A stretch of DNA of 64,000 bases from Flavobacteriales bacterium (lineage in GTDB: Bacteria; Bacteroidota; Bacteroidia; Flavobacteriales_E; Vicingaceae): assembly GCA_018608405.1 (NCBI GenBank), contig JABAZP010000036.1:62001-126000 (forward strand). Reading direction: 5' to 3'. Within the stretch, counting starts at the first letter, position 1, and every line of letters starts with the position of its first letter. The position numbers and the translations under genes are program-made. The notes beneath the pieces are model-generated. The model did not search any database and was not told where the DNA came from. It was given only the letters and a program-made list of their open reading frames with translations. This document shows, piece after piece, positions 1 through 64,000 of this stretch.

Positions 1-284
1 TGAAGTCTTTTGCAAGAATTCACGAAACAAACTTGAAAAAACAAGGCATGTTAGGGTTAACTTTTGACAATGAGTCGGACTACGACAAGGTTTTAGAGGA
101 TGATACGTTCAATTTTATTGATTTAGAAGATTTTGCTCCAGACAAGCAGTTGACTCTAGAGTTGGTGCATGCAGATGGATCAAAAGATCAAGTAAAATTA
201 AACCATACCTACAACGCACAGCAAATTGGATGGTATAGAGCTGGTTCTGCTTTGAACATGATTCGCAAGTCAATCGTTGCTTAA
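1..284 (+). CDS. acn: Aconitate hydratase, C-terminal end (partial)
   Basis: This is the last ~93 codons of aconitase, which interconverts citrate and isocitrate in the TCA cycle. The reading frame is open from base 3 and the 5' part lies outside the window. The visible part is the end of the swivel domain, with the conserved segments RIHETNLKKQGM, LNHTYN, QIGWYRAGSALN. These match the mitochondrial/AcnA-type C-terminus (RAFARIHETN, FNETQIEWFRAGSALN) rather than AcnB. An ATG inside the fragment could be mistaken for a start, but the protein clearly continues upstream. It is followed after 16 bases by yqeY. sucC of the same cycle lies at 16.7 kb but is not linked to it. Confidence 0.93.
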   Translation, partial: KSFARIHETNLKKQGMLGLTFDNESDYDKVLEDDTFNFIDLEDFAPDKQLTLELVHADGSKDQVKLNHTYNAQQIGWYRAGSALNMIRKSIVA

Positions 285-300
285 GTTAAATAACATAAAC

Positions 301-750
301 ATGACATTAACAGAAAAAATCAACAGTGACCTTAAAGAGGCGATGAAAGCCAAAGACAAGGTTAAGCTAGAGTCATTACGAGCGATAAAATCAGCATTGC
401 TAGTTGCTGCAACCGAAAAAGGAGCCTCTGAGTCATCGGAAGAGTCGGAGTTAAAAATGTTGCAGAAGTTGGTTAAGCAACGCAAAGATGCCGCAACTAT
501 CTTTACAGAGCAAGGAAGAGATGATTTGGCTCAGCCAGAATTAGATCAAGTTGCCATCATCGAGGCTTATTTGCCAGAGCAAATGAGTGAAGATGAGGTG
601 AAGGCAATTGTTGATGCAGTGGTTGCTGAATCAGGTGCAACTTCCATTGCTGATATGGGAAAAGTGATGGGGATGGCAAACCAAAAATTGGCTGGAAAAG
701 CAGATGGTAAGTTGATTGCAGGTTTTGTAAAAGCTGCTTTGGCAGGTTAG
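301..750 (+). CDS. yqeY: GatB/YqeY domain protein
   Basis: A 149-residue stand-alone YqeY protein. The domain resembles the tRNA-binding tail of the amidotransferase subunit GatB, and the cellular role of the free form is not settled. Family features seen are an N-terminal helix with KINSDLKEAMKAKDK and LRAIKSAL, the central Q-x-RKDA motif (KLVKQRKDAATIF), and a C-terminal part with LPEQMSEDEV and MGKVMGM. The ATG at 301 is chosen. A TTG at 277 in the same frame would overlap the aconitase end and adds residues foreign to the family. A strong hairpin terminator follows at 779, so it may be the last gene of an aconitase transcript. Confidence 0.93.
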   Translation: MTLTEKINSDLKEAMKAKDKVKLESLRAIKSALLVAATEKGASESSEESELKMLQKLVKQRKDAATIFTEQGRDDLAQPELDQVAIIEAYLPEQMSEDEVKAIVDAVVAESGATSIADMGKVMGMANQKLAGKADGKLIAGFVKAALAG

Positions 751-778
751 AAACTCTGCTGTCACAATAGGTTAATTT

Positions 779-830
779 AAAACGCCTAATTTTAGTTCCT
801 TATAACTAGAATTAGGCGTTTTGATTTTTT
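779..830 (+). terminator. Rho-independent terminator after yqeY
   Basis: A perfect 13-bp inverted repeat (779-791 and 810-822, arm AAAACGCCTAATT) has an 18-base loop and is followed by a T-rich run. It stands 28 bases after the yqeY stop. The right arm overlaps the likely TTG start of comEC at 821. Confidence 0.8.
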
Positions 831-2818
831 GGAGCTCATTTCCTTTTGTACGATTGGTGATTCCATTTGGGGTCGGAATTTTTTTAGGTTTAAACTTTTC
901 GCTAGGGCTAACACCTGCAATTGTAGTATCTCTATTCGGTTTGTTAATCGGATTAGTGTTGCTTCATATATTTAATCGAAGTTTTAAGGCGAACTACGTC
1001 ACTGGGATACTAATTTCTACTCTTTTTATTGGCTTAGGTGTTGGTTATTCATCTATGCATACCATGCAAGAAACTCGAGGAGTTAATGACGTACCAACCA
1101 ATACAGTTTGGTTAGGTAAAGTTCAGTCAGTTAAACAAAAAGAAGGTAAAGCTCAATCATTAGTTGTTCAAATTCAAAAATTTAAGAAGAATGACTCGTG
1201 GGAAAATGTTGACTTTAAATTACTTGTCTATAACAAGGATAGCCTTTTTGATCCACATGTAGGAGATTTAATTGCCGGAGAAGGTAAGTTGGTTCCAACA
1301 ATGAGTCCGCAAAATCCTGCTCAGTTCAACTATCAGCGCTTTCTGGAGAGTAAGAATATCTATCTCACTAGTTTTGAAGATGAGTTTATAAAACTTAAGT
1401 CGAATAATTCACTTATTCGCTACGCTGAAATGGCTAGAGCTTCGATTATTCAAATATATAAGGAGCTTAAAATCACTGATAATAATTTGGCCGTATTGGT
1501 TGCGCTAACACTGGGAGATAAATCGTATCTGGACGCTGAACTGCAACAGCAATATGCAGGAGCAGGAGCCATGCACATTTTAGCAGTTTCAGGTTTGCAT
1601 GTGGGGATTGTATTTTTAATCTTCAACTTTTTATTGAGTAAGTTGCCTGATGGGTTGAGTTATAGAATTATTCAGACCGTTACCTTGCTTTTGGTTATTT
1701 GGGCGTTCGCCTTTTTAGCTGGTTTGTCCCCTTCAGTTCAGCGAGCAGGTTGGATGTTTTCTTTTGTTATTATTTCTAAGTTATTGAAGCGCAACTCGAA
1801 TGTTTTAAATTCTATCGCAGTGTCAGCATTCCTGCTGTTGCTGCTAGACCCCAATAACTTATTTCAAGTGGGTTTCCAACTTTCGTACTCAGCTGTTATC
1901 GGAATCGTTTTAATTCATCCGGTAGTGTATAAGCTGTTGTATTGGCCTAATTGGCTTATGGATAAAGTATGGAGTTTGTTGGTTGTGTCTTTTGCTGCTC
2001 AAATTGCTACACTGCCGTTTACGCTAGCATACTTCCATCAGTTTCCAAACTACTTCCTAGTTGCCAACCTTTTGGTTATCCCTTTAGCTTTTGGAATTGT
2101 GCTGGGTTCCGTCATTATCGTTTGCCTGTTTCTGTTGTTTAACTCAGACTTATACCTTGCATCAATTTTAGATTGGTTATTAACTGCTCTGAACGAATCT
2201 ATTCTATTTGTTACAGCAATTCCGGAGGCAATGTCAGTAGGAATTTGGATGAGTGAGCTATCTATCCTTTTTCTTATCGGTGCGATTATATCCTTCTTGA
2301 TCTTTATTTACCACAAAGCAGGTAAAGCATTTGTTCTTGTATTGTGTTTTATAATTGGAATACAAATCACTGAGCTACTTGCTACTTATGAAGCATTGCA
2401 AACCAAACAAATAACATTTTATGCTTTTAAAAATCCAGCTTGGAGTTTTATTAAGGGAAGAACTGCTGAGATTTATTTAGTAGAAGGAGTAAGTGATTAT
2501 GACAAAAAAATTGTAAATGATCATATGAATTTAACTGGGGTGAATGAACTAAAGTGGGACACTATTGAAGAGGCGACAAGTAAAGTGCTTTCAATTGGCA
2601 ATAAATCAATGTTGTTATTTCCGGAACCTGAAGTTGAGCAGGTGTTGCAAGCAACGGTTGATATTGTAGTTCCAAGTAGCAACTCAGAGCTATCGGCAAT
2701 GGATAAAACTATGGTGTTGGACTATTTTTATAGGAGTTCAGAAGAATTGACACTTCTAGAGCAGAATTCGAATTATTACAACTTTCGAAAAGATAATGCT
2801 TTTATAATATCATTTTAG
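821..2818 (+). CDS. comEC: ComEC/Rec2 family DNA-uptake channel protein
   Basis: A 665-residue polytopic membrane protein of the ComEC/Rec2 family, the presumed inner-membrane channel for transforming DNA. It has N-terminal hydrophobic segments (roughly residues 10-70), a soluble OB-like DUF4131 region (about 85-185), and then the competence domain. That domain has the family signature AGAGAMHILAVSGLHVGIV (about 246-264), GLSPSVQRAGWMF and FQVGFQLSYSAV, followed by many membrane helices. The C-terminus is short and lacks the metallo-beta-lactamase domain of Bacillus ComEC, as is usual in Bacteroidota. No ATG fits the N-terminus. TTG at 821 keeps the conserved W-x3-PFVRLVIPF start and lies inside the preceding terminator hairpin. 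Confidence 0.9.
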   Translation: MIFWSSFPFVRLVIPFGVGIFLGLNFSLGLTPAIVVSLFGLLIGLVLLHIFNRSFKANYVTGILISTLFIGLGVGYSSMHTMQETRGVNDVPTNTVWLGKVQSVKQKEGKAQSLVVQIQKFKKNDSWENVDFKLLVYNKDSLFDPHVGDLIAGEGKLVPTMSPQNPAQFNYQRFLESKNIYLTSFEDEFIKLKSNNSLIRYAEMARASIIQIYKELKITDNNLAVLVALTLGDKSYLDAELQQQYAGAGAMHILAVSGLHVGIVFLIFNFLLSKLPDGLSYRIIQTVTLLLVIWAFAFLAGLSPSVQRAGWMFSFVIISKLLKRNSNVLNSIAVSAFLLLLLDPNNLFQVGFQLSYSAVIGIVLIHPVVYKLLYWPNWLMDKVWSLLVVSFAAQIATLPFTLAYFHQFPNYFLVANLLVIPLAFGIVLGSVIIVCLFLLFNSDLYLASILDWLLTALNESILFVTAIPEAMSVGIWMSELSILFLIGAIISFLIFIYHKAGKAFVLVLCFIIGIQITELLATYEALQTKQITFYAFKNPAWSFIKGRTAEIYLVEGVSDYDKKIVNDHMNLTGVNELKWDTIEEATSKVLSIGNKSMLLFPEPEVEQVLQATVDIVVPSSNSELSAMDKTMVLDYFYRSSEELTLLEQNSNYYNFRKDNAFIISF

Positions 2819-2902
2819 TAGTAAGCTAGGCGACATTAGACGAGTCAACGAACAAAGATTAAGGCGTTATAGTTATCTTTATGTTCTTAAAATAACCTGT
2901 AG

Positions 2903-5900
2903 ATGAAATTTTCTTTAACTTTTACTGCCATTTTATTGGCGGCGAACTTGGTTTTTGCTGGCCAAAACTCTCAATACCAAATAACAAAACAAAGACTCTC
3001 TCTTGAGTCTAGTAATATTCCGACATATATTGAATATTCTAGTGAAAAAAGACCTGCTCCTGCTGAGTTAAAAGGTCTCTTTCAGAATTACTGGAAAGGA
3101 GTAAAAGGGTTTGATTTCGTAGAAATTGGACAAGAGGTTGATCAAATAGGCTTTACCCACATTAGATATGAACAAACGTATAATGGAGTGCCGATAGAAT
3201 TTGCGGAATGGATTGTTCACATCAAGAACAATGAAATATATTCGATGAATGGGAAGTTGGTAGATCGAATTCCTGGGTCAACTCAGAACTCAATTTCTAA
3301 AAAGGCTGCTTTTTCTGCCGCAAAGAGATACGTAGGAGCCAAAAAATACAAATGGGAAATTCCTGCTGAAGAAAAGCATTTGAAGCTTGAAACAGGTAAT
3401 CCTTTTTCAACTTATTATCCTGCTCCAGAAATGAAATACATCGGGAAGTCAATGGATTTAAATCCCGGAGATTTACGTTTGACATATAAGTTTAATGTAT
3501 ACGCTCAAGAGCCTTTAAGTAGGCAAGAGATCTACGTTGATGCTTCCACTGGAGATGTGGTTTTTGTCAATAATTTAATTCATACTGCGAACACAACCGG
3601 AACGGCACAAACTGCTTACAGCGGAACACAGACCATAAAAGTTGACAGTTTAGCGTCAAACTCATTTCGATTAAGGCAAACGATTAATGGAAATGGTGTG
3701 AACACTTTCAACATGTTGAGGGGAACGAGTTACGCTAATTCAGTAGACTTTACAGATGCAGATAACAACTGGAATAATGTGAATGCTTTGAGAGATCAAT
3801 ATGCTACAGATGCGCATTGGGGTGCGGAGAATACACACGAATATTTTCTAGTGAAATTTGGCCGAAATTCAATTAACAACAATGGCTTTACCTTGAACAG
3901 TTACCTGCATTACTCAGTAAATTTTAATAATGCATTTTGGGATGGGCAGCGAATGACTTATGGAGATGGTTCAGGAACATTCACCCCTCTAGTTTCATTG
4001 GATATTGCAAGTCATGAAATTACCCATGGATTGACAACCTTTACCGCTAATTTGATCTATGCAAACGAATCAGGGGCATTGAATGAATCTTTTTCAGATA
4101 TTTTCGGAGCGGCTGTAGAGTTTTTCGCTCGACCGAATAGAGCAAATTGGTTATTGGGAGAAGATATTGGTGGAGCGTTTCGTTCGCTTTCAAATCCACG
4201 TCAATACGGAGATCCAGATACCTACGATGGAACCAACTGGAGACCAACCATAGGCTGTATTCCAACTGCAAATAACGATCGATGTGGTGTTCACTCAAAT
4301 TCTGGTGTTCAGAATAAGTGGTTCTACCTATTAACAGTTGGTGGCTCAGGTACCAATACAGCGCCAACACAACAAACGTATAGTGTAGCTGGCTTAGGCA
4401 TTGATACAGCAGCGGCAATTGCATTTAGAAACTTAACTGTTTACTTAACGCAGTCATCAAACTTTGCCGATGCACGATTTTATTCCATTCAATCGGCAAT
4501 TGATTTGTACGGAGCTTGTTCACCGCAGCACATATCCGTTGTAAATGCATGGCATGCAGTTGGAGTTGGAGCCGCTTATACTCCCGGAGTCTCTTCTGAT
4601 TTTACCGCAAGTGTAACTCAAGCTTGCTCGCCAGTTTTGTCAACAACATTTACAAATAGCTCGAACAACGCGACAAATTTCACTTGGAATTTTGGAGATG
4701 GTTCGTTTAGCACAGCTAGAGAACCTTCTCACAACTACATTACCTACGGTCAGTTTGATGTTTCCTTAATTGCTGATGGTGGTGCCTGCGGAACAGATAC
4801 AATTCTAAAAACTGCGTACATCGACGTGGACAGCGCAAATGCATGTGTTATTATTCTTAACAATAACAGAAATTCTACTGAAACAGAATGTTCAGGTAAA
4901 ATTTTCGATAGCGGCGGGAATTCGGACTACGGGCCAAATGAAACAGGAACCATCACAATTAGTCCGACTAATGCCGCTAGTGTTACTTTAACTTTTCCAT
5001 TTTTTGATATAGAAAGCGGTTCTTCAGGTACTTTGTGTGATTATGATGTATTAAGAGTATTTGATGGACCAAGTATCACCGCACCACTTTTAGGTGAGTA
5101 TTGCAATAACAATTTACCTCCATCAATTACATCAACTAGAGGTTCAATCACCATTCAATTTGAATCAGATGGAGCTGTGGAAGAGGCTGGTTTTGAAATA
5201 GATTGGAGTTGCAATTATCCTTCTACTTCGCCAACTACAGATTTTACAATTAGCGAGACTGCTACTTGTGACGGAGAAATTGTATTTGCCGACATTTCAA
5301 CGCAATTACCAACCAATTGGTCATGGGATTTTGGAGATGGGAATACTTCAAACCAACAAAATCCAACTCACTATTACACCACCAACGGGACTTATTCTGT
5401 TAAACTAGTAGCCTCAAATGCATTTGGAACAGATTCAACAACAAAATCGAATATTGTTACAGTAACAAGGCCCGCGGGTCCTAATGTTGCAAATGATTCA
5501 ATTTGTGTAGGTCAGTCGGCTACGTTCTCTGCTTCAGCTTCAGGAGCTGTAAATTGGTACGCTGCTGAATTTGGAGGAAGTTCAATTGCAACCGGGAACA
5601 CTTATTCAATTCCGAATGTAACGACAAATACTCAAGTATGGGCGGAGAACTCAATCATTGCTCCAATTCAAACGGTTGGTCCGGCTACTAATACTATAGG
5701 AGGAGGAGCTAATTTTACCGGGAATCAACACCTAATTTTCGATGTATTGGACAGGATTGAACTAGTTTCAGTTAGAGTTTATGCTGCAAATTCTGGCAAT
5801 AGAACAATTGAGTTGAGAGATGCCAATGGAACCGTATTGCAATCAGTATCTAGATTTGTTCCTTCAGGAGCGTTCCGAGTTAATTTGAATTTTCAAATCG

Positions 5901-6409
5901 ATCCGGGAACGGACTATCAATTAGGTATTCCACAAGGGATTCAGCCTAATCTATACCGAAACAATAGTGGAACGAATTATCCTTATACCATTGCCAACAA
6001 GGTTTCAATAAAAAGAAGTAGTGCGGGTTCAAACCCTGTCGGATTTTACTATTTCTTCTACAATTGGCGAGTTAAAAGTCCGGATTGTTCAAGTCCCAGA
6101 GTTCCTGTAAATGCAATTGTAGATACCACCTGTAATATAACGGCTGTAAAAGAAATGGTAGAGGAATTAAATGATTTTCAAATTTATCCAAACCCGGCAA
6201 AAAATAGGTTTACGATTGAAGCGGGTACAGAAAGCATAGAACAGATTAGAGTTTTAGATTTGTCAGGTAAATTAGTTTACAATGGTCTAAACAGTAACAT
6301 GGAATCAAAACTTTTTGTAAACAGTGCAAACTGGGAGTCAGGAGTTTACTTTATTCAAATTTACACTGAAAGTGAAATTTTTCACCAAAAAGTTGTTGTA
6401 ACAAGATAA
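2903..6409 (+). CDS. Secreted M4 (thermolysin-like) metallopeptidase with T9SS sorting domain, copy 1
   Basis: A 1168-residue secreted zinc endopeptidase. Order: signal peptide (1-19), FTP/PepSY propeptide (about 25-220), M4 catalytic domain (about 235-400), M4 C-terminal domain (to about 565), PKD (about 575-650), CUB-like domain with paired cysteines (about 655-770), second PKD (about 780-855), Ig-like and unassigned beta regions, and a type A sorting domain (about 1090-1168) beginning IYPNPAKNRF. Zinc site: HEITH at 371-375 with the third ligand in GALNESFSD (Glu395), the same 20-residue spacing as thermolysin His146-Glu166. The catalytic His of GVHSNSGVQNKWF is also present. It should be secreted through the type IX system encoded at 50.6-56.4 kb. 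A close paralogue begins 4 bases downstream. Confidence 0.95.
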   Translation: MKFSLTFTAILLAANLVFAGQNSQYQITKQRLSLESSNIPTYIEYSSEKRPAPAELKGLFQNYWKGVKGFDFVEIGQEVDQIGFTHIRYEQTYNGVPIEFAEWIVHIKNNEIYSMNGKLVDRIPGSTQNSISKKAAFSAAKRYVGAKKYKWEIPAEEKHLKLETGNPFSTYYPAPEMKYIGKSMDLNPGDLRLTYKFNVYAQEPLSRQEIYVDASTGDVVFVNNLIHTANTTGTAQTAYSGTQTIKVDSLASNSFRLRQTINGNGVNTFNMLRGTSYANSVDFTDADNNWNNVNALRDQYATDAHWGAENTHEYFLVKFGRNSINNNGFTLNSYLHYSVNFNNAFWDGQRMTYGDGSGTFTPLVSLDIASHEITHGLTTFTANLIYANESGALNESFSDIFGAAVEFFARPNRANWLLGEDIGGAFRSLSNPRQYGDPDTYDGTNWRPTIGCIPTANNDRCGVHSNSGVQNKWFYLLTVGGSGTNTAPTQQTYSVAGLGIDTAAAIAFRNLTVYLTQSSNFADARFYSIQSAIDLYGACSPQHISVVNAWHAVGVGAAYTPGVSSDFTASVTQACSPVLSTTFTNSSNNATNFTWNFGDGSFSTAREPSHNYITYGQFDVSLIADGGACGTDTILKTAYIDVDSANACVIILNNNRNSTETECSGKIFDSGGNSDYGPNETGTITISPTNAASVTLTFPFFDIESGSSGTLCDYDVLRVFDGPSITAPLLGEYCNNNLPPSITSTRGSITIQFESDGAVEEAGFEIDWSCNYPSTSPTTDFTISETATCDGEIVFADISTQLPTNWSWDFGDGNTSNQQNPTHYYTTNGTYSVKLVASNAFGTDSTTKSNIVTVTRPAGPNVANDSICVGQSATFSASASGAVNWYAAEFGGSSIATGNTYSIPNVTTNTQVWAENSIIAPIQTVGPATNTIGGGANFTGNQHLIFDVLDRIELVSVRVYAANSGNRTIELRDANGTVLQSVSRFVPSGAFRVNLNFQIDPGTDYQLGIPQGIQPNLYRNNSGTNYPYTIANKVSIKRSSAGSNPVGFYYFFYNWRVKSPDCSSPRVPVNAIVDTTCNITAVKEMVEELNDFQIYPNPAKNRFTIEAGTESIEQIRVLDLSGKLVYNGLNSNMESKLFVNSANWESGVYFIQIYTESEIFHQKVVVTR

Positions 6410-6413
6410 GCAG

Positions 6414-9400
6414 ATGAAGAAAATAGTATTAAGTCTAATTTTAGCTTGTTCACTTGGTGCGCAGGCTCAATTTTCAATATTGAATGGAAACGCAGCAGAT
6501 GCTGTTTTCTCTGGCGCCACGCAGGTTAAAGTAGAAGAAGGAAATTCTTTTCCTTCGTATATTGAGTTAGACCCTCAGGCGAACCTCTCCGAGGAATTAT
6601 TCTTTTCAATTCTACAGGATCAAATTCTACCTTCAAACAAGTTCAGTTTTCGTTTATTGAATTCAAACTCTGATCAGTTGGGATTCGAGCACAAACGTTA
6701 CAGAATGTATTATGACCGAGTTGAAGTGGCTTATTCAAGCCTATCAGTGCACATTCGAGAGGGTGCTGTTACCTCAAGTTCTGGGAATATTAATGCGATA
6801 GTACCTTCAATAGAATTGCCTTCATTAACAGAAGAGACGGCCCAATCAAGTGCTTTGAACTTTGTTGGTGCTAGTGAATTCATGTGGGAAATTGACAAGC
6901 CTTCAAACCATATAGAAAGTGAGTTTTACCCAATGGGTAAACTGATGTATTTACCAAATTATTTTGAAGGGAATAATACGCTAACATTGACATATGCCTT
7001 TAACGTTTATGCAAGTCAGCCACTAAGTAGAGAATTGATATTTGTAAATGCACAAAACGGAACTATTCAATTTCAAGAGAACTTACTTCATACTGGAGGC
7101 GGTTCAAAAGGAACTGCAGTAACTGCTTACATTGATACTCAAGAAGTTGTGACAGATAGTTTAACCGGATTTTTTCGATTAAGAGACTCAACTCGAGGAA
7201 CAGCGATTGTTACCTTAAACTCATTAACGCAAAGAAATTATACGGGAGCGGTAGATTTTATTGATTCTAATAACTTTTGGAATAACATCAATGCGAGCCG
7301 CGACGAATATGCAACAGATGCACATTGGGGAACCGAAGCAACATACGACTACCTGTTGAATGTTCACAACAGAAATAGTATAGATAATAATGGTTTCCCG
7401 CTTGTAAGTTATGTTCACTACGATCAAAATTATGCGAATGCTTTTTGGAATGGAACTGTAATGACCTACGGAGATGGGAATAGTACTTCGTCTTTGAGTA
7501 ATCCGCTGGTTTCTTTAGATATTGTTGCACATGAAGTAACACATGGTTTAACAGATTACACGTCAGATTTAATTTATGCAAATGAATCTGGTGCTTTAAA
7601 TGAGTCGTTTAGTGATATTTTTGGGACTGCTTTGGAGTTTTATGCAAGGCCTACTAGAGCGAATTGGCTTATTGGTGAAGATGTTGGGGGAGCGATTAGG
7701 AGTATGTCTAATCCGAATAGCTTTGGACATCCCGATACATATGAAGGACAGAGTTGGAGACAAACAAAAGGATGCATTCCAACAGGAAATAACGATAGGT
7801 GTGGAGTTCACTCGAATAGTGGCGTTCAAAACTATTGGTTTTACTTGTTGACAAATGGTGGAACTGGAGTGAATGATGCAACGGATAGTTTTACGGTAGT
7901 TGGACTGGGAATAAATAAGGCTGAAAAAATAGCGTTTAGAAACCTGACGGTTTATTTGAATCCATCCTCAAATCACGACGAGGCGAGATTTTATGCAATT
8001 AAATCTGCCATCGATTTATATGGAGCATGTTCGCCTGAAGTTGAGGCTACAACCAATGCTTGGTATGCTGTAGGAGTTGGAGCAGAATATGTAAATGCTG
8101 TCTCTGCTTCATTTTCGGCGGTTCAAGATACTGCGTTTTGTTATTCCCCTGTTACTTTAGATTTTGTTAGCGAAGGTTCAAACATTGCGGACTTTATATG
8201 GGATTTTGGAAATGGCGATACTAGTTCCCTAAGAAACCCAACAACCACCTATTTGGCGCAAGGAACGTATGACGTGCAGTTAATTGGCGATGGGGGTACC
8301 TGTGGTTCAGATACAGTTCTTAAAACCTCATACGTAATCATAGATACAAGCAGCGTGCCGTGCTCTCATACTCTGGATAATTTGGTTAATGCTAACTTGA
8401 CAGATTGTAGAGGTAGATTGTTTGATTCAGGTGGTTTTGGTGCTAGCTACGGTTCAAACGAAAGTGGCTCAGTCACAATTTCTGTTGCATCAGCAGACTA
8501 TATTGAGTTGGACTTTTCTCGTTTAGACGTAGAAGCGGGTACTGGGTTTAACTGTAATCGAGATTTTATAGAAGTTTATGATGGGCCTTCACTAGACGCT
8601 CCTTTGATTGGTCGTTATTGTAAGAATTTCCCACCAGTAAATAACATGGTTGTAAGCAGTTCAAATGAAGTTACTATAAGAATGATTTCCGATAATGTGG
8701 CAACTGGAGCTGGATTTATAATCAATTGGGATTGTAAAACGGCAGTAACAGCTCCTATAGCTGATTTCTCAGTAAATGCAGACACCACCTGTACAGGAAA
8801 CGTTACGTTTAGAAATAGATCGACTGAAGGGTATTCATCTGCTTTATGGAATTTTGGCGACGGCACTACATCTACAGATTACCACCAAAGCCACAACTAC
8901 TATGCTGATGGAACCCTTAGTGTGAGCTTAACGGTCACAAATAGTCAAGGATCTAATACCATCACCAAAACAAATGTTGTAACGGTAACAAAATTAAGTA
9001 GTCCAAGTGTTGTTGGCGATACCGTTTGTGTTGGAGCACAAGCTGGAATTAAGGTAAATGTTGCATCTACCGGTGTTTGGTATCGGGATACAACGGCAAG
9101 TTCAATTTTTACCGGAGATTCACTGAGCATATTCGGTTTACGAAGTGACACTATTCTTTATGTTAAAGAAGTCAGTGATAATCCTACCTTCTCTGGTGGT
9201 CCGTTAAACAATATCGGCTCTGGATCATATTCTTCTAGCAATGATTACATGACGTTTGACGTACATAAACCGATTCTTTTGCGAACGATGATTCTATTTT
9301 CCAATAAGGCGGCTACACGAAGAATGGATATCTGGAATAATCAAGGAGAGTTGGTCGTTTCAAAAGACATCTATGTGCCATCGAGTCCACTAAGGGTCAA

Positions 9401-9917
9401 TATTAATATCGAATTGCAACCTGATTCAAACTATAGAGTTTCATTTAGCGATAGAGACATTAGCTTATACAGAAATTCCACTGGGGCAGCATACCCTTAC
9501 ACTATTTCTAATTTAGTAACCATAAAGGGTTCGAATAATGGAAATAGTTATCCTTATTTTTACCGCTGGGGTGTTTCAGAATTGCCTTGTGAAAGTAATT
9601 TTGTGACAGCTAAAGCGGTGATTGATACAACTTGCAGCCTTGTGGGTATTCAAGATAATCAATTGGTACAAGATCAGGTTTCAATTCGACCAAACCCGTT
9701 CACCAATGATTTAACAGTTGATTATAACTTTAGTAATGATACTCCTTCAGATTTTATTATTCGGTCCACTAGTGGGCAAGAGGTCTTTCGTAAAAATAAA
9801 ATTCAATCCACTGGTGTTGAAGTAATTGATTTAAGTTTCTTGTCAAAAGGAGTTTACATTTTTACTGTAATTACCGAGGATAAAGTTCAAACACATAAAA
9901 TAATTAAGTCAAATTAA
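6414..9917 (+). CDS. Secreted M4 metallopeptidase with T9SS sorting domain, copy 2
   Basis: A 1167-residue paralogue of the preceding gene with the same domain order: signal peptide, propeptide, M4 catalytic and C-terminal domains, PKD, CUB-like, PKD, Ig-like region and T9SS type A sorting domain (IRPNPFTNDLTVDYNF near the end). Zinc site HEVTH is at 373-377, with GALNESFSD supplying the third ligand, and RCGVHSNSGVQNYWFYL retains the catalytic His, so both copies look active. Only 4 bases separate it from copy 1, so they are probably co-transcribed. Divergence is strongest in the propeptide and in the C-terminal modules. An ancient tandem duplication is the simplest origin (inference). Confidence 0.95.
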   Translation: MKKIVLSLILACSLGAQAQFSILNGNAADAVFSGATQVKVEEGNSFPSYIELDPQANLSEELFFSILQDQILPSNKFSFRLLNSNSDQLGFEHKRYRMYYDRVEVAYSSLSVHIREGAVTSSSGNINAIVPSIELPSLTEETAQSSALNFVGASEFMWEIDKPSNHIESEFYPMGKLMYLPNYFEGNNTLTLTYAFNVYASQPLSRELIFVNAQNGTIQFQENLLHTGGGSKGTAVTAYIDTQEVVTDSLTGFFRLRDSTRGTAIVTLNSLTQRNYTGAVDFIDSNNFWNNINASRDEYATDAHWGTEATYDYLLNVHNRNSIDNNGFPLVSYVHYDQNYANAFWNGTVMTYGDGNSTSSLSNPLVSLDIVAHEVTHGLTDYTSDLIYANESGALNESFSDIFGTALEFYARPTRANWLIGEDVGGAIRSMSNPNSFGHPDTYEGQSWRQTKGCIPTGNNDRCGVHSNSGVQNYWFYLLTNGGTGVNDATDSFTVVGLGINKAEKIAFRNLTVYLNPSSNHDEARFYAIKSAIDLYGACSPEVEATTNAWYAVGVGAEYVNAVSASFSAVQDTAFCYSPVTLDFVSEGSNIADFIWDFGNGDTSSLRNPTTTYLAQGTYDVQLIGDGGTCGSDTVLKTSYVIIDTSSVPCSHTLDNLVNANLTDCRGRLFDSGGFGASYGSNESGSVTISVASADYIELDFSRLDVEAGTGFNCNRDFIEVYDGPSLDAPLIGRYCKNFPPVNNMVVSSSNEVTIRMISDNVATGAGFIINWDCKTAVTAPIADFSVNADTTCTGNVTFRNRSTEGYSSALWNFGDGTTSTDYHQSHNYYADGTLSVSLTVTNSQGSNTITKTNVVTVTKLSSPSVVGDTVCVGAQAGIKVNVASTGVWYRDTTASSIFTGDSLSIFGLRSDTILYVKEVSDNPTFSGGPLNNIGSGSYSSSNDYMTFDVHKPILLRTMILFSNKAATRRMDIWNNQGELVVSKDIYVPSSPLRVNINIELQPDSNYRVSFSDRDISLYRNSTGAAYPYTISNLVTIKGSNNGNSYPYFYRWGVSELPCESNFVTAKAVIDTTCSLVGIQDNQLVQDQVSIRPNPFTNDLTVDYNFSNDTPSDFIIRSTSGQEVFRKNKIQSTGVEVIDLSFLSKGVYIFTVITEDKVQTHKIIKSN

Positions 9918-9918
9918 T

Positions 9919-10812
9919 GTGACTCGATTTCTGAGATACATCATAATTGTTGCAGCAGGTATTTTACCTGCTGCAACTGTTTGTAGTCAAGATACATTAG
10001 ATAATAAGGTTAAAAATAGGAAGATCGGATTATACTCCGCTGCAGTTTATGGGGTAGGTTTGGTTGGTCTAAATGCACTTTGGTATAGTGATTATGAGAG
10101 AAGTGGGCTGCACTCTTTTAATGACAATCAAGAGTGGCTTCAGGTTGACAAAGTAGGCCATGTCTATTCAACTTTTACGCTGTCCAAGTTATCTTATGAT
10201 TTGTACTCTCATAGAGACGAGAAGAGTCGAAATCAAGCATTATTATATTCTAGTATTTCAAGTTTTGCTTTTTTAACTACTGTTGAGGTTTTTGACGGTT
10301 TTAGCAAAGAATGGGGCTTTTCTTGGGGAGATTTTGCAGCGAACACATCTGGCATAGCCCTATTTGCAGCTCAGGAGTATTTTTTGAAGCGTCAAGTTGT
10401 ACAATTGAAATATTCCTTTTACCCTACAAAGTATTCAGACCTTAGGCCGAATGTGTTAGGCTCTAGTTTATTAGAAAAAGCATTTAAAGACTACAACGGT
10501 CAGACTTACTGGGCTTCTATAAATTTGAATTTAATTCACTCAAGTATAAAACCAAAGTGGCTGTCTATCGCTTTTGGTCTGGGTGCTGATGAAATGATTT
10601 TTGCCGACCAAATTAGAAGTTCATTTAATGGGAATGTCTATGATGCAAAACGTCAATATTATTTGAGTTTAGATGTTGATTGGGAACAAATAGAAACCAA
10701 TAAGGTATGGCTCAAATGGGTTTTTAAAGTAGCGAATTGCGTTAAGGTTCCTGCCCCAAGTTTGGAATTTAAAAAGGGAAAAACCGTTCAGTTTAGGACA
10801 GTTTATTTCTAA
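9919..10812 (+). CDS. DUF2279 family protein
   Basis: A 297-residue protein of unknown function. The N-terminus looks like a signal peptide (hydrophobic residues 5-20, then VCSQ). The central region with VDKVGHVYSTFTLSKLSYDL and FDGFSKEWGFSWGDFAAN is the DUF2279 signature: a conserved His in a helical membrane-associated segment and a conserved acidic/Trp stretch. The C-terminal half is beta-rich and may be barrel-like. Start GTG at 9919 lies 1 base after the stop of the M4 peptidase. An overlapping ATG at 9917 is out of frame. It is likely co-transcribed with the two peptidases, but nothing in the sequence ties it to them functionally. Confidence 0.82.
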   Translation: MTRFLRYIIIVAAGILPAATVCSQDTLDNKVKNRKIGLYSAAVYGVGLVGLNALWYSDYERSGLHSFNDNQEWLQVDKVGHVYSTFTLSKLSYDLYSHRDEKSRNQALLYSSISSFAFLTTVEVFDGFSKEWGFSWGDFAANTSGIALFAAQEYFLKRQVVQLKYSFYPTKYSDLRPNVLGSSLLEKAFKDYNGQTYWASINLNLIHSSIKPKWLSIAFGLGADEMIFADQIRSSFNGNVYDAKRQYYLSLDVDWEQIETNKVWLKWVFKVANCVKVPAPSLEFKKGKTVQFRTVYF

Positions 10813-10819
10813 TTTTAAG

Positions 10820-11377
10820 TTAGTCAAATAACTCAGGTCTTTCAATATGAAGCCGTAGGATTCCTGCCAAACTTAGACTATCTGTAATTTCTCCTCTTTT
10901 AATCATCTCTAAAACTTCTTTTAACGAAATTCTTTGAATCTCTAAGTCCTCGTCTTCATCGGGATTGGCCTCGAAAAATTCAAGATCCTCAGCTGTATAT
11001 ATAATTCCAAATTCATCTGTAACCGAATTACTTGTATGAATGGTCTGTAATTTTTCCCAACGTTGTGCAATAATTCCAGTTTCTTCTTTTAACTCTCTTT
11101 TTGCCGTTGCTAATGGATCTGTATTGAGTTGGCATCCACCCTCAGGAATTTCCCAAGAATAGGCATTCAGTGGAAATCGAAACTGACCCACTAAATAAGT
11201 ATGGTTGGTTGTATCAATTGGAATAACTCCAACGGCAATATTTTGAAATGCCACTGTTCCATATACTCCAGGTTGTCCACTGGGGTTTAATACTTCATGG
11301 TGCTCAACCTTTATCCATGGGTTCTCATAAACGGTATTTTTTTTCAAAGTCTTCCAAGGATTCTCTTTTTTATTCAT
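10820..11377 (-). CDS. NUDIX hydrolase, ADP-ribose pyrophosphatase type
   Basis: A 185-residue Nudix protein most like ADP-ribose pyrophosphatases, which split ADP-ribose into AMP and ribose 5-phosphate. The Nudix box reads GCQLNTDPLATAKRELKEET and continues GI. The catalytic R-E-x-x-E-E core is intact. The Glu usually found seven residues before that core is Thr, a position outside the catalytic core. The flanking WEIPEGG and the C-terminal acidic stretch fit the family. It is divergent from the Smr gene with 36 bases between the starts, and converges on the DUF2279 gene with a 7-base gap. The substrate is inferred from family resemblance only. Confidence 0.88.
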   Translation of the reverse strand: MNKKENPWKTLKKNTVYENPWIKVEHHEVLNPSGQPGVYGTVAFQNIAVGVIPIDTTNHTYLVGQFRFPLNAYSWEIPEGGCQLNTDPLATAKRELKEETGIIAQRWEKLQTIHTSNSVTDEFGIIYTAEDLEFFEANPDEDEDLEIQRISLKEVLEMIKRGEITDSLSLAGILRLHIERPELFD

Positions 11378-11387
11378 GTGCTCTTTT

Positions 11388-11395
11388 TACCTTTG
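11388..11395 (+). promoter_or_regulatory. Bacteroidota -7 box for the Smr gene
   Basis: TACCTTTG matches the Bacteroidota housekeeping -7 consensus TAnnTTTG exactly and lies 19 bases before the ATG of the Smr gene, within the short divergent gap. No convincing -33 TTG was placed. Confidence 0.45.
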
Positions 11396-11413
11396 CATTA
11401 AAGTACTAAAATA

Positions 11414-11962
11414 ATGAATCTATCTGTTGGTGATAAAATATATGTTACGGATGAAAGATTGGAAGGTGTTTTAATTTCATTTACTAAAATTAGCGTAACT
11501 ATAGAGTGTCCTGATGGCTTTGAATATACTTTTCCGTTGGATAAGGTGTATAAGATTACCGAAGAAGGTAAGGTGGAGAGTAAACCACAAGAGCAATCTC
11601 ATTCACAGACTTCAAGTAAAAAAAGTATAGACTCTTCATCGACGAGCGTTCAACTACTATTTAACTCAAAAAACATCACAGTAGATCTTCATTTAGAAGT
11701 TCTTGTACCACAAGAATACCAACGTTATACTGATTTAGAAGCATTAGAGTTACAGCTTGGTGCAGTGAGAGAGCTCATTCGTGAAGCAAATCGCCAACGC
11801 ATTCGAAAATTTGTAATTGTTCACGGAGTGGGGAAGGGGAAGCTTCGACGAGAAATCAGGAGACTACTAACGGACTCATATCCTGAGATAGAATTTTTAG
11901 ATGGGAATTATCAAAAATATGGGGGCGGTGCAACTGAGTTAATTATTCACCAATTTGATTGA
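11414..11962 (+). CDS. Smr-domain protein
   Basis: A 182-residue protein with a short N-terminal beta domain (about 1-50, MNLSVGDKIYVTDE), a polar Ser/Gln-rich linker (about 55-80) and a C-terminal Smr domain (about 92-182). The Smr signature is VDLHLE near the domain start, then IVHGVGKGKLRREIRR and a Gly-rich end (KYGGGATELII). Smr domains are nicking or RNA-cleaving nucleases related to the MutS2 C-terminus. There is no MutS core here, so a name such as 'mismatch repair MutS' would be misleading. The gene lies just upstream of rnpB, whose promoter box begins 11 bases after its stop. Its natural substrate cannot be read from the sequence. Confidence 0.85.
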   Translation: MNLSVGDKIYVTDERLEGVLISFTKISVTIECPDGFEYTFPLDKVYKITEEGKVESKPQEQSHSQTSSKKSIDSSSTSVQLLFNSKNITVDLHLEVLVPQEYQRYTDLEALELQLGAVRELIREANRQRIRKFVIVHGVGKGKLRREIRRLLTDSYPEIEFLDGNYQKYGGGATELIIHQFD

Positions 11963-11972
11963 AGATTAGGCT

Positions 11973-11980
11973 TACTTTTG
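11973..11980 (+). promoter_or_regulatory. -7 box of the rnpB promoter
   Basis: TACTTTTG is an exact TAnnTTTG match and ends 4 bases before the first base of helix P1 of the RNase P RNA, which is where transcription should begin. A TTG at 11955-11957 is 15 bases upstream, slightly closer than the usual 17-23. Confidence 0.6.
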
Positions 11981-11984
11981 CGGT

Positions 11985-12307
11985 AATAAATCGTTCTATC
12001 GTGCCAAGTAATTGGTAAGGAAAGTCCGGACAGCAAAGAGTACCATACCTTATGAAAGTGAGGGTTCCAATTTATTGGAAACAGCTAGTGCAACAGAAAA
12101 TAAACCGTTCCGATTTATCGGAATAAGGGTGAAAAGGCGAGGTAAGAGCTCACCGCTCCAATGGCAACAAAGGAGGCTAGGCAAACCTTATGGGCTGCAA
12201 GGTCAAATAAACCGGAAATGGGGTTACTCGCCCTTCCGGAGGGTAGACTGCGAAGATAAATGATAGAATGCCCTTATGGGTAACAGAATCTGGCTTATAG
12301 ATTTATT
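11985..12307 (+). ncRNA. rnpB: RNase P RNA (bacterial type A)
   Basis: The catalytic RNA of ribonuclease P, which removes 5' leaders from pre-tRNAs. Conserved blocks occur in the expected order: GGAAAGTCCGGAC near 12018, the AACAGCTAGTGCAACAGAAA block near 12080, GGTGAAAAGGCGAGGTAAG, GAGCTCACCGC, ACAAAGGAGGCTAGGCAAAC, GGGTTACTCGCCC, GGGTAGACTGC, the GATAAATGATAGAATGCCC block, and ACAGAATCTGGCTTATAG at the end. The ends were set by helix P1: AATAAATC (11985-11992) pairs perfectly with GATTTATT (12300-12307). Length is 323 nt. A promoter box stands 4 bases upstream and a strong terminator 4 bases downstream, giving a complete transcription unit. The 83-codon open frame inside is not a gene. Confidence 0.97.
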
Positions 12308-12311
12308 AATT

Positions 12312-12350
12312 AAAAAAAACCTCTTCGAATTCGAAGAGGTTTTTTTCTTT
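12312..12350. terminator. Bidirectional terminator between rnpB and the T9SS-secreted protein gene
   Basis: A 12-bp perfect self-complementary stem (AACCTCTTCGAA paired with TTCGAAGAGGTT, 12319-12342) is flanked by eight A on the left and a T run on the right. It can therefore serve rnpB on the plus strand and the convergent gene ending at 12367. Confidence 0.88.
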
Positions 12351-12366
12351 TGAAGTTCTATCTAAG

Positions 12367-15300
12367 TTATTGTATGATTAACTTTTGTGTGTTAGAAGTA
12401 GCATCATTGCTAATTTTTACAAAGTAAATTCCTTTCGCAATTGAGCTAACATCTATTTTATGGATTCTATCACGTGCAGCAGGTATTTCTTCATTGTAAA
12501 TCAATTGACCTCTTGTATCTAAAATTTCAACAGTTATTGATTTTGCAGTTGTTGGCGTGACCAAATTAAATGCATCTTCTGTTGGGTTTGGATACAGGGA
12601 GAAGGTTATTCCATCTTCAGAGCTTACTTTTTCCACTGAAACAGGCATGTCAAGTGATACATTATCAATTCCAAATCCTTCTCTAGTCACAGAACCGTCT
12701 GAACTAAATGCAAATCTGAACTTCACACTTGGAAAGCCTGCAACCCCTGATAACACATTGGATGTTGAATCCCACACCCCAGAACCGGAAACATTTGAAC
12801 CATCCCACCATTGGTTACCCAAATCGTTGTACCAATTAAAAGCTCCTCCTAAGTCAATCGACTTTGTCCAAGTTACTCCACCATCAGTCGAAACATCCAC
12901 CCAACCTTCATCACAGCATGCTTCTGTTTCGAAGGTAAGTGAGAATCTCAAAACTGGATCCATTGTTTGCGCTGAAAGATCAAAACAAGGAGACTCTAAA
13001 TACGACAATTCATTGTCATTATGGGCTCCTGATAAATTAGTAGCCCATGCTCCTGTTCCAGTTGCGGCACTTGCAATAACAGTTCCTGTAGGTGTTCCCC
13101 ATGCCCACGATGAAGCAGCTCCTGATGCTGTCCATCCACCACTACTGGTTTCAAAACCTTCAGAATAAGGAAAACTCGCAATTGGAATACTTGATATTAC
13201 TTGTGTAATCGTATCGTTTAATGGATTTGCATCTAAGACAGCACCGGTGTACATTTTAAATGAATAATTACCCGGCACTGACAAGTTCACTAAAGACGTA
13301 CTAAAAGTGTGCACATATGACGCTCCGGGTAAAATGGTTGCGGTTATTGTTTCTGTCACAGCAGCTCCACCATTCAACTCAAAACTAACAGGGGTAGATG
13401 TTAATGTATCTGCTCCAAAGTTTTGGATTTGAACTTTTACTGAATCTGAAGTACTCAAACCACAACCTGTTACCGGTGAAATTAAAGCAACTGCTCCTGC
13501 ATCTACTCCTGGTGGTAAATCAATACGTACGTTATCAATACCAACACCTTCTCGAACCACAGAACCATCTGAGCTGAAACCGAACCTAATTTTAACATTT
13601 GACTGTCCTGCAAGACCAACAAGTTCGTTTTCCGCATTCACCCAAACTCCGGCTCCTCCTGATGAAGTTCCGTCCCACCATTGGTTTCCTAAATCGTTAA
13701 ACCATTCTAAAGCGCCGCCACTGTCAACTAGTCTGGACCATGTGTTTCCTCCATCCGTTGAATAGTCTACCCAAGCCTCATCACAACAAGATTCTGTATC
13801 GTAAGTCAATGAAAAATATAATATGGGATCAACAGTTAATGAAGATAAATCAATACAAGGGGACTCGATAAACGATGTTTCGTTATTGTTGTGGTTTCCT
13901 GTTAAGTTGGTTACCCATGCTCCAAATCCTCCTGCAGCAGAGTTTATTACAGAGCCATTAGGAATTCCGATTGACCAAGAGTTATTCGTTCCGCTAGAAA
14001 TCCATCCGCCATTGCCGTTTTCAAACCCTTCAAGGTAAGGGAAGCTAGAAACCAATGGAATATTGTCAAAAGTTAAATTAGTTGTGTCGTTTAGTGCATT
14101 CCCATCATTAGCAGCCATTGAATAAGACTTAATCGTATAGGTTCCGTTAGTAGATACATTTACCGTTGTGCTAAAACAAAAGATAGTTGTATCTCCGGGG
14201 TTTAGGGTACCAAAAACAGTATCCGTGAATAGTTGATTGTTAAATTCAAATACAACAGGTACGTTCATTGTTGGAGACGATCCATAATTTGTAAGAGCAA
14301 TGCAAACAGAATCTGCCGTGCCCAAACCACAACCCGTAACTGGTGAAACAATTGATGTAACACCCAAATCGGTTGCTGGGGCATCTAAAATTAAAATATC
14401 ATCAAATGCAAAACCATCACGAGTAACAGAACCATCGGAACCGTGGAATATTCTAAATCGAACGGAAGGTTGATTTGCAGCCGCAGGTAAATCATGTTCA
14501 GCCAGTAACCAGCCACCTGATCCTAAACCTCCCGTAATTGTCCAACCGTCTCCTGTAAAACCTGCAGTTTGAAGACCGTTGATTGTATTGTCGTTGTACC
14601 AGTTGTTTGGATTTCCAAAAGCACCAACTTGTGTCCAAGTAATTCCGTCATTTGTGGTCATTTGTAAAACAGCACCATCCCATGAAGATTCTGAATCATA
14701 CCAAATGTTCATTTTGATTTGAGGTGCATTTAAACTTGAAAAGTCAAAACATGGACTAATTACAAAAGAGGCATCTCCATCTAAATAGTCACCTGCAGGG
14801 TTCGTTACGTATGCGTTAAATCCATTAGCAGCACTGTTAATAACGGTTCCGGTAGGAATGCCAACAGCCCAAGTGCTATTCACGCCTCCGGAGACCCAAT
14901 TGCCATTGCCATTTTCAAATCCCTCGTTGTAGGGGAAGGTTGTAATGGCGGGATTTAATGTAGTGGTAAAAAATGCACTATCGTTTGCACTGTTGTTGTC
15001 GCCTCTAATGGCAGAATAAACAACAATGTTGTATGAACCAGCGGCAGATAAATTTGCTTTTGTAGCAAAACTATACTGCAACGTATCTCCTGGATTAATT
15101 GAGTCCAGAATATTTTCTGGAACAATGCTTCCTCCATTGATGATATACCTAATTGGAATATTTCTAATTGTTGTGGAACCAAAATTGACGATGCTTGCAG
15201 TGATTGTTTCGTTGGAATCCAAGCTACACGCTGACACGGGCAAAGAGTCGACAGAAACAACGGCAGCATCATCAGGCACGGGTTGAAATACCCTAACATT

Positions 15301-15855
15301 GTCTAAGATCCAATACCACCCCCAACCCGGGTCTGTATATCTAAACCTAACTTGGACATTTGAAATTCCTGCAGCGTACTGAGAAATATCGATTATCTCG
15401 TGGGTGGTCACAAAGGAAACAGTTGGATCAGTATTAACCGTAAAAATTGTATCCGTAACCCAGTTGGTTCCATCAAAGATTTGCAATTCGCCAGTTCCAG
15501 TTCCAATCGTTCTATAGTAATGGTCGAATTCTAAAATAACAACAGATGCCTGGCTCGCATCAAAATTTGTTGATGATAAGTAGGTGTCGTCATCCCATGG
15601 AGTACCATGCCAATCGCCGTCAGCGCTAGCAAACGGGGCAACTATTGGAAGAGATGGAGTTCTGCTCCCAGGATTATCAAATCTCCAGATAGAATCAGAT
15701 GTTCTATTGGGAATGCTGTCTACGTTTTTCCATCCGCTTGATAAAGGAGGTGAAACGGGATTGATAAACGTGCTAAAGTCTTCATCTAAATAAATTTGAG
15801 CAGAGCTGCCAAAGCCTATGGCAAGGGCAAAAAAGAGCGTAATTATTCTTTTCAT
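12367..15855 (-). CDS. Large repeat-built secreted protein with T9SS type A sorting domain
   Basis: A 1162-residue secreted protein. It has a signal peptide (about 1-19) and a first adhesion-like beta domain (about 20-195). Three copies follow of a module of about 290 residues made of a MAM/choice-of-anchor-like domain and a CARDB-like Ig domain. The MAM-like parts start near residues 305, 604 and 894 with FPYNEGFENGNG, FPYLEGFENGNG and FPYSEGFETSSG. Each contains SPCxDxS and a later RExxxxDD/N motif (DGFAFDDI, EGVGIDNV, EGFGIDNV). The end (about 1072-1162) is a sorting domain with SLYPNPTEDAF and KGIYFVKIS. No catalytic motif was seen, so a surface adhesin or matrix component is likely (inference). 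It should be T9SS cargo. Confidence 0.9.
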   Translation of the reverse strand: MKRIITLFFALAIGFGSSAQIYLDEDFSTFINPVSPPLSSGWKNVDSIPNRTSDSIWRFDNPGSRTPSLPIVAPFASADGDWHGTPWDDDTYLSSTNFDASQASVVILEFDHYYRTIGTGTGELQIFDGTNWVTDTIFTVNTDPTVSFVTTHEIIDISQYAAGISNVQVRFRYTDPGWGWYWILDNVRVFQPVPDDAAVVSVDSLPVSACSLDSNETITASIVNFGSTTIRNIPIRYIINGGSIVPENILDSINPGDTLQYSFATKANLSAAGSYNIVVYSAIRGDNNSANDSAFFTTTLNPAITTFPYNEGFENGNGNWVSGGVNSTWAVGIPTGTVINSAANGFNAYVTNPAGDYLDGDASFVISPCFDFSSLNAPQIKMNIWYDSESSWDGAVLQMTTNDGITWTQVGAFGNPNNWYNDNTINGLQTAGFTGDGWTITGGLGSGGWLLAEHDLPAAANQPSVRFRIFHGSDGSVTRDGFAFDDILILDAPATDLGVTSIVSPVTGCGLGTADSVCIALTNYGSSPTMNVPVVFEFNNQLFTDTVFGTLNPGDTTIFCFSTTVNVSTNGTYTIKSYSMAANDGNALNDTTNLTFDNIPLVSSFPYLEGFENGNGGWISSGTNNSWSIGIPNGSVINSAAGGFGAWVTNLTGNHNNNETSFIESPCIDLSSLTVDPILYFSLTYDTESCCDEAWVDYSTDGGNTWSRLVDSGGALEWFNDLGNQWWDGTSSGGAGVWVNAENELVGLAGQSNVKIRFGFSSDGSVVREGVGIDNVRIDLPPGVDAGAVALISPVTGCGLSTSDSVKVQIQNFGADTLTSTPVSFELNGGAAVTETITATILPGASYVHTFSTSLVNLSVPGNYSFKMYTGAVLDANPLNDTITQVISSIPIASFPYSEGFETSSGGWTASGAASSWAWGTPTGTVIASAATGTGAWATNLSGAHNDNELSYLESPCFDLSAQTMDPVLRFSLTFETEACCDEGWVDVSTDGGVTWTKSIDLGGAFNWYNDLGNQWWDGSNVSGSGVWDSTSNVLSGVAGFPSVKFRFAFSSDGSVTREGFGIDNVSLDMPVSVEKVSSEDGITFSLYPNPTEDAFNLVTPTTAKSITVEILDTRGQLIYNEEIPAARDRIHKIDVSSIAKGIYFVKISNDATSNTQKLIIQ

Positions 15856-15910
15856 AAAAGGGTGTTGTTAAGTATAAATTAAAGTTAGGACTAATTTTAG
15901 TTACGAAAGG

Positions 15911-16567
15911 TTAAACTGTCTTAAAAAATCCGTCATTCATTTCTAAAGAGCGATCGCAAATTTTAGCAAGTGATTGATCATGAGTAACTATTACGAATGT
16001 TTGTTTAAACTCGTCACGTAAGTCAAAGAATAATTGATGTAAGTCTTTTGCATTTTTGCTGTCAAGGTTTCCCGAAGGCTCATCTGCAAAAATTATTTTT
16101 GGCGAATTGATTAATGCTCTGGCGGTTGCAACTCTTTGTTGCTCTCCTCCAGAAAGTTCATTTGGTTTGTGATTCAAACGATGGGTAAGCCCCAATCTGT
16201 CCAGCAATGCTTTTGCTTTCTCTTCTGCTTTCTTTTTAGAAATTCCTGCTATGAATGCAGGCATGCACACATTTTCTAATGCTGTAAATTCCGGAAGTAA
16301 GTGGTGAAATTGAAAAATAAACCCAATGTTTTTATTCCTAAAGTCTGCTAACTCTTTGTCGCTTAATTTCGAAATGTTGGTGTTGTCATAAAACACCTCA
16401 CCTTGGTCAGCATTGGTTAGTGTGCCTAAAACTTGAAGTAGGGTCGTCTTGCCGGCTCCTGAACTGCCCATAATTGAAACGATTTCACCATTCTTTACTT
16501 CAAGGTCAACTCCTTTTAAAATTTTTACGTCACCAAACGCTTTGTGAATATTTTTTGCTACAATCAA
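15911..16567 (-). CDS. LolD-like ABC transporter ATP-binding protein
   Basis: ABC ATPase of the LolD/MacB/FtsE class (about 219 residues), which powers lipoprotein release or similar extrusion with partner permeases. Motifs: Walker [11 protein letters not shown]-loop [10 protein letters not shown], signature [15 protein letters not shown], Walker [13 protein letters not shown], and the switch His in VTHDQ. The Q-loop and the EPSGNLD motif are typical of LolD. No permease gene is adjacent. No ATG fits the N-terminus: TTG at 16567 gives [14 protein letters not shown] as in relatives. TTG codons at 16573 and 16606 are alternatives, the latter adding 13 unusual residues. Lipoprotein sorting is inferred from family only. 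Confidence 0.85.
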
Positions 16568-16687
16568 AATCAATACTTTGATGCACGAATTTAGGAATTC
16601 TTTCAAGTTATACTGACGATTCCGTAGGCACCTTCATTTTAAATTGAATAATGTCAAAAAACACTTTTTATTTCGAGGGCAAAAATT

Positions 16688-16695
16688 TACTTTTG
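16688..16695 (+). promoter_or_regulatory. -7 box of the sucC promoter
   Basis: TACTTTTG is an exact TAnnTTTG match 27 bases before the sucC ATG. The -33 TTG is not obvious at normal spacing; only TTT is present there. Confidence 0.5.
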
Positions 16696-16722
16696 AGGTC
16701 CAAAAAATAAAACAAATAGCAG

Positions 16723-17913
16723 ATGAATATTCACGAATATCAGGCAAAAGAAACACTAAAAGGATTTGGTGTTGCTATACAAGAAGGTATTGTAGCTCAA
16801 ACACCTGAAGAGGCAGTTGAAGCGGCAAAAAAAATGACGGAGCAAACTGGAACAGAATGGTGGGTAATTAAGGCTCAAGTGCATGCAGGTGGTCGTGGAA
16901 AAGGCGGTGGCGTTAAATTGGCGAAATCGTTAGATGAAGTAAAATCAATTTCCAATGATATCATTGAAATGGATTTAGTTACTCCTCAAACTTCTGCAGA
17001 AGGTAAGAGAGTGCATCAGGTGCTTGTTGCTCAAGATGTATATTATCCAGGAGAAAGTGAAACAGAAGAGTTTTACGTTAGTGTGCTTTTAAACAGAGCA
17101 ACAGGTAGAAACATGATCATGTATTCTACTGAAGGTGGAATGGATATTGAAGCGGTAGCTGAGGCCACCCCACATTTAATCTTTCATGAAGAAATTGATC
17201 CTTCATTTGGGTTGCAAGGTTTTCAAGCTAGAAAAATAGCATTTAACTTAGGCCTTTCAGGGAATGCATTTAAGCAGATGGTGAAGTTTGTATTTGCATT
17301 GTACAAAGCATATGATTCAATTGACGCTAGCTTATTTGAGATTAATCCGGTGTTAAAGACATCTGATGATAAAATTATAGCGGTAGATTCTAAGGTTAGT
17401 TTAGATGAAAATGCGTTGTACCGTCATAAGGACTTAGCTGCAATGCGCGATATCCGTGAAGAAGATGCAACAGAAGTTGAAGCAGGCGAAGCCGGGTTGA
17501 ATTTCGTGAACTTAGATGGTAACGTTGGTTGCATGGTGAACGGAGCAGGTTTAGCAATGGCAACCATGGACATTATTAAGTTAAGTGGTGGAAATCCTGC
17601 AAACTTTTTAGATGTTGGAGGTACAGCTAACGCAGAAAGAGTAGAGAAGGCATTTAGAATTATTCTGAAAGATAGTAATGTCAAGGCTATTTTGGTGAAT
17701 ATCTTTGGAGGTATTGTAAGGTGTGACAGAGTTGCTCAAGGAGTAGTTGATGCATACAAAAATATTGGAGAGATTCCGGTGCCAATTATTGTTCGTTTAC
17801 AAGGAACCAATGCTGAAGAGGCAAAGAAAATTATTGATGAGTCTGGATTAAAGGTTCATTCAGCGATTTTATTGCAAGAGGCGGCTGATAAGGTTGCTGA
17901 GGTTTTAGCTTAA
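16723..17913 (+). CDS. sucC: Succinate-CoA ligase (ADP-forming), beta subunit
   Basis: A 396-residue beta subunit of succinyl-CoA synthetase, which makes ATP or GTP from succinyl-CoA in the TCA cycle. It starts MNIHEYQAKETLKGFGV as in the family and has an N-terminal ATP-grasp fold (VKAQVHAGGRGKGGGVKLAK around residues 50-70, the nucleotide-binding loop). The metal-binding FEINPV and the C-terminal CoA-ligase part (GNVGCMVNGAGLAMATMD, GGTANAERV, NIFGGIVRCD) follow. Length is normal. The alpha subunit gene sucD is not next to it; separate sucC and sucD loci are common in Bacteroidota. It is a single-gene unit, with its own -7 box upstream and a strong terminator downstream. Confidence 0.97.
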   Translation: MNIHEYQAKETLKGFGVAIQEGIVAQTPEEAVEAAKKMTEQTGTEWWVIKAQVHAGGRGKGGGVKLAKSLDEVKSISNDIIEMDLVTPQTSAEGKRVHQVLVAQDVYYPGESETEEFYVSVLLNRATGRNMIMYSTEGGMDIEAVAEATPHLIFHEEIDPSFGLQGFQARKIAFNLGLSGNAFKQMVKFVFALYKAYDSIDASLFEINPVLKTSDDKIIAVDSKVSLDENALYRHKDLAAMRDIREEDATEVEAGEAGLNFVNLDGNVGCMVNGAGLAMATMDIIKLSGGNPANFLDVGGTANAERVEKAFRIILKDSNVKAILVNIFGGIVRCDRVAQGVVDAYKNIGEIPVPIIVRLQGTNAEEAKKIIDESGLKVHSAILLQEAADKVAEVLA

Positions 17914-17935
17914 CAACATCTGCTTAAAATAAATG

Positions 17936-17971
17936 AAAAGGATGCTCTAATAAAATGGAGCATCCTTTTTT
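17936..17971 (+). terminator. Terminator after sucC
   Basis: A perfect inverted repeat AAAAGGATGCTC / GAGCATCCTTTT with a 10-base loop and a following T run begins 22 bases after the sucC stop. The A-rich left side means it may also serve the methyltransferase gene approaching on the minus strand. Confidence 0.85.
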
Positions 17972-18002
17972 ATTAGAGGTTATTACATCGGATGGTTTAA
18001 AG

Positions 18003-18803
18003 CTAACCTTCTTTGCGAATCAAATAATACACGCAAGATGTCCAATAATTTCGAAAATACGGAATAGCGCTTAAGAAAGAAAGCTGATTTCTAGGCTTTA
18101 AATTGAATTTGTATTTATAGATGGGGTTAATCAAGTAAAACTGCTTAAGCGGAATGCTATAATTATTCTTTTTACTCAGCCTCTCAAAGCGTTCAATACT
18201 AATTCCTGTCTCTTTTATTTCTACCATACCTTCAATCTTGGCTTCGCTTTCTCCGCCTAATTTAAGGAGTAACTTGTAGAGTGGCATGGGCAGCAAATGG
18301 TAGTAGGGTAGTTTTGACAATAATTTGCCGTTCACCAGCTGCTGATGTCCTCCAAAAGGCATTTTCCAGGGAGGAAATCCAAAAAAGATATGTGCGTTCG
18401 GTTTAAGAAAGTCTCTAATGTATTCTAGAAATCGGTCTTGGTCGTGAATGTGTTCAATGACATCCTTTAGAATAATGAGGTCAAACTTTTCATCAATATC
18501 ACTTTGCAAGTCCATATCGTAGATATTCTTGCTCATTAACTTTGCGTTACCCTCTTGCAGTTCTTTTTCAAATACTTTTTCGGCTATCTTTAGTCTAGAT
18601 TCTTGAAGTTCAACTCCAAAACCGAAACAGCCTCTGTCGGTGAATGCTTTTAATACGCCTCCTTCAGCACAACCAATTTCCATTACCCTCATTCCCTTGC
18701 TCAATGGCAATGTTTTTTCGATAAAAGGTATTACGTAGTTTTTAGCATTTTCATACTGCCATTTTATGTAAGTGTCTTTATCTTTATGAAATTCGAAGGC
18801 CAT
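18003..18803 (-). CDS. Class I SAM-dependent methyltransferase
   Basis: A 266-residue Rossmann-fold methyltransferase of the Methyltransf_11/23 type. Motif I is MRVMEIGCAEGGVLKAF (about residues 38-54), followed by FGVELQESRL (acidic residue of motif II), DLIILKDVIEHIHD (motif IV, about 107-120) and FGFPPWKMPFGGHQ. The His-rich EHIHD is typical of enzymes acting on small or lipid-linked substrates, but the substrate is unknown. The gene is divergent from the SDR gene, with 42 bases between start codons. The last 70 residues are basic and aromatic and may contact membrane or a partner (inference). Confidence 0.85.
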   Translation of the reverse strand: MAFEFHKDKDTYIKWQYENAKNYVIPFIEKTLPLSKGMRVMEIGCAEGGVLKAFTDRGCFGFGVELQESRLKIAEKVFEKELQEGNAKLMSKNIYDMDLQSDIDEKFDLIILKDVIEHIHDQDRFLEYIRDFLKPNAHIFFGFPPWKMPFGGHQQLVNGKLLSKLPYYHLLPMPLYKLLLKLGGESEAKIEGMVEIKETGISIERFERLSKKNNYSIPLKQFYLINPIYKYKFNLKPRNQLSFLSAIPYFRNYWTSCVYYLIRKEG

Positions 18804-18845
18804 ATTCTATTTGGTATAGGAAAGGCTAAAATTAGGAGATTTTTT

Positions 18846-19640
18846 ATGATGAAACGGGTTTGTATAGTTGGAATAGGTTGGTTGGGTGAAGAGCTTGCAC
18901 TTGCACTAAAAAAGTTAGGTTACGATGTAACTGGAACAACAACTTCTGTTATTAAAGCTGATCGCTTAGAAAACGCACTAGACCTGGTGAAGGTATTTAA
19001 TTTGACCAACGAGGAGGCTGAGTTTCTAAAAGGCTGTGAAATTTTGATTTACACAATTCCCCCTTCTAGTAGTGATAATTATCCGGATTTAAGCAAGCAA
19101 TTTCTTGGTAAAGTTTTAGAAACTAACCCCGATACAACCATCATTTACACCAGCTCAACTTCGGTATATGGGAATGAAGAAAGGGAGGTTCATGAAGAGA
19201 GTTTGATAAATCCTTCCTCAGCTTCAGCAAAAAAAGTTGCAGAAGTTGAAGCCTATATAAAAGACACTTTTAAAAAGTATGCAATTTTTAGACTGGGTGG
19301 ACTTGTAGGAGGAAAACGTCATCCGGTGAAGTGCTTGGAAGGTAGAAAGGGGATCTCTAAACCACTAGCGCCAGTAAATTTAATCCATAGACAAGATGCA
19401 ATTAGAGCAATTGTGCACATCATAAGTCATTTTAAAATTGGCATTTACAATTTATGCTCAGAAAACCATCCGCTGAAAAAATCGTATTATAATGCAATCG
19501 CGAAACAATATAAAATGAGGTCTATTGAATTTGATGATGATGACTTTTCAAAAGATAAAGTAGTAACTTGCAATGCGATAAAAGAGAGTGGTTTTAAATT
19601 TAAATATAGATCCCCTTATGATTTCCCTGTTGACTTGTAA
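18846..19640 (+). CDS. NAD(P)-dependent SDR/epimerase-like protein (YeeZ type)
   Basis: A 264-residue extended-SDR/epimerase family protein. The dinucleotide-binding motif is at the N-terminus (VGIGWLGEELALALKKLGY, Gly-x-Gly-x-x-Gly). TSSTSVYGNEE supplies the Ser/Tyr region, but the usual YxxxK is replaced by SASAKKVAE, as in the atypical YeeZ-like subgroup. Its reaction is not known. The ATG at 18846 (or the next codon, 18849) is preferred over the upstream in-frame ATG at 18786, which would overlap the divergent methyltransferase start and precede the Rossmann strand by 20 residues. The end overlaps the next gene by 23 bases, so the two are probably co-transcribed. Confidence 0.83.
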   Translation: MMKRVCIVGIGWLGEELALALKKLGYDVTGTTTSVIKADRLENALDLVKVFNLTNEEAEFLKGCEILIYTIPPSSSDNYPDLSKQFLGKVLETNPDTTIIYTSSTSVYGNEEREVHEESLINPSSASAKKVAEVEAYIKDTFKKYAIFRLGGLVGGKRHPVKCLEGRKGISKPLAPVNLIHRQDAIRAIVHIISHFKIGIYNLCSENHPLKKSYYNAIAKQYKMRSIEFDDDDFSKDKVVTCNAIKESGFKFKYRSPYDFPVDL

Positions 19641-20334
19641 AAGGCTAATTGTTTTATTGACCATCGTATTTTTTGCAACAAGCACTAATGCTCAAATCGT
19701 AGAATTTGGAGGGCATGTCGGATATAATGTTTCTAAATTTACAGTAGATCAAAATAAACTGAATGATGCTATTTTTATAAGATCTGGAAAACCCTTTTCT
19801 GCATATAACTTTGGTATTCAAATGTCAGTTAGTCCTGCAAGGCAGCAGAATTCTGCATACTTTAGGCTTATTCCTTCTGTTTTATGGGAGGCAACCCTGT
19901 GCAGGTGTGGAGGCTTTATGGACCTTTCAATTACCTCACCCAATGGAACTAGATCGGTTAATGAATTAGAATACACAATTTATCGTGGAGAGTACGGTGT
20001 TAAGTTTGTTTTGCGCAGTGGACCACTTCAGTTGATTTTAGGACCTACCGTTACCAATCGCTTCTATACCGCTGTTCAATACGGTGCTAATGAAGGTCAG
20101 AAATTTGCAGGAGATCAATTTAAAGTGATGGCTTTGGCTTACGAAGTAGGTGCAGGATTGAAATTTAACACTGTTCATGTTTCAGCTAGATTTCAACGTT
20201 TTATTAATGGCTACGGACGAGAGTCTGATTTAATTCCGGTTGTTTATAATCACCACCAAGTTCGATTTTTACTTCATTATTATTTCTTGAGAAGAGAAAG
20301 AGGAAAGAATTGGAATAGTATTTATTGGGATTAA
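19618..20334 (+). CDS. Outer-membrane beta-barrel-like protein, function unknown
   Basis: A 238-residue protein with a signal peptide (about 1-26, hydrophobic LIVLLTIVFFATSTNAQ) followed by alternating beta strands, many aromatic at strand ends, ending in VRFLLHYYFL. This resembles the small PorT-like/OMP_b-brl barrels of Bacteroidota. The ATG at 19618 gives a proper signal peptide. An upstream ATG at 19588 would precede it with ten unrelated residues. It overlaps the SDR gene by 23 bases. No specific family name or substrate can be assigned. Confidence 0.7.
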   Translation: MISLLTCKRLIVLLTIVFFATSTNAQIVEFGGHVGYNVSKFTVDQNKLNDAIFIRSGKPFSAYNFGIQMSVSPARQQNSAYFRLIPSVLWEATLCRCGGFMDLSITSPNGTRSVNELEYTIYRGEYGVKFVLRSGPLQLILGPTVTNRFYTAVQYGANEGQKFAGDQFKVMALAYEVGAGLKFNTVHVSARFQRFINGYGRESDLIPVVYNHHQVRFLLHYYFLRRERGKNWNSIYWD

Positions 20335-20454
20335 TTTTTTCGATTACATCGCCTCATCAATCTTTCTGAAACAAAAATACCGTAGTAGCATTATGGCTGT
20401 AGTCGAGGTGTTTTAATGTGAAGCTATGTGAGTAAGGGAAAAGCTAAAATAAAT

Positions 20455-21030
20455 CTAGAAACGTTCAATCGCTTCGTACACTTCCTTCGTCGGAAACCCC
20501 ATGACGTTGTAAAATGAACCTTCAATTTTACTTACTCCAATTAGGCCAATCCACTCTTGGATGCCATATGCTCCTGCCTTATCAAATGGCTTGTATTTTT
20601 CAATGTAATAATTGATTTCTTCTTTTTTTAATTCCTCGAAAAATACAGTAGTTGAGACGGAAAAGGACATCTCTTTTGCTTTTGATTTCAAACAAACGCC
20701 TGTTATTACTTCATGTTGCTTTCCAGAAAGCTTTGCTAGCATTGCAAAGGTCTCTTGGTTAGTGTTTGGTTTGTTTAAGATTTCATTGTCGATAAGTACA
20801 ATTGTATCTGATGCGATGATGAGGTCTCTGTGCTTAATCTCTTCCGCAAAAGCAGCAGCTTTCTTCACACTAAGATGTTCCGCCACTTCTCTTAGGGGAA
20901 TTTCCTTAGAAAAACTCTCGTCTGTGTCTTTTGACTTTTGAGTAAAAGTATAGCCTAATTGCTCAAGAAGTTGCTTTCTTCTTGGAGACTGGGAAGCTAG
21001 AATGATGTTCCAGTTGTTAGTATTTAGCAT
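20455..21030 (-). CDS. maf: Maf family nucleotide pyrophosphatase
   Basis: A 191-residue Maf/YhdE protein that hydrolyses non-canonical or free nucleoside triphosphates to monophosphates. Signature ILASQSPRRKQLLEQLG lies near the N-terminus (about residues 9-25), with IIASDTIVLIDNEILNKP and the later DKAGAYGIQEW motif, all with expected spacing. Length is normal. The ATG overlaps the stop of the upstream UbiA gene (TAATG arrangement on the minus strand), so both are translated from one message. This pairing is frequent in Bacteroidota. The 120 bases downstream hold no gene or clear hairpin. Confidence 0.93.
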   Translation of the reverse strand: MLNTNNWNIILASQSPRRKQLLEQLGYTFTQKSKDTDESFSKEIPLREVAEHLSVKKAAAFAEEIKHRDLIIASDTIVLIDNEILNKPNTNQETFAMLAKLSGKQHEVITGVCLKSKAKEMSFSVSTTVFFEELKKEEINYYIEKYKPFDKAGAYGIQEWIGLIGVSKIEGSFYNVMGFPTKEVYEAIERF

Positions 21031-22010
21031 TAAAAGAGATATATTATTCCAGTATATAAGATTCCCACTAGCATCAACACTTTTATCACTTGACTGATGA
21101 TGAAAAAATGCTTTTTCGTTTTTGCTTTTCGAATTTTAACCATCAACCAAAGTAGTGGCAGCGATATTAAAAAGAAGAAATAAGAAAAAGAAATCCAGTC
21201 TTGCGAGTTAACTTGGACAAACTCTAGAAAGGTCAATAATACTACTAAAAGAGCAACCGATAAATTCGCCACCTTTTTAGCTTTAGGAATGCCATGAACA
21301 ATGGGGAGTGTTTTGCAGCCAAACTCTTTGTCGCCTTCAATATCTTCACAGTCCTTAATTACCTCTCGAATGAACGTTAAGATGAAAGCAAATGTAGAAT
21401 ATCCAATAATCCAATAAAGCAAGTATTGAATACTAAATAACAATGAGCGGATGTTATCAACTTCAATATTTGAGATAACTAATTCCGTTTTTACACTGTC
21501 AAAAAGTAGAATAATTTCATAATAACCTGCCGTAAAAGGAACCAATGCCGTTAATGCAGCAATAATTATATTTCCGATTAAAATTTGCTTTTTAAAGTTA
21601 ATGGAGTAGAACCACAACAATGCAGCGCTAACAATTTGAAATAACACCAACATGGGATGTTGAATGGAAATGGCAACATAAAGCGCTAAAGCCAACCCCA
21701 CCAAGTTTACCAAGGTATGTAAAAACATGGCTTGCCTTCTGGAAATACTCTTTCCTATGACCAACTGATTAGGTTTGTTTAAAAGGTCAAGTTTAACATC
21801 AAAATAATCGTTAATAATATAGCCCGACGCTGCAATTAATACGGTTGCCCCAACAAGCATTCCAAATAACTTTTCAGAAAGGAATAAATCCAATCCTGCT
21901 TGATTCAAAAAGGGGGAGATAATCCCAAATCGAATGGCATATTGCGTGAGTGCAATAATCACCAAATTGGGAAAGCGAATCAATCTTAAAAAATGGAATA
22001 TGAAGTTCAT
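21030..22010 (-). CDS. UbiA-type prenyltransferase (geranylgeranylglycerol-phosphate geranylgeranyltransferase-like)
   Basis: A 326-residue polytopic membrane prenyltransferase of the UbiA superfamily. The two Asp-rich prenyl-diphosphate motifs are present: NDYFDVKLDLLNKP (about residue 67) and DCEDIEGDKEFGCKTLP (about 220), separated and surrounded by about eight or nine hydrophobic helices. Related proteins in this phylum are named geranylgeranylglycerol-phosphate geranylgeranyltransferase from archaeal homologues. The real acceptor in bacteria is uncertain, and a quinone or carotenoid role is possible. It is first in a two-gene unit with maf and is divergent from the M61 peptidase gene, 65 bases away. 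Confidence 0.85.
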   Translation of the reverse strand: MNFIFHFLRLIRFPNLVIIALTQYAIRFGIISPFLNQAGLDLFLSEKLFGMLVGATVLIAASGYIINDYFDVKLDLLNKPNQLVIGKSISRRQAMFLHTLVNLVGLALALYVAISIQHPMLVLFQIVSAALLWFYSINFKKQILIGNIIIAALTALVPFTAGYYEIILLFDSVKTELVISNIEVDNIRSLLFSIQYLLYWIIGYSTFAFILTFIREVIKDCEDIEGDKEFGCKTLPIVHGIPKAKKVANLSVALLVVLLTFLEFVQVNSQDWISFSYFFFLISLPLLWLMVKIRKAKTKKHFFIISQVIKVLMLVGILYTGIIYLF

Positions 22011-22075
22011 GGTTCAGGTAAATTGAAAGTCAAATTTAAAGTAAGAATATCAAATCTGCATGTTAACTTTACGAA

Positions 22076-23788
22076 ATGAAGTATATTGTTTCCTATTCGC
22101 ATCCAAGTAATCATTACATTGACATTCAGGTAGAAGCTGAAGTTAATGGTAGTGAAAAGTTAAATTTTCAGCTACCTGCATGGCGACCTGGAAGATATGA
22201 GCTTGGAAATTTTGCAAAGAATATTCAAAAACTGAGTGCTTTTGACGAAAACGGGAAGTCTCTGTCGATAAGAAAAACAACAAAAGATTCGTGGGAGGTG
22301 AAATGTTTAGGAAATTCAAAAGTGGTGTTGCGATACAATTACTTCGCAAATGAATTAAACGCCGGGTCTACTTTTTTAGATTCCAAACAACTATACATGA
22401 ACCCATTAAATTGTTTGATGTATGAGTTGGACCGAACATTAGACAAGTGTGAGCTTCATTTAAAACTTGCTGCAGACTATAAGGTAGCAATTGCTTTACC
22501 CAAATCAGAACAGCATGTTTTTACGGCTGAAAGTTTTGATGAGTTGGCTGACAGTCCTTTTATCGCGTCAGCAAGTTTACAACATCATTCTTTTAAGTTA
22601 TCTGGAACTTTGTTTCATCTTTGGTTTCAAGGTGAATTTAAACCAGATTGGAAGTTGCTTGAAAAGGATTTTATTGGTTTTACACAACCCCAAATTGAGT
22701 TGTTTGGAGATTTTCCAACTGAAGAGTACCATTATTTATTTCAAATTTTACCACATTCTGCATATCATGGTGTAGAGCATTCAGCGTCTACTGTAATCGC
22801 TCTAGGACCTTCTTATAATGTGTTGAAAAAGGATGGCCGATACGAAGACTTATTGGGCGTTTCTTCTCATGAATTATTTCACACTTGGAATGTTAAGCGT
22901 ATTCGTCCAATTGAAATGGTGCCTTACGATTTTGCCAAAGAGAATTATTCAAAATTAGGCTACTTATCAGAAGGGGCAACTACGTGGTATGGTGATTTGA
23001 CGTTGTACCGTGGAAAGGTATTTGGTGACGCTGCATTTTTTAGAACGTTTAATCAGATTTTGGAACGGCATTATAATAATCCCGGAGCTTTGAATATGTC
23101 TGTTGCAGATTCTTCCTTTGATACTTGGTTAGATGGTTATGTTTTAGGAGTTCCTAATAGGAAAGCATCCATTTATACAGAAGGAGCCTTAAATACTTTT
23201 ATGCTGGATGTTGAGATACGTAAAGGATCAAAGGGGAAGAACTCATTTGATGACGTTTTAAAATCGTTTTACAACAATTATTACAAAAAAGGTAAGGGAA
23301 TTTCTGAATCGGACTATAAAGCAGAAATTGAGAAATTTGCAGAAGGTGATTTAACAGCTTATTTTGATAACTACATTAACGGTGCACGGGATTATACAGC
23401 TCAACTAGAAGCTGCTTTAGAATTTTTTGGTCTTGGAATGAAGCGACTTCCATCACCTGTATTTTATGAAGCGTACCTTGGTGTAAAACTGTTAGAGAAC
23501 AAGGTTGCAATGGTTTTCCCTAATTCACCTGCGGAGCACGGTGGCATTTCGGTGAATGATGAAATTGTGATTGTTAATGGGTTGAAAATTAATAATGACT
23601 TGTCAGAATGGTTAGAATATTTCAAAGATGCTCCAATTTCGATGGGTGCATTTGACCAACATGGCAGTGCAAAACGAATTATGGTTAACTTGACCGATGA
23701 CTTTTATTTTTCGAAATATGAAGTAAGTTGGAATGCTGAATTAACCCCTTTTCAAGAAGTAAATAGGAAAGCTTGGAGAGGTTTTTAG
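22076..23788 (+). CDS. M61 family metallopeptidase with PDZ domain
   Basis: A 570-residue M61 (glycyl aminopeptidase-like) protein. It has an N-terminal beta domain (about 1-160), a gluzincin catalytic domain with HELFH at 265-269 and the third zinc ligand in LSEGATTWYGDL about 30 residues later, and a helical part. A C-terminal PDZ domain lies at about 460-545 (GVKLLENKVAMVFPNSPAEH, then NDEIVIVNGLKI). The family cleaves N-terminal Gly/Ala or acts as an endopeptidase. No classical signal peptide is visible at MKYIVSYSHPSNHY, so a cytoplasmic location is likely. The intergenic region after it holds the inverted-repeat element at 23790. Confidence 0.93.
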   Translation: MKYIVSYSHPSNHYIDIQVEAEVNGSEKLNFQLPAWRPGRYELGNFAKNIQKLSAFDENGKSLSIRKTTKDSWEVKCLGNSKVVLRYNYFANELNAGSTFLDSKQLYMNPLNCLMYELDRTLDKCELHLKLAADYKVAIALPKSEQHVFTAESFDELADSPFIASASLQHHSFKLSGTLFHLWFQGEFKPDWKLLEKDFIGFTQPQIELFGDFPTEEYHYLFQILPHSAYHGVEHSASTVIALGPSYNVLKKDGRYEDLLGVSSHELFHTWNVKRIRPIEMVPYDFAKENYSKLGYLSEGATTWYGDLTLYRGKVFGDAAFFRTFNQILERHYNNPGALNMSVADSSFDTWLDGYVLGVPNRKASIYTEGALNTFMLDVEIRKGSKGKNSFDDVLKSFYNNYYKKGKGISESDYKAEIEKFAEGDLTAYFDNYINGARDYTAQLEAALEFFGLGMKRLPSPVFYEAYLGVKLLENKVAMVFPNSPAEHGGISVNDEIVIVNGLKINNDLSEWLEYFKDAPISMGAFDQHGSAKRIMVNLTDDFYFSKYEVSWNAELTPFQEVNRKAWRGF

Positions 23789-23789
23789 A

Positions 23790-23990
23790 AGAATTACGAA
23801 TCCGGGAAATAATTAATTACGAATGTTTTCAATTTATTGCATTAGCAAGTTTTGGTAGAAGTGTGGTGATTTCTTATATGTTATCTTGAGTTTTGACTCC
23901 TATAGCTATAGGTACTCCGCCTGAAAATATTAAGCACAAATTCTTTGGTGGATATTTTTGGTAATTCGTAATTAAAAGACTCGTAATTCT
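23790..23990. repeat. MITE-like element with double terminal inverted repeats
   Basis: A 201-bp non-coding element between convergent genes. Outer arms: AGAATTACGAATC (23790-23802) against 23978-23990, 12 of 13 matching in inverted orientation. Inner arms: TTAATTACGAAT (23813-23824) against 23964-23975, 12 of 12. Near the centre is the perfect palindrome CCTATAGCTATAGG (23899-23912). No open frame or transposase was found. The element begins 2 bases after the M61 stop. A short hairpin (TTTTTCGC / GCGAAAAA, 23992-24012) follows it, just before the SpoIID stop codon. Whether it is repeated elsewhere in the genome cannot be seen here. Confidence 0.6.
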
Positions 23991-24012
23991 ATTTTTCGCG
24001 AAGAGCGAAAAA

Positions 24013-25152
24013 TTAGTCATCTTTAAAGAAATCCAAAGCACTTAGATCAATAATGTGAACTCCGCTGTAGTAAAAGTGCAATATTTCAGAATAATTATAG
24101 CCTAAAGCTGCCATTTCCATCGCCCCAATTTGGCATAAACCAACACCGTGACCAAACCCACGACCTTTTAAAAGTACCTTGCTGTCAGTTTCTTGAATGT
24201 TAAAGTAAGTAGAGCGCAATCTAAATTTTCCACGTAATTCTTCGAAGGAAAGTTTTGATTCTGGGAAATATTTCAACCGATCGCTTACGCTAAAATTCAT
24301 GTACTGTCTCTCCGGTATTGTACTTGGAAGTCGTGCCGTTAGGTAACTCTTCCATTGCTTTTTGTCAATTTCCTTTTGCCACGTGGCATCTTTATGCTTC
24401 AGGCAAAAAGTGTCCTTCACAGATCGAAGATAATATAATGACTTACTCCAAACATCTTCAGAATTTACGGTTTGTCCGCCACAGGAGGAATGAAAAGCTG
24501 CGGTGATTAGTTGAATGTCAGAATCTACAATTACGGCACCTCTCGTTTGCATGGCAGCTTCAACAATGTTGTTAAAGAATGTTTTGCCATGGTATGCCTG
24601 ACAATGAACTTCGTCGCAAAGATTGTATCCATCAACAATGTGCTTTTCCGTGTTGGCCAAGGCATAGGTGCGGCAAATTATAGCTTGTAACTTGAAGTAC
24701 TCTTTGGGTGGTTTTCTTCCAACCTCAGCTTCAACAACACCGGCAACATAGTTGTCTAAATCGAGGTTGTTAACGAGTTGCATTTTATTTCGCTGAGCAA
24801 TAATTTTTAAATTATCGTCAAATCGACGCTCTAATCCAGTTGGATTACTACTTTTTACCATAAAGTGATTGTACCACCCAACTCCCATCAGATTGACTTT
24901 TCTGTATTTGCCAATAAGAGTTCCGTTCTGTTTTACCTCTACAAAGCCATCTACATACTTGATACTAAGCGTCGCTTTAGAGTCTAGCTCTTTAATTTTT
25001 CCCGATTCAGTAAATAAGGCATACTTTCCAGCTCTAACAGAAAAATCAAAACTGTTTATTTGCTTAGATGCAAAAACGCCAATATTAATAAACTCAGCGT
25101 GCAGCGTAAAGCAAATGAAAAATGCAAAGATGAAGGGAACTAGTTTACGCAT
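24013..25152 (-). CDS. SpoIID/LytB domain protein
   Basis: A 379-residue secreted or periplasmic protein with an N-terminal signal peptide (hydrophobic 4-19) and a SpoIID domain (about 125-340). Family landmarks are LDNYVAGVVEAEVGRKPPKEYFKLQAIICRTYAL (in part), EVHCQAYHG, AAFHSSCGGQTVNSEDVW and the GRGFGHGVGLCQIGAMEMA end motif. SpoIID proteins are lytic transglycosylases acting on denuded glycan strands in sporulation. In non-sporulating Bacteroidota a peptidoglycan-remodelling role is inferred. The start overlaps lpxB by 8 bases, making it the last gene of the surE-membrane protein-lpxB run. Confidence 0.9.
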   Translation of the reverse strand: MRKLVPFIFAFFICFTLHAEFINIGVFASKQINSFDFSVRAGKYALFTESGKIKELDSKATLSIKYVDGFVEVKQNGTLIGKYRKVNLMGVGWYNHFMVKSSNPTGLERRFDDNLKIIAQRNKMQLVNNLDLDNYVAGVVEAEVGRKPPKEYFKLQAIICRTYALANTEKHIVDGYNLCDEVHCQAYHGKTFFNNIVEAAMQTRGAVIVDSDIQLITAAFHSSCGGQTVNSEDVWSKSLYYLRSVKDTFCLKHKDATWQKEIDKKQWKSYLTARLPSTIPERQYMNFSVSDRLKYFPESKLSFEELRGKFRLRSTYFNIQETDSKVLLKGRGFGHGVGLCQIGAMEMAALGYNYSEILHFYYSGVHIIDLSALDFFKDD

Positions 25153-26272
25153 GAGTTAAATCATCAATCAATAATTTGGCCGTTTTTGCTGACGCGCCTC
25201 CACTACCGAGTTTATTAATTAATTCTTCAAATTTATTCAACATCTCAGTTCTCTCTGAAGTATTCCCAAGCAGTTTTCCCAATTCTGCTTTTAATAGCTT
25301 TTGGTTCAAGTCACCTTGAATTAGTTCTTTTACAACTTCCTCATCCATGATTAAATTGACCAAAGAAATGTATTTGATGTCAACTATCCGCTTCGCTATC
25401 TGATAGGAAATAGCATTGGCCTTGTAGCAGACTACTTCAGGCACCCTAAATAGTGCTGTTTCAAGTGTTGCTGTTCCCGAAGTTACCATTGCAGCATGAG
25501 AAATGCTTAGCAAGTCATAGGTCCGATTTGGAATTACTTTTAGAGATGGGTATTTTTCCAAAAAGGGATCAAAGTAGCTTAAATCAAAGCTTGGTGCAGC
25601 AGCTAAAATAAATTGAAATTCTGGGTAGTTGGTAATTTGCTTTAACATAATCGGCAGCATTACACCAATTTCTTGTTTTCTGCTTCCGGGTAAAATGGCA
25701 ACAATTGGTTGGTTACTTATTTCAAATTCTGCTTTAATTTCTTGTTTTCGCTTTTCCGAAATATCACGGTTTTCAATAGCATCGAGTAAGGGATGACCAA
25801 CATACTCCACATCGTAGCCATACTTTTTAAAGAAGGCTTTTTCAAATGGTAGAATGGTGTAAATTTTGTCAGTAAACTTGGCAATTTTATGTACCCTTTC
25901 CTTTTTCCAAGCCCATATTTGAGGTGAAATGTAATAGTAAACTTTTATGCCTAAGTTTTTTACAAATTCTGCGATGCGGAGATTAAAGCCCGGATAATCC
26001 ACGAGAATTACTGCATCAGGTTGATAGTTTTGAATGTCTTTTTTACATTCTTTAATGTTTCCAAGAATGGTTCTAAGGTTCATAATAACCTCAGCAAATC
26101 CCATGAAAGCTAAGTCTCTGTAATGTTTTACTACTTGAGCTCCTGCTCTTTCCATTAAATCTCCACCCCAAGCCCTTATTTCTGCAGAAGTGTCTTTCTT
26201 TAGAATTTCTTTGATGAGATTACTTCCGTGTAAATCGCCTGAAGCTTCACCTGCTATAATGTAGTATTTCAT
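25145..26272 (-). CDS. lpxB: Lipid-A-disaccharide synthase
   Basis: A 375-residue GT19 glycosyltransferase that joins UDP-2,3-diacylglucosamine to lipid X in lipid A synthesis at the inner membrane. Characteristic segments: MKYYIIAGEASGDLHGSNL at the N-terminus, MGFAEVI, VILVDYPGFNLRIAEF, YYISPQIWAWKKERV, LPGSRKQEIGVMLP, SGTATLETALFRVPEVVCYK. Length is normal. Its ATG overlaps the stop of the small membrane protein gene and its end overlaps the SpoIID gene, indicating one transcript with surE. It connects with kdsD (62.7 kb) and lptE (43.6 kb) in LPS biogenesis. Confidence 0.96.
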   Translation of the reverse strand: MKYYIIAGEASGDLHGSNLIKEILKKDTSAEIRAWGGDLMERAGAQVVKHYRDLAFMGFAEVIMNLRTILGNIKECKKDIQNYQPDAVILVDYPGFNLRIAEFVKNLGIKVYYYISPQIWAWKKERVHKIAKFTDKIYTILPFEKAFFKKYGYDVEYVGHPLLDAIENRDISEKRKQEIKAEFEISNQPIVAILPGSRKQEIGVMLPIMLKQITNYPEFQFILAAAPSFDLSYFDPFLEKYPSLKVIPNRTYDLLSISHAAMVTSGTATLETALFRVPEVVCYKANAISYQIAKRIVDIKYISLVNLIMDEEVVKELIQGDLNQKLLKAELGKLLGNTSERTEMLNKFEELINKLGSGGASAKTAKLLIDDLTHA

Positions 26273-26574
26273 TACAGTCCTCCGTTCATGACCTTATCAA
26301 TAACCACTACAAAAGCCAAAACCATTGTGGCAAAAATCACTCCCCTTGCAGCCTTATCGTGCTGAACTCTATAAAATAGGAAGAAGGCACCTAAGTTGAT
26401 TACTGCACAGAGGCTGAGAAGTTTTAAGATAATGGAGGCAAAAACCATTTTTCTTAAAAACTGAGGAACAGTAATATAGCTGTAGGATGAAAGGTAAAAT
26501 ATACCCATTACAATGAGCGGTAAAACGATACCGGTAACAATACCCACCCAAATCTTATCAAATTTTTTAGTCAT
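26272..26574 (-). CDS. Small membrane protein of unknown function in the surE-lpxB operon
   Basis: A 100-residue protein with three hydrophobic helices (about 12-32, 44-65 and 77-95), short polar loops and a basic N-terminus (MTKKFDKIWVG). No named family was recognised. It overlaps surE by 8 bases upstream and lpxB by 1 base downstream, so expression must be coupled to both. A role at the inner membrane connected with lipid A or nucleotide metabolism is only a guess from position. Confidence 0.72.
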   Translation of the reverse strand: MTKKFDKIWVGIVTGIVLPLIVMGIFYLSSYSYITVPQFLRKMVFASIILKLLSLCAVINLGAFFLFYRVQHDKAARGVIFATMVLAFVVVIDKVMNGGL

Positions 26575-27340
26575 TTTCTAAGGATTTAATTTCTTTAAGA
26601 ACGGGATATGCTGTCACATCGTATTGAACGGGAACCACAGAAATGTAATTGTTTTTCAAAGCCCATTCATCCGTGTCGGTAGCTTCTGCTTCGTGGTTCA
26701 CGAATTTGCCGGTTAACCAATAGTAGGCATTTCCGGAAGGATCAAAACGCTCATCGAACGTTTCTTCCCACATGGCATTTGCTTGTCGGCAAACTTTTAT
26801 TCCTTGAATTAAATCTGCTGCTATTGCGGGAAAGTTGACATTTAAACAACAGTTTCCTTCCAATTGGTGATCTAAGGTGTATCGAATTATTTGGTCTACG
26901 TATTTTTTGGTCGCTTCAAAGTTAGCATCAATTCTAGTATCGTCTAAAGAGAAACCTATCGAAGGAATACCCTCAATGGAGCCCTCTAATGCTGCGGACA
27001 TGGTTCCGGAGTAAATTACATTTATACTTGAGTTAGATCCGTGGTTAATTCCCGATACAATCAAATCCGGCTTTCCTTCTGCAATTTTTGTAGTAGCAAC
27101 CTTCACACAGTCTACCGGAGTACCACTACAACTATAGGCTGTTATTCCGTCCATGTCAAACTCTTTGATTCGAATCATAGCGTTAATGGTAATGGCATGT
27201 CCCATTCCCGATTGTGGTTTGTCTGGAGCAACTACCACAATACGATTTGTAATTTTTTTAACCACCTCGATTAAAGTTTTAATTCCCGGTGCAGTTATTC
27301 CGTCGTCGTTGGTAATTACTATAAGTGGATTCTTCTTCAT
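26567..27340 (-). CDS. surE: 5'/3'-nucleotidase SurE
   Basis: A 257-residue SurE metal-dependent phosphatase, which removes phosphate from 5' and 3' nucleoside monophosphates and short polyphosphates. Motifs: ITNDDGITAPGI near the N-terminus (metal-binding Asp pair), VVVAPDKPQSGMGHAIT (phosphate loop), SGTPVDCV and LIVSGINHGSN. The ATG at 27340 gives MKKNPLIVITNDDG, as in relatives. An upstream in-frame TTG at 27355 would add MKDSY. It is the first gene of the surE-membrane protein-lpxB-SpoIID unit. The 124 bases upstream separate it from the SUMF1-like gene transcribed in the same direction. Confidence 0.95.
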   Translation of the reverse strand: MKKNPLIVITNDDGITAPGIKTLIEVVKKITNRIVVVAPDKPQSGMGHAITINAMIRIKEFDMDGITAYSCSGTPVDCVKVATTKIAEGKPDLIVSGINHGSNSSINVIYSGTMSAALEGSIEGIPSIGFSLDDTRIDANFEATKKYVDQIIRYTLDHQLEGNCCLNVNFPAIAADLIQGIKVCRQANAMWEETFDERFDPSGNAYYWLTGKFVNHEAEATDTDEWALKNNYISVVPVQYDVTAYPVLKEIKSLEND

Positions 27341-27464
27341 GTAACTATCTTTCAAAAGATAAAATTACGTGAATGAATTTTGATGTAAGAGAAGTTTTAG
27401 GAAGGTTTAACACAAGTTAGTGTCAATAAAGGGTTGTATTAAATTTTTTAGATGCTCAAGATTC

Positions 27465-28211
27465 TTAGTGCCTATTTTTCAATGACTTCCATAACACTCT
27501 AAAACCAATTGTCGGTGCAGGGAATTCAGCTTTGAAAGTTTCTGAACTTAATGGTAGAGTCGGTGCGCCCTTAAAGGCATAGTCAATAGTTCTCCAGTTA
27601 TTTCCATTCGCAGTGTTTTCTTCTTTTAACCATTCACTTACGTTTGTACTCATATGTTTTATTGGAGTTGACTTTAGCTCAGGAAACTCAGTTCTGCATA
27701 CTAGGAAATGTTTTTCGCACTCATCTGAATTGATATACTCCATCATTTGGATCACGTTTTGACTGTTTCCTAGATCAGACATAAGATCATCGGCGGACCA
27801 GCCGTTTGCTTCCATATTAGAGTCTGATTTTGCTTTTTCAAGAAAGAAAAGTTTGTCGAACAACTCAATTTTATCGCTGTATTTGTTGTATGCAAGAAGC
27901 CACTCCTTTTTGCTTGGTAAGCGAAAAACTACTTTTTTAAATTCTTTTTCATTGCTATCATTGTATTTTTTGGTAAGCCACCTGCAGTAAGCTTCTGCTC
28001 CTGCCTGACTAATATTTACGACAGGCATATTTTTTATATAACCATAGGTATCGTGGAATGCTTCATAATAAGACTTGAAGGGTTTCAAATTCATCCATTC
28101 TTCTTGATAAACTTTTGTCAAAAGGTCATTTTGCCCATTGATTTCATTAAGGAATGTTTGATATTCACCGACAGAGCATTCAGTTTTGGAAATATACATA
28201 GAGTCTTTCAT
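27465..28211 (-). CDS. SUMF1/formylglycine-generating-enzyme-fold protein, possibly 5'-truncated
   Basis: A 248-residue protein with the FGE-sulfatase (SUMF1) fold: YISKTECSVGEYQTFL at the start, PVVNISQAGAEAYCRWL, VVFRLPSKKEWLLAY, STNVSEWLKEE and PTIGFRVLW at the end. It is related in fold to GldK at 51.7 kb but is shorter and clearly distinct. The ATG at 28211 falls directly before the first conserved strand, and no signal peptide is present, although most relatives are exported. The same frame stays open for 19 more codons upstream (to 28268, just after a TAA) without an ATG, GTG or TTG. Either the 5' end is lost or an unusual start is used. Function unknown. Confidence 0.7.
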   Translation of the reverse strand: MKDSMYISKTECSVGEYQTFLNEINGQNDLLTKVYQEEWMNLKPFKSYYEAFHDTYGYIKNMPVVNISQAGAEAYCRWLTKKYNDSNEKEFKKVVFRLPSKKEWLLAYNKYSDKIELFDKLFFLEKAKSDSNMEANGWSADDLMSDLGNSQNVIQMMEYINSDECEKHFLVCRTEFPELKSTPIKHMSTNVSEWLKEENTANGNNWRTIDYAFKGAPTLPLSSETFKAEFPAPTIGFRVLWKSLKNRH

Positions 28212-28334
28212 TGGCAGAAAGTTGCTATTGGCAAACTTTCCGTTGAGAAAGATAGAAAATGCAGTAATTTAGAATAATTACTTGTAGCAAGGATTTTCAA
28301 TGGTTTCTTGTGACTAGCAGGAAGAGCTCAAACG

Positions 28335-28367
28335 AAAAGAGCCATTCACTTTTGGTGAATGGCTCTT
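28335..28367 (-). terminator. Terminator after dnaK
   Basis: A 13-bp perfect inverted repeat (AAGAGCCATTCAC at 28337-28349 with its complement at 28355-28367) has a 5-base loop and a short T run on the minus strand, 28 bases past the dnaK stop. Confidence 0.82.
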
Positions 28368-28394
28368 CATACTCTCAATGGTATTTTTCGAAGC

Positions 28395-30302
28395 TTACTT
28401 CTTCTCTTCGTCTTCTACCTCTTCAAAGTCAACATCCGTAACTTCATCTTCGGTAGCTTCGGCACCGTCTGTAGGCTGCCCTCCGGCTGCACCTTCAGCA
28501 CCACCTTGTGCGTACATTTCCTGAGAAGCAGCTTGGAATACTGTATTCAATTTCTCCATTGCTGGATTAATCGCTGCAATATCCTTCGCTTCGTGTGCTT
28601 TTTTCAATTCTGCCAAAGCGCTCTCGATTGGCTCTTTTTTGTCGGCAGGAAGTTTGTCGCCAAACTCACTCATTTGCTTTTCAGTTTGGAAAATCAAACT
28701 GTCTGCACTGTTAAGCTTGTCAATTTCTTCTTTTGCTTTGTTATCTGCGTCAGCATTTTCTTCTGCTTCACGCTTCATTTTTGCAATCTCTTCCTCACTT
28801 AAACCTGAAGATGCTTCAATTCTAATTGTTTGCTCTTTGCCAGTTTTCTTATCTTTCGCAGCAACGTTCAATATACCGTTTGAGTCGATGTCAAAAGTTA
28901 CTTCAATTTGTGGCTCTCCTCTTCTTGATGGAGGAATTCCATCTAAGTGGAACCTACCAATTGTCTTGTTTCCATTGGCCATTGGTCGCTCACCTTGTAA
29001 GATGTGAATCTCAACAGAAGGTTGATTGTCAGCAGCAGTTGAAAACGTTTCAGACTTTTTCGTTGGGATTGTAGTATTAGCTTCGATTAGTTTGGTCATT
29101 ACACCACCCATTGTTTCGATACCGAGAGAAAGAGGAGTAACGTCCAATAAAAGAACATCTTTCACTTCACCAGTTAATACACCTCCTTGAATAGCTGCAC
29201 CAATTGCAACAACCTCATCTGGGTTGACCCCTTTTGAAGGCTCTTTTCCAAAGAATGCTTTTACAGCATCTTGTATGGCAGGTATTCTTGTTGATCCTCC
29301 CACTAAAATTACCTCGTCTATATCTGAAACTTTCATTCCGGCAGACTCAAGCGCTTTTTTACACGGCTCAATTGTTCTTTTGATTAAGCTATCTGCTAAT
29401 TGCTCAAATTTTGATCTGCTTAAGCTTCTTACCAAGTGTTTTGGTCCTGATGCCGTTGCTGTAACGTAAGGTAAATTAATTTCCGCCTGACTAGAACTTG
29501 ATAGCTCAATTTTTGCCTTTTCAGCAGCTTCTTTTAATCTTTGAAGTGCCATTGGATCTTTTCTTAAGTCAATGCTTTCTTCATTCTCAAACTCTTTCGC
29601 TAACCAGTCAATAATTACATCGTCAAAGTCATCTCCTCCTAAGTGTGTATCACCATCGGTAGATTTTACTTCAAATACACCATCTCCCAATTCTAAGATT
29701 GAAACATCATGTGTTCCACCACCACAGTCAAAAACTGCAATGTTCACATCACTTGACTTTTTATCAAGCCCATATGCTAGTGAAGCTGCAGTTGGTTCGT
29801 TGATAATTCTTTTTACTGTTAATCCAGCTATTTCTCCTGCTTCTTTTGTTGCTTGTCTTTGTGCATCGTTAAAGTAAGCTGGAACAGTAATTACTGCCTC
29901 AGTAACGGTAGTTCCTAAGTAATCTTCTGCTGTTTTCTTCATTTTTTGAAGAACCATGGCAGAAATTTCTTGAGGAGTATACATTCTGTCGTCAATTTTT
30001 ACTCTAGGAGTATCGTTGTCGCCTTTTACCACTTTATAAGGCACTCTGCCTAACTCTTTCTCTACTTCAGAAAATTTACTTCCCATAAATCTCTTAATGG
30101 AGTAAATCGTTTTAGTAGGGTTTGTAATGGCTTGTCTTTTTGCGGTGTCACCTACCTTTCTTTCGCCGCCTTCAATAAAAGCAACGATAGAAGGAGTAGT
30201 TCTTTTCCCTTCACTGTTAGGAATAACAACTGGCTCGTTTCCTTCCATTACTGAAACACAAGAGTTCGTTGTACCTAAATCAATTCCAATTATTTTACTC
30301 AT
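28395..30302 (-). CDS. dnaK: Chaperone DnaK (Hsp70)
   Basis: A 635-residue Hsp70 that binds unfolded peptides under ATP control with DnaJ and GrpE. The ATPase domain starts [18 protein letters not shown] and contains the Hsp70 signatures [18 protein letters not shown] and [14 protein letters not shown]. The linker is [19 protein letters not shown]. The substrate-binding domain and helical lid follow, with an acidic Gly-rich tail ending EVEDEEKK. Note Cys and His in [10 protein letters not shown], where many species have DLGGGTFDVS; such variants occur in Bacteroidota. It is a single-gene unit with its own terminator. Neither dnaJ nor grpE is nearby. Upstream elements shared with groES are listed separately. 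Confidence 0.98.
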
Positions 30303-30348
30303 ATCTATTGTTTATTTAAATTCAAATTTTGTAATCTGAGATTCAATA

Positions 30349-30364
30349 GTCAATGAATATGCCA
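30349..30364 (-). promoter_or_regulatory. Candidate dnaK promoter, sigma-54-like -24/-12 sequence
   Basis: On the minus strand, TGGCATATTCATTGAC has the TGGCA and TTG blocks of the sigma-54 pattern (TGGCAC-N5-TTGC) at correct spacing, with two mismatches. It lies 47 bases before the dnaK ATG. An alternative reading is a housekeeping promoter: TTG at 30351-30353 and AAAATTTG (one mismatch to TAnnTTTG) at 30323-30330, 20 bases apart. Confidence 0.3.
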
Positions 30365-30367
30365 TTT

Positions 30368-30404
30368 AAAAAAAAATGACAAATTGTGAAAATCTGTCAT
30401 TTTT
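30368..30404 (-). terminator. Hairpin terminator after the DUF4249-like lipoprotein gene
   Basis: A perfect 10-bp inverted repeat AAAAATGACA / TGTCATTTTT with a 13-base loop is followed on the minus strand by nine T. It terminates the lipoprotein transcript, whose gene ends at 30449, and lies between a palindrome (30426) and the dnaK start. Confidence 0.7.
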
Positions 30405-30425
30405 AGTAGTCTTTTAAAAGATGTT

Positions 30426-30442
30426 TGTCACGAAATGTGACA
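30426..30442 (-). promoter_or_regulatory. Palindrome shared with the groES upstream region
   Basis: TGTCACGAAATGTGACA has 6-bp perfect arms (TGTCAC / GTGACA). On the minus strand it reads CTGTCAC-N6-TGACA, the same pattern as at 42052-42068 upstream of groES. It lies 124 bases before the dnaK ATG. It is a candidate operator or enhancer; binding factor unknown. Confidence 0.4.
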
Positions 30443-30448
30443 GAATGT

Positions 30449-31453
30449 CTACTCGAACTCGAAGCCTCTGTCTCCGTAGGTGTCAATGATATAACCTTTT
30501 GTATCACCACTTAGGCTAATTTTAACCGTAGTAATATTTCGAGATGCGAACAAGCCAATTCCATTCGTAATGTTAGTGTAGTCTGGCCTTACCTGAGCCA
30601 ACCCATCTATTGGACCATTAACATCTCTATAAAGGGTATAATCTGCATCCGCAGCCTCTAGAATTATATCTATGCCATCATCTAAAACTAATCGTTTAGG
30701 AGGGTTAAGGCCAATGGGAATATTTGCTTCAAGAGCAGTGAAAAACTTTTGCCCTTCAAAAATAAATGGAAAATTCACCACACCTAATGTAGGGTTTAAA
30801 TTGGAAGTTAGTGGGATTCTAATCGATTTTACGACACTATCTACATTAACTATTTCCAAGTAATTGAAAACCATGGTAGCCGAAAACTCTCCAACGTTTT
30901 CAGACGTTAGAAATTCAAACCTTTCGTCGATAATGATTTTCGATCGAGGGTCAATTAGACTTATTTTTCCACGTCTCCTGATATCCGGTTCAGCTAACGT
31001 AACACCACTTGTAACCACCGCTTCCCCGGTTGTTGTTGTTGCAGTGCCATTCAATTTGTCAACCGTTAAGGTATACCTTGTATTTTCTTTTACAATTGCG
31101 TCAGAATAATAAGCCTCGTTTCTTTCGGTAGTAAAAAGACCACTTACTTTTGGTCGAAGTATTTTAGTCATCTTGAATTGCTGGACAACCTCATTATCTT
31201 TATTAAATTCATTTAACGAAATATCTAAACTATCGTAATAAAGATTGTTTGGGTCTTGACCCAATTGAATTGCACCGGTTTCATCGTCTAGGAAAGTTTT
31301 GGTCACCTTTACAAATTGGGTATCACTTCCGGGGTCAATTAAACCTAGAATAAATGTATTTTCCTCAAACTCTGCATTCACCTCCACTTCGTTCTCGCAA
31401 GAAAAAAGGGTTGAAATCAAAACAATACTCGCTGCTACCTTTATCAAATTCAT
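30449..31453 (-). CDS. Lipoprotein, DUF4249-like
   Basis: A 334-residue predicted lipoprotein. The signal peptide ends in a lipobox LFSC (Cys19), followed by an acidic stretch [12 protein letters not shown]. The rest is beta-rich with an N-terminal Ig/carboxypeptidase-like region ([11 protein letters not shown]). It resembles the DUF4249 family of Bacteroidota surface lipoproteins, whose function is unknown. Assignment to that family is by overall look, not by a decisive motif. It ends 147 bases before dnaK in the same orientation with a terminator between, and is divergent from panB across 73 bases. Confidence 0.7.
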
Positions 31454-31526
31454 AGTTCCAAAATTACCAATTATTCATTATCACATTCTATTTTGTAGTT
31501 TTGTTCAGACAACAGAAACAACCCCT

Positions 31527-32348
31527 ATGTCCACCGCTAAAAGTCAAAAAGAGAAAAAAGTTACAACTCACGTGCTTCAAGAGATGAAGAGCAGGGGTGA
31601 AAAAATTTCAATGTTAACTGCTTATGACTTCTCTATGGCCAGAATAGTTGATGCGGCAGGAATAGATGTTATTTTAGTCGGCGATTCTGCGTCAAATGTT
31701 ATGGCAGGTCATGAAACAACTTTACCCATAACACTTGATCAGATGATTTATCATGCATCATCAGTGGTTAGAGCGGTTAGTCGCTGTTTGGTTGTAGTTG
31801 ATCTTCCATTTGGAACCTATCAAGGTAATTCGAAAGAAGCATTGACTTCTGCAATTCGAATTATGAAAGAGTCCGGAGGGCATGCAGTGAAGATGGAAGG
31901 GGGAGATGAGATTATTGAATCTGTTGAACGAATCCTTTCTGCCGGAATACCCGTAATGGGACATTTGGGCCTCACTCCACAATCCATTTATAAGTTTGGG
32001 ACATACGTAGTACGAGCGAAAGAAGATGCAGAAGCAAAGAAGTTAATCGAAGATGCTCTTGCATTAGAGGAAGCGGGATGCTTTGCAATAGTATTGGAAA
32101 AAATACCTTTTAAATTGGCAAAAATGGTCGCTGATAAAGTCAACATTCCTGTGATTGGTATTGGAGCTGGCAATGGTGTAGATGGGCAAGTTTTAGTAAT
32201 TCATGATATGTTGGGCATTAATAATGAATTTAGTCCTCGTTTCCTTAGACGTTACAACGATTTGTATTTAGGGATTAAAGATTCAGTTGAAAGGTATATA
32301 ACTGATGTTAAGTCAACGGATTTTCCAAATGAAAAGGAGCAGTATTAA
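31527..32348 (+). CDS. panB: 3-methyl-2-oxobutanoate hydroxymethyltransferase
   Basis: A 273-residue ketopantoate hydroxymethyltransferase, first enzyme of pantothenate (coenzyme A) synthesis, using methylene-tetrahydrofolate and Mg2+. Motifs: [30 protein letters not shown] (in part), [45 protein letters not shown] and [22 protein letters not shown], covering the metal and substrate loops. The open frame extends upstream to 31299, but ATG at 31527 gives the family-type start [20 protein letters not shown]. The longer version would run antisense into the lipoprotein gene. No panC or panD is adjacent. It is followed after 3 bases by the PD40 gene. Confidence 0.96.
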
Positions 32349-32351
32349 CAA

Positions 32352-33913
32352 ATGAAAAAAAACCTTCTTTTTACTTTTATTATTCTCTGTGCTGTGCAGT
32401 TGAAAGCACAGTACGTAGGGATATATGACGTAAATGAAGGAAACTGCGATTTTTTTGTAAAAGATAGGAATTGGCCCGAGGTGGTAAAGTGCTTCTCAGA
32501 GCTTTGGGAAAATGATACTTCAAGTAAAGAGTATAAGTATAAATTAGCCAAGGGCTACACTTATTCAAATATAGACAAGAGTAGGGGATTAGCTCTTTTG
32601 CTTGAACTTGAGGCAAGTAATTTTTCTGCAGAAGATTTTCAAGAAGTATTAGCTCAGGCTTATTTTTTTAACTATAATTTTCGAAAGCAAAGAGCTTGTT
32701 CATTGACCTTGAGGAAAACGCAAAGGACTCCGAGTTAAAAATGAAATATAAGAAGCTTATTAAGCAATGTGATTTTGCTCAAAAAATGATTGCGAAACCG
32801 GTAGCTGTAGACTTTGAAAATCTGGGTAAAAATGTAAATTCAGATGCGCCGGACTTTTTACCATATGTAAATCCTGATGAGTCTAACCTATATTTTACCA
32901 CGAAGCGATCGGGAGTTGTAGGTAATTTAGGTTCTAGTGACGGATTTAAAACTGCTGATATCTATTACGTAAAGCACAAGAGAAATAATTACTCAAGAGC
33001 TCGTTCGGTTGGACCTCCAAACACCTATGGTAACGAATTTACAGCAGGAAATTCAGAAAATGGGAATTACTTAGTTTACACGGTGAATAACGATGAAGTT
33101 TACTATGATTTATTTGTAAGTGAATTAGGTAGGCGATCATATATGGTTGCTGAACCCATAAACTACGAAGAGCTTGCTAAATCTGCAGAGCAAGGCGCAT
33201 CATTGACCAATAACGGTCAACATTTTTATTTTTCAAGTGATATGGATGGAGGAATTGGAGGGTATGACTTGTACGTTATCAAAAGACTTCCAAATGGAAA
33301 CTGGGGCCAACCTATGAATTTAGGTGCAACAATCAATACGGAAGGGAATGAGAAATACCCTATGATCACAGATAATGGGAAAACACTCTATTTTAGCTCA
33401 GATACTCATTTAGGAATGGGAGGAATGGATTTATTTAAATGTTCTAGCATTGAAAATGAACAAAGGAAGTGGCAAGATCCAATCAACTTGGGTCACCCAA
33501 TTAATACTCCTTTCGATGACTTAAATATATCGTATGCCAAAAATCGACGCTATGCTTACATGGCAAAGCGATTTGACGATAGCTTTGGAGATTTGGATAT
33601 TTATAGGTTAACTTTTTATGATGAAAAGGATGAATATACCTTACTTTCAGGTAGAATATTGAACCAAGATTCAGCAATTGTTAAGGCAGATGTTACGGTT
33701 GAAGTTTTTGATGAAGAAACAGGAAATTTGATTGGGACGTATGTCAATAATCAGGAAAATGGAAAATATTCAGCAATTTTAGCACCAGGTAAGTACTTCA
33801 TAGAGATAGTGGGCCTTGAAGGGTTTAAGGCCTATCAAAAGGAATTGGAGGTTTTAGGTAAAAACGATCGATCAGAGTTGAGGGTGTTAGATTTAATTGT
33901 TGAACAAGAATAA
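32352..33913 (+). pseudogene. PD40 (WD40-like propeller)/TPR exported protein interrupted by a -1 frameshift
   Basis: Two overlapping frames together make one protein of about 520 residues. The first (32352-32738) has a signal peptide (LLFTFIILCAVQLKAQ) and TPR-like helices. It runs correctly to TTTCGAAAG at 32679-32687. From 32687 the frame one base back continues GCA AAG AGC TTG TTC, completing a TPR helix, then PD40 blades (NLYFTTKRSG, HFYFSSDMDGGIGGYDLYV, KTLYFSSDTHLGMGGMDLF) and a carboxypeptidase-like C-terminal domain. There is no OmpA domain, unlike many relatives. No standard slippery heptamer is at the junction, so a one-base deletion or sequencing error is likelier than programmed shifting. 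It follows panB by 3 bases and precedes the RluA gene by 6. Confidence 0.8.
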
Positions 33914-33919
33914 TAGTCT

Positions 33920-34618
33920 GTGTCAAAAAATCAGTTTCAAGTTTTATTTGAGGATAATCATTTGTTGGCGGTTAGCAAACCATCCGGTATGTTAACTCAA
34001 GGTGATCGCACAAGAGACAAGCCTTTAAATGAGCTTGCTAAAGAGTTTTTAAAAGAGAAGTACAAAAAGCCAGGGGATGTATATTTAGGTGTACCTCATC
34101 GAATTGACAGGCCTACAAGTGGTCTGGTTTTGTTGGCAAAGACCTCTAAAGCTTTGGTGAGGCTCAATAAAATGTTTCAAGAAAAACAAATACAAAAAAC
34201 ATATTGGGCGGTGGTTAAAAATAAGCCGCAAAATAGCGAAGGAACATTGGTGCATTTTTTAGTTCGGAATCCAGAAAAGAATAAAAGTACTGCACATGAT
34301 AATGAGGTGAAGGGTTCTAAAAGAGCTGAATTGTCGTATAGGGTGAAACTAAGCCTAGATAATTATCATTTGTTGGAAGTTTATCCAAAAACCGGACGAC
34401 ACCATCAAATTAGAAGTCAACTTTCTGCGATAGGTTCGCCGATTAAAGGAGATGTAAAATATGGTTTTGATAGAACGAATAGTGATGCATCAATCCATTT
34501 ACATGCACGTTCTATCGAATTTATTCATCCCGTGTCAAAGGAAAAGCAAAAAATATCCGCTCCAGCGCCTAAATCAGATGCCGTTTGGAAGGCTTGCTCC
34601 AAATTGCTAAAAGCTTAA
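33920..34618 (+). CDS. RluA-family pseudouridine synthase
   Basis: A 232-residue RNA pseudouridine synthase of the RluA/RsuA superfamily. The catalytic motif HRIDRPTSGLVLLAKT (active Asp about residue 58) is present, together with KTYWAVV and LLEVYPKTGRHHQIRSQLS (motif with conserved Arg and His). There is no N-terminal S4 domain, so it belongs to the short forms that modify rRNA or tRNA. The exact target is not readable. The start is GTG at 33920. The stop overlaps the convergent arfB stop by 4 bases. Confidence 0.9.
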   Translation: MSKNQFQVLFEDNHLLAVSKPSGMLTQGDRTRDKPLNELAKEFLKEKYKKPGDVYLGVPHRIDRPTSGLVLLAKTSKALVRLNKMFQEKQIQKTYWAVVKNKPQNSEGTLVHFLVRNPEKNKSTAHDNEVKGSKRAELSYRVKLSLDNYHLLEVYPKTGRHHQIRSQLSAIGSPIKGDVKYGFDRTNSDASIHLHARSIEFIHPVSKEKQKISAPAPKSDAVWKACSKLLKA

Positions 34619-35013
34619 AAGTCAGATTTCCGGTTTTGTTTTATTTCAGACCTTCTTTTCTTTTCTTTTAACCTTTTTCTTATCGCAGCCTTCGATGGTT
34701 TGCTAGCTTTTCTTTTTGCGGGTGTTACCAAAGCTCTGGTAATGGTGCTGTAAAATTTCTTTATGCAGTTTACTTTGTTTTTCAACTGAGATCTTGTTGC
34801 TTCACTGCTAATTTGAAGCACACCGTCTTGGGACAAAGTTCGTTTCGATGTGATCAGTGCTTTTTCATCATCATTTAAAATTCTTGATTCGCGAACATTG
34901 AAAAATAGGGTCACCCTGCTTTCCGTTTTATTCACGTGTTGTCCACCTTTTCCGCTGCTTCGACTGGTTTTGAAGTGCAGTTCATCAGAAAAATCTTTTT
35001 TTACCAAATTCAT
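34615..35013 (-). CDS. arfB: Alternative ribosome-rescue factor ArfB (YaeJ/ICT1-like)
   Basis: A 132-residue peptidyl-tRNA hydrolase that frees stalled ribosomes without stop codons. The GGQ catalytic motif sits in TSRSSGKGGQHVNKTESRV (about residues 16-34). The very basic C-terminal tail (KAAIRKRLKEKKRRSEIKQN) is what enters the empty mRNA channel in the E. coli homologue. The codon-recognition domains of RF1/RF2 are absent, and the length is right for ArfB. It converges on the RluA gene with overlapping stops, and is divergent from the TerB-like gene, 76 bases away. Confidence 0.94.
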   Translation of the reverse strand: MNLVKKDFSDELHFKTSRSSGKGGQHVNKTESRVTLFFNVRESRILNDDEKALITSKRTLSQDGVLQISSEATRSQLKNKVNCIKKFYSTITRALVTPAKRKASKPSKAAIRKRLKEKKRRSEIKQNRKSDF

Positions 35014-35057
35014 GCGTTAATTTTTTGAAAAGGAATAGATACCTTCCGAAAGAAAAT

Positions 35058-35065
35058 TATCTTTG
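35058..35065 (+). promoter_or_regulatory. -7 box for the TerB-like gene
   Basis: TATCTTTG matches TAnnTTTG exactly and lies 24 bases before the ATG at 35090. No TTG was found at 17-23 bases upstream. Confidence 0.45.
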
Positions 35066-35089
35066 TGAAGGTATTAAACAAATCAAATT

Positions 35090-35557
35090 ATGGCAAAAGA
35101 AATCGACAAACTAGATCCAATAGATCGAGGTATAATTTTAAGAGCTCCTGCAGTGGTTGCGTTATTAGCAGCCGTATCGGATGATGGTATAGTTTCTGAA
35201 GATGAAAAAGCTGATGCCATTCGCTTGGCACATTTAAGAACGTATACATCTAAGCCAATCTTACACAATTATTACAAAGAGGTTGACAAATGCTTTAAAG
35301 ATGATTTTGATTTGATTTTGTCTCAATTACCGGAAGAATGGAAAGAGAAAGAGCAATTCTTAGAAAATCGATTGACAAATTTAGACCCGGTATTACAAAA
35401 GTTAGATACGGTGTATGCCGAAGAATTGATTACAAGTTTAAAGTCATTTGCAAAGCATGTTTTTAAGTCAAATTCTAATTTCTTGCAAAATTTTTTACTA
35501 CCAATTTTTACCGTCAAGATGAATGACGGTTTCGATCCAAAAATTGGTGGACGTTAA
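35090..35557 (+). CDS. TerB-like protein of unknown function
   Basis: A 155-residue, all-helical, soluble protein. Residues about 22-45 (AVVALLAAVSDDGIVSEDEK) resemble the metal-binding acidic loop of TerB/DjlA-like domains (A-x-A-DG-x-x-x-x-E). The rest has regularly spaced Leu and Lys and no membrane segment. The family assignment is tentative and no biochemical function is implied. A clear -7 box lies upstream. The next gene (SixA-like) starts 8 bases after the stop in the same direction, suggesting co-transcription. Confidence 0.62.
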   Translation: MAKEIDKLDPIDRGIILRAPAVVALLAAVSDDGIVSEDEKADAIRLAHLRTYTSKPILHNYYKEVDKCFKDDFDLILSQLPEEWKEKEQFLENRLTNLDPVLQKLDTVYAEELITSLKSFAKHVFKSNSNFLQNFLLPIFTVKMNDGFDPKIGGR

Positions 35558-35565
35558 GTATTAGT

Positions 35566-36057
35566 TTGAAACAATTATTCCTTATCAGGCATGCGAAGTC
35601 GAGTTGGGGTAATGCTCAACTGAAAGACTTTGATCGTCCATTAAATCATAGAGGTAGAGCAGCAGCCCCAGAAATGGGAGATAGACTGGTAAAGGTAGGA
35701 ATCTTTCCTGATGTTATTATTTCTAGTCCGGCTGTGCGTGCCTTGACCACTGCAAAATTAATTTCCAAAAGATTAAAAAAACAGGTCAATATTATAGAAA
35801 AGCCAGAGCTGTATCATGCTTCGACTTTTTCATTGCTGACTAGTGTCAATCAGATTGCTGATACGCTTGATACTGTATTTTTAGTAGGACATAACCCGGG
35901 GCTAACAGATTTTGCTGAATACTTGAGCGACAAGCAATTTGGAAACTTACCAACTGCAGCAATAGTAGGAATTAGGTTTGAGATTGACTCTTGGACTTTA
36001 GTTAGTGGTTCGACTGGTCATTGTTACTTCTATGACTACCCTAAGAATAATTCCTAA
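35566..36057 (+). CDS. SixA-like histidine phosphatase
   Basis: A 163-residue member of the histidine phosphatase superfamily, closest to SixA-type phosphohistidine phosphatases. The catalytic motif LFLIRHAKSSWGNAQLKDFD lies at residues 4-23 (RHAKSSW), with ISSPAVRALTTAKLI and the second catalytic His in VFLVGHNPGLTDFAEYL. Start TTG at 35566 places the motif at the very N-terminus, as usual in this family; no ATG is available. The end overlaps the convergent ilvE by 4 bases. In E. coli SixA acts on a phosphotransferase protein; the partner here is unknown. Confidence 0.9.
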   Translation: MKQLFLIRHAKSSWGNAQLKDFDRPLNHRGRAAAPEMGDRLVKVGIFPDVIISSPAVRALTTAKLISKRLKKQVNIIEKPELYHASTFSLLTSVNQIADTLDTVFLVGHNPGLTDFAEYLSDKQFGNLPTAAIVGIRFEIDSWTLVSGSTGHCYFYDYPKNNS

Positions 36058-37124
36058 AGTGTTTCAATCCAATTGTGCGTATCTTTTACTTTTCCGGTTT
36101 TTAGTTCCTCTAAGTACTGTTTCACTTTAGAAGAGAATTCCCACTTGGTGTAATCTGACAATTGTAATTGCTTTTCTTCATAGCCTAATACAGAGATAGG
36201 AGCGATAGTCGCTGCAGTTCCAACCCCAAATAATTCGCTAATTGTATTCTCTTCTATACCCTCAACAAGCTTAGTTACAGTAATTGGTCTTTCCACAACC
36301 TCATAGCCCCACTCTTCAGCTAACTGAAGAATACTTTTTCGGGTAATTCCGGGTAAAATAGTTTTGCCGTCCAATGGGGGCGTCAGTAGGGATTTGCCTT
36401 TAACTAGCATTAGGTTCATTGTTCCAGATTCCTCAAGGAATTGGTGATCTTTAGCATCAGTCCAAATAAGTTGGTCGTAACCTTCTTCTTGCGCTTTTTT
36501 TGCGGGTAGTAGAGATGCTGCGTAGTTACCTGCAGCCTTTGCAGCTCCAACTCCTCCTTTTGCCGCTCTTGAATAATGAGACTCTATCTTAACTTTTACA
36601 GCACCTGAGTAATAAGAAGCTGAAGGCGAGGTAATAATCATAAATTTATATGAACCGCTTGGCTTAACTCCTAGAAACGGATCATCTGCAATCATGAAAG
36701 GTCTTAGGTAAAGTGACATTCCAGCACCTACAGGAATCCAATCTTTGTCTAATTCAATCAATTGCCTCAACCCATCCATGAAGATGTCTTCAGGAATCTC
36801 AGGCATGCACATTCTTACAGCTGAGGCGTTTAGTCGCTTTAAATTTTCATCTGCTCGAAAAATAAAAACTTCTCCTGCTTCATTTTTATGTGCCTTTAGA
36901 CCTTCGAAGATTGCCTGGCCATAGTGAAAAACAGATGCTGCCGGAAAAAACTCTAGTGGCTGATATGGCATAATCTGGGGTGTTTTCCATGCTCTATCAT
37001 TATATTCCGCCATTAACATATGATCAGAAAAGTCTCTACCAAATTTTAAATTATCAAAGTTGATAGAAGAGAGCTTTGATTTGGTAATTTTTTGAACGGG
37101 AAAAGTAGAGTATTTCAAAGTCAT
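36054..37124 (-). CDS. ilvE: Branched-chain amino acid aminotransferase
   Basis: A 356-residue PLP fold-type IV aminotransferase for Leu, Ile and Val, of the long BCAT type found in eukaryotes and many Bacteroidota. Segments: FHYGQAIFEGLKAHKNEAGE, FRADENLKRLNASAVRM, LYLRPFMIADDPFLGVKPS, AAKGGVGAAKAAGNYAASL (with the PLP Lys), QLIWTDAKDHQFLEESGTMN and LFGVGTAATIAPIS. Length is normal. It is a single gene, with 95 bases of non-coding sequence upstream before the marR gene in the same orientation, and it converges with the SixA-like gene with overlapping stops. Confidence 0.95.
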   Translation of the reverse strand: MTLKYSTFPVQKITKSKLSSINFDNLKFGRDFSDHMLMAEYNDRAWKTPQIMPYQPLEFFPAASVFHYGQAIFEGLKAHKNEAGEVFIFRADENLKRLNASAVRMCMPEIPEDIFMDGLRQLIELDKDWIPVGAGMSLYLRPFMIADDPFLGVKPSGSYKFMIITSPSASYYSGAVKVKIESHYSRAAKGGVGAAKAAGNYAASLLPAKKAQEEGYDQLIWTDAKDHQFLEESGTMNLMLVKGKSLLTPPLDGKTILPGITRKSILQLAEEWGYEVVERPITVTKLVEGIEENTISELFGVGTAATIAPISVLGYEEKQLQLSDYTKWEFSSKVKQYLEELKTGKVKDTHNWIETL

Positions 37125-37219
37125 TATGTTTAGACGCGAAATTACCCATTACGCGACGATTTTGTGTGCCATCTGTTATTGCACTTTGTTAAAAGCTATT
37201 AACACAGTATTTATAAAGT

Positions 37220-37669
37220 TTATCCCCTTAGTTTATCTAAAAGGTCATTTAATTGTTTTGCTTCTTCTTCAGAAAGTGATTTGAAATTTGACTTTAAATC
37301 ATCTTCAGTGTCTTCTATCGCTTTTACAAGGTCTAACCCCTTCTGATTGATTACAATGTCTGCCTGTCGGCGATCGTCTTTATTTATTTTTCGCTGCACT
37401 AGCTTTTTATCAACTAGTTTGTCAATTAATCTGGAAACATTTGACATTTTATCAATCATACGATCGGAAATGGCATTAACGGAAATGTAATTGCTCTTTT
37501 GACCTCTCAAGATTCGTAAAACATTATATTGCTGATTGGTTATTCCAAAGGGCTTTAATTGCTTCGCAATTAGATTTGTAATCCACTTACCTGTAAATAG
37601 TTGATTAATCATCAACTTGTTAATTTCATCTTTAAATTTATTTTGTTTTATCTCTTTCTCAATCTCCAT
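37220..37669 (-). CDS. MarR family transcriptional regulator
   Basis: A 149-residue winged-helix repressor or activator of the MarR family. The DNA-binding core is QYNVLRILRGQKSNYISVNAISDRMIDKMSNVSRLIDKLVDKKLVQRKINKDDRRQADI (cited in part: recognition helix about residues 68-84, wing with KDDRRQ at about 97-102). The C-terminal coiled helix ends in LSEEEAKQLNDLLDKL. Its ligand and targets are unknown. It is divergent from a UbiA prenyltransferase gene across 91 bases, the usual arrangement for a regulator and its target, so control of that gene is a reasonable inference. Confidence 0.92.
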   Translation of the reverse strand: MEIEKEIKQNKFKDEINKLMINQLFTGKWITNLIAKQLKPFGITNQQYNVLRILRGQKSNYISVNAISDRMIDKMSNVSRLIDKLVDKKLVQRKINKDDRRQADIVINQKGLDLVKAIEDTEDDLKSNFKSLSEEEAKQLNDLLDKLRG

Positions 37670-37760
37670 TGTAAATTTTTTACAAATATATGTAGATACA
37701 GATAATGTATGTTACTATTCAATATCTTACTTTGAGTACCTTCGTAATAAATTATCTTCC

Positions 37761-38606
37761 ATGCTTGACGCGTTAAAGTTAATGCGAATTCCCTTCTCTA
37801 TTTTCTTAATGCCGGTATTTTGGTTCGCATTAATTCCAATAGAAGACATTCCAATAGCTAAAAGTGTTTTTATTTTTTTCCTTATCCATGTGTTAATTTA
37901 TCCGGCGAGCAACGGTTATAATTCATACTTCGATAAAGATGAAGGGAGTATCGGGGGACTAAAAACACCTCCAAAGGTTAATCGGCATTTATTTCCCATG
38001 GTAGTTACTTTTGATATCATTGCAATCGTATGTGCCTTTCTGCTCTCAATTCATTTTGGCTGGATGTGTGTTATTTACATTGCTGTAAGTAAGGCCTATA
38101 GTTGGGATAAAATACGTTTGAAAAGATTGCCAATTTTAAGCACGTTAGTAGTTACTTTCTTTCAGGGTTTTTTTATGTTTTACACTGTACAAGTTGGTTT
38201 GGGGTTTTATAATTGGGACAATGTAAATCTATTTTTTGCAGTTGCTTCTTCTCTATTTCTGTTAGGATCTTATCCATTAACACAAGTTTATCAGCACGAC
38301 GAGGATTCAGAAAGGGGTGATCTAACAGTAAGTTTAATGTTGGGAATTAAAGGAACTTTCATTTTTTCATCAATCGCTTTTTTGTTAGGAACATTACTTT
38401 TGGGCTATTCATTTGTTCAACAGGGTAATGTGAAAGACTTTTATCTTTTCCTTCTTTTGGGAGGGCCTATTTTAGGGTACTTTAGCTATTGGTTTAGGTT
38501 AATTGTAAAAGATGAAAATAAGGCAGACTTTGAACACAGTATGAAGATGAATATTATTTCTTCAATTTGTTTAAGCGCAGCATTCATTTGCATTATGATT
38601 TTCTAG
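37761..38606 (+). CDS. UbiA family prenyltransferase (second copy)
   Basis: A 281-residue polytopic membrane protein with UbiA motifs: NGYNSYFDKDEGSIGGL (about residue 52) and QVYQHDEDSERGDLTVSLML (about 177), with about eight hydrophobic helices. It is distant from the copy at 21.0-22.0 kb. The substrate is unknown; quinone, carotenoid or heme-type prenylation are all possible. The ATG at 37761 is preferred over in-frame starts further upstream, which would overlap the divergent marR gene. The L,D-transpeptidase gene starts 2 bases after the stop. Confidence 0.85.
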   Translation: MLDALKLMRIPFSIFLMPVFWFALIPIEDIPIAKSVFIFFLIHVLIYPASNGYNSYFDKDEGSIGGLKTPPKVNRHLFPMVVTFDIIAIVCAFLLSIHFGWMCVIYIAVSKAYSWDKIRLKRLPILSTLVVTFFQGFFMFYTVQVGLGFYNWDNVNLFFAVASSLFLLGSYPLTQVYQHDEDSERGDLTVSLMLGIKGTFIFSSIAFLLGTLLLGYSFVQQGNVKDFYLFLLLGGPILGYFSYWFRLIVKDENKADFEHSMKMNIISSICLSAAFICIMIF

Positions 38607-38608
38607 CT

Positions 38609-39307
38609 ATGAAAAACGTACTCGTTATATTGTTTATTTCCGGCATATTCTTCAGCCATCCGCTGAAAGCAGAAAACTGCATAACAAAACCAAGTACTAA
38701 TTCTTTTCTATTAGGGTCTATTTACAATCAGCTAAAAGGAGAGAAGAAACCTGAGTTTTCGCTTTTTGAAAAGGCTTATTTGGGATATATTGATCTAAAG
38801 TTAAGCGGGTTGCTTCCATTTAGTAAAAATATTATAAGTATTATAGATTTTCGCCTTCCCTCCATCAAAAAACGGTTTTGGGTCATTGATTTAAAATCTA
38901 AGACAGTATTGTATCATACGTATGTGGCTCATGGGGAAAACTCAGGAGGAAAATATGCCATTGACTTTTCCAATAGCGAAGGGTCGCATCAGAGTAGCCT
39001 TGGGTTTTACAAGACAGAGGAGACTTACTTTGGAAAAAATGGATTGTCCCTTCGCTTAAAGGGGTTAGAGCACGGATTTAATACAAATGCTCGAGACCGA
39101 TATGTGGTTCTTCATGGCGCCACTTATGCTACTGAAGAGTATATTAGAGAGAATGGAGTTCTGGGTAATAGTGAGGGATGCCCTGCAATCCCAACGGGTC
39201 TGCATGTCCCAATTATTAATTTAACTAAAGAAGGTACTTGCTTATTTATTTATTTCCCAGATGCTAGTTACCTCGAGAGTTCAACTTTTATTTTAGATGA
39301 CTTATAA
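38609..39307 (+). CDS. L,D-transpeptidase catalytic-domain protein (YkuD_2 type)
   Basis: A 232-residue exported protein of the murein L,D-transpeptidase catalytic family. It has a signal peptide (about 1-22) and a catalytic domain with HGENSGGKYAIDFSNSEGSH (about residues 110-129), SSLGFYKTEETY, LKGLEHGFNTNARDRYVVLH (with the catalytic His in VVLHGA) and the nucleophile Cys in NSEGCPAIP (about 192). These motifs match proteins that crosslink peptidoglycan or attach lipoproteins. The ATG at 38609 yields a clean signal peptide. An in-frame start at 38567 lies inside the UbiA gene. A lipoprotein-like broken gene follows 9 bases on. Confidence 0.87.
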   Translation: MKNVLVILFISGIFFSHPLKAENCITKPSTNSFLLGSIYNQLKGEKKPEFSLFEKAYLGYIDLKLSGLLPFSKNIISIIDFRLPSIKKRFWVIDLKSKTVLYHTYVAHGENSGGKYAIDFSNSEGSHQSSLGFYKTEETYFGKNGLSLRLKGLEHGFNTNARDRYVVLHGATYATEEYIRENGVLGNSEGCPAIPTGLHVPIINLTKEGTCLFIYFPDASYLESSTFILDDL

Positions 39308-39316
39308 TTAAACAGA

Positions 39317-39912
39317 ATGAAGAATCAATTTTTAACCATTGTATCGATATCCTTTGTGCTTGTATTCCTTCATTCTTGTTCGGTTGTTAAAACCCCGCTG
39401 GCAAGTACTAACTTTAAAAGGTAAAATACAACAGTCATTTGAATCTTTCCACGTCAAAGTCAGAAAGCAAAGAAACGGCTAGGGCAGAGAAGAGGTTACC
39501 TAAAACAGTTCAAAGTTTTTCAAAAGAAAAGATAATACCGAAAGTACCTGCAGGCTATAGCAGCATAGCGAAAAATGTTAGCGATAACTCGTTGTTTAAA
39601 GAAGAATTTGAAATTGAGTCAGCAGAGAAATCGATAAAGCGAAAAGGGCTTCTAAAAAACATTTCAGAAATAGAAGTAACTGAAAATTTGGTAAATAAAA
39701 ATGCTGTCCTTTTACAACAAAACGACTATTGGTGGGAAGATGATATTGAAGACTGGCCTTGGCTAGAAATTGCATTAGCCATTATTGCGGTGTTGGTTAT
39801 AGCAATTGTAGTTACTATACTCGTGAGCTTAATTGGAGGTTTGGTGTCTAGCCTATTTGGTCTAATTTTATTGATAGCTTTAGCATACATTTTATATACC
39901 CTTTGGTTTTAA
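39317..39912 (+). pseudogene. Small lipoprotein with C-terminal membrane segment, interrupted by a -1 frameshift
   Basis: A 35-codon frame at 39317-39424 encodes a lipoprotein signal (FVLVFLHSCSVVKT) and stops at TAA 39422-39424. The frame one base back continues immediately (GTA AAA TAC AAC AGT CAT TTG from 39421) into a Lys/Ser/Glu-rich region of about 110 residues and a strongly hydrophobic end of about 50 residues (two helices, LEIALAIIAVLVIAIVVTIL and the next). Bacteroidota have many small lipoproteins with the same layout, a Cys-x-V leader, an 'FxKRKY' stretch and C-terminal helices, so the two parts are likely one gene of about 198 codons. No slippery sequence was seen. A bidirectional terminator follows. 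Confidence 0.65.
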
Positions 39913-39931
39913 ACGCTAAAGTAAGGTGAAC

Positions 39932-39968
39932 TAAAAAGCCCTTTCTGATTCGTCAGAAAGGGCTTTTA
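39932..39968. terminator. Bidirectional terminator before groEL
   Basis: A 15-bp stem AAAAGCCCTTTCTGA with its complement and a TTCG loop, flanked by A and T runs, lies between convergent genes. It serves the small lipoprotein gene and groEL. Confidence 0.88.
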
Positions 39969-39996
39969 ATTTTTGGTTTGGTTTTGGCAGAAATGA

Positions 39997-41652
<1,656 letters not shown>

Positions 41653-41666
41653 TTAAATTTTAGATA

Positions 41667-41942
41667 TTAAACAATAGCGAATAAATCAGACTCTCTCATA
41701 ATTAAGTAGTCTTTTCCTTCGATGTTAATTTCAGTGCCGGCAAATTTGCCATACAGCACAGTATCGCCTTCTTTAACCGTCATTGGTTCATCTGGCTTAC
41801 CGTTACCTACAGCAACAATTTTTCCTTTTTGAGGCTTCTCTTTTGCTGTATCCGGAATAATAATTCCTCCAGCTGTTTTTTCTTCCGCTGCAGCAGGTTC
41901 AACAAGAACTCGATCTGCTAAAGGTTTTACATTTACTGACAT
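41667..41942 (-). CDS. groES: Co-chaperonin GroES
   Basis: A 91-residue lid subunit of the GroEL chamber. It has the N-terminal [20 protein letters not shown] with a shortened mobile loop ([16 protein letters not shown]), the roof loop [16 protein letters not shown] and the end [12 protein letters not shown]. It is the first gene of groESL. The 187 bases upstream contain no TAnnTTTG box, but hold a sigma-54-like sequence, a CTGAAA-ATA-TTTCAG palindrome (42022-42036) and the palindrome shared with dnaK. No CIRCE (HrcA) operator was found. Confidence 0.97.
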
Positions 41943-41984
41943 ATTTTAAGTTTTAAGTTAGTTTTTTTTAACGAATTCCCTTAA

Positions 41985-42001
41985 GTCATAATTCGTGCCA
42001 A
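41985..42001 (-). promoter_or_regulatory. Candidate groES promoter, sigma-54-like -24/-12 sequence
   Basis: On the minus strand, TTGGCACGAATTATGAC carries a perfect TTGGCACG -24 block followed at correct spacing by ATGAC in place of TTGCA. It lies 43 bases before the groES ATG. No housekeeping TAnnTTTG box exists between 41943 and 42081. Confidence 0.4.
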
Positions 42002-42051
42002 TAGGTAAAGGCTGCCAATTGCTGAAAATATTTCAGTTTAGTAAATCAACG

Positions 42052-42068
42052 TGTCAGCTAAAGTGACA
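42052..42068 (-). promoter_or_regulatory. Palindrome shared with the dnaK upstream region
   Basis: TGTCAGCTAAAGTGACA, on the minus strand CTGTCAC-N6-TGACA, occurs 110 bases before groES and about 51 bases before the -24-like block. A third half-site TGACA follows at 42072-42076. It is a candidate activator or repressor site. Confidence 0.4.
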
Positions 42069-42077
42069 GTTTGACAA

Positions 42078-42110
42078 CAAAAAAAGCCACACCGGTAGGG
42101 TGTGGCTTTT
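42078..42110 (-). terminator. Terminator after secG
   Basis: A 12-bp perfect stem AAAAGCCACACC (42082-42093) with its complement (42099-42110), a 5-base loop and seven T on the minus strand, 20 bases past the secG stop. It closes the miaB-secG operon. Confidence 0.88.
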
Positions 42111-42129
42111 AAATTTTATGGTGCCTTTA

Positions 42130-42480
42130 CTACTCCGGTGCCGAACTTGGGTCAGCAGGAACTTCTTCATTTGTAACCGGTGCTTGAGAAGCAGGAATCA
42201 CAATTTGATTGGCTTCATTCTGTAGCTCCGATTCCACTGTGTCAATTTGAACAGCTTCATTTCGGTTGATAGTTGCTGAAGAAAGAATACTAAGAACGAT
42301 TAGCGCAATGCCTAATGTCCACGTAGCTTTTTCTAGAAAGTCTGTCGTTTTTCGAACTCCCATTACCTGATTAGAAGAAGAGAAGTTAGAAGCCAAACCA
42401 CCTTTAGGGTTCTGAACCAAAATCACCAAAATCAGTAATACTGCAATGATGAAGACTAAAACGGATACAATAATGTACAT
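42130..42480 (-). CDS. secG: Preprotein translocase subunit SecG
   Basis: A 116-residue SecG, the small two-helix subunit of the SecYEG channel. First helix MYIIVSVLVFIIAVLLILVI, the conserved loop VQNPKGGLASNF, MGVRKTTDFLEKATW, and second helix (about 52-70). A Gln/Glu/Pro/Ala-rich cytoplasmic or periplasmic tail follows, as in other Bacteroidota. It is the last gene of the miaB-activator-lptE-unknown-secG operon, 6 bases after the unknown gene, and is followed by a strong terminator. Confidence 0.95.
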   Translation of the reverse strand: MYIIVSVLVFIIAVLLILVILVQNPKGGLASNFSSSNQVMGVRKTTDFLEKATWTLGIALIVLSILSSATINRNEAVQIDTVESELQNEANQIVIPASQAPVTNEEVPADPSSAPE

Positions 42481-42486
42481 TTTCTT

Positions 42487-43584
42487 TTATGTGTTTAATT
42501 GAATTTTAATTTCTTTAATTCGGGCTGCAAAATAACTGCTTTTTTCGGGATATTTCAACTGTAATTTTTCAAAAGCTTTTATTGCCTTTTCGAAGTGCTC
42601 TTGATCGGCATAAATATTTGCCAAGGTTTCCGTCATTAAGTCATCGTCTTCTTGTACACTTAGTCGAGCCATTTTAATAGGTGAGTAGAAACTCGCTTTT
42701 TCCTTATTGCTCTCGAAAACAGTTGTATTAGAAGTGGTTTGTTGATCACTTTCCTCTTCCGTTCTTAATTCTTCAAACTTAGACTGGGGCACATCTAGTG
42801 CTCTTAACCACCCTGTAAAGGAGTTGCTATCGCCGGCAGCATTAATTGTTAAATTAGGATCTTTTTCTTCCTTGAAATCCTCTGTTTTTATTATTCTTAT
42901 CGCCGTATTGTCTGAATTTTCTGCACTTAAACTATCAATATCAGGAATTTCGTCGGAAACATTTTGAAGTATAGAGTTGCTAACAGCTGAACTTAAAATT
43001 TGATTTTCTAACGTGTCAAACTCCGCATTGCTGCTGTTTTTAATTTTACTGAAGTCAATGTTAAGTTTCTCCTCTTGTGCAACTGCTGACTTCTCTTCAA
43101 AATGATCACCTACCTCATTATCTTGCTGATTTAAATTTGTTGGAGTTTCTACATGGGCTGTTACACTGTCAAGCTGTTGCTCCTCCAATTCATCTTCCGG
43201 TAGTTCTTTAGTAAAAGTTGAAACTTGTGCTAAAAGTGGCTCACCTTGTGATGAATTCTGGGGTTCTTCCGAAATTGCTGATGTTTCAACATGCTCAAGA
43301 GTATAGTATTCTGGTATTACTTCTACTTCTTCATTCATAGAAACTGAAGGTGTAAATAACAAGCTGTGCAGATGTTTGCGGCTTGCCGCATAAGCAGCAG
43401 TTCTTTTTAAGCTACTTTCAAAATTTAAATTTTCGCTGCTATGATATGCCTTGGTAAGCAGCATTTGGGCACTCTGAAAGTACGGATAGTCCTGAACAAT
43501 CTCATTAAGACTTACAATAGAATGAGCTCCAACGGCAGTGGGCTGCTTTAAATAGGAAATAAAGGTTGACTTGTTTACTACCAA
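42487..43584 (-). CDS. Conserved-looking protein of unknown function between lptE and secG
   Basis: A 365-residue protein with no signal peptide or membrane helix. An N-terminal helical region (about 1-90: [44 protein letters not shown]) precedes a long acidic, low-complexity Ser/Glu/Gln/Asn region (about 95-310). The C-terminal helical part (about 310-365) has [26 protein letters not shown], cited in part, which looks like one TPR unit. It overlaps lptE by 7 bases and precedes secG by 6. The two ends look like folded scaffold contacts joined by a disordered tether; a role in envelope assembly is suggested by position only. Confidence 0.75.
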
Positions 43585-44090
43585 TTTGTTACTGCTTTAT
43601 TAAAAATGTCTTGCGTTAGCTGTTCATTTATTGCATTGATTAACTCTTCTTCGCTGGAAGCAAGGTCTTCATTAGCCGGTAAATCTTCGAAGCGAGAGAA
43701 GCTAGACTCGAAACTTTGCTTTTCATCGTTGGTGTTCGTAAACTTTACCTTAACGGTCATTGTAACCCTAGTTAGTGCAGCTTGTTCGTTTCCTTGAATA
43801 GCTACCGGATTATTGTTGTAGTCACTAATATATCCTTCAAATTGAAGGTCTCCATCACTTTTTACTAGCACCAAATTTGTTTGAGCTATAAATATATCTT
43901 TCAATGCTTCGGTAAACAATTGACCCGAGTTGGGCGGGGCTAAACTTGCATTGATTGCAAAGAAGTCGACAGATACCGTTTTAACTTCTGGAGCAATTGA
44001 AGCACCGGTAAACGAAAAAGAAGCTTTACAAGCCGATAAAATAACGGCCGTAATAAGCATTAAAAAACCTACTTGTTTGCTATTTCTCAT
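43578..44090 (-). CDS. lptE: LptE-like LPS assembly lipoprotein
   Basis: A 170-residue outer-membrane lipoprotein. The signal peptide ends in lipobox LSAC (Cys20), followed by the family start [44 protein letters not shown] and [11 protein letters not shown]. This matches the Bacteroidota 'LptE family' (LPS assembly plug that works with LptD). Sequence similarity to E. coli LptE is low, and the name rests on fold and context. It overlaps the activator gene by 4 bases and the next gene by 7, deep within a translationally coupled operon. Confidence 0.88.
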
Positions 44091-45382
44091 TGTTCAATTT
44101 CATATTCTTTAATCTTCCGGTACAAAGTACGTTCCGAAATTCCTAAATCTTCCGCAGCATATTTTCTTTTTCCACCATGTTTCTCTAAGGCTTTCTTAAT
44201 TAGTTTCTGCTCCGTGTCAGAAATTGAAAGCGATTCCTCTTCTTGTTCAATTACAATTTCTTGATAATCGTCTTTTTCTTCTGAGGCGTCATTTTTATAA
44301 TTAACGGCTTCGTCTGTGAAGTTAGACTCACTTCTCTGTACTGGTTTTTCTTCACTGAATTGAGCAAGCTCTAATCTTTTTTCGAGTGAACTTATGCTAT
44401 CTTGCCCACCATATAGTCGTTCAAAAACCTGATCATTAATTTCATCCTTATTTGGCTTTGAATCAGATTTAATAACTTGGAAAACAACCTTTTTTAAATC
44501 TGCAACATCTTTTTTCATATCAAAAAGTACCTTGTATAAGATGTCGCGCTCTGTCATGCCTTCTTTGTCCCCACTGTAAATCACAGGTAACGAAGCTTCG
44601 CTATTTTCAGGCAAATAATTCAGTAGTACTTCTGCTGTGATCAACTTATTTTTTTCAATCACAGAGATTTGCTCAGTAACGTTTTTCAATTGTCTGACAT
44701 TACCAGGCCACCTATATTTCAGCAAAAGCACCCTTGCTTCTTCTGTTAACTGAACGGAAGGCATTCTGTATTTGTCGGCAAAATCTGCAGAAAACTTTCT
44801 AAACAATAAATGAATATCATCCTTTCGGACGCGCAGTGGGGGAACTTCAATTGGCACAGTATTTAATCGATAAAATAAATCTTCTCTAAATTTATTTTCA
44901 TTAATTGCTTGAGGAATATTGACATTCGTTGCTGCCGTAATTCGAACGTTTGTTTTTTGTGGCTTTGAGCTACCAACCTTTAAAAACTCTCCTGTTTCTA
45001 ATACTCGCAATAGTCGGACTTGAGTTGTCAGTGGAAGCTCTGCCACTTCGTCTAAAAATATCGTTCCTCCATCGGCTACTTCAAAATATCCTTTTCGTGT
45101 CTCGGTTGCCCCGGTAAAAGAACCTTTTTCATGACCAAATAATTCAGAATCAATGGTTCCTTCAGGAATTGCTCCGCAGTTAACTGCAATGTACTTATTG
45201 TGTTTTCTCGCACTTAGCTGATGTATGATTTGGGGTGTATTCTCTTTCCCCGAACCACTTTCCCCGGTAATTAAAACCGACAAATCTGTCGGTGCAACTT
45301 GCACCGCAATATCAATAGCTCTGTTTAGTTGTTCGGAATGTCCAATAATTCCAAACCGCTGTTTAATTTGTTCAATTGTCAT
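44087..45382 (-). CDS. Sigma-54-interacting transcriptional activator without a receiver domain
   Basis: A 431-residue bacterial enhancer-binding protein. The AAA+ domain starts almost at the N-terminus: Walker A GESGSGKE (about 40-47), the sigma-54 contact loop GSFTGA (about 88-93, usual GAFTGA), Walker B GGTIFLDEV, and the R-finger region FREDLFYRLN. A helical, acidic linker (about 255-390) and a C-terminal Fis-type helix-turn-helix (KYAAEDLGISERTLYRKIKE) follow. No receiver, GAF or PAS sensor is present, so activity must be controlled by other means. It sits between miaB (1-base overlap) and lptE (4-base overlap). Targets are unknown; sigma-54-like sequences occur upstream of groES and dnaK in this window. 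Confidence 0.93.
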   Translation of the reverse strand: MTIEQIKQRFGIIGHSEQLNRAIDIAVQVAPTDLSVLITGESGSGKENTPQIIHQLSARKHNKYIAVNCGAIPEGTIDSELFGHEKGSFTGATETRKGYFEVADGGTIFLDEVAELPLTTQVRLLRVLETGEFLKVGSSKPQKTNVRITAATNVNIPQAINENKFREDLFYRLNTVPIEVPPLRVRKDDIHLLFRKFSADFADKYRMPSVQLTEEARVLLLKYRWPGNVRQLKNVTEQISVIEKNKLITAEVLLNYLPENSEASLPVIYSGDKEGMTERDILYKVLFDMKKDVADLKKVVFQVIKSDSKPNKDEINDQVFERLYGGQDSISSLEKRLELAQFSEEKPVQRSESNFTDEAVNYKNDASEEKDDYQEIVIEQEEESLSISDTEQKLIKKALEKHGGKRKYAAEDLGISERTLYRKIKEYEIEQ

Positions 45383-46827
45383 TATTTAACGGCTTTACCT
45401 TTTAATGTTGCTGAAGTACAAGTTTCTACTTTAACCATGACATAATCACCTACTTTGTAATTTTCTCTCGGAAAAACAATCACTGAGTTATGTGTATTCC
45501 TGCCGTAAAGTTCATGGTCTGATTTTTTTGAAACTCCTTCTACTAAAACCTCATATGTTTTTCCTAAATCTTTTTTTAATTGCTCGTGGGAGTGTTTTTG
45601 TTGCAATTCAATAATTTCAGCTAACCTTCTTTGTTTGGTTTCTTCAGGGATATCATCTGGATACTTCCGCTGTGCCATCGTATTTGGTCGCTCTGAATAT
45701 TTGAACATATACGAAAAGTGATATTTCACATACTCCATCAAGCTCAGCGTGTCCTGATGTTCTTCCTCTGTTTCAGAGCAAAAGCCTGAAATTATATCTG
45801 CTGAGATAGAGCAAGTGGGCAAAATTCGCCGAATAGCATCAATTCTATTCATATACCACTCCCTTGTGTATCCGCGATTCATCATTTCCAATATTCTAGA
45901 ATTTCCTGATTGAAATGGCAAGTGGATGTAATCGCAAATGTTATCGTGCCTCGCCATAACATGCAAAACATCATCTGTCATGTCTTTTGGGTGTGAGGTA
46001 GAGAAGCGTATTCTAATTTTTCGATCTACCTGCGCAACTCGATCCATCAATTGCGCAAAGTTGGTACTCTTTTCTTTTTCTTCGTCCGATAGGTTAGCGA
46101 ACTCCTTCTTTAAACCACCGCCATACCACAAGTAAGAATCTACGTTTTGCCCTAACAATGTGACTTCCCGATAGCCGGCTAGTGATAATTCCCTTACTTC
46201 TTGAATAATTGATTCCGGGTCTCTACTTCTTTCTCTCCCTCTTGTAAATGGAACCACACAGAAGGTGCACATATTGTCACATCCTCTTGTGATTGAAACA
46301 AATGCGGTTACTCCGTTCCCGCCTAATCTAACTGGTGCAATGTCGCCGTAAGTTTCTTCTTTTGAGAGGATCACGTTTACTGCTTTTCTTCCACCGTCAA
46401 CTTCTCCTACTAAGTTTGGTAAATCGCGATATGCATCAGGGCCTACAACAAGATCAACTATTTTTTCTTCTTCTAAAAACTTCGATTTTAAACGTTCTGC
46501 CATGCAACCTAAAACGCCTATGATCATCTGTGGATTCTTGCGTTTATGCTTGTTGTAAACGGTCAGTCTTTTTCGCACAGTTTGTTCTGCTTTCTCACGA
46601 ATAGAGCAAGTGTTTACAAATACGATATCAGCCTCGTGGAGTAATTTCGTGGTCTCATAGCCATCTTTCTCTAAAATAGAAGCCACAATTTCACTATCTG
46701 AAAAGTTCATTTGACAACCGTAACTTTCGATAAAAACTTTTCTTCTGTTTGAATTGGAAACTTTTCTGCCTTCAAGCGCTTCCCCTTGTCTTGCCTCATC
46801 TATTACTTTCTCTTCTGTTCTTAACAT
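45382..46827 (-). CDS. miaB: tRNA-2-methylthio-N6-dimethylallyladenosine synthase
   Basis: A 481-residue radical-SAM methylthiotransferase that adds a methylthio group to i6A37 of tRNAs. It has an N-terminal UPF0004 domain with three cluster cysteines ([33 protein letters not shown]). The radical-SAM motif C-x3-C-x2-C is in [20 protein letters not shown] (about residue 185), followed by LLGQNVDSY and FSTSHPKDM, and a C-terminal TRAM domain ending KGKAVK. There is a slightly long N-terminal leader (about 28 residues). It is the first gene of a five-gene operon ending with secG, and is divergent from topA across 225 bases. Confidence 0.96.
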
Positions 46828-46919
46828 GGTGGTGTTCTATTTTGCAAGAACGAAATTAGGAAAAAACGAATGACTGTGACAAAATGGCATAAGTAATACC
46901 ACTGCTTTTTATGTTTTTT

Positions 46920-46942
46920 TATATTATATGAAATATAATATA
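46920..46942. repeat. Perfect AT-only inverted repeat between miaB and topA
   Basis: TATATTATAT (46920-46929), GAA, then ATATAATATA (46933-46942): 10-bp perfect arms around 3 bases in the divergent gap. It is too far from both starts to be a terminator and is AT-only, so it may be a protein site or a melting element. No gene or other clear signal occupies the rest of the 225-base gap. Confidence 0.5.
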
Positions 46943-47052
46943 GATTGACTATTTCAATTAATTAAAAATGATTTTTTGGAACTCTAAACAAATATTGATT
47001 TTCTTTGCCAAAAATTTTCAAATTTTCGAAAATTCAATTTATACCTTATAAT

Positions 47053-49377
47053 ATGTCTAAAAATCTAGTTATTGTTGAGTCACCTGCTAAAGCCAAAACC
47101 ATTGAAGGTTTTCTTGGAAAAGGATTTACCGTTAAGTCCAGTTTTGGTCATATCAGAGATTTACCCGGCAAAAACATCTCTATCGATATCGAAAATAACT
47201 TCGAGCCACAATATGTGATTTCGGATGACAAGAAGAAGGTAGTAGCTGAATTGAAGAAGTTAGCGAAAGCTGCAGATATTGTTTGGTTAGCAACGGATGA
47301 GGACCGAGAGGGGGAGGCTATTTCTTGGCATTTGGAAGAGGCTCTCGATTTAAAAAAGAAAGAAACGAAACGGATTGTTTTTTCTGAGATAACAAAATCG
47401 GCTATTACTAAAGCGATAGAGAATCCAAGAAAAGTAAATCGAAATTTAGTCGATGCTCAGCAAGCAAGAAGGGTATTAGATCGATTAGTAGGGTATGAGC
47501 TTTCTCCTGTTTTATGGAAAAAAGTGAAACCTTCTCTTTCTGCGGGTAGAGTTCAATCAGTTACAGTGCGCTTAGTGGTTGAACGAGAAAGAGAAATTCA
47601 AAATTTTAAAATCACAGACTTTTTCAGGGTTGTGGGCGTTTTCCAATTATCGAAAGGCAAAAGTTTCAAAGCTGAAGTAAGTTCAAGGTTTAAAAGTTAT
47701 GATGACGCTAAAAGCTTTATTCAAGAATGTGAGAAGTCGAATTATTCAATTAGTGATTTAGTTAAGAAGCCGGCTACAAAGTCACCAGCAGCGCCTTTTA
47801 CAACCTCTACTTTACAACAAGAAGCAAGTAGAAAATTAGGGTTTTCTGTTGCACAAACCATGCTGGTTGCCCAAAAATTATACGAAGCAGGAAAGATTAC
47901 TTACATGAGAACCGATTCGGTAAATCTTTCTGATACAGCGGTAGATGGAGCTAAAGAATACATCACCAAAACCTACGGCGCAGAGTTTTCGAATCCTAAG
48001 AAATACAGCTCAAAATCAAAAGGAGCTCAGGAAGCACACGAAGCTATACGACCAACTAATCTATCAGTCGATAGTCTGGGTACATCAACTCAAGAAAATA
48101 GATTGTATGAGTTGATTTGGAAAAGAACAACAGCTTCTCAAATGTCCAATGCTAGAATTGAAAGAACTACTGCAACTATTAATGTTTCAGAGTCAAAAAC
48201 TGATTTCACAGCCAAAGGAGAAATCTTACAATTTGAAGGGTTCTTAAAAGTTTACTTAGAAGGGAATGACGACGAGGAGGAAGATGAAGAGCAAGATGGA
48301 ATGTTACCAGCAATGAAAGTTGGTGATGACGTTAATATGCATGAAATTATCGCAACACAGCGTTTTACAAAGCACCCCGCCCGTTACCAAGAAGCAAGTC
48401 TCGTAAAAAAATTAGAGGAGTTAGGAATTGGACGACCGTCTACCTATGCCCCAACCATTTCTACAATTCAGAAGAGAGGTTATGTAGTGAAGGAAGAGCG
48501 AGAAGGTGTTGAGCGCAAATACGACGTTCTAACTTTGGATGCAAAAGGAATAAATGAAGGGTCTCAAACTGAACGAACAGGTGCAGAAAAGAATAAATTA
48601 TTTCCAACAGATACAGGAATTGTAGTAACAGACTTTCTTTCGGAGAACTTTAAACAAATTATGGACTACAGTTTTACTGCAGATGTTGAAAAGCAATTTG
48701 ATGATATTGCCGATGGTCAGTTGAAGTGGAATAAAATGATTGAAACATTTTACAACCCATTCCATAAGAATGTTGAGCATACTCTAGAGCATGCAGAAAG
48801 AGCGAAGGGTGAGCGATTGCTGGGTGAGGACCCTGAAACGGGTAAACCGGTTTACGCACGAATAGGCAGGTATGGAGCAATGGTTCAAATTGGTCACGTA
48901 GATGATGAAGAAAAGCCAAAATTCGCTTCTTTACTGAAAGACCAAAGCATTGAGACCATTAGCTATGAAGAAGCGATGGAACTGTTTAAACTGCCAAGAG
49001 AAGTTGGTACATACGAAGATAAACTTGTAACCGCAGCAATAGGTAGATTTGGACCCTATTTAAAGTGGAATAGTTTGTTTATTTCGTTAAAGAAAGCTGA
49101 AGGAGACGATCCTTTTACGGTAGATATGGAAAGAGCTGCAGTTCTTATTGAGGCTAAGAAAGAATCTGAGGCAAACAAATATATAAAGGTATTTGAAGAA
49201 GATAAAGACATCCAAGTATTGAATGGCCGTTGGGGACCTTATATTAAGTTCGGTAAGAAGAATATAAAAATACCAAAGGATGTGGTACCGGAGAATTTGA
49301 CTTTGGAGGAGTGTAAGAAAATTGCTGCCGAAGCACCTGCAAAGAAAAAAGTAGTTAGACGCGCAAAAAAGAAATAG
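47053..49377 (+). CDS. topA: DNA topoisomerase I
   Basis: A 774-residue type IA topoisomerase that relaxes negative supercoils. The Toprim domain begins LVIVESPAKAKTIEGFLG, with the metal-binding LATDEDREGEAISWH. The central domain has SAGRVQSVTVRLVVERE, the active Tyr284 in ITYMRTDSVNLSDTA, EAHEAIRPT and the IGRPSTYAPTISTIQ motif. The C-terminal region has repeated Topo_C-type modules (IGRYGAMVQIG, IGRFGPYLKWN, NGRWGPYIKFG) instead of zinc fingers and ends in a Lys/Arg-rich tail. The ATG at 47053 is used; the open frame reaches upstream to 47005 but with residues foreign to the family. The next gene starts 1 base after the stop. Confidence 0.96.
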   Translation: MSKNLVIVESPAKAKTIEGFLGKGFTVKSSFGHIRDLPGKNISIDIENNFEPQYVISDDKKKVVAELKKLAKAADIVWLATDEDREGEAISWHLEEALDLKKKETKRIVFSEITKSAITKAIENPRKVNRNLVDAQQARRVLDRLVGYELSPVLWKKVKPSLSAGRVQSVTVRLVVEREREIQNFKITDFFRVVGVFQLSKGKSFKAEVSSRFKSYDDAKSFIQECEKSNYSISDLVKKPATKSPAAPFTTSTLQQEASRKLGFSVAQTMLVAQKLYEAGKITYMRTDSVNLSDTAVDGAKEYITKTYGAEFSNPKKYSSKSKGAQEAHEAIRPTNLSVDSLGTSTQENRLYELIWKRTTASQMSNARIERTTATINVSESKTDFTAKGEILQFEGFLKVYLEGNDDEEEDEEQDGMLPAMKVGDDVNMHEIIATQRFTKHPARYQEASLVKKLEELGIGRPSTYAPTISTIQKRGYVVKEEREGVERKYDVLTLDAKGINEGSQTERTGAEKNKLFPTDTGIVVTDFLSENFKQIMDYSFTADVEKQFDDIADGQLKWNKMIETFYNPFHKNVEHTLEHAERAKGERLLGEDPETGKPVYARIGRYGAMVQIGHVDDEEKPKFASLLKDQSIETISYEEAMELFKLPREVGTYEDKLVTAAIGRFGPYLKWNSLFISLKKAEGDDPFTVDMERAAVLIEAKKESEANKYIKVFEEDKDIQVLNGRWGPYIKFGKKNIKIPKDVVPENLTLEECKKIAAEAPAKKKVVRRAKKK

Positions 49378-49378
49378 C

Positions 49379-50539
49379 ATGTCACTGTTTGATTATTTTC
49401 AAAAAGTCGAAACGGATAAAATTGAAGGCTTTCAGTTTTTAACAGAAGGTCAAATTGGAAACCAAATAGACCTTAATCCAAATTCAATCGAAGGGTACGA
49501 TATCGTATTTTTTGATATTGAAGAAGAGAGGGGTAGTATACGGAATAATGGGTGTTCGAAAGGAGCAAACCAAGTCAGAAGTTACTTTTACCAGTTGTAT
49601 CAAGGATTAAATCCTCTTAAAATGGCGGATTTTGGAACTATTTGCCAAGGGGAAAGCGTGACAGACACTTACTTTGCTGTAACTGATGTTATTTCTCAGC
49701 TATTGCGGAATAATGTGATACCCGTATTTCTAGGAGGTTCGCAAGATTTGGTTTATGCGAATTACATGGCCTATACGAAGGAAGAGCAAACTGTTAACCT
49801 GGTAAGTATAGATTCAAAATTTGCACTTGGAAAAGCAGATGAGCCAATTCATGATTTGAATTATTTCTCAAAAATTATCATTCAACAGCCAAATGTTTTA
49901 TTTAACTATTCCAACCTAGGTTATCAAACCTATTTAGTTGATCAAGCCGAGTTGCACTTATTAGAGGATTTGTTTTTTGACAGTCATCGGCTTGGAGAGT
50001 TGAAAGCAGATATAAAAGTGGCGGAGCCGATTATAAGAAACGCAGATTTTGTAAACTTTAGCATGAGTGCTGTCGCTCAACCATATGCCCCTGCGAATAA
50101 AGTGACTTCTGCAAACGGCTTAAATGGGGAGCAAGCTTGTCAATTGAGCAGATATGCAGGAATGAGTGATAAATTAAGTTCGTTTGGTATTTACGATTTT
50201 AATCCTACGATATTTGACCACGGACAGACGGCAAACCTGATTGCTCAAATGATCTGGTACTTTATAGATGGGTTCTATGGTCGAAAGGGAGATTTTCCTG
50301 CCTGCAATAAAAAAGAGTATGTTAAGTATACGGTTAACTTAGAAGAGGGGGAGCGGGAACTTGTTTTTTACAAGAGCCCAAAGTCAGACAGGTGGTGGAT
50401 GAATGTGCCGTATCATTCGAGTTTTATGAAAAAATACGAAAGACATCTAATGCTGCCCTGTGATTATAACGATTATGTTACGGCTACAAAAAACGAGATT
50501 CCGGAGCGATGGTTTCAAACATTTCAAAAATTGAAATAG
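49379..50539 (+). CDS. Ureohydrolase-fold (arginase/formimidoylglutamase-like) protein lacking metal ligands
   Basis: A 386-residue protein with the arginase/agmatinase fold. The family landmarks are aligned but altered: IPVFLGGSQDLVYANY where active enzymes have GGDHS; VNLVSIDSKFALG where they have DAHxD; and ADFVNFSMSAVAQPYAP where they have SFDxDxxDPxxAP. Almost all Mn-binding Asp and His residues are therefore gone, so hydrolase activity is unlikely although database naming would say formimidoylglutamase. The fold is otherwise full length, with an extra C-terminal region of about 70 residues ending in RWFQTFQKLK. It follows topA by 1 base and lies 108 bases before the T9SS gene porP, so a structural or regulatory role is possible (inference). 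Confidence 0.85.
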   Translation: MSLFDYFQKVETDKIEGFQFLTEGQIGNQIDLNPNSIEGYDIVFFDIEEERGSIRNNGCSKGANQVRSYFYQLYQGLNPLKMADFGTICQGESVTDTYFAVTDVISQLLRNNVIPVFLGGSQDLVYANYMAYTKEEQTVNLVSIDSKFALGKADEPIHDLNYFSKIIIQQPNVLFNYSNLGYQTYLVDQAELHLLEDLFFDSHRLGELKADIKVAEPIIRNADFVNFSMSAVAQPYAPANKVTSANGLNGEQACQLSRYAGMSDKLSSFGIYDFNPTIFDHGQTANLIAQMIWYFIDGFYGRKGDFPACNKKEYVKYTVNLEEGERELVFYKSPKSDRWWMNVPYHSSFMKKYERHLMLPCDYNDYVTATKNEIPERWFQTFQKLK

Positions 50540-50647
50540 GCTATTTTAGATAAAATCATTCAAAAAGAAATGTGACAATCTAAAAAATGGGTATCTTAGA
50601 CGACTAAAATTAACCTATTTTAAGGATAAAATTCATAAAATCACTCT

Positions 50648-51631
50648 ATGAAGAAGATTTTAATTGCTGTTATGTGTGTGCTTAGTGTGTTCGAAATGAG
50701 TGCGCAACAAGATCCTCAATTTACGCAAAACATGTTTAATAGACTTTCGGTTAACCCGGCTTATGCTGGAGCAAAGGAGTCATTTTGTGCAACGATCATT
50801 TCAAGAGAGCAGTGGATGGGATTTGAAGGAAACCCAACTACTAACTTGTTGAGTGTTGATTATGGAAAAACCATTTTGCAAAAGCATAAAGTTGGAGCAG
50901 GCCTTACGGTTATACAAGATGAAATAGGACCTATCCAGTCATTGAATGCCAAGCTAGCACTATCTTATCATAAAAGAATTCAGCAAGGTGTGCTTTCTGG
51001 AGGTATCGAATTGGGAATTTATAATCAATCAATCGCAGGGGATTGGAGAACATCTGAAGGCGCGTTTGATGGAACTGAAGATCCAAAGATTCCAAATTCG
51101 GAAGCCGGTGCAACAGTATTTGATTTAGGAGTTGGACTTTACTATTACAGGAAGAATATGTATGTGGGGCTATCTTCCACGCACATGGAGCAATCAGTTA
51201 TATCAGACGGTCTAGCTGATTTGTCTGAGTTGACATTTAAAAAAGCTAGACATTATTACGTAATGGCTGGTTATAACTACGAAACTCAACTTGGAGGTCG
51301 GAAATTTGAGATAATGCCTTCTTTCTTTATTAAGGGTGATGCAGTGTCGACACAGGTTGATTTAAATACAAATGTGAAGTACAATGATTTAGTATGGACG
51401 GGTTTTACTTACAGAATCGAAGATGCAGCTTCACTGCTTGCTGGGCTTGATTTTGCTGGCCTTAATTTAGGTGGGCAATTTGATAATATTAAAGTTGGTG
51501 TAGCATATGATTACAACATTTCGGACTTAAGTACGTATAATAATGGAAGTATCGAGTTTATGCTTAATTATTGTTACAAGTTTGTGAAGAACGAAAAAAT
51601 AGAGCGATACAAGGATGTACGCTTTTTATAA
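50648..51631 (+). CDS. porP: PorP/SprF family T9SS outer-membrane protein
   Basis: A 327-residue PorP/SprF protein of the type IX secretion system. Signal peptide (about 1-20, ending MSAQ), then the family start QDPQFTQNMFNRLSVNPAYA, REQWMGFEGNPTTNLLSVDY, GVGLYYYRKNMYVGLSSTH and a C-terminal barrel ending LNYCYKF. PorP-type proteins are 14-stranded barrels that link GldK/PorK or cell-surface adhesins to the system. It lies directly upstream of gldK in the same orientation, as in many flavobacteria. The gap before it has TATCTTAG (one mismatch to the -7 box) at about 50592. Confidence 0.93.
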   Translation: MKKILIAVMCVLSVFEMSAQQDPQFTQNMFNRLSVNPAYAGAKESFCATIISREQWMGFEGNPTTNLLSVDYGKTILQKHKVGAGLTVIQDEIGPIQSLNAKLALSYHKRIQQGVLSGGIELGIYNQSIAGDWRTSEGAFDGTEDPKIPNSEAGATVFDLGVGLYYYRKNMYVGLSSTHMEQSVISDGLADLSELTFKKARHYYVMAGYNYETQLGGRKFEIMPSFFIKGDAVSTQVDLNTNVKYNDLVWTGFTYRIEDAASLLAGLDFAGLNLGGQFDNIKVGVAYDYNISDLSTYNNGSIEFMLNYCYKFVKNEKIERYKDVRFL

Positions 51632-51643
51632 AAAAGTCCATTG

Positions 51644-51676
51644 TTGATAAACTTCAAAAAAAAATAATTATACTTG
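51644..51676 (+). promoter_or_regulatory. Candidate gldK promoter
   Basis: TTG at 51644-51646 and TATACTTG at 51669-51676 (one mismatch to TAnnTTTG) are 22 bases apart, within the Bacteroidota range, and lie 55 bases before the gldK ATG. This suggests gldKLMN can be transcribed separately from porP. Confidence 0.4.
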
Positions 51677-51730
51677 CAAGTTACAAATTTAACCGAATCG
51701 CTAAAGATTCAGTTTTTAAAATTTAAGGCC

Positions 51731-53029
51731 ATGAAAAAATTGACCTACATATTATTGATAATGATTGCCGTAACTACTTCGTGTAATTACGACAACGGAG
51801 AAGTCATAGGTGTTCAAGGTAGAGAAAATTGGTACCAGCCTGTTCCATATGGTATGTTATTGATTCCGCAAGGAAGTTTCACCATGGGAAATACTGACCA
51901 AGATGTGCCGGGAGCACGTCAATCAAAGACTAAGGTAGTTTCCTTGGCAGCCTTCTACATGGATCAAACTGAAATTACCAATAACGAATACAGACAGTTT
52001 GTTTACTGGGTAAGAGATTCAATCGCTAGAAAAATTTTGGCGGAAGAAATAGATGAGGAGTATTATTCTAACACAATCAATTCTTACGGAGAAGACATGG
52101 AGCCTCCTACTATTAACTGGTATGCTAAGATGAATTGGATCGGTGAAGAAGAAAGAGAAGCATTGGAGGTAATGTTTTTGCCTGATTACGAGCGATTTTA
52201 TAACAGAAAACAAATAGATACTCGAAAATTAATGTTTGAGTACTCTTGGATTGATTATAGAACAGCTGCCTCAAGATTTAGTCGAGAGCAAGGTCAAATT
52301 GATCGTTCTGTATTTATCAAGAAAGACATCATAAATGTCTATCCAGATACCTTAGCTTGGGTACATGACTTCACATATTCGTACAACGAACCACTAACTA
52401 ATACTTATTTTTGGCACCCTGCATATGATGACTATCCCTTGGTTGGAGTGTCGTGGAAGCAAGCAAGAGCCTTTTCAATTTGGAGAACCGAATTGTTGAA
52501 CAATTATTTAAGAGGTGGTGGGTTTAGTGCTGTTCAGCATTTTAGATTACCAACAGAATCTGAGTGGGAATGGGCTGCAAGAGGTGGTTTAGATAATAAT
52601 CAATTCCCTTGGGGTGGTCCTTACATCAGAAACACTGCAGGATGCTTTTTAGGTAATTTCAAACCATTGAGAGGTAATTATGTAGATGATGGCGGATTGA
52701 ACACTGTTAAGGTATACTCGTACAATCCAAATGATTATGGCTTGTTCTGCATGGCAGGAAATGTTGCAGAATGGACAAGTAATTCTTTTGATGAGTCTGC
52801 TTATGATTTTGCGCATGACATGAACATGGATTACTCATATGAAGCAAAAGAATCTGATCCTCCATCTTTGAAGCGAAAAGTTATTCGTGGAGGATCCTGG
52901 AAAGATGTATCGTATTATTTACACAACGGCACTAGAACTTTCGAATACCAAGATACAGCAAAGTGTTACATCGGGTTTAGAAATGTAATGTCTTTCTTGG
53001 GTAGACCAGAGAATAACGAGGAATTATAG
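51731..53029 (+). CDS. gldK: Gliding motility/T9SS lipoprotein GldK (PorK)
   Basis: A 432-residue outer-membrane lipoprotein that forms the periplasmic ring with GldN. Lipobox TTSC with Cys18; then a formylglycine-enzyme (SUMF1) fold with LLIPQGSFTMGNTDQDVPG, FYMDQTEITNNEYRQFVYWV, VGVSWKQARAFSIWRTELLN, HFRLPTESEWEWAARGG, MAGNVAEWTSNSFD and VIRGGSWKD. A Gln/Tyr-rich insertion (about 110-235) is typical of GldK/GldJ. ATG at 51731 is the right start; the frame opens 57 bases upstream without a signal peptide. It is the first of gldK-L-M-N. Confidence 0.96.
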   Translation: MKKLTYILLIMIAVTTSCNYDNGEVIGVQGRENWYQPVPYGMLLIPQGSFTMGNTDQDVPGARQSKTKVVSLAAFYMDQTEITNNEYRQFVYWVRDSIARKILAEEIDEEYYSNTINSYGEDMEPPTINWYAKMNWIGEEEREALEVMFLPDYERFYNRKQIDTRKLMFEYSWIDYRTAASRFSREQGQIDRSVFIKKDIINVYPDTLAWVHDFTYSYNEPLTNTYFWHPAYDDYPLVGVSWKQARAFSIWRTELLNNYLRGGGFSAVQHFRLPTESEWEWAARGGLDNNQFPWGGPYIRNTAGCFLGNFKPLRGNYVDDGGLNTVKVYSYNPNDYGLFCMAGNVAEWTSNSFDESAYDFAHDMNMDYSYEAKESDPPSLKRKVIRGGSWKDVSYYLHNGTRTFEYQDTAKCYIGFRNVMSFLGRPENNEEL

Positions 53030-53077
53030 AATTTTATATTAATCAATCAATTAACTAATCAATTAACTAAAATTAAG

Positions 53078-53890
53078 ATGGGAATAGTAGGGTTTTTATT
53101 TGAAACAAAGAAAGGAAAGAAAATGATGGGCTTGTTGTACGGAATGGGTGCAGCAGTTGTAATTGTTGGCGCATTATTTAAAATTGAGCACTGGCCTGGT
53201 GCATCTGCCATGTTAATTACAGGTCTTTCCGTAGAAGCGTTAATTTTTGCAGTATCTGCCTTCGAGCCACCACACAGTGAGGTAGACTGGACTTTAGCTT
53301 ACCCTGAACTAGCAGGAATAGAAGATGACGCTTTAACAACAGCTTCCTCAAGAAGAGGAGGATCTGCTTCTCAGGAATTAGATCAAATGTTAGAGGAAGC
53401 TAAAATAGGACCTGAGTTGATTGAAAGCTTAGGTACAGGATTTAGAAATTTAGCTGATCACACGTCTAAGTTAAACGACATTTCTGAAGTAGGAACAGCT
53501 TCTAACGAATTTGTTGGAAACATTAAAGATGCATCCTCCAAAATGGCTAACCTTTCATCTTCTTATGAAGCAGCATCTGAGACTTTGACAGGTTTAACCG
53601 TATCTTCAGAAGACAGCAACGCTTATTCAGAAAGTTTAAGAAACATTAGTTCTAAGCTAAGTGAGTTGAATAATGTATATGAATTGCAGTTGAAGTCAGC
53701 TTCAGAGCACATGCAAGCTAGTAATTCTGCTTTTGAAGGTATGGATACGTTGATGAACAACCTTAACAGTTCTATCGAAGGAACCGAGAAGTATAAAACT
53801 AACATTGCTGAATTAGCGAACAACTTAAGTTCTTTAAATAAAATTTACGGTAACATGTTAACAGCTATGAACCCAGGTGGTCAAGCATAA
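53078..53890 (+). CDS. gldL: Gliding motility/T9SS motor protein GldL (PorL)
   Basis: A 270-residue inner-membrane protein. Two membrane helices near the N-terminus (about 15-37 and 41-62: LLYGMGAAVVIVGALFKIEH, then MLITGLSVEALIFAVSAF) are joined by a short turn containing the conserved Glu of KIEHWPG. The remainder is a long cytoplasmic helical/coiled-coil region rich in Ser, Asn and Leu. GldL and GldM form the proton-driven rotary motor of the type IX system. It lies 48 bases after gldK. The gap contains a short direct repeat (AATCAATTAACT twice). Confidence 0.96.
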   Translation: MGIVGFLFETKKGKKMMGLLYGMGAAVVIVGALFKIEHWPGASAMLITGLSVEALIFAVSAFEPPHSEVDWTLAYPELAGIEDDALTTASSRRGGSASQELDQMLEEAKIGPELIESLGTGFRNLADHTSKLNDISEVGTASNEFVGNIKDASSKMANLSSSYEAASETLTGLTVSSEDSNAYSESLRNISSKLSELNNVYELQLKSASEHMQASNSAFEGMDTLMNNLNSSIEGTEKYKTNIAELANNLSSLNKIYGNMLTAMNPGGQA

Positions 53891-53929
53891 CATAAATCAT
53901 TTTCAAAAACATACTAAAAATTAAATAGA

Positions 53930-55567
53930 ATGGCAGGAGGTAAATTACCACCACGACAGAAAATGATTGGGATGATGTATTTGGTACTAACCGCTTTATT
54001 AGCGATGAACGTGTCAAAAGATATCCTTAATGCATTTGTTACGGTAAATAGTGGCTTGGAGAACACCAAGAACAACTTTAAAGATAAAAACGAGGATCAG
54101 TATACACGATTTTCCAATCAGTATGCAGAGAACAAAGAGAAGTTTGGAGACGGATGGGCGAAAGCTCAAAAAGTGCAGAAACTAGCCGATGAATTAGTGA
54201 CTTATATTGACGATATAAAAGTTAAAATTATTGCGGGTATTCAGCCGGAATATACTGAGGAAACAGCTCGAGGAAAAAATCAATTCGGAATTGACACAAT
54301 TCTTGATTTAAAATATGTGAAGGTAAAGGATAATTATCTAATTCCAACGCAGATTTTGGTAGGTTCAGAGCCTGCGAACCCAAAAACTGACGAGTATTCG
54401 GCAATGGACTTAATGAGCAAATTGACAGTTTTTAAGAATGAGTTAAAAACCTTTGTTCCGAAAGACTCTCCAATCCAAACTTCTTTAGAAGAAACATATA
54501 AGTTTGAGGAAAGAAGAGCAGCTGGAGGTAATATGGAGAACTGGCCATCGTGGAATTTCTATGGTGTTCCTTGTGCTGCAACAATTACATTATTAACCAA
54601 AATGCAAACAGACGTTAGAGCATTTGAATCTGATGTAGTAAAGTATTTGTTTGGAAGTGCAGATGAATTAACATATAAGTTTACTGGTTTAGCACCTGCG
54701 ATTATACCTAATTCAAATTACGTAATTGCAGGAGATACATTTAGTGCGAAAGTTTTCTTAGCAGCATTTGATACAACGATGTCTCCTGAAATCTTATTAG
54801 GAGAAGGTTATGATTCAACTACCAAAAAGATTACTGGTGAAGAAATTCCAATTAATGTAGTGAAAGGTAATGGTTATATCAAAATTCCAACTAGATCTCA
54901 AGGTCTATTCTCGTACAAAGGAGTAATAAACTTTAAAGGTCCAAAAGGAATGGAGCAATATCCATATTCTATAGATTATCAAGTTGCAGCCCCGAGTACA
55001 ACAATTTCTGCTACGGCAATGAATGTTTTCTACATTGGGGTTCCTAATCCAGTAGATATTTCTGCTTCTGGTGTGCCAAAAGATAAAATTTCGGCATCTG
55101 TTTCGGGTGGATCTATTTCAAAAGCGAAAGATGGTTGGCTAGTGAATGTTAAAACTCCTGGAAAGGCAGTGGTTAGCGTTTCTGCTGAGATTGATGGAAA
55201 CCGTCAAAAAATGGGTTCAATGGAATTTCGTGTGAAAAGAATTCCAACACCTATTGCTGAGATTGGAGGAAAGTCTTCAGGCGCTATTCCAAGAGGTAAG
55301 CTTGCAGGAACCTCAGGTATTATTGCTCAAATGGAGAATTTTGAATTTGATGTTAGAGTAGTAGTTTCATCATTTAAGTTTGTTTATACTCAAGCGAATG
55401 GATTATCAAAAGAGATTCCTGTAAAAGGTCCTAAGTTTAGCGACCAGGTAAGAGGGATTTTAAGACAAATCAAACCTGGCTCTAGAGTTACATTTGAAGA
55501 CATTAAGGCTACTATGCCTGATGGAGAGCAAAGAAAGCTTGGATCAATTGTGCTTAAGGCAGTTTAA
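53930..55567 (+). CDS. gldM: Gliding motility/T9SS motor protein GldM (PorM)
   Basis: A 545-residue protein with one N-terminal membrane helix (MIGMMYLVLTALLAMNVSKD, about residues 12-31) and a long periplasmic part made of a helical domain and beta domains ending in GSIVLKAV. Family start MAGGKLPPRQKMIGMMYLVL is exact. GldM connects the GldL motor in the inner membrane to the GldK/GldN ring, spanning the periplasm. Length is close to the usual 510-550. It is 39 bases after gldL and 11 bases before gldN. Confidence 0.96.
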   Translation: MAGGKLPPRQKMIGMMYLVLTALLAMNVSKDILNAFVTVNSGLENTKNNFKDKNEDQYTRFSNQYAENKEKFGDGWAKAQKVQKLADELVTYIDDIKVKIIAGIQPEYTEETARGKNQFGIDTILDLKYVKVKDNYLIPTQILVGSEPANPKTDEYSAMDLMSKLTVFKNELKTFVPKDSPIQTSLEETYKFEERRAAGGNMENWPSWNFYGVPCAATITLLTKMQTDVRAFESDVVKYLFGSADELTYKFTGLAPAIIPNSNYVIAGDTFSAKVFLAAFDTTMSPEILLGEGYDSTTKKITGEEIPINVVKGNGYIKIPTRSQGLFSYKGVINFKGPKGMEQYPYSIDYQVAAPSTTISATAMNVFYIGVPNPVDISASGVPKDKISASVSGGSISKAKDGWLVNVKTPGKAVVSVSAEIDGNRQKMGSMEFRVKRIPTPIAEIGGKSSGAIPRGKLAGTSGIIAQMENFEFDVRVVVSSFKFVYTQANGLSKEIPVKGPKFSDQVRGILRQIKPGSRVTFEDIKATMPDGEQRKLGSIVLKAV

Positions 55568-55578
55568 AAAATAATACT

Positions 55579-56436
55579 ATGAAAAAGGTTGTATTTAGTT
55601 TTTTAGTAACATTATTTATTGTTCAAGTTGCTTCTGCACAAGGAGACAATAAGGTGTTAGATGGTGTTTTTATTAAAGAAACATCACCTACTCGAAGGGT
55701 AATTCCATATACTCATGTGAGAGAAGCGGATGTTACCTACCTTAAAAGAGTATGGCAAATCATTGATTTGAAGGAAAAAATGAACCATCCTTTGTATTAT
55801 CCTTTGTCTCCAATTAAAGAGATTGGATATGAGCGGTTAAGTTTATTTGATGTGATCAAGAATGCTGTTGAGGCAGGAGAGATGACAGCATATGACGAAG
55901 ATGGTGTTGGAGGACAATTTCAAATACCCCTTCCTAAAAGTGAAGCGATTGGGAAGTTGTCTAAAGAGATTTCTTCTACTGATATCGATGCAGAAACAGG
56001 CTTAGAAGTTCAAACGAGTTATAATGAAGTATTAACAGCTGGAAACGTTAAAAGCTACAGAATTAAAGAAGATTGGTTTTTTGATCGAGAACGTTCGGTA
56101 ATGGAAGTGCGTATTATTGGTATTTTACCGGTAATCGAAACGCTTAATACGGAAACGGGTACTACCAGAAAAGAAGGTCTATTTTGGTTATATTTTCCTG
56201 AAGCTCGATACGTTCTAGCAAATCATGAGGTGTACAACACCCAAAATGATGGTTCTAGAATGACTTTTGAAGATTTGTTTAGAAAGAGAATGTTTTCAAG
56301 TTTTATTTACAAGGAGACCAATGTTTATGACAATAGAATCTTAGATGATTATACTAAAAATATAGACCGATTATTAGAAGCACAAAAAATTCAACAAGAA
56401 ATTGTGAATTTTGAACATGATATGTGGGAGTACTAA
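55579..56436 (+). CDS. gldN: Gliding motility/T9SS ring protein GldN (PorN)
   Basis: A 285-residue periplasmic protein with a signal peptide (about 1-20, ending ASAQ). Family segments are LDGVFIKETSPTRRVIPYTH, READVTYLKRVWQIIDLKEK, NHPLYYP and RIKEDWFFDRERSVMEVRII. GldN forms rings with GldK beneath the outer membrane. It is the last gene of the T9SS core cluster and is followed by a terminator. The SprA translocon and the PorV/PorU attachment components are not in this window. Confidence 0.95.
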   Translation: MKKVVFSFLVTLFIVQVASAQGDNKVLDGVFIKETSPTRRVIPYTHVREADVTYLKRVWQIIDLKEKMNHPLYYPLSPIKEIGYERLSLFDVIKNAVEAGEMTAYDEDGVGGQFQIPLPKSEAIGKLSKEISSTDIDAETGLEVQTSYNEVLTAGNVKSYRIKEDWFFDRERSVMEVRIIGILPVIETLNTETGTTRKEGLFWLYFPEARYVLANHEVYNTQNDGSRMTFEDLFRKRMFSSFIYKETNVYDNRILDDYTKNIDRLLEAQKIQQEIVNFEHDMWEY

Positions 56437-56454
56437 TAGTCTCGTAAAAAGTTT

Positions 56455-56490
56455 AAAGCCCTAATCTATTTAGATTGGGGCTTTTTTTTT
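56455..56490 (+). terminator. Terminator after gldN
   Basis: A 14-bp stem AAAGCCCTAATCTA with its complement (one G-T pair) and a very short loop, followed by ten T, lies 18 bases after the gldN stop. Confidence 0.88.
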
Positions 56491-56495
56491 AGCAT

Positions 56496-57794
56496 ATGTA
56501 TAAGGACTTTATAAAGCTGACCATTCCTAATATTTTAACAAATTTAACTGTGCCACTAGTTAGTATAGTTGATGTAATGTTAATGGGACACATGGATGAT
56601 GCGAAGTATATAATTGCAATCGGGTTATCCGTTGCGATTTTCAATATGTTGTATTGGGCTTTCGGATTTTTGCGAATGGGAACAACGGGTCAGGTTGCTC
56701 AGGCATATGGTAAAGGTTCTGATGTGGCTATTCAACATGTTTTAGTTAAAGGTGTATCCATTGCAACTTTGCTGGGAGTAATATTTATTCTATTTCAAAG
56801 CCCTCTACTTAGTATGGCAAATAGAGTATTAGATGTTTCTGCTACTAGTTTTAATTTAATTGACAGTTATTTTAGTATCAGAATCTATACAGCTCCCGCT
56901 AGCATTGTATTGTTTGTTATAAATGGTTGGCTCTTAGGTATTCAACGTCCTAGACTTGCACTGATCATTGCTGTGTTGATAAACGTCGTAAATATTTTAG
57001 TTAGTGTAGTTTTAGTTCAGTCCTTTGGCCTTGGTATTAAGGGTGTCGCTATAGGAACATTAATAGCTCAATATGCCGGGTTATCGTTGGGAGTATTTTT
57101 CATATATAAAAAATATGGAATGACTTGGATTAGCTATTTCAGAACCGGCTTACCGAGGGATTCTGGTTGGAAGGAATTTGTGCAGGTTAATGGGGATTTG
57201 TTTATTCGAACCTTATGTTTGCTATTTACCATGACTTTTTTTAAAGTGAATGCTGCAGAATTAGAGCAAAGTTTGGGAGCAGGGAATTTATTATTGTTGG
57301 AATTTATTAGTTTATCTGCATATGGTATTGATGGTTTGGCTTTCGCTGCAGAATCAATTTCGGGAAAGGACTTTGGAAGAGGTCGCCTAGATTTGGTAAA
57401 AAAATCTATTAAGGTTGCTTTTCAAATAGGATTATTAATTGGTCTTGTCGGAAGTGTAGTGTTTTTTGTTTTCGGCAGGTCTATTTTGGAGTTGTTAACG
57501 AACCAGCAAGACGTTATTCAAGCAGCAATTTCATATTTGCCTTGGGTAATAGTAGCGCCTATTATTCATTCAGTTGCGTTTATTTGGGATGGGATCTATA
57601 TTGGTTGCACAGCGAGTAAGCAGATGAAATGGTCTTTGCTTATATCTACATTTCTAGTATTCTTGCCGAGTTATTATCTTTTCCTTTCGTTATTCGGTAA
57701 TCATGGAGTATGGTTGGCTTTTACACTTTTTATGGTATCTCGAGGAATTATTCAAACCCTGCAGGCGAAAAAGGGTATATACGACCGCCTATAA
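56496..57794 (+). CDS. MATE family efflux transporter
   Basis: A 432-residue polytopic inner-membrane protein of the MATE family, which exports cationic drugs or metabolites using Na+ or H+. About 12 hydrophobic helices are present, with the two-fold repeat. N-terminal features: LTIPNILTNLTVPLVSIVDV, LMGHMDDAKYIIAIGLSVAI and RMGTTGQVAQAYGKG. A second-half feature is AYGIDGLAFAAESISGKDFG. Substrate cannot be inferred. The ATG at 56496 lies 6 bases after the gldN terminator, so it needs its own promoter or read-through. Its stop overlaps the convergent hydrolase gene by 6 bases. Confidence 0.93.
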   Translation: MYKDFIKLTIPNILTNLTVPLVSIVDVMLMGHMDDAKYIIAIGLSVAIFNMLYWAFGFLRMGTTGQVAQAYGKGSDVAIQHVLVKGVSIATLLGVIFILFQSPLLSMANRVLDVSATSFNLIDSYFSIRIYTAPASIVLFVINGWLLGIQRPRLALIIAVLINVVNILVSVVLVQSFGLGIKGVAIGTLIAQYAGLSLGVFFIYKKYGMTWISYFRTGLPRDSGWKEFVQVNGDLFIRTLCLLFTMTFFKVNAAELEQSLGAGNLLLLEFISLSAYGIDGLAFAAESISGKDFGRGRLDLVKKSIKVAFQIGLLIGLVGSVVFFVFGRSILELLTNQQDVIQAAISYLPWVIVAPIIHSVAFIWDGIYIGCTASKQMKWSLLISTFLVFLPSYYLFLSLFGNHGVWLAFTLFMVSRGIIQTLQAKKGIYDRL

Positions 57795-58415
57795 GGTTGT
57801 GAATACCTTTATTAGCTCCATTGGTACTTCGTGTCGACCTTCAAAATTTACCTTCTCATAATCAATACCTATTGCTGCAAGTTGGCCTAAATATTTATTC
57901 ACTTGGTCTTCTTTCACCAAGCGATCTTTAGTTCCATGATAGTAAAAATATTTATCAGCAATCAATTGCTTTATGTCGTTAGAAGATAGCTCCTCAGGAA
58001 TGCTTCCCGCAATTAGGTGAACGGTTGCTGCTTTTAGTTTTGAAGAAGCGTACCATCGCAGCAATGTCGACACTCCTTGGGAAAACCCAATTAGATGAAT
58101 TGGGGAAGCGACATTTTTTTGAATGATCAACTGCATTAATGTTTCTAAATAGTTTATGTAATCGCTGATTTCATCTTCTCGTTCATATGAAGTCATCCAA
58201 CTTGCTACTGGTTGTCGCTCTTTATTGTAAAACTTGGACAATGCTTCTGGGACGTATAGTTCGTAACCTTTAACAGGAAGCTCTTTGAAGTTGTCACTAA
58301 ATTCAACTGCCAATTGAGCATATCCATGAACGGCGAGCACTACTCCTTTCGAAGATCCAATTGCGGGTTCATAATAATAATGTGCTGTTTTATTTACAAT
58401 TAACTGATGTTTCAT
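57789..58415 (-). CDS. Alpha/beta hydrolase, probable carboxylesterase type
   Basis: A 208-residue alpha/beta hydrolase. HGYAQLAVEFSDNFKELP is the oxyanion region, LIGFSQGVSTLLRWYASS contains the nucleophile Ser of G-x-S-x-G, IADKYFYYHGTKDRLV supplies the acid region and GRHEVPMELI the catalytic His near the end. It resembles phospholipase/carboxylesterase or dienelactone hydrolase-like enzymes. The ATG at 58415 gives the natural start MKHQLIVNKTAHYYY. The open frame extends to 58592 but that would cover the ABC-F promoter and start. Substrate unknown. Confidence 0.86.
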   Translation of the reverse strand: MKHQLIVNKTAHYYYEPAIGSSKGVVLAVHGYAQLAVEFSDNFKELPVKGYELYVPEALSKFYNKERQPVASWMTSYEREDEISDYINYLETLMQLIIQKNVASPIHLIGFSQGVSTLLRWYASSKLKAATVHLIAGSIPEELSSNDIKQLIADKYFYYHGTKDRLVKEDQVNKYLGQLAAIGIDYEKVNFEGRHEVPMELIKVFTTL

Positions 58416-58454
58416 AACCCTGCAAAAATCCCCTTTTTTCGTGAATGAGTTTGT

Positions 58455-58462
58455 TACTTTTG
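58455..58462 (+). promoter_or_regulatory. -7 box immediately before the ABC-F gene
   Basis: TACTTTTG matches TAnnTTTG exactly and ends only 5 bases before the ATG at 58468. By analogy with rnpB, transcription would begin at about the ATG itself, suggesting a leaderless message. Confidence 0.45.
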
Positions 58463-58467
58463 CAGTT

Positions 58468-60429
58468 ATGGTTGGAGTAAATAATGCTGTATTACATTTT
58501 GCTGATCGAGCGATATTTAACTCGATATCTTTCATTATCAACAAGCAAGATCGAATAGGCTTGGTTGGAAAAAATGGAGCAGGGAAATCCACTATGTTGA
58601 AAGCTCTTGCAGGAATTCAAAAATTAGATTCGGGTTCTATTTCCTTTCCAACAGGACTTACATTGGGGTATCTGCCTCAAGATATGGATTTCGAATCTGG
58701 TCGGACCGTATGGAAGGAAACAGAAACAAGTTTTAGCAAAAGTTTGGACATTAAAAGTCGTATTGATGAAATTAATCACCAATTAGCAACTCGAGAAGAC
58801 TATGAATCTGATTCTTACATGCAAATATTGGATGAACTTTCGGATTTAAACGAAAAGCTGAGTTTGTTGGGCATTGATACCATGGAAGCTGAAATAGAAA
58901 AAATCCTGATTGGTTTGGGCTTTAGTCGAAATGACTTTCAAAGACAAACAGACGAATTTAGTGGTGGCTGGCGAATGAGAATAGAATTAGCAAAAATTTT
59001 ATTGCAACAGTCCGACCTTTTGCTATTGGATGAGCCTACGAACCACCTTGATATTGAATCTATTCAGTGGCTTGAAGATTTTCTTGATACATATCCTGGA
59101 GCAGTTGTGTTGATTTCTCACGATAGAGCATTCTTAGATAATCTAACTAATCGAACTGTAGAGATTTCATTGGGAAAAATTTATGATTATGCTGCGCCTT
59201 ACACTAAATATTTAGAATTAAGAAAGGAGCGACGAGAGCAAGAAATAGCTGCCTATACGAACCAACAAAAACACATTAAAGAACAAGAAGATTTTATCAA
59301 CCGTTTTAGGGCAAAGGCTACCAAAGCTGTGCAGGTGCAGTCTAGAATAAAAGCACTAGACAGACTGGATCGAATTGAGATAGAGGTAGAGGATAATGCT
59401 GCTATGCGGTTTTCTTTTCCTCCGGCACCGCATTCAGGCAAAGTGAGTTTGAGAGTGGAAGAGGTTGCTAAAAAATATGATGGTAAAACTATTTTTGACG
59501 ATGTAAGCTTTAGCATAGAGCGAGGTGAAAAAATAGCCTTATTGGGAAAAAATGGAGAAGGAAAGTCTACCATGTCGAGATTAATCGTTGGAGAAGATTA
59601 CGACTCTGGAGAAATAGAATTGGGGTATCAGGTTAAGATTGGTTATTTCGCTCAAAATCAGTCTGAAATATTGGATGTTGAGAAAACGGTATTTGAAACA
59701 ATTGACGAGGCAGCAACAGGTGAGATTCGAACAAAAATAAGGTCACTGTTGGGTTCATTTTTGTTTGGTGGTGAAGAGTCTGATAAAAAGGTAAAAGTGC
59801 TTTCGGGTGGAGAAAGAGCACGACTGGCCATGTGTAAATTGTTATTAGAACCGGTAAATCTGCTCATTTTGGATGAGCCTACGAATCACTTGGATATTCG
59901 TTCTAAAGAAATTTTAAAAGATGCCTTACTTCGTTACGATGGAGCCATGATTTTAATCTCGCATGATCGAGACTTTCTAAAAGGCTTAATTGAAAAGATT
60001 TATGAGTTTTCTCAAGGTAAAGTCAAGGAGCACCTGGGCGGTATCGATCAGTTTTTACGTTCAAAGAAGTCAGACGATATAAGAGTTTGGGAGTCAACGA
60101 AATCGGCTAACAGTTCAGCACCTGAGTTAAAATCAAAATCAAACGACCCAAATGCGTATCAAATCAAAAAGGATTTGAAAAAGAAAATTCGCACGCAAAA
60201 GAACGCTGTGAGTAAGATTGAAAAAACCGTCTCTGATTTGGAACTAGAGTTAGCGGAAGCTAACGAGCTGTTAAAGCTTCCAGACGCCTATACAAACCCG
60301 GAAAATAAAGCACTTGTTGAAAATTGGCCAAAGCTAGGCCAACAACTTGAGGATGCAATGGAACAATGGGAAAAAGAAGAGGCAAAACTGGAGCGTTTAG
60401 AGATTGAATTGAATCAATACGAAAACTAG
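58468..60429 (+). CDS. ABC-F family ATPase
   Basis: A 653-residue soluble protein with two ABC domains and no membrane segment, as in ABC-F ribosome-associated factors (EttA, Uup, antibiotic-protection proteins). First domain: [19 protein letters not shown], then [16 protein letters not shown] and [15 protein letters not shown]. An arm/linker of basic helices follows ([20 protein letters not shown], cited from about residue 245). Second domain: [35 protein letters not shown] and [14 protein letters not shown]. The C-terminus is a coiled coil (about 570-653), like Uup. ATG at 58468 is preferred over GTG at 58441. The stop overlaps recQ by 4 bases. Confidence 0.93.
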
Positions 60430-62603
60430 TTGCCCATAATGGATAAGAATTTGATTCGCATCATTCGAAGCTCTTCTTCCGAATAGGTTTCATCAAACTC
60501 TTGTATTGCATCGTCAATAGAATCTTCTTCAGTTTCCCTGAAATAGTCAATTATTTCTTCTTGATACTCTTCATCAAGTAAGTCATTTAAAATGTGGTCT
60601 AAATTTATTTTTGTTCCACTAGCAACAATGTGTTCTATTTCTTCCAAAATATCGTCAACGTCCTTCCCTTTGGCGGTAGCTATATCCTCTAGTGTCAACT
60701 TTCTATCAATACTTTGGATAATAAATACTTTTAAACCTGATTTATTAACAACAGATTTAACAATCATGTCATCCGGTCGTTCTATCTCATTTTCTTCAAC
60801 ATACTGCTTTATTGCTTCCAAGAATGGTTCGCCGAACTTCTCTGCTTTCCCTTGACCAACTCCAGTTATATTACACAGTTCTTCCATGGTAATTGGATAC
60901 TGAGTTGCCATATCTTCAAGAGACACTTCTGCGAAAATGACATATGGAGGCAAATCTTCATCTCGAGCTACCTCTTTTCTAAGTTCTTTCAATATGGCAA
61001 ACAATTCTTCGTCAGAAGCTCCCCCTTTAGCATTGGCAGAAATAACAGGGGCGCTGGCATCGTATTTTTTCGGCTCTACCATTGTAACACTATGCGGGTT
61101 GTCCAAAAACTCTCGTCCCTTATCACTAATTTTTAATACACCATAATTCTCAATTTCCTTAATGATGTAATTGTTGATAATCGATTGTCGTATAATCGAA
61201 TTCCACTTAATTTCTTCAATGTCCTTTCCAGCACCAAATGACTTGTGTTCGTCATTTCTCAACGATTTGATTTCGCTAGTAATCTCTCCTGCTAAAAAGT
61301 TAGAGATGTAATTAGCTTTGAAATTTTCTTTCAATTCTAATATGGTACTCATCAGTAAAACCATACTGTCTTTTGCGTCAAATTCAACCCTTGGGTTAAT
61401 ACAATTGTCACAATTTCCACAGTTTTCTTCTTCGTAGGTTTCACCAAAGTAGTGAAGCAATTGTTTTCTTCTACAAACGGCAGTTTCCGCATAAGAAACT
61501 GTTTCGAAAATCAGTTGCCTTCCTATTTCTTGTTCCGCTACAGGTTTTCCTTGTAGAAATTTTTCAAGCTTTTCAATGTCTTTGTAACTGTAAAAAGCAA
61601 TGCATCTGCCTTCTCCGCCATCTCGTCCTGCTCTTCCTGTTTCTTGGTAGTAACCTTCTAAACTCTTAGGAATATCATGATGTATTACAAACCTAACGTC
61701 CGGTTTGTCAATCCCCATACCGAATGCAATAGTTGCTACAATCACATCAGCTTCTTCCATCAAAAACATGTCTTGATGTTTTGCTCTTGTTGTTGCATCT
61801 AATCCAGCATGGTAAGGAAGTGCTTTTACGCCATTGACTTGAAGCGTTTCAGCAACCTCTTCTACCTTTTTTCTACTTAAGCAATATACAATACCAGACT
61901 TGCCTTGGTATTGATTAATATATTTTACAATCTGCGAATTAGCTTCTTTTTTTGGATTTACCTCGTAGTAAAGGTTGGGTCGGTTAAATGAAGCTTTAAA
62001 TACATTGGCATTTGACATGCCCAAATTTTTCTGAATATCTTGCTGTACTTTAGGTGTTGCAGTAGCAGTTAAAGCAATAATAGGGACTCTATGAATGGCT
62101 TCAATAATCTCTCTTAACCTTCTATATTCTGGTCTAAAGTCATGACCCCACTCTGAAATACAATGTGCCTCATCAATGGCAAAGAATGAAATTTTAATGG
62201 TTTTAAAGAAGTCTATATTGGCTTGCTTTGTTAAGGTTTCTGGAGCAACATAAAGCAATTTAGTTCTACCGGCAACTAAGTCTTCTTTAACAATGCCTAA
62301 ATCAGTCTTATTTAACGAAGAATTCATGAAATGCGCGACATGGTTTCCCGTAGAAAAACCTCTAATGGCATCTACTTGGTTCTTCATTAACGCAATTAAC
62401 GGAGAAACTACAATTGCAGTTCCTTCTGACATTAATGCAGGTAATTGATAGCACATGGACTTGCCACCCCCTGTTGGCATTATAACGAAGGTGTCATCGT
62501 CTTGCAAAACGCTTTCAATTACCTGCTCTTGTTCTCCTTTAAACTTGTTGAAACCGAAGAACTTTTTCAGTTGATCAGTAAGCGACATGGACGCTGTTTG
62601 CAT
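60426..62603 (-). CDS. recQ: ATP-dependent DNA helicase RecQ
   Basis: A 725-residue superfamily 2 helicase with 3'-to-5' activity in recombination and repair. Walker A is [19 protein letters not shown] (about 39-57), with [19 protein letters not shown] (DEAH), [11 protein letters not shown] and the [22 protein letters not shown] motif VI region. Four zinc-binding cysteines follow ([15 protein letters not shown], with an upstream Cys in [14 protein letters not shown]), then the winged-helix RQC domain. A C-terminal HRDC domain (about 530-610) and an acidic tail of about 100 residues end the protein. Start at 62603 (MQTASMSL) or the second ATG at 62588. Confidence 0.96.
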
Positions 62604-62700
62604 GAATGGACTTTTAGTTAATTTTGGAACTCAATTTAATGTTCCGAATAAAGATACAAGTTAGTAAAAAATCGGAGTTCTGAAAACAAAAAATGCATTT

Positions 62701-63666
62701 TTGAAAAATTCACAAGAAATAAAAGCTATAGCAATAGAAACGCTTGAAATTGAACGAGATTCTATCCACAACCTAATTTCAACTATTGATGAGGAGTTTT
62801 CAAATGTTGTTGAAGCAATTTATCATTCTAACGGTAGGTTAGTCGTTAGTGGAATAGGTAAGAGTGCTATTATTGCTCAAAAGATAGTTGCCACGCTGAA
62901 TTCAACAGGTACTCCTTCATTATTTATGCATGCGGCAGACGCAATTCATGGAGATCTAGGAATGGTGCAATCCGATGACTTAGTCATCTTGATTTCTAAG
63001 AGTGGCAATACTCCTGAGGTGAAAGTTTTGGTGCCACTGATAAAGGCTTTAGGCAATAAGTTAATTGCTTTAACAGGGAGCTTTGATTCTTTTTTGGCAC
63101 AACAAGCAGATTATAAATTAAGTTGTGCAGTAGATCAAGAGGCGTGTCCTAATAATCTAGCTCCTACGAACAGCACCACGGCACAGATGGTTATGGGCGA
63201 TGCTTTAGCTGTTTGTTTAATTAAGTGCCGCGACTTTGGAAGTAAAGATTTTGCTAAATATCATCCTGGGGGAGCGCTAGGTAAAAAGTTGTACTTGAGA
63301 GTTTCTGATTTGTATGAGCAAAACGAGAAGCCACAAGTTGGTTTAAAAGCCTCCTTGAAAGAGGTGATTATAGAAATATCTAGTAAAAGATTAGGGGTGA
63401 CAGCCGTTGTAGATAATGAAAGGTTGGTTGGTATTATTACTGATGGAGATTTGCGTAGAATGTTAAGTCGTGAAGTTGATCTTCAAAAGTTGACCGCTGA
63501 AGATATTTATACTAAAAACCCGAAAACACTAGAAGATGGTGCTATGGCGATTGAAGCGGCTGCAAGGATGAAAGAATTGAACATTTCGCAACTGCTTATT
63601 ACGAAAGGGAATCAATATGTTGGAGTTGTGCATTTTCATGACTTATTAAAAGAAGGGTTGATATAA
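62701..63666 (+). CDS. kdsD: D-arabinose 5-phosphate isomerase (KpsF/GutQ family)
   Basis: A 321-residue sugar-phosphate isomerase that makes arabinose 5-phosphate for Kdo, the inner core sugar of LPS. SIS domain: VVSGIGKSAIIAQKIVATLN, GTPSLFMHAADAIHGDLGMV, ILISKSGNTPEVKVLVPLI and APTNSTTAQMVMGDALAVCL. Two C-terminal CBS domains follow (about 205-321: LGVTAVVDNERLVGIITDGD and the repeat LLITKGNQYVGVVHFHDL). Start is TTG at 62701; no ATG is available. tatC begins 1 base after its stop, so the two are co-transcribed. It is functionally linked to lpxB and lptE in this window. Confidence 0.94.
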   Translation: MKNSQEIKAIAIETLEIERDSIHNLISTIDEEFSNVVEAIYHSNGRLVVSGIGKSAIIAQKIVATLNSTGTPSLFMHAADAIHGDLGMVQSDDLVILISKSGNTPEVKVLVPLIKALGNKLIALTGSFDSFLAQQADYKLSCAVDQEACPNNLAPTNSTTAQMVMGDALAVCLIKCRDFGSKDFAKYHPGGALGKKLYLRVSDLYEQNEKPQVGLKASLKEVIIEISSKRLGVTAVVDNERLVGIITDGDLRRMLSREVDLQKLTAEDIYTKNPKTLEDGAMAIEAAARMKELNISQLLITKGNQYVGVVHFHDLLKEGLI

Positions 63667-63667
63667 C

Positions 63668-64000
63668 ATGGCAATGGATCAAAGTTTTGATGAAGAAGAA
63701 GAAGGTAAAATGTCTTTTCTCGCCCACTTGGAAGTACTGCGGTGGCACTTAATTCGAATCGTTGTAGCCATCATGATTGGTGCTATAGCAGCCTTTATTT
63801 TTAAATCTTTTATTTTTGATTTAGTTGTTTTGGCTCCGGCTCACAATACCTTTTTAACCTATCGACTTTTCTGTCAGTTGTCAGAGCTTTTAAACCTAGG
63901 AAGAGCCTTGTGTTTTGATGATTTAACCTTCAATTTGGTAAACCTTACCATGGCAGGTCAATTTTCAATGCACCTCATTGTTTCTTTTATTGCGGGAATA
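63668..64000 (+). CDS. tatC: Sec-independent protein translocase TatC, N-terminal part
   Basis: The first 111 codons of TatC, the twin-arginine signal receptor subunit. The protein starts with an acidic leader (about 1-14, DEEEEGK) followed by the family signature MSFLAHLEVLRWHLIRIVVA and the first membrane helix (about 28-48). A long periplasmic loop follows (FLTYRLFCQLSELLNL), then MAGQFSMHLIVSFIAGI, where the window ends inside the second helix. The Bacteroidota-type long first loop is present. It follows kdsD by 1 base. tatA is not seen here. Confidence 0.93.
   Translation, partial: MAMDQSFDEEEEGKMSFLAHLEVLRWHLIRIVVAIMIGAIAAFIFKSFIFDLVVLAPAHNTFLTYRLFCQLSELLNLGRALCFDDLTFNLVNLTMAGQFSMHLIVSFIAGI

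Follow-up and report, generated by a model that had tools for sequence, protein, structure and literature searches.

Shared palindromes upstream of dnaK and groES

Which regulator connects the chaperone genes of a Flavobacteriales bacterium in whose genome (2.64 Mb, 93% complete; G000) no HrcA repressor was found? The question was raised by a stretch of 64,000 nucleotides (here called the window) carrying dnaK and the groES-groEL pair, all identified by NCBIfam. The original prediction had noted a palindrome in the same orientation upstream of dnaK (CTGTCACATTTCGTGACA) and groES (CTGTCACTTTAGCTGACA), and had proposed a common regulator. Both palindromes lie where they had been placed, 124 bp (dnaK) and 110 bp (groES) before the start codons at positions 30302 and 41942, and the pattern CTGTCAC-N6-TGACA has two exact matches in the window, where shuffled sequences would give 0.00. 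Genome-wide, TGTCAC-N6-TGACA is present at these two sites only, with the dnaK site being counted once per strand. The reported absence of the CIRCE operator (TTAGCACTC-N9-GAGTGCTAA) is likewise borne out, with no match in the window at up to three mismatches, and HrcA is also missing from the 60 relatives that were searched.

Within the genus, TGTCA-N7-TGACA is kept at -140 of dnaK in three of the four congeneric relatives with a dnaK match and in three of the four congeneric groES upstream regions inspected. When the dnaK and groES upstream regions are aligned, the palindrome proves to be the right-hand part of a three-part element, TGNCA-N3-TGTCA-N7-TGACA. Among 61 genomes, this element has 16 exact matches (12 upstream of groES, three upstream of dnaK, one elsewhere), and its reversed control has a single match. 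The scan that the original prediction had called for thus concentrates on dnaK and groES, with conservation in relatives and a related site at grpE, and the 15 of 16 matches at the first two genes support a common regulator. The one exact match away from them lies at G037:C28:22225-22249 (L182).

The palindrome is a conserved unit within the genus but not beyond it, where the 13-bp core TGNCA-N3-TGNCA, frequently with a third TGNCA behind it, takes its place. At up to one mismatch, and uncorrected for phylogeny, this core was found in the relatives upstream of 51/55 dnaK (shuffle mean 6.0), 41/46 groES (5.3) and 29/30 grpE genes (2.2), and upstream of 53/65 groES genes (6.7) on a broader set of Bacteroidota contigs. 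The latter, which include Pedobacter, Chitinophaga, Flavobacterium, Tannerella and Phocaeicola, were selected for their similarity in GroEL, and some of their taxa may also be represented among the relatives. The N3 spacing is present in 50/55 dnaK, 41/46 groES, 48/65 broader groES and 26/30 grpE upstream regions; the N7 palindrome, which occurs in 22/55, 19/46, 15/65 and 3/30 of them, respectively, was therefore rejected as the basic unit, and alternative spacings and rearranged motifs performed far more poorly than TGNCA-N3-TGNCA. A chance origin of the sites is rejected by the shuffle comparisons (window, relatives, broader set) and by the 61-genome count of the three-part element.

Further members of the regulon were sought by pattern searches of the genome. 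Its grpE gene is preceded by TGTCA-ATA-TGGCA 19 bp before the GG of a -24 element, the only genome match to this compact pattern. None of the 362 control upstream regions combines promoter and core. The combination is also missing from all 19 clpC upstream regions, so that clpC was rejected as a member; clpB of this genome is preceded by a single weak core and lacks a sigma-54 box. The features of the window are compiled in Table 1. In the dnaK enhancer, the first half-site shares bases with the stop codon of an upstream DUF4249-like gene (window positions 30446-30451).

Table 1. Chaperone genes, predicted regulatory elements and candidate activator gene in the window
Feature	Position	Strand	Remarks
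dnaK	28395..30302	-	NCBIfam NF001413
dnaK sigma-54 -24/-12 promoter, predicted	30347..30364	-	TGGCATATTCATTGACTA; box TGGCATATTCATTGAC at 30349-30364
dnaK proximal element	30377..30399	-	TGACAGATTTTCACAATTTGTCA; between enhancer and dnaK promoter
dnaK palindrome	30426-30443	-	CTGTCACATTTCGTGACA
dnaK enhancer, putative	30426..30450	-	AGACA-TTC-TGTCA-CATTTCG-TGACA; sequence, comparison with congeners
dnaK enhancer core, putative	30438-30450	-	TGNCA-N3-TGNCA; first half-site AGACA with one mismatch
groEL	39997..41646	-	groES-groEL pair by NCBIfam
groES	41667..41942	-	NCBIfam NF001531
groES sigma-54 -24/-12 promoter, predicted	41983..42000	-	TGGCACGAATTATGACTT; box TGGCACGAATTATGAC at 41985-42000
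groES proximal half-site	42013..42017	-	TGGCA; 12 bp before the TGGCA of the -24 element; sequence
groES palindrome	42052-42069	-	CTGTCACTTTAGCTGACA
groES enhancer, putative	42052..42076	-	TGTCA-AAC-TGTCA-CTTTAGC-TGACA; sequence, comparison with relatives
groES enhancer core, putative	42064-42076	-	exact TGNCA-N3-TGNCA; centre 71 bp before GG
Intrinsic terminator after secG	42079..42106	-	GCCACACC-CTACC-GGTGTGGC-T7; separate from, and adjacent to, the enhancer
Candidate activator (P0004), 431 amino acids	44087..45382	-	Sigma54_activat 12-179, Fis-type HTH_8 387-427

Sigma-54 promoters

Downstream of each palindrome, about 45 bp before the start codons of dnaK and groES, lies a promoter of the sigma-54 (-24/-12) type, a feature absent from the original prediction. 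Transcription is predicted to start near position 30338 (dnaK) and 41974 (groES). The pattern TGGCAY-N6-TGAC has nine matches in the genome, of which only those at dnaK and groES fall into a gap at most 70 bp from the downstream reading frame. The promoter box reads GG-N10-GA in this genome and has the canonical form GG-N10-GC in some relatives. Box scores of at least 8 were obtained for 96% of the dnaK, 98% of the groES and 93% of the grpE upstream regions, versus 21-27% of shuffles, and 97% of the 65 groES upstream regions of the broader set possess a sigma-54-type promoter. The gene for sigma-54 itself, rpoN, is present in this genome (PF04552, E 2.9e-54) and in 57 of the 60 relatives. One genome that is rated 100% complete (G053) has no rpoN match, yet contains two strong sigma-54 activator matches in 463-residue frames; either a contig is missing or this is a real oddity.

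Helical phasing of core and promoter

The distance from the centre of the core to the first G of the -24 element is not arbitrary. It takes values of about 20, 30, 41, 51, 62, 72, 83 and 93 bp, that is, steps of about 10.5 bp, which indicates helical phasing between site and promoter, the behaviour expected of a sigma-54 enhancer. At a period of 10.5 bp, the mean resultant length R is 0.82 for dnaK, 0.85 for groES and 0.86 for the broader groES set, values uncorrected for phylogeny. In a permutation test that counts each distance once, and is only a partial remedy for kinship among the sequences, 0/5000 permutations reached the observed value for each of the three sets. Some control motifs also show a high R, but on 1-10 matches, too few to be read.

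In the window, dnaK is preceded by three cores centred 81, 30 and 20 bp before the GG, all in phase; the two nearer ones are weak, with one mismatch each, and are contained in the proximal element, which is nearly invariant within the genus. Moreover, 40 of 53 dnaK promoters have a half-site at 34-35 bp. The main cores are centred about 106 bp (dnaK) and 96 bp (groES) before the predicted transcription starts. They accordingly fall within the roughly 80-150 bp at which the dyad of a typical enhancer is found, and their 10.5-bp phasing fits a dependence on the face of the helix; the grpE site is closer to its promoter than is typical. Phasing of this kind is what a protein obliged to face the polymerase would impose, and the most plausible class for the common regulator is that of the enhancer-binding proteins, which the original prediction had overlooked.

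A candidate activator encoded near groES

Transcription from sigma-54 promoters is strictly activator-dependent. The gene for a candidate activator (P0004, Table 1) is located 2 kb from groES on its upstream side; the gene order there is miaB-like, activator, lptE, TPR protein, secG, groES, groEL. Its AAA+ domain (Sigma54_activat, 222 bits) contains GSFTGA at residues 87-92 and the Walker motifs GESGSGKE (40-47) and TIFLDE (107-112), and a Fis-type helix-turn-helix (HTH_8, 52 bits versus a cut-off of 22) is present at the C-terminus. There is no N-terminal sensor domain, as the AAA+ domain begins at residue 12, and the two domains are connected by a linker of 120 residues, which comprises a conserved helix (around residues 278-305) and a portion that is acidic and variable. 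The AlphaFold model is of low confidence (pLDDT 56), with only the C-terminal helix-turn-helix helices being usable. None of the named NCBIfam activators matches the protein above cut-off. In many Bacteroidota, orthologues are encoded about 2-4 kb upstream of groES; this linkage has been lost in several genomes and may reflect old gene order only.

Only two proteins of this genome match the enhancer-binding proteins with more than 200 bits, and the second carries a receiver but lacks a DNA-binding domain. The P0004 protein is thus the only activator with a DNA-binding domain that was detected in the genome, and by elimination and linkage it is most likely the one acting at the motif. Since the assembly is 93% complete, a further activator could be missing from it, for instance a two-component protein to which the motif would then belong as an enhancer. 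In most relatives, several PF00158 proteins are encoded, with lengths of 450-480 amino acids in some cases, and three are reported for Flavobacterium psychrophilum (PMC9723704). We nevertheless judge such an activator unlikely: the only other true activator here combines a receiver with the lack of a helix-turn-helix, the congeners G002 and G003 (84% and 87% complete) have only the groES-linked type among the strong full-length matches listed, and the recognition region of the groES-linked protein (KRK-AA-ELGISERTLYRKIK) is nearly invariant across its Bacteroidota orthologues. The NtrC-like protein composed of receiver and AAA+ domains is encoded on contig G000:C37 (L170, 2082-3248, minus strand), with ABC transporter genes and alaS as neighbours; in many relatives, the best PF00158 score comes from proteins of similar length.

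Proposed mechanism of chaperone gene activation

We consider it probable that the palindrome is part of a sigma-54 enhancer for dnaK, groESL and grpE, and that its activator is, most likely, the P0004 protein. The sequence itself establishes the predicted promoters as well as the motif and its phasing, and it shows that rpoN is present and that only one of the detected activators has a DNA-binding domain; from these, we infer that P0004 binds the motif. Each target would possess an upstream activating sequence with the 13-bp palindrome TGNCA-N3-TGNCA as its basis, whose cores the protein would occupy on the same helix face as the closed complex of sigma-54 RNA polymerase. The activator would reach this complex either across a DNA loop from about -100 or, at the proximal copies, directly, and its ATP hydrolysis would open the promoter so that dnaK, groESL and grpE are transcribed. 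At dnaK and grpE it would presumably act in trans. The signal would be protein-folding stress, and since a sensor domain is missing from the activator, it is probably controlled by a partner protein that masks it, as PspA masks PspF; speculatively, this partner might be a free chaperone.

The grpE site, centred only about 20 bp before the -24 element, is unusually close for an enhancer and counts against this reading. Together with the dnaK copies centred 20 and 30 bp from the GG, it could permit steric repression by a repressor, or by another factor unrelated to sigma-54, that binds the site alongside the sigma-54 promoter. Such an arrangement is quite improbable; a series of distances between 20 and 105 bp, spaced by 10.5 bp, is in keeping with looping or with activation that depends on the helix face, and HrcA and CIRCE are absent from the relatives and the window, respectively.

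The groES element and transcription termination

That the palindrome is an RNA hairpin terminating the upstream gene is hardly credible, and a terminator-only reading is rejected for this genome: the element does resemble a terminator (a stem ending in TGNCA, then a T-run) in 26/46 and 25/65 groES upstream regions, and the dnaK site here comes immediately after the stop codon of the preceding gene, but secG is served by a distinct terminator, few upstream regions of dnaK (7/55) and grpE (2/30) show the pattern, and the core is set by its N3 spacing and promoter phasing, neither of which is needed for termination. In many relatives, one DNA element apparently serves both as groES enhancer and as terminator-like hairpin, an unusual double use if correct, and part of the conservation of the groES site there may be at the RNA level. 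An example upstream of groES is TGTCAGTATG-TCACC-CATACTGACA-T8 (L118, L119, L122, L132; L063, L068 and L096 among named genomes). No Rfam family was found in the 26-48 kb part of the window.

Relation to known regulatory systems

A study mapping transcription start sites in F. psychrophilum describes one primary sigma factor, sigma-54 and seven ECF factors only, and sigma-54 (SM4) promoters at groES-groEL, dnaK, grpE-dnaJ, htpG, lon and clpB, the activator of which is left unassigned there (PMC9723704). A motif scan from 2025 reports sigma-54 promoters at these chaperone genes across the Bacteroidota (PMC12316311). Genes and promoter class are the same as here; the available parts of both publications deal with promoters and give neither an enhancer motif nor an activator for these genes (PMC9723704, PMC12316311). 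The regulator had been thought to be perhaps undescribed, which does not hold for sigma-54 control as such; the enhancer, its phasing and the assignment of the activator appear to be new, as no description was found in the open-access literature searched, a provisional judgement given that subscription papers lay mostly outside it.

HrcA/CIRCE and sigma-32 control share target genes with the proposed system; HrcA/CIRCE is a repressor system, whereas the one proposed here relies on an activator. PspF is a sigma-54 activator that also lacks an N-terminal sensor domain and is controlled by PspA (PMC4987338), and P0004 likewise probably needs a partner for signal input. It differs from PspF in its linker and in adjoining lptE-secG-groES, and it scores 276.5 bits against the NCBIfam equivalog, which requires 443.6. 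NorR enhancers consist of GT(N)7AC in three required copies (PMC4987338, PMC2941729). TGTCA-N3-TGACA contains GT-N7-AC, and several copies per promoter occur here as well (three at dnaK), but any central base is allowed in each half and the targets are chaperones; unlike NorR, P0004 has no GAF domain, and it scores 290.8 bits where 476 are required. TGTCA-N7-TGACA shares the 17-bp layout of the NtrC enhancer TGCACC-(A/T)4-TGGTGCA (PMC4987338), but phylum-wide only the N3 spacing is conserved.

For Bacteroidota without HrcA, the analysis offers a candidate for the activator gene, a precisely defined motif, a rule for its spacing and a set of predicted targets, and, if true, a rare case of core chaperones under sigma-54. 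We give about even chances to the wider proposal that, throughout the Bacteroidota, dnaK, groESL and grpE constitute a sigma-54 regulon of their own under one sensorless groES-linked activator that replaces sigma-32/HrcA as the main heat-shock switch, with the enhancer often doubling as terminator of the gene upstream of groES.

Two stretches on different contigs of this genome (L162 and L164; G000:C10:88129 and C15:67016) share an identical sequence of at least 220 bp; each contains TTGGCATAATCGATGAC, and neither is covered by an open frame of at least 100 amino acids. They probably represent a repeat or a decayed gene.

Follow-up and report, generated by a model that had tools for sequence, protein, structure and literature searches.

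The type IX secretion system (T9SS) drives both gliding and secretion, and to our knowledge few cytosolic proteins have been tied to it, PorX being one. In P. gingivalis, PorL and PorM are described as inner-membrane parts with cytosolic regions, with PorX binding the PorL tail (PMC5005315, in excerpt). In arginase, one of the two manganese ions is held by H101, D124, D128, and D232 and the other by D124, H126, D232, and D234, with H126 and D234 serving the latter ion only (as given in an excerpt of PMC7370999, whose assignment we converted to rat numbering). Ureohydrolases that have lost catalysis are already known, and a link of such a protein to T9SS appears to be the new part here; no paper on this pseudo-ureohydrolase gene was found in the open-licence PubMed Central literature. 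Here, we describe an unnamed gene that stands in the same row as T9SS genes and is common across Bacteroidia, and whose product we read, with a probability of roughly one half (about 0.5), as a cytosolic, non-catalytic relative of HutG taken over as a putative T9SS or gliding accessory protein.

The gene occupies 49379-50539 of the window (i.e., the whole 64,000-nucleotide stretch of DNA that was analysed; all features given here lie on its forward strand), opens with an ATG, and encodes 386 aa. It was expected to lie between topA and porP, which the Pfam and TIGR matches of both neighbours bear out. The stop codon of topA (DNA topoisomerase I; 47050-49377; Pfam) ends at 49377, a single base before the ATG, while downstream follow a gene for a porP/sprF-type T9SS membrane protein (50648-51631; TIGR03519, 241 bits, cut-off 90.55), gldK (51731-53029; TIGR03525, 577 bits, cut-off 350), gldL (53078-53890; TIGR03513, 236.8 bits, cut-off 68.3), gldM (53930-55567; TIGR03517, 325 bits, cut-off 180), and gldN (55579-56436; TIGR03523, 204.7 bits, cut-off 85.9). 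Directly after gldN, at 56455-56484, sits a terminator-like hairpin of 13 pairs with a T run, a call that rests on its place and T run, as terminator-like sites were in no excess across the scanned region (6 vs. a shuffle mean of 5.6). Four such sites fell on the gene strand (one inside gldL, two inside gldM, and the one after gldN, which has the best T run), and none was found on that strand between topA and gldL in the scanned region. Judging from this arrangement, a single transcript from topA through gldN is plausible. Sigma-70-like promoter sites were likewise in no excess (25 vs. a shuffle mean of 31.1) and are uninformative on an inner promoter, and the one match to what we take to be the Bacteroidota-type promoter pattern lies at 62597, far from the pseudo-ureohydrolase gene.

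Relatives were sought in the contigs of one genome per species (84,980 species), and the best 80 of 393 relatives were kept. Among the loci of these best 80, topA is the immediate upstream neighbour in 70 of 74 that were testable and porP the immediate downstream neighbour in 50 of 74; gldK lies no more than 3 kb away in 40 of 63. A phylum-wide draw of 30 loci gave the order topA-gene-gldK in 16, topA-gene-porP-gldK in 2, and neither within ~1.5 kb in 12; the first of these orders occurs in loci that are, in our judgement, Flavobacterium-like. The gene is thus encoded with core T9SS genes, as a T9SS accessory would be, in the window and in the 50 loci beside porP, but not in several groups: in at least four (f2, f3, f9, f10) it is away from topA, porP, and gldK-N, and there are groups in which it sits among unrelated genes, e.g., rmuC or that for D-Ala-D-Ala carboxypeptidase. 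GldL is present in 19 of 20 genomes that were picked for gldK not being near the gene. In one family (L120-L122), the divergent gene adjoins a Mur ligase gene, on the far side of which lies a gldJ-like gene; the gldJ-like products score just under the curated GldJ cut-offs, and porP occurs in two of the three loci.

That topA is a steadier neighbour than porP (70 vs. 50 of 74), at a distance of one base in the window, could mean that the protein works with topoisomerase I or in some other housekeeping process, and that its T9SS neighbours are incidental. We consider this unlikely, since 14 loci picked to represent other groups have no topA immediately next to the gene, since the gene in L132 and L120-L122 stands by T9SS or gldJ-like genes without topA, and since no GldL-lacking genome of the order draw (below) carries it, whereas topA is universal as far as is known. 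In two of the 14, L119 and L125, topA lies 2.5 to 3.6 kb from the gene.

Co-occurrence with T9SS was assessed in two draws of genomes. In the order draw (121 genomes), 85 match the profile, of which two (G703 and G756) were counted as non-carriers because their matches are weak and coincide with strong ones to PF00491. GldL is present in every one of the 83 clear carriers, while none of the nine genomes without GldL is a carrier (Fisher p 1.4e-5, or 5e-5 with G706, a GldL-lacking genome that has SprA, taken as T9SS-positive). A clear copy was missing from 29 of the 112 GldL-positive genomes. Corrected for ancestry no further than the family level, the gene occurs in 59 families, GldL only in 19, and neither in 6 (p 4e-4). 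As a control, other ureohydrolases were found in 71 of 112 GldL-positive vs. 4 of 9 GldL-negative genomes, which is not significant (p 0.30). GldB is not a clean control: its matches occur in 112 of the 121 genomes, three of them in GldL-lacking genomes but under the GldB cut-off; as GldB over its cut-off is therefore also absent from all nine GldL-lacking genomes, the gene-GldL pattern may partly reflect the joint loss of many genes.

The same draw bears on the idea that the protein is a metal-free partner subunit of an active ureohydrolase. The metformin hydrolase subunit MetCb is such a case within this fold (PMC11271267, in excerpt), the window genome has three ligand-complete relatives, and 58 of the 83 carriers likewise have another PF00491 match. 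However, the gene is the sole PF00491 match in 17 of the 83, PF00491 matches nothing in 5 more, and no active relative stands beside the gene in the window, so that an obligate partnership is rejected as a general rule and this reading is very improbable. The one-match carriers G586, G690, and G761 stand outside the 17, and either way the control gives p 0.28 to 0.30.

In the class draw (296 genomes; the class, Bacteroidia, was inferred from named relatives), 279 genomes match the profile at E 1e-10, though some of these may be catalytic relatives, e.g., G462 (E 1.6e-29). Gene and GldL occur together in 275, the gene only in 4, GldL only in 12 (i.e., 12 of 287 GldL-positive genomes have no clear copy), and neither in 5 (p 4e-5). 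Three of the gene-only genomes (G436, G500, and G623) are rich in cargo-tail matches (79 to 150, the latter being as many as were scored), and their GldL was therefore probably overlooked, while G438, counted among those with neither, has SprA and 33 cargo-tail matches and probably possesses T9SS but not the gene; with these four taken as T9SS-positive, the counts become 278, 1, 13, and 4 (p 4e-5). The remaining gene-only genome, G346, has an intact copy (L103/L126), neither GldL nor SprA was found in it, and it gave one cargo-tail match; G002, of the same genus, has GldL. As far as tested, G346 is a true exception. SprA was searched in 14 genomes and cargo tails in 17, and the T9SS-free G230, G238, G340, and G574 are in both draws. 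Hence, the gene is confined to GldL-positive genomes in the order draw (83 of 83), with G346 as the counter-case in the class draw: it mostly goes with T9SS, and T9SS does not need it. The original prediction of a role near T9SS or gliding thereby gains from gene order and co-occurrence, and loses by G346 and by the many T9SS genomes without the gene.

All three metal-binding blocks of the window protein had been called altered, and all three are changed as described, except that the middle one keeps its D124-type ligand. Ligand positions are given in what we take to be rat-arginase numbering. By alignment, the former GGDHS block reads GGSQD (residues 119-123; 49733-49747), with the H101-type ligand replaced by Gln, as in 75 of the 80 relatives. 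The former DAHxD block reads SIDSKFA (residues 143-149; 49805-49825), its first Asp kept, its His changed to Lys, and its last Asp to Ala, where the 80 relatives have the first Asp in 79, the His in 2, and the last Asp in 64. The former SFDxDxxDP block reads FSMSAVAQP (residues 227-235; 50057-50083), with both Asp changed to Ser, the first Asp being present in 73 and the second in none of the 80. The ligands H101, D124, H126, D128, D232, and D234 are thus Q, D, K, A, S, and S, leaving D124 as the sole ligand kept; five of six are replaced, and the protein does not have the two-metal, six-ligand site.

Across 123 aligned members (redundant rows that come to ~47 after weighting at 70 percent identity, with the near-duplicates L085, L126, L129, L131, and L133 left out), none has all six ligands and none has H126 and D234 together. 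At the second site, H126 is His in 7 and D234 is Asp in 3, and the site is broken in all; at the first, D124 is kept in 117, D128 in 97, and D232 in 110, while the H101 position is occupied by Gln in 105 and by His in 9. His, Gln, or Asn together with three Asp occurs in 97 of the 123 (8 with the true His), a possible one-metal site with which most relatives could hold one metal. At most one ligand remains in 14 members: the window protein and the five relatives nearest to it, L010 and L011, and six from two further groups. L119 and L125 show the reverse of the usual pattern, having lost all ligands save an Asp at the D234 position, where the alignment is uncertain. Given that the second site is broken throughout and the first largely kept, and that D128 loss is common to the members of the window lineage clade (7 rows, SH-aLRT 99), loss of the second metal site probably came first, with that of the first site following later, more than once. 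The expectation that relatives would share the window's changes holds for D234 (Asp lost family-wide), H126 (nearly always lost), and H101 (mostly Gln), but not for D128 and D232, whose loss is limited to the window lineage and a few others.

A one-metal set kept by most relatives would also suit a protein that is still an enzyme, using one metal or a new chemistry. That seems unlikely to us, because the set has been lost in the window lineage and others and because the catalytic hydroxide of arginase bridges both metals (PMC7370999, in excerpt).

The loss of ligands has not been accompanied by decay of the gene. The protein family is spread across Bacteroidia, with only weaker matches outside the window's class (best 150.7 bits), of which the three read (L115-L117) are HutG-like with five of six ligands. 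A quick tree (59 rows, 54 of them from the family; long branches, no bootstrap, and the divergent L120-L123 left out) groups the family into a single clade (SH-aLRT 96) that adjoins HutG-like proteins found beyond the window's class. Among named relatives, Vicingaceae bacterium AH-578-N02 (L005; 96 percent) is the nearest, and it gives the only pair for which dN/dS is usable, as dS for the pseudo-ureohydrolase is saturated in six other pairs; to it, dN/dS is 0.017 for the pseudo-ureohydrolase, next to 0.024 for TopA, 0.039 for PorP, 0.014 for GldK, and 0.038 for GldL. Purifying selection on the gene is strong. No stop was found inside the matched part in 79 of the 80 fetched relatives, and L060 ends at a contig end. 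At L046:4872-6041, one in-frame stop lies near the C-terminus with the frame open beyond, which may be an error or real. Stepwise ligand loss and the L046 stop are what a decaying pseudogene might display, but the dN/dS of 0.017 and the open frames lead us to reject that explanation, to which we assign next to no likelihood. Of the findings that would have counted against a maintained pseudo-enzyme, i.e., close homologues with intact ligands or decay by stop codons, neither was seen apart from L046 (one internal stop in 80, and 0 of 123 members with six ligands), and the original prediction of a kept, non-decaying protein stands. The family thereby shows a metal enzyme losing its site stepwise while the protein is under strong selection.

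The window protein was also said to be full length with the rest of its fold intact, and its AlphaFold2 model agrees (mean pLDDT 90.0, pTM 0.92). The best structural match is T. cruzi formiminoglutamase (4myn, an N114H variant by its PDB title; Z 36.1, rmsd 2.0 A, 278 residues), with 4mxr and 2a0m essentially level (Z 35.9). The alpha/beta/alpha fold of the predicted model and the sequence profile (Pfam Arginase PF00491, 39 bits, cut-off 22) place the protein in the ureohydrolase (arginase) superfamily. Only residues 13-305 are spanned by at least one in five structural matches. The last helix (283-302) carries QMIWYFIDG (50246-50272), invariant in a 25-row alignment, and is followed by a C-terminal module (residues 304-386; 50288-50536) that lies beyond the arginase fold and outside most structural matches, and contains PC.Y.DY and, by alignment, RWWM (50390-50401).

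Conservation is spread over the fold, with Q183, G247, W293, and W339 among the most conserved columns. Mean entropy is 2.35 for the former DAHxD loop, 1.68 around the first block, and 1.57 around the third, and the RWWM segment has the lowest value (1.36). The C-terminal module as a whole is no more conserved than the core (1.99 vs. 1.83 for residues 41-303), and we reject a shift of conservation to it; only the RWWM stretch stands out. In the strongly divergent L120 and L121, which lie near gldJ-like genes, RWWV and CSY.DY are kept while the metal half has drifted, and in L122 they are kept only partly. Modelled alone, the module reaches a middling pLDDT of 76.5 and gave no Foldseek match under E 0.001 (best Z 2.9), its best PDB sequence match is a spectrin chain (E 0.085), and its Pfam matches occur in single members only (E 0.007 or worse). 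Its fold is not recognised among known ones and is not thereby new.

These values also bear on the possibility that the protein is a sensor, one that takes up a small ligand (one metal together with a guanidino or amino compound) in its old pocket and links secretion, or some other process, to nutrient state. The set H/Q/N, D, D, D in 97 of 123 members is close to the first-Mn ligand set, and T. cruzi formiminoglutamase also has Asn instead of His; most members have E (weighted 0.73) as the residue of the substrate-binding-Glu type; conservation is fairly high around the first and third blocks; and the absence of extra conservation in the C-terminal module as a whole adds slightly more weight. 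We regard a sensor as possible but doubtful, as the window protein, like 13 others, retains one ligand at most, the Glu-type residue is Asp in the window and Asn in 9 of the 10 rows L104-L113, and the middle block varies comparatively strongly.

Among named families, the window protein scores best with hutG (TIGR01227), at 72.7 bits far below the cut-off of 229.15. Within Pfam and NCBIfam, only general arginase, agmatinase, and hutG models match it, the NCBIfam ones far below cut-off, and it matched no PADLOC (anti-phage) or PHROGs (phage) family and no plasmid. Its neighbours, topA and porP-gldKLMN, are not those of a histidine-use cluster. The window genome has three other arginase-family proteins, all with six ligands. 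One of these (L003; G000:C26:16475-17260) is flanked by hutI (418 bits, cut-off 298) and ftcD (330 bits, cut-off 221) and is, by its location, probably the true HutG of this genome, so that histidine use probably has its own enzyme. As L003 itself reaches just 48.9 bits with the hutG model (cut-off 229), that model may miss proteins of its type, and the hutG cut-off alone is weak evidence on the window protein. Another of the three (L001; G000:C37:151025-151795) is an agmatinase over its cut-off; decarboxylase-like and deoxyhypusine-synthase-like genes, both under their model cut-offs, lie next to it in a possible polyamine cluster. Database entries in which proteins such as the pseudo-ureohydrolase are labelled formimidoylglutamase would mislead models of histidine use.

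The window protein has no hydrophobic N-terminus, which PorP, GldK, and GldL have, and is therefore probably cytosolic. Under our preferred reading of a HutG relative taken over by T9SS or gliding, loss of the second metal site would have ended ordinary hydrolysis, and the leftover one-metal pocket would then have eroded in some lineages, the window's included, so that the protein there probably does its work without a metal. The protein would act by binding another protein, perhaps via the C-terminal RWWM/PC.Y.DY module, and MetCb may serve as precedent for the same fold surviving without metals as a protein binder (PMC11271267, in excerpt). Its most likely contact would be the cytosolic part of the GldL/GldM motor, in assembly or control, by analogy with PorX on PorL: the protein has no export-type N-terminus, GldL and GldM alone of the core reach the cytosol, and the hydrophobic N-termini of GldK and PorP make GldL or GldM the likelier contact. 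Taken further, and only tentatively, the protein could be an old, widespread, and unnamed cytosolic part of T9SS, i.e., a ureohydrolase that no longer catalyses but attaches to the base of the GldL/GldM motor, perhaps by its C-terminal module of unrecognised fold, and helps to assemble or control it.

Set against the known systems, the window protein resembles HutG in fold (Z 36.1 to the T. cruzi protein), in best profile (hutG, matched by 25 of 25 members), and in best PDB sequence match (3m1r of B. subtilis), and differs from it in having no second-metal ligands, an extra C-terminal module, and a score far below the hutG cut-off. We know of no tie to a secretion system for the arginase-like protein of Trypanosoma brucei. 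By the titles of its PDB entries (4rhm and others), that protein shares the ureohydrolase fold and the loss of the Mn cluster. MetCb shares the fold without metals and itself serves to bind a protein (PMC11271267, in excerpt), but its catalytic partner is encoded next door, whereas 17 of 83 pseudo-ureohydrolase carriers have no other PF00491 match. PorX is a response regulator with a CheY-like domain and not a ureohydrolase, yet it is cytosolic and binds the T9SS motor subunit PorL (PMC5005315, in excerpt), and it thus offers a model for how the pseudo-ureohydrolase might act.
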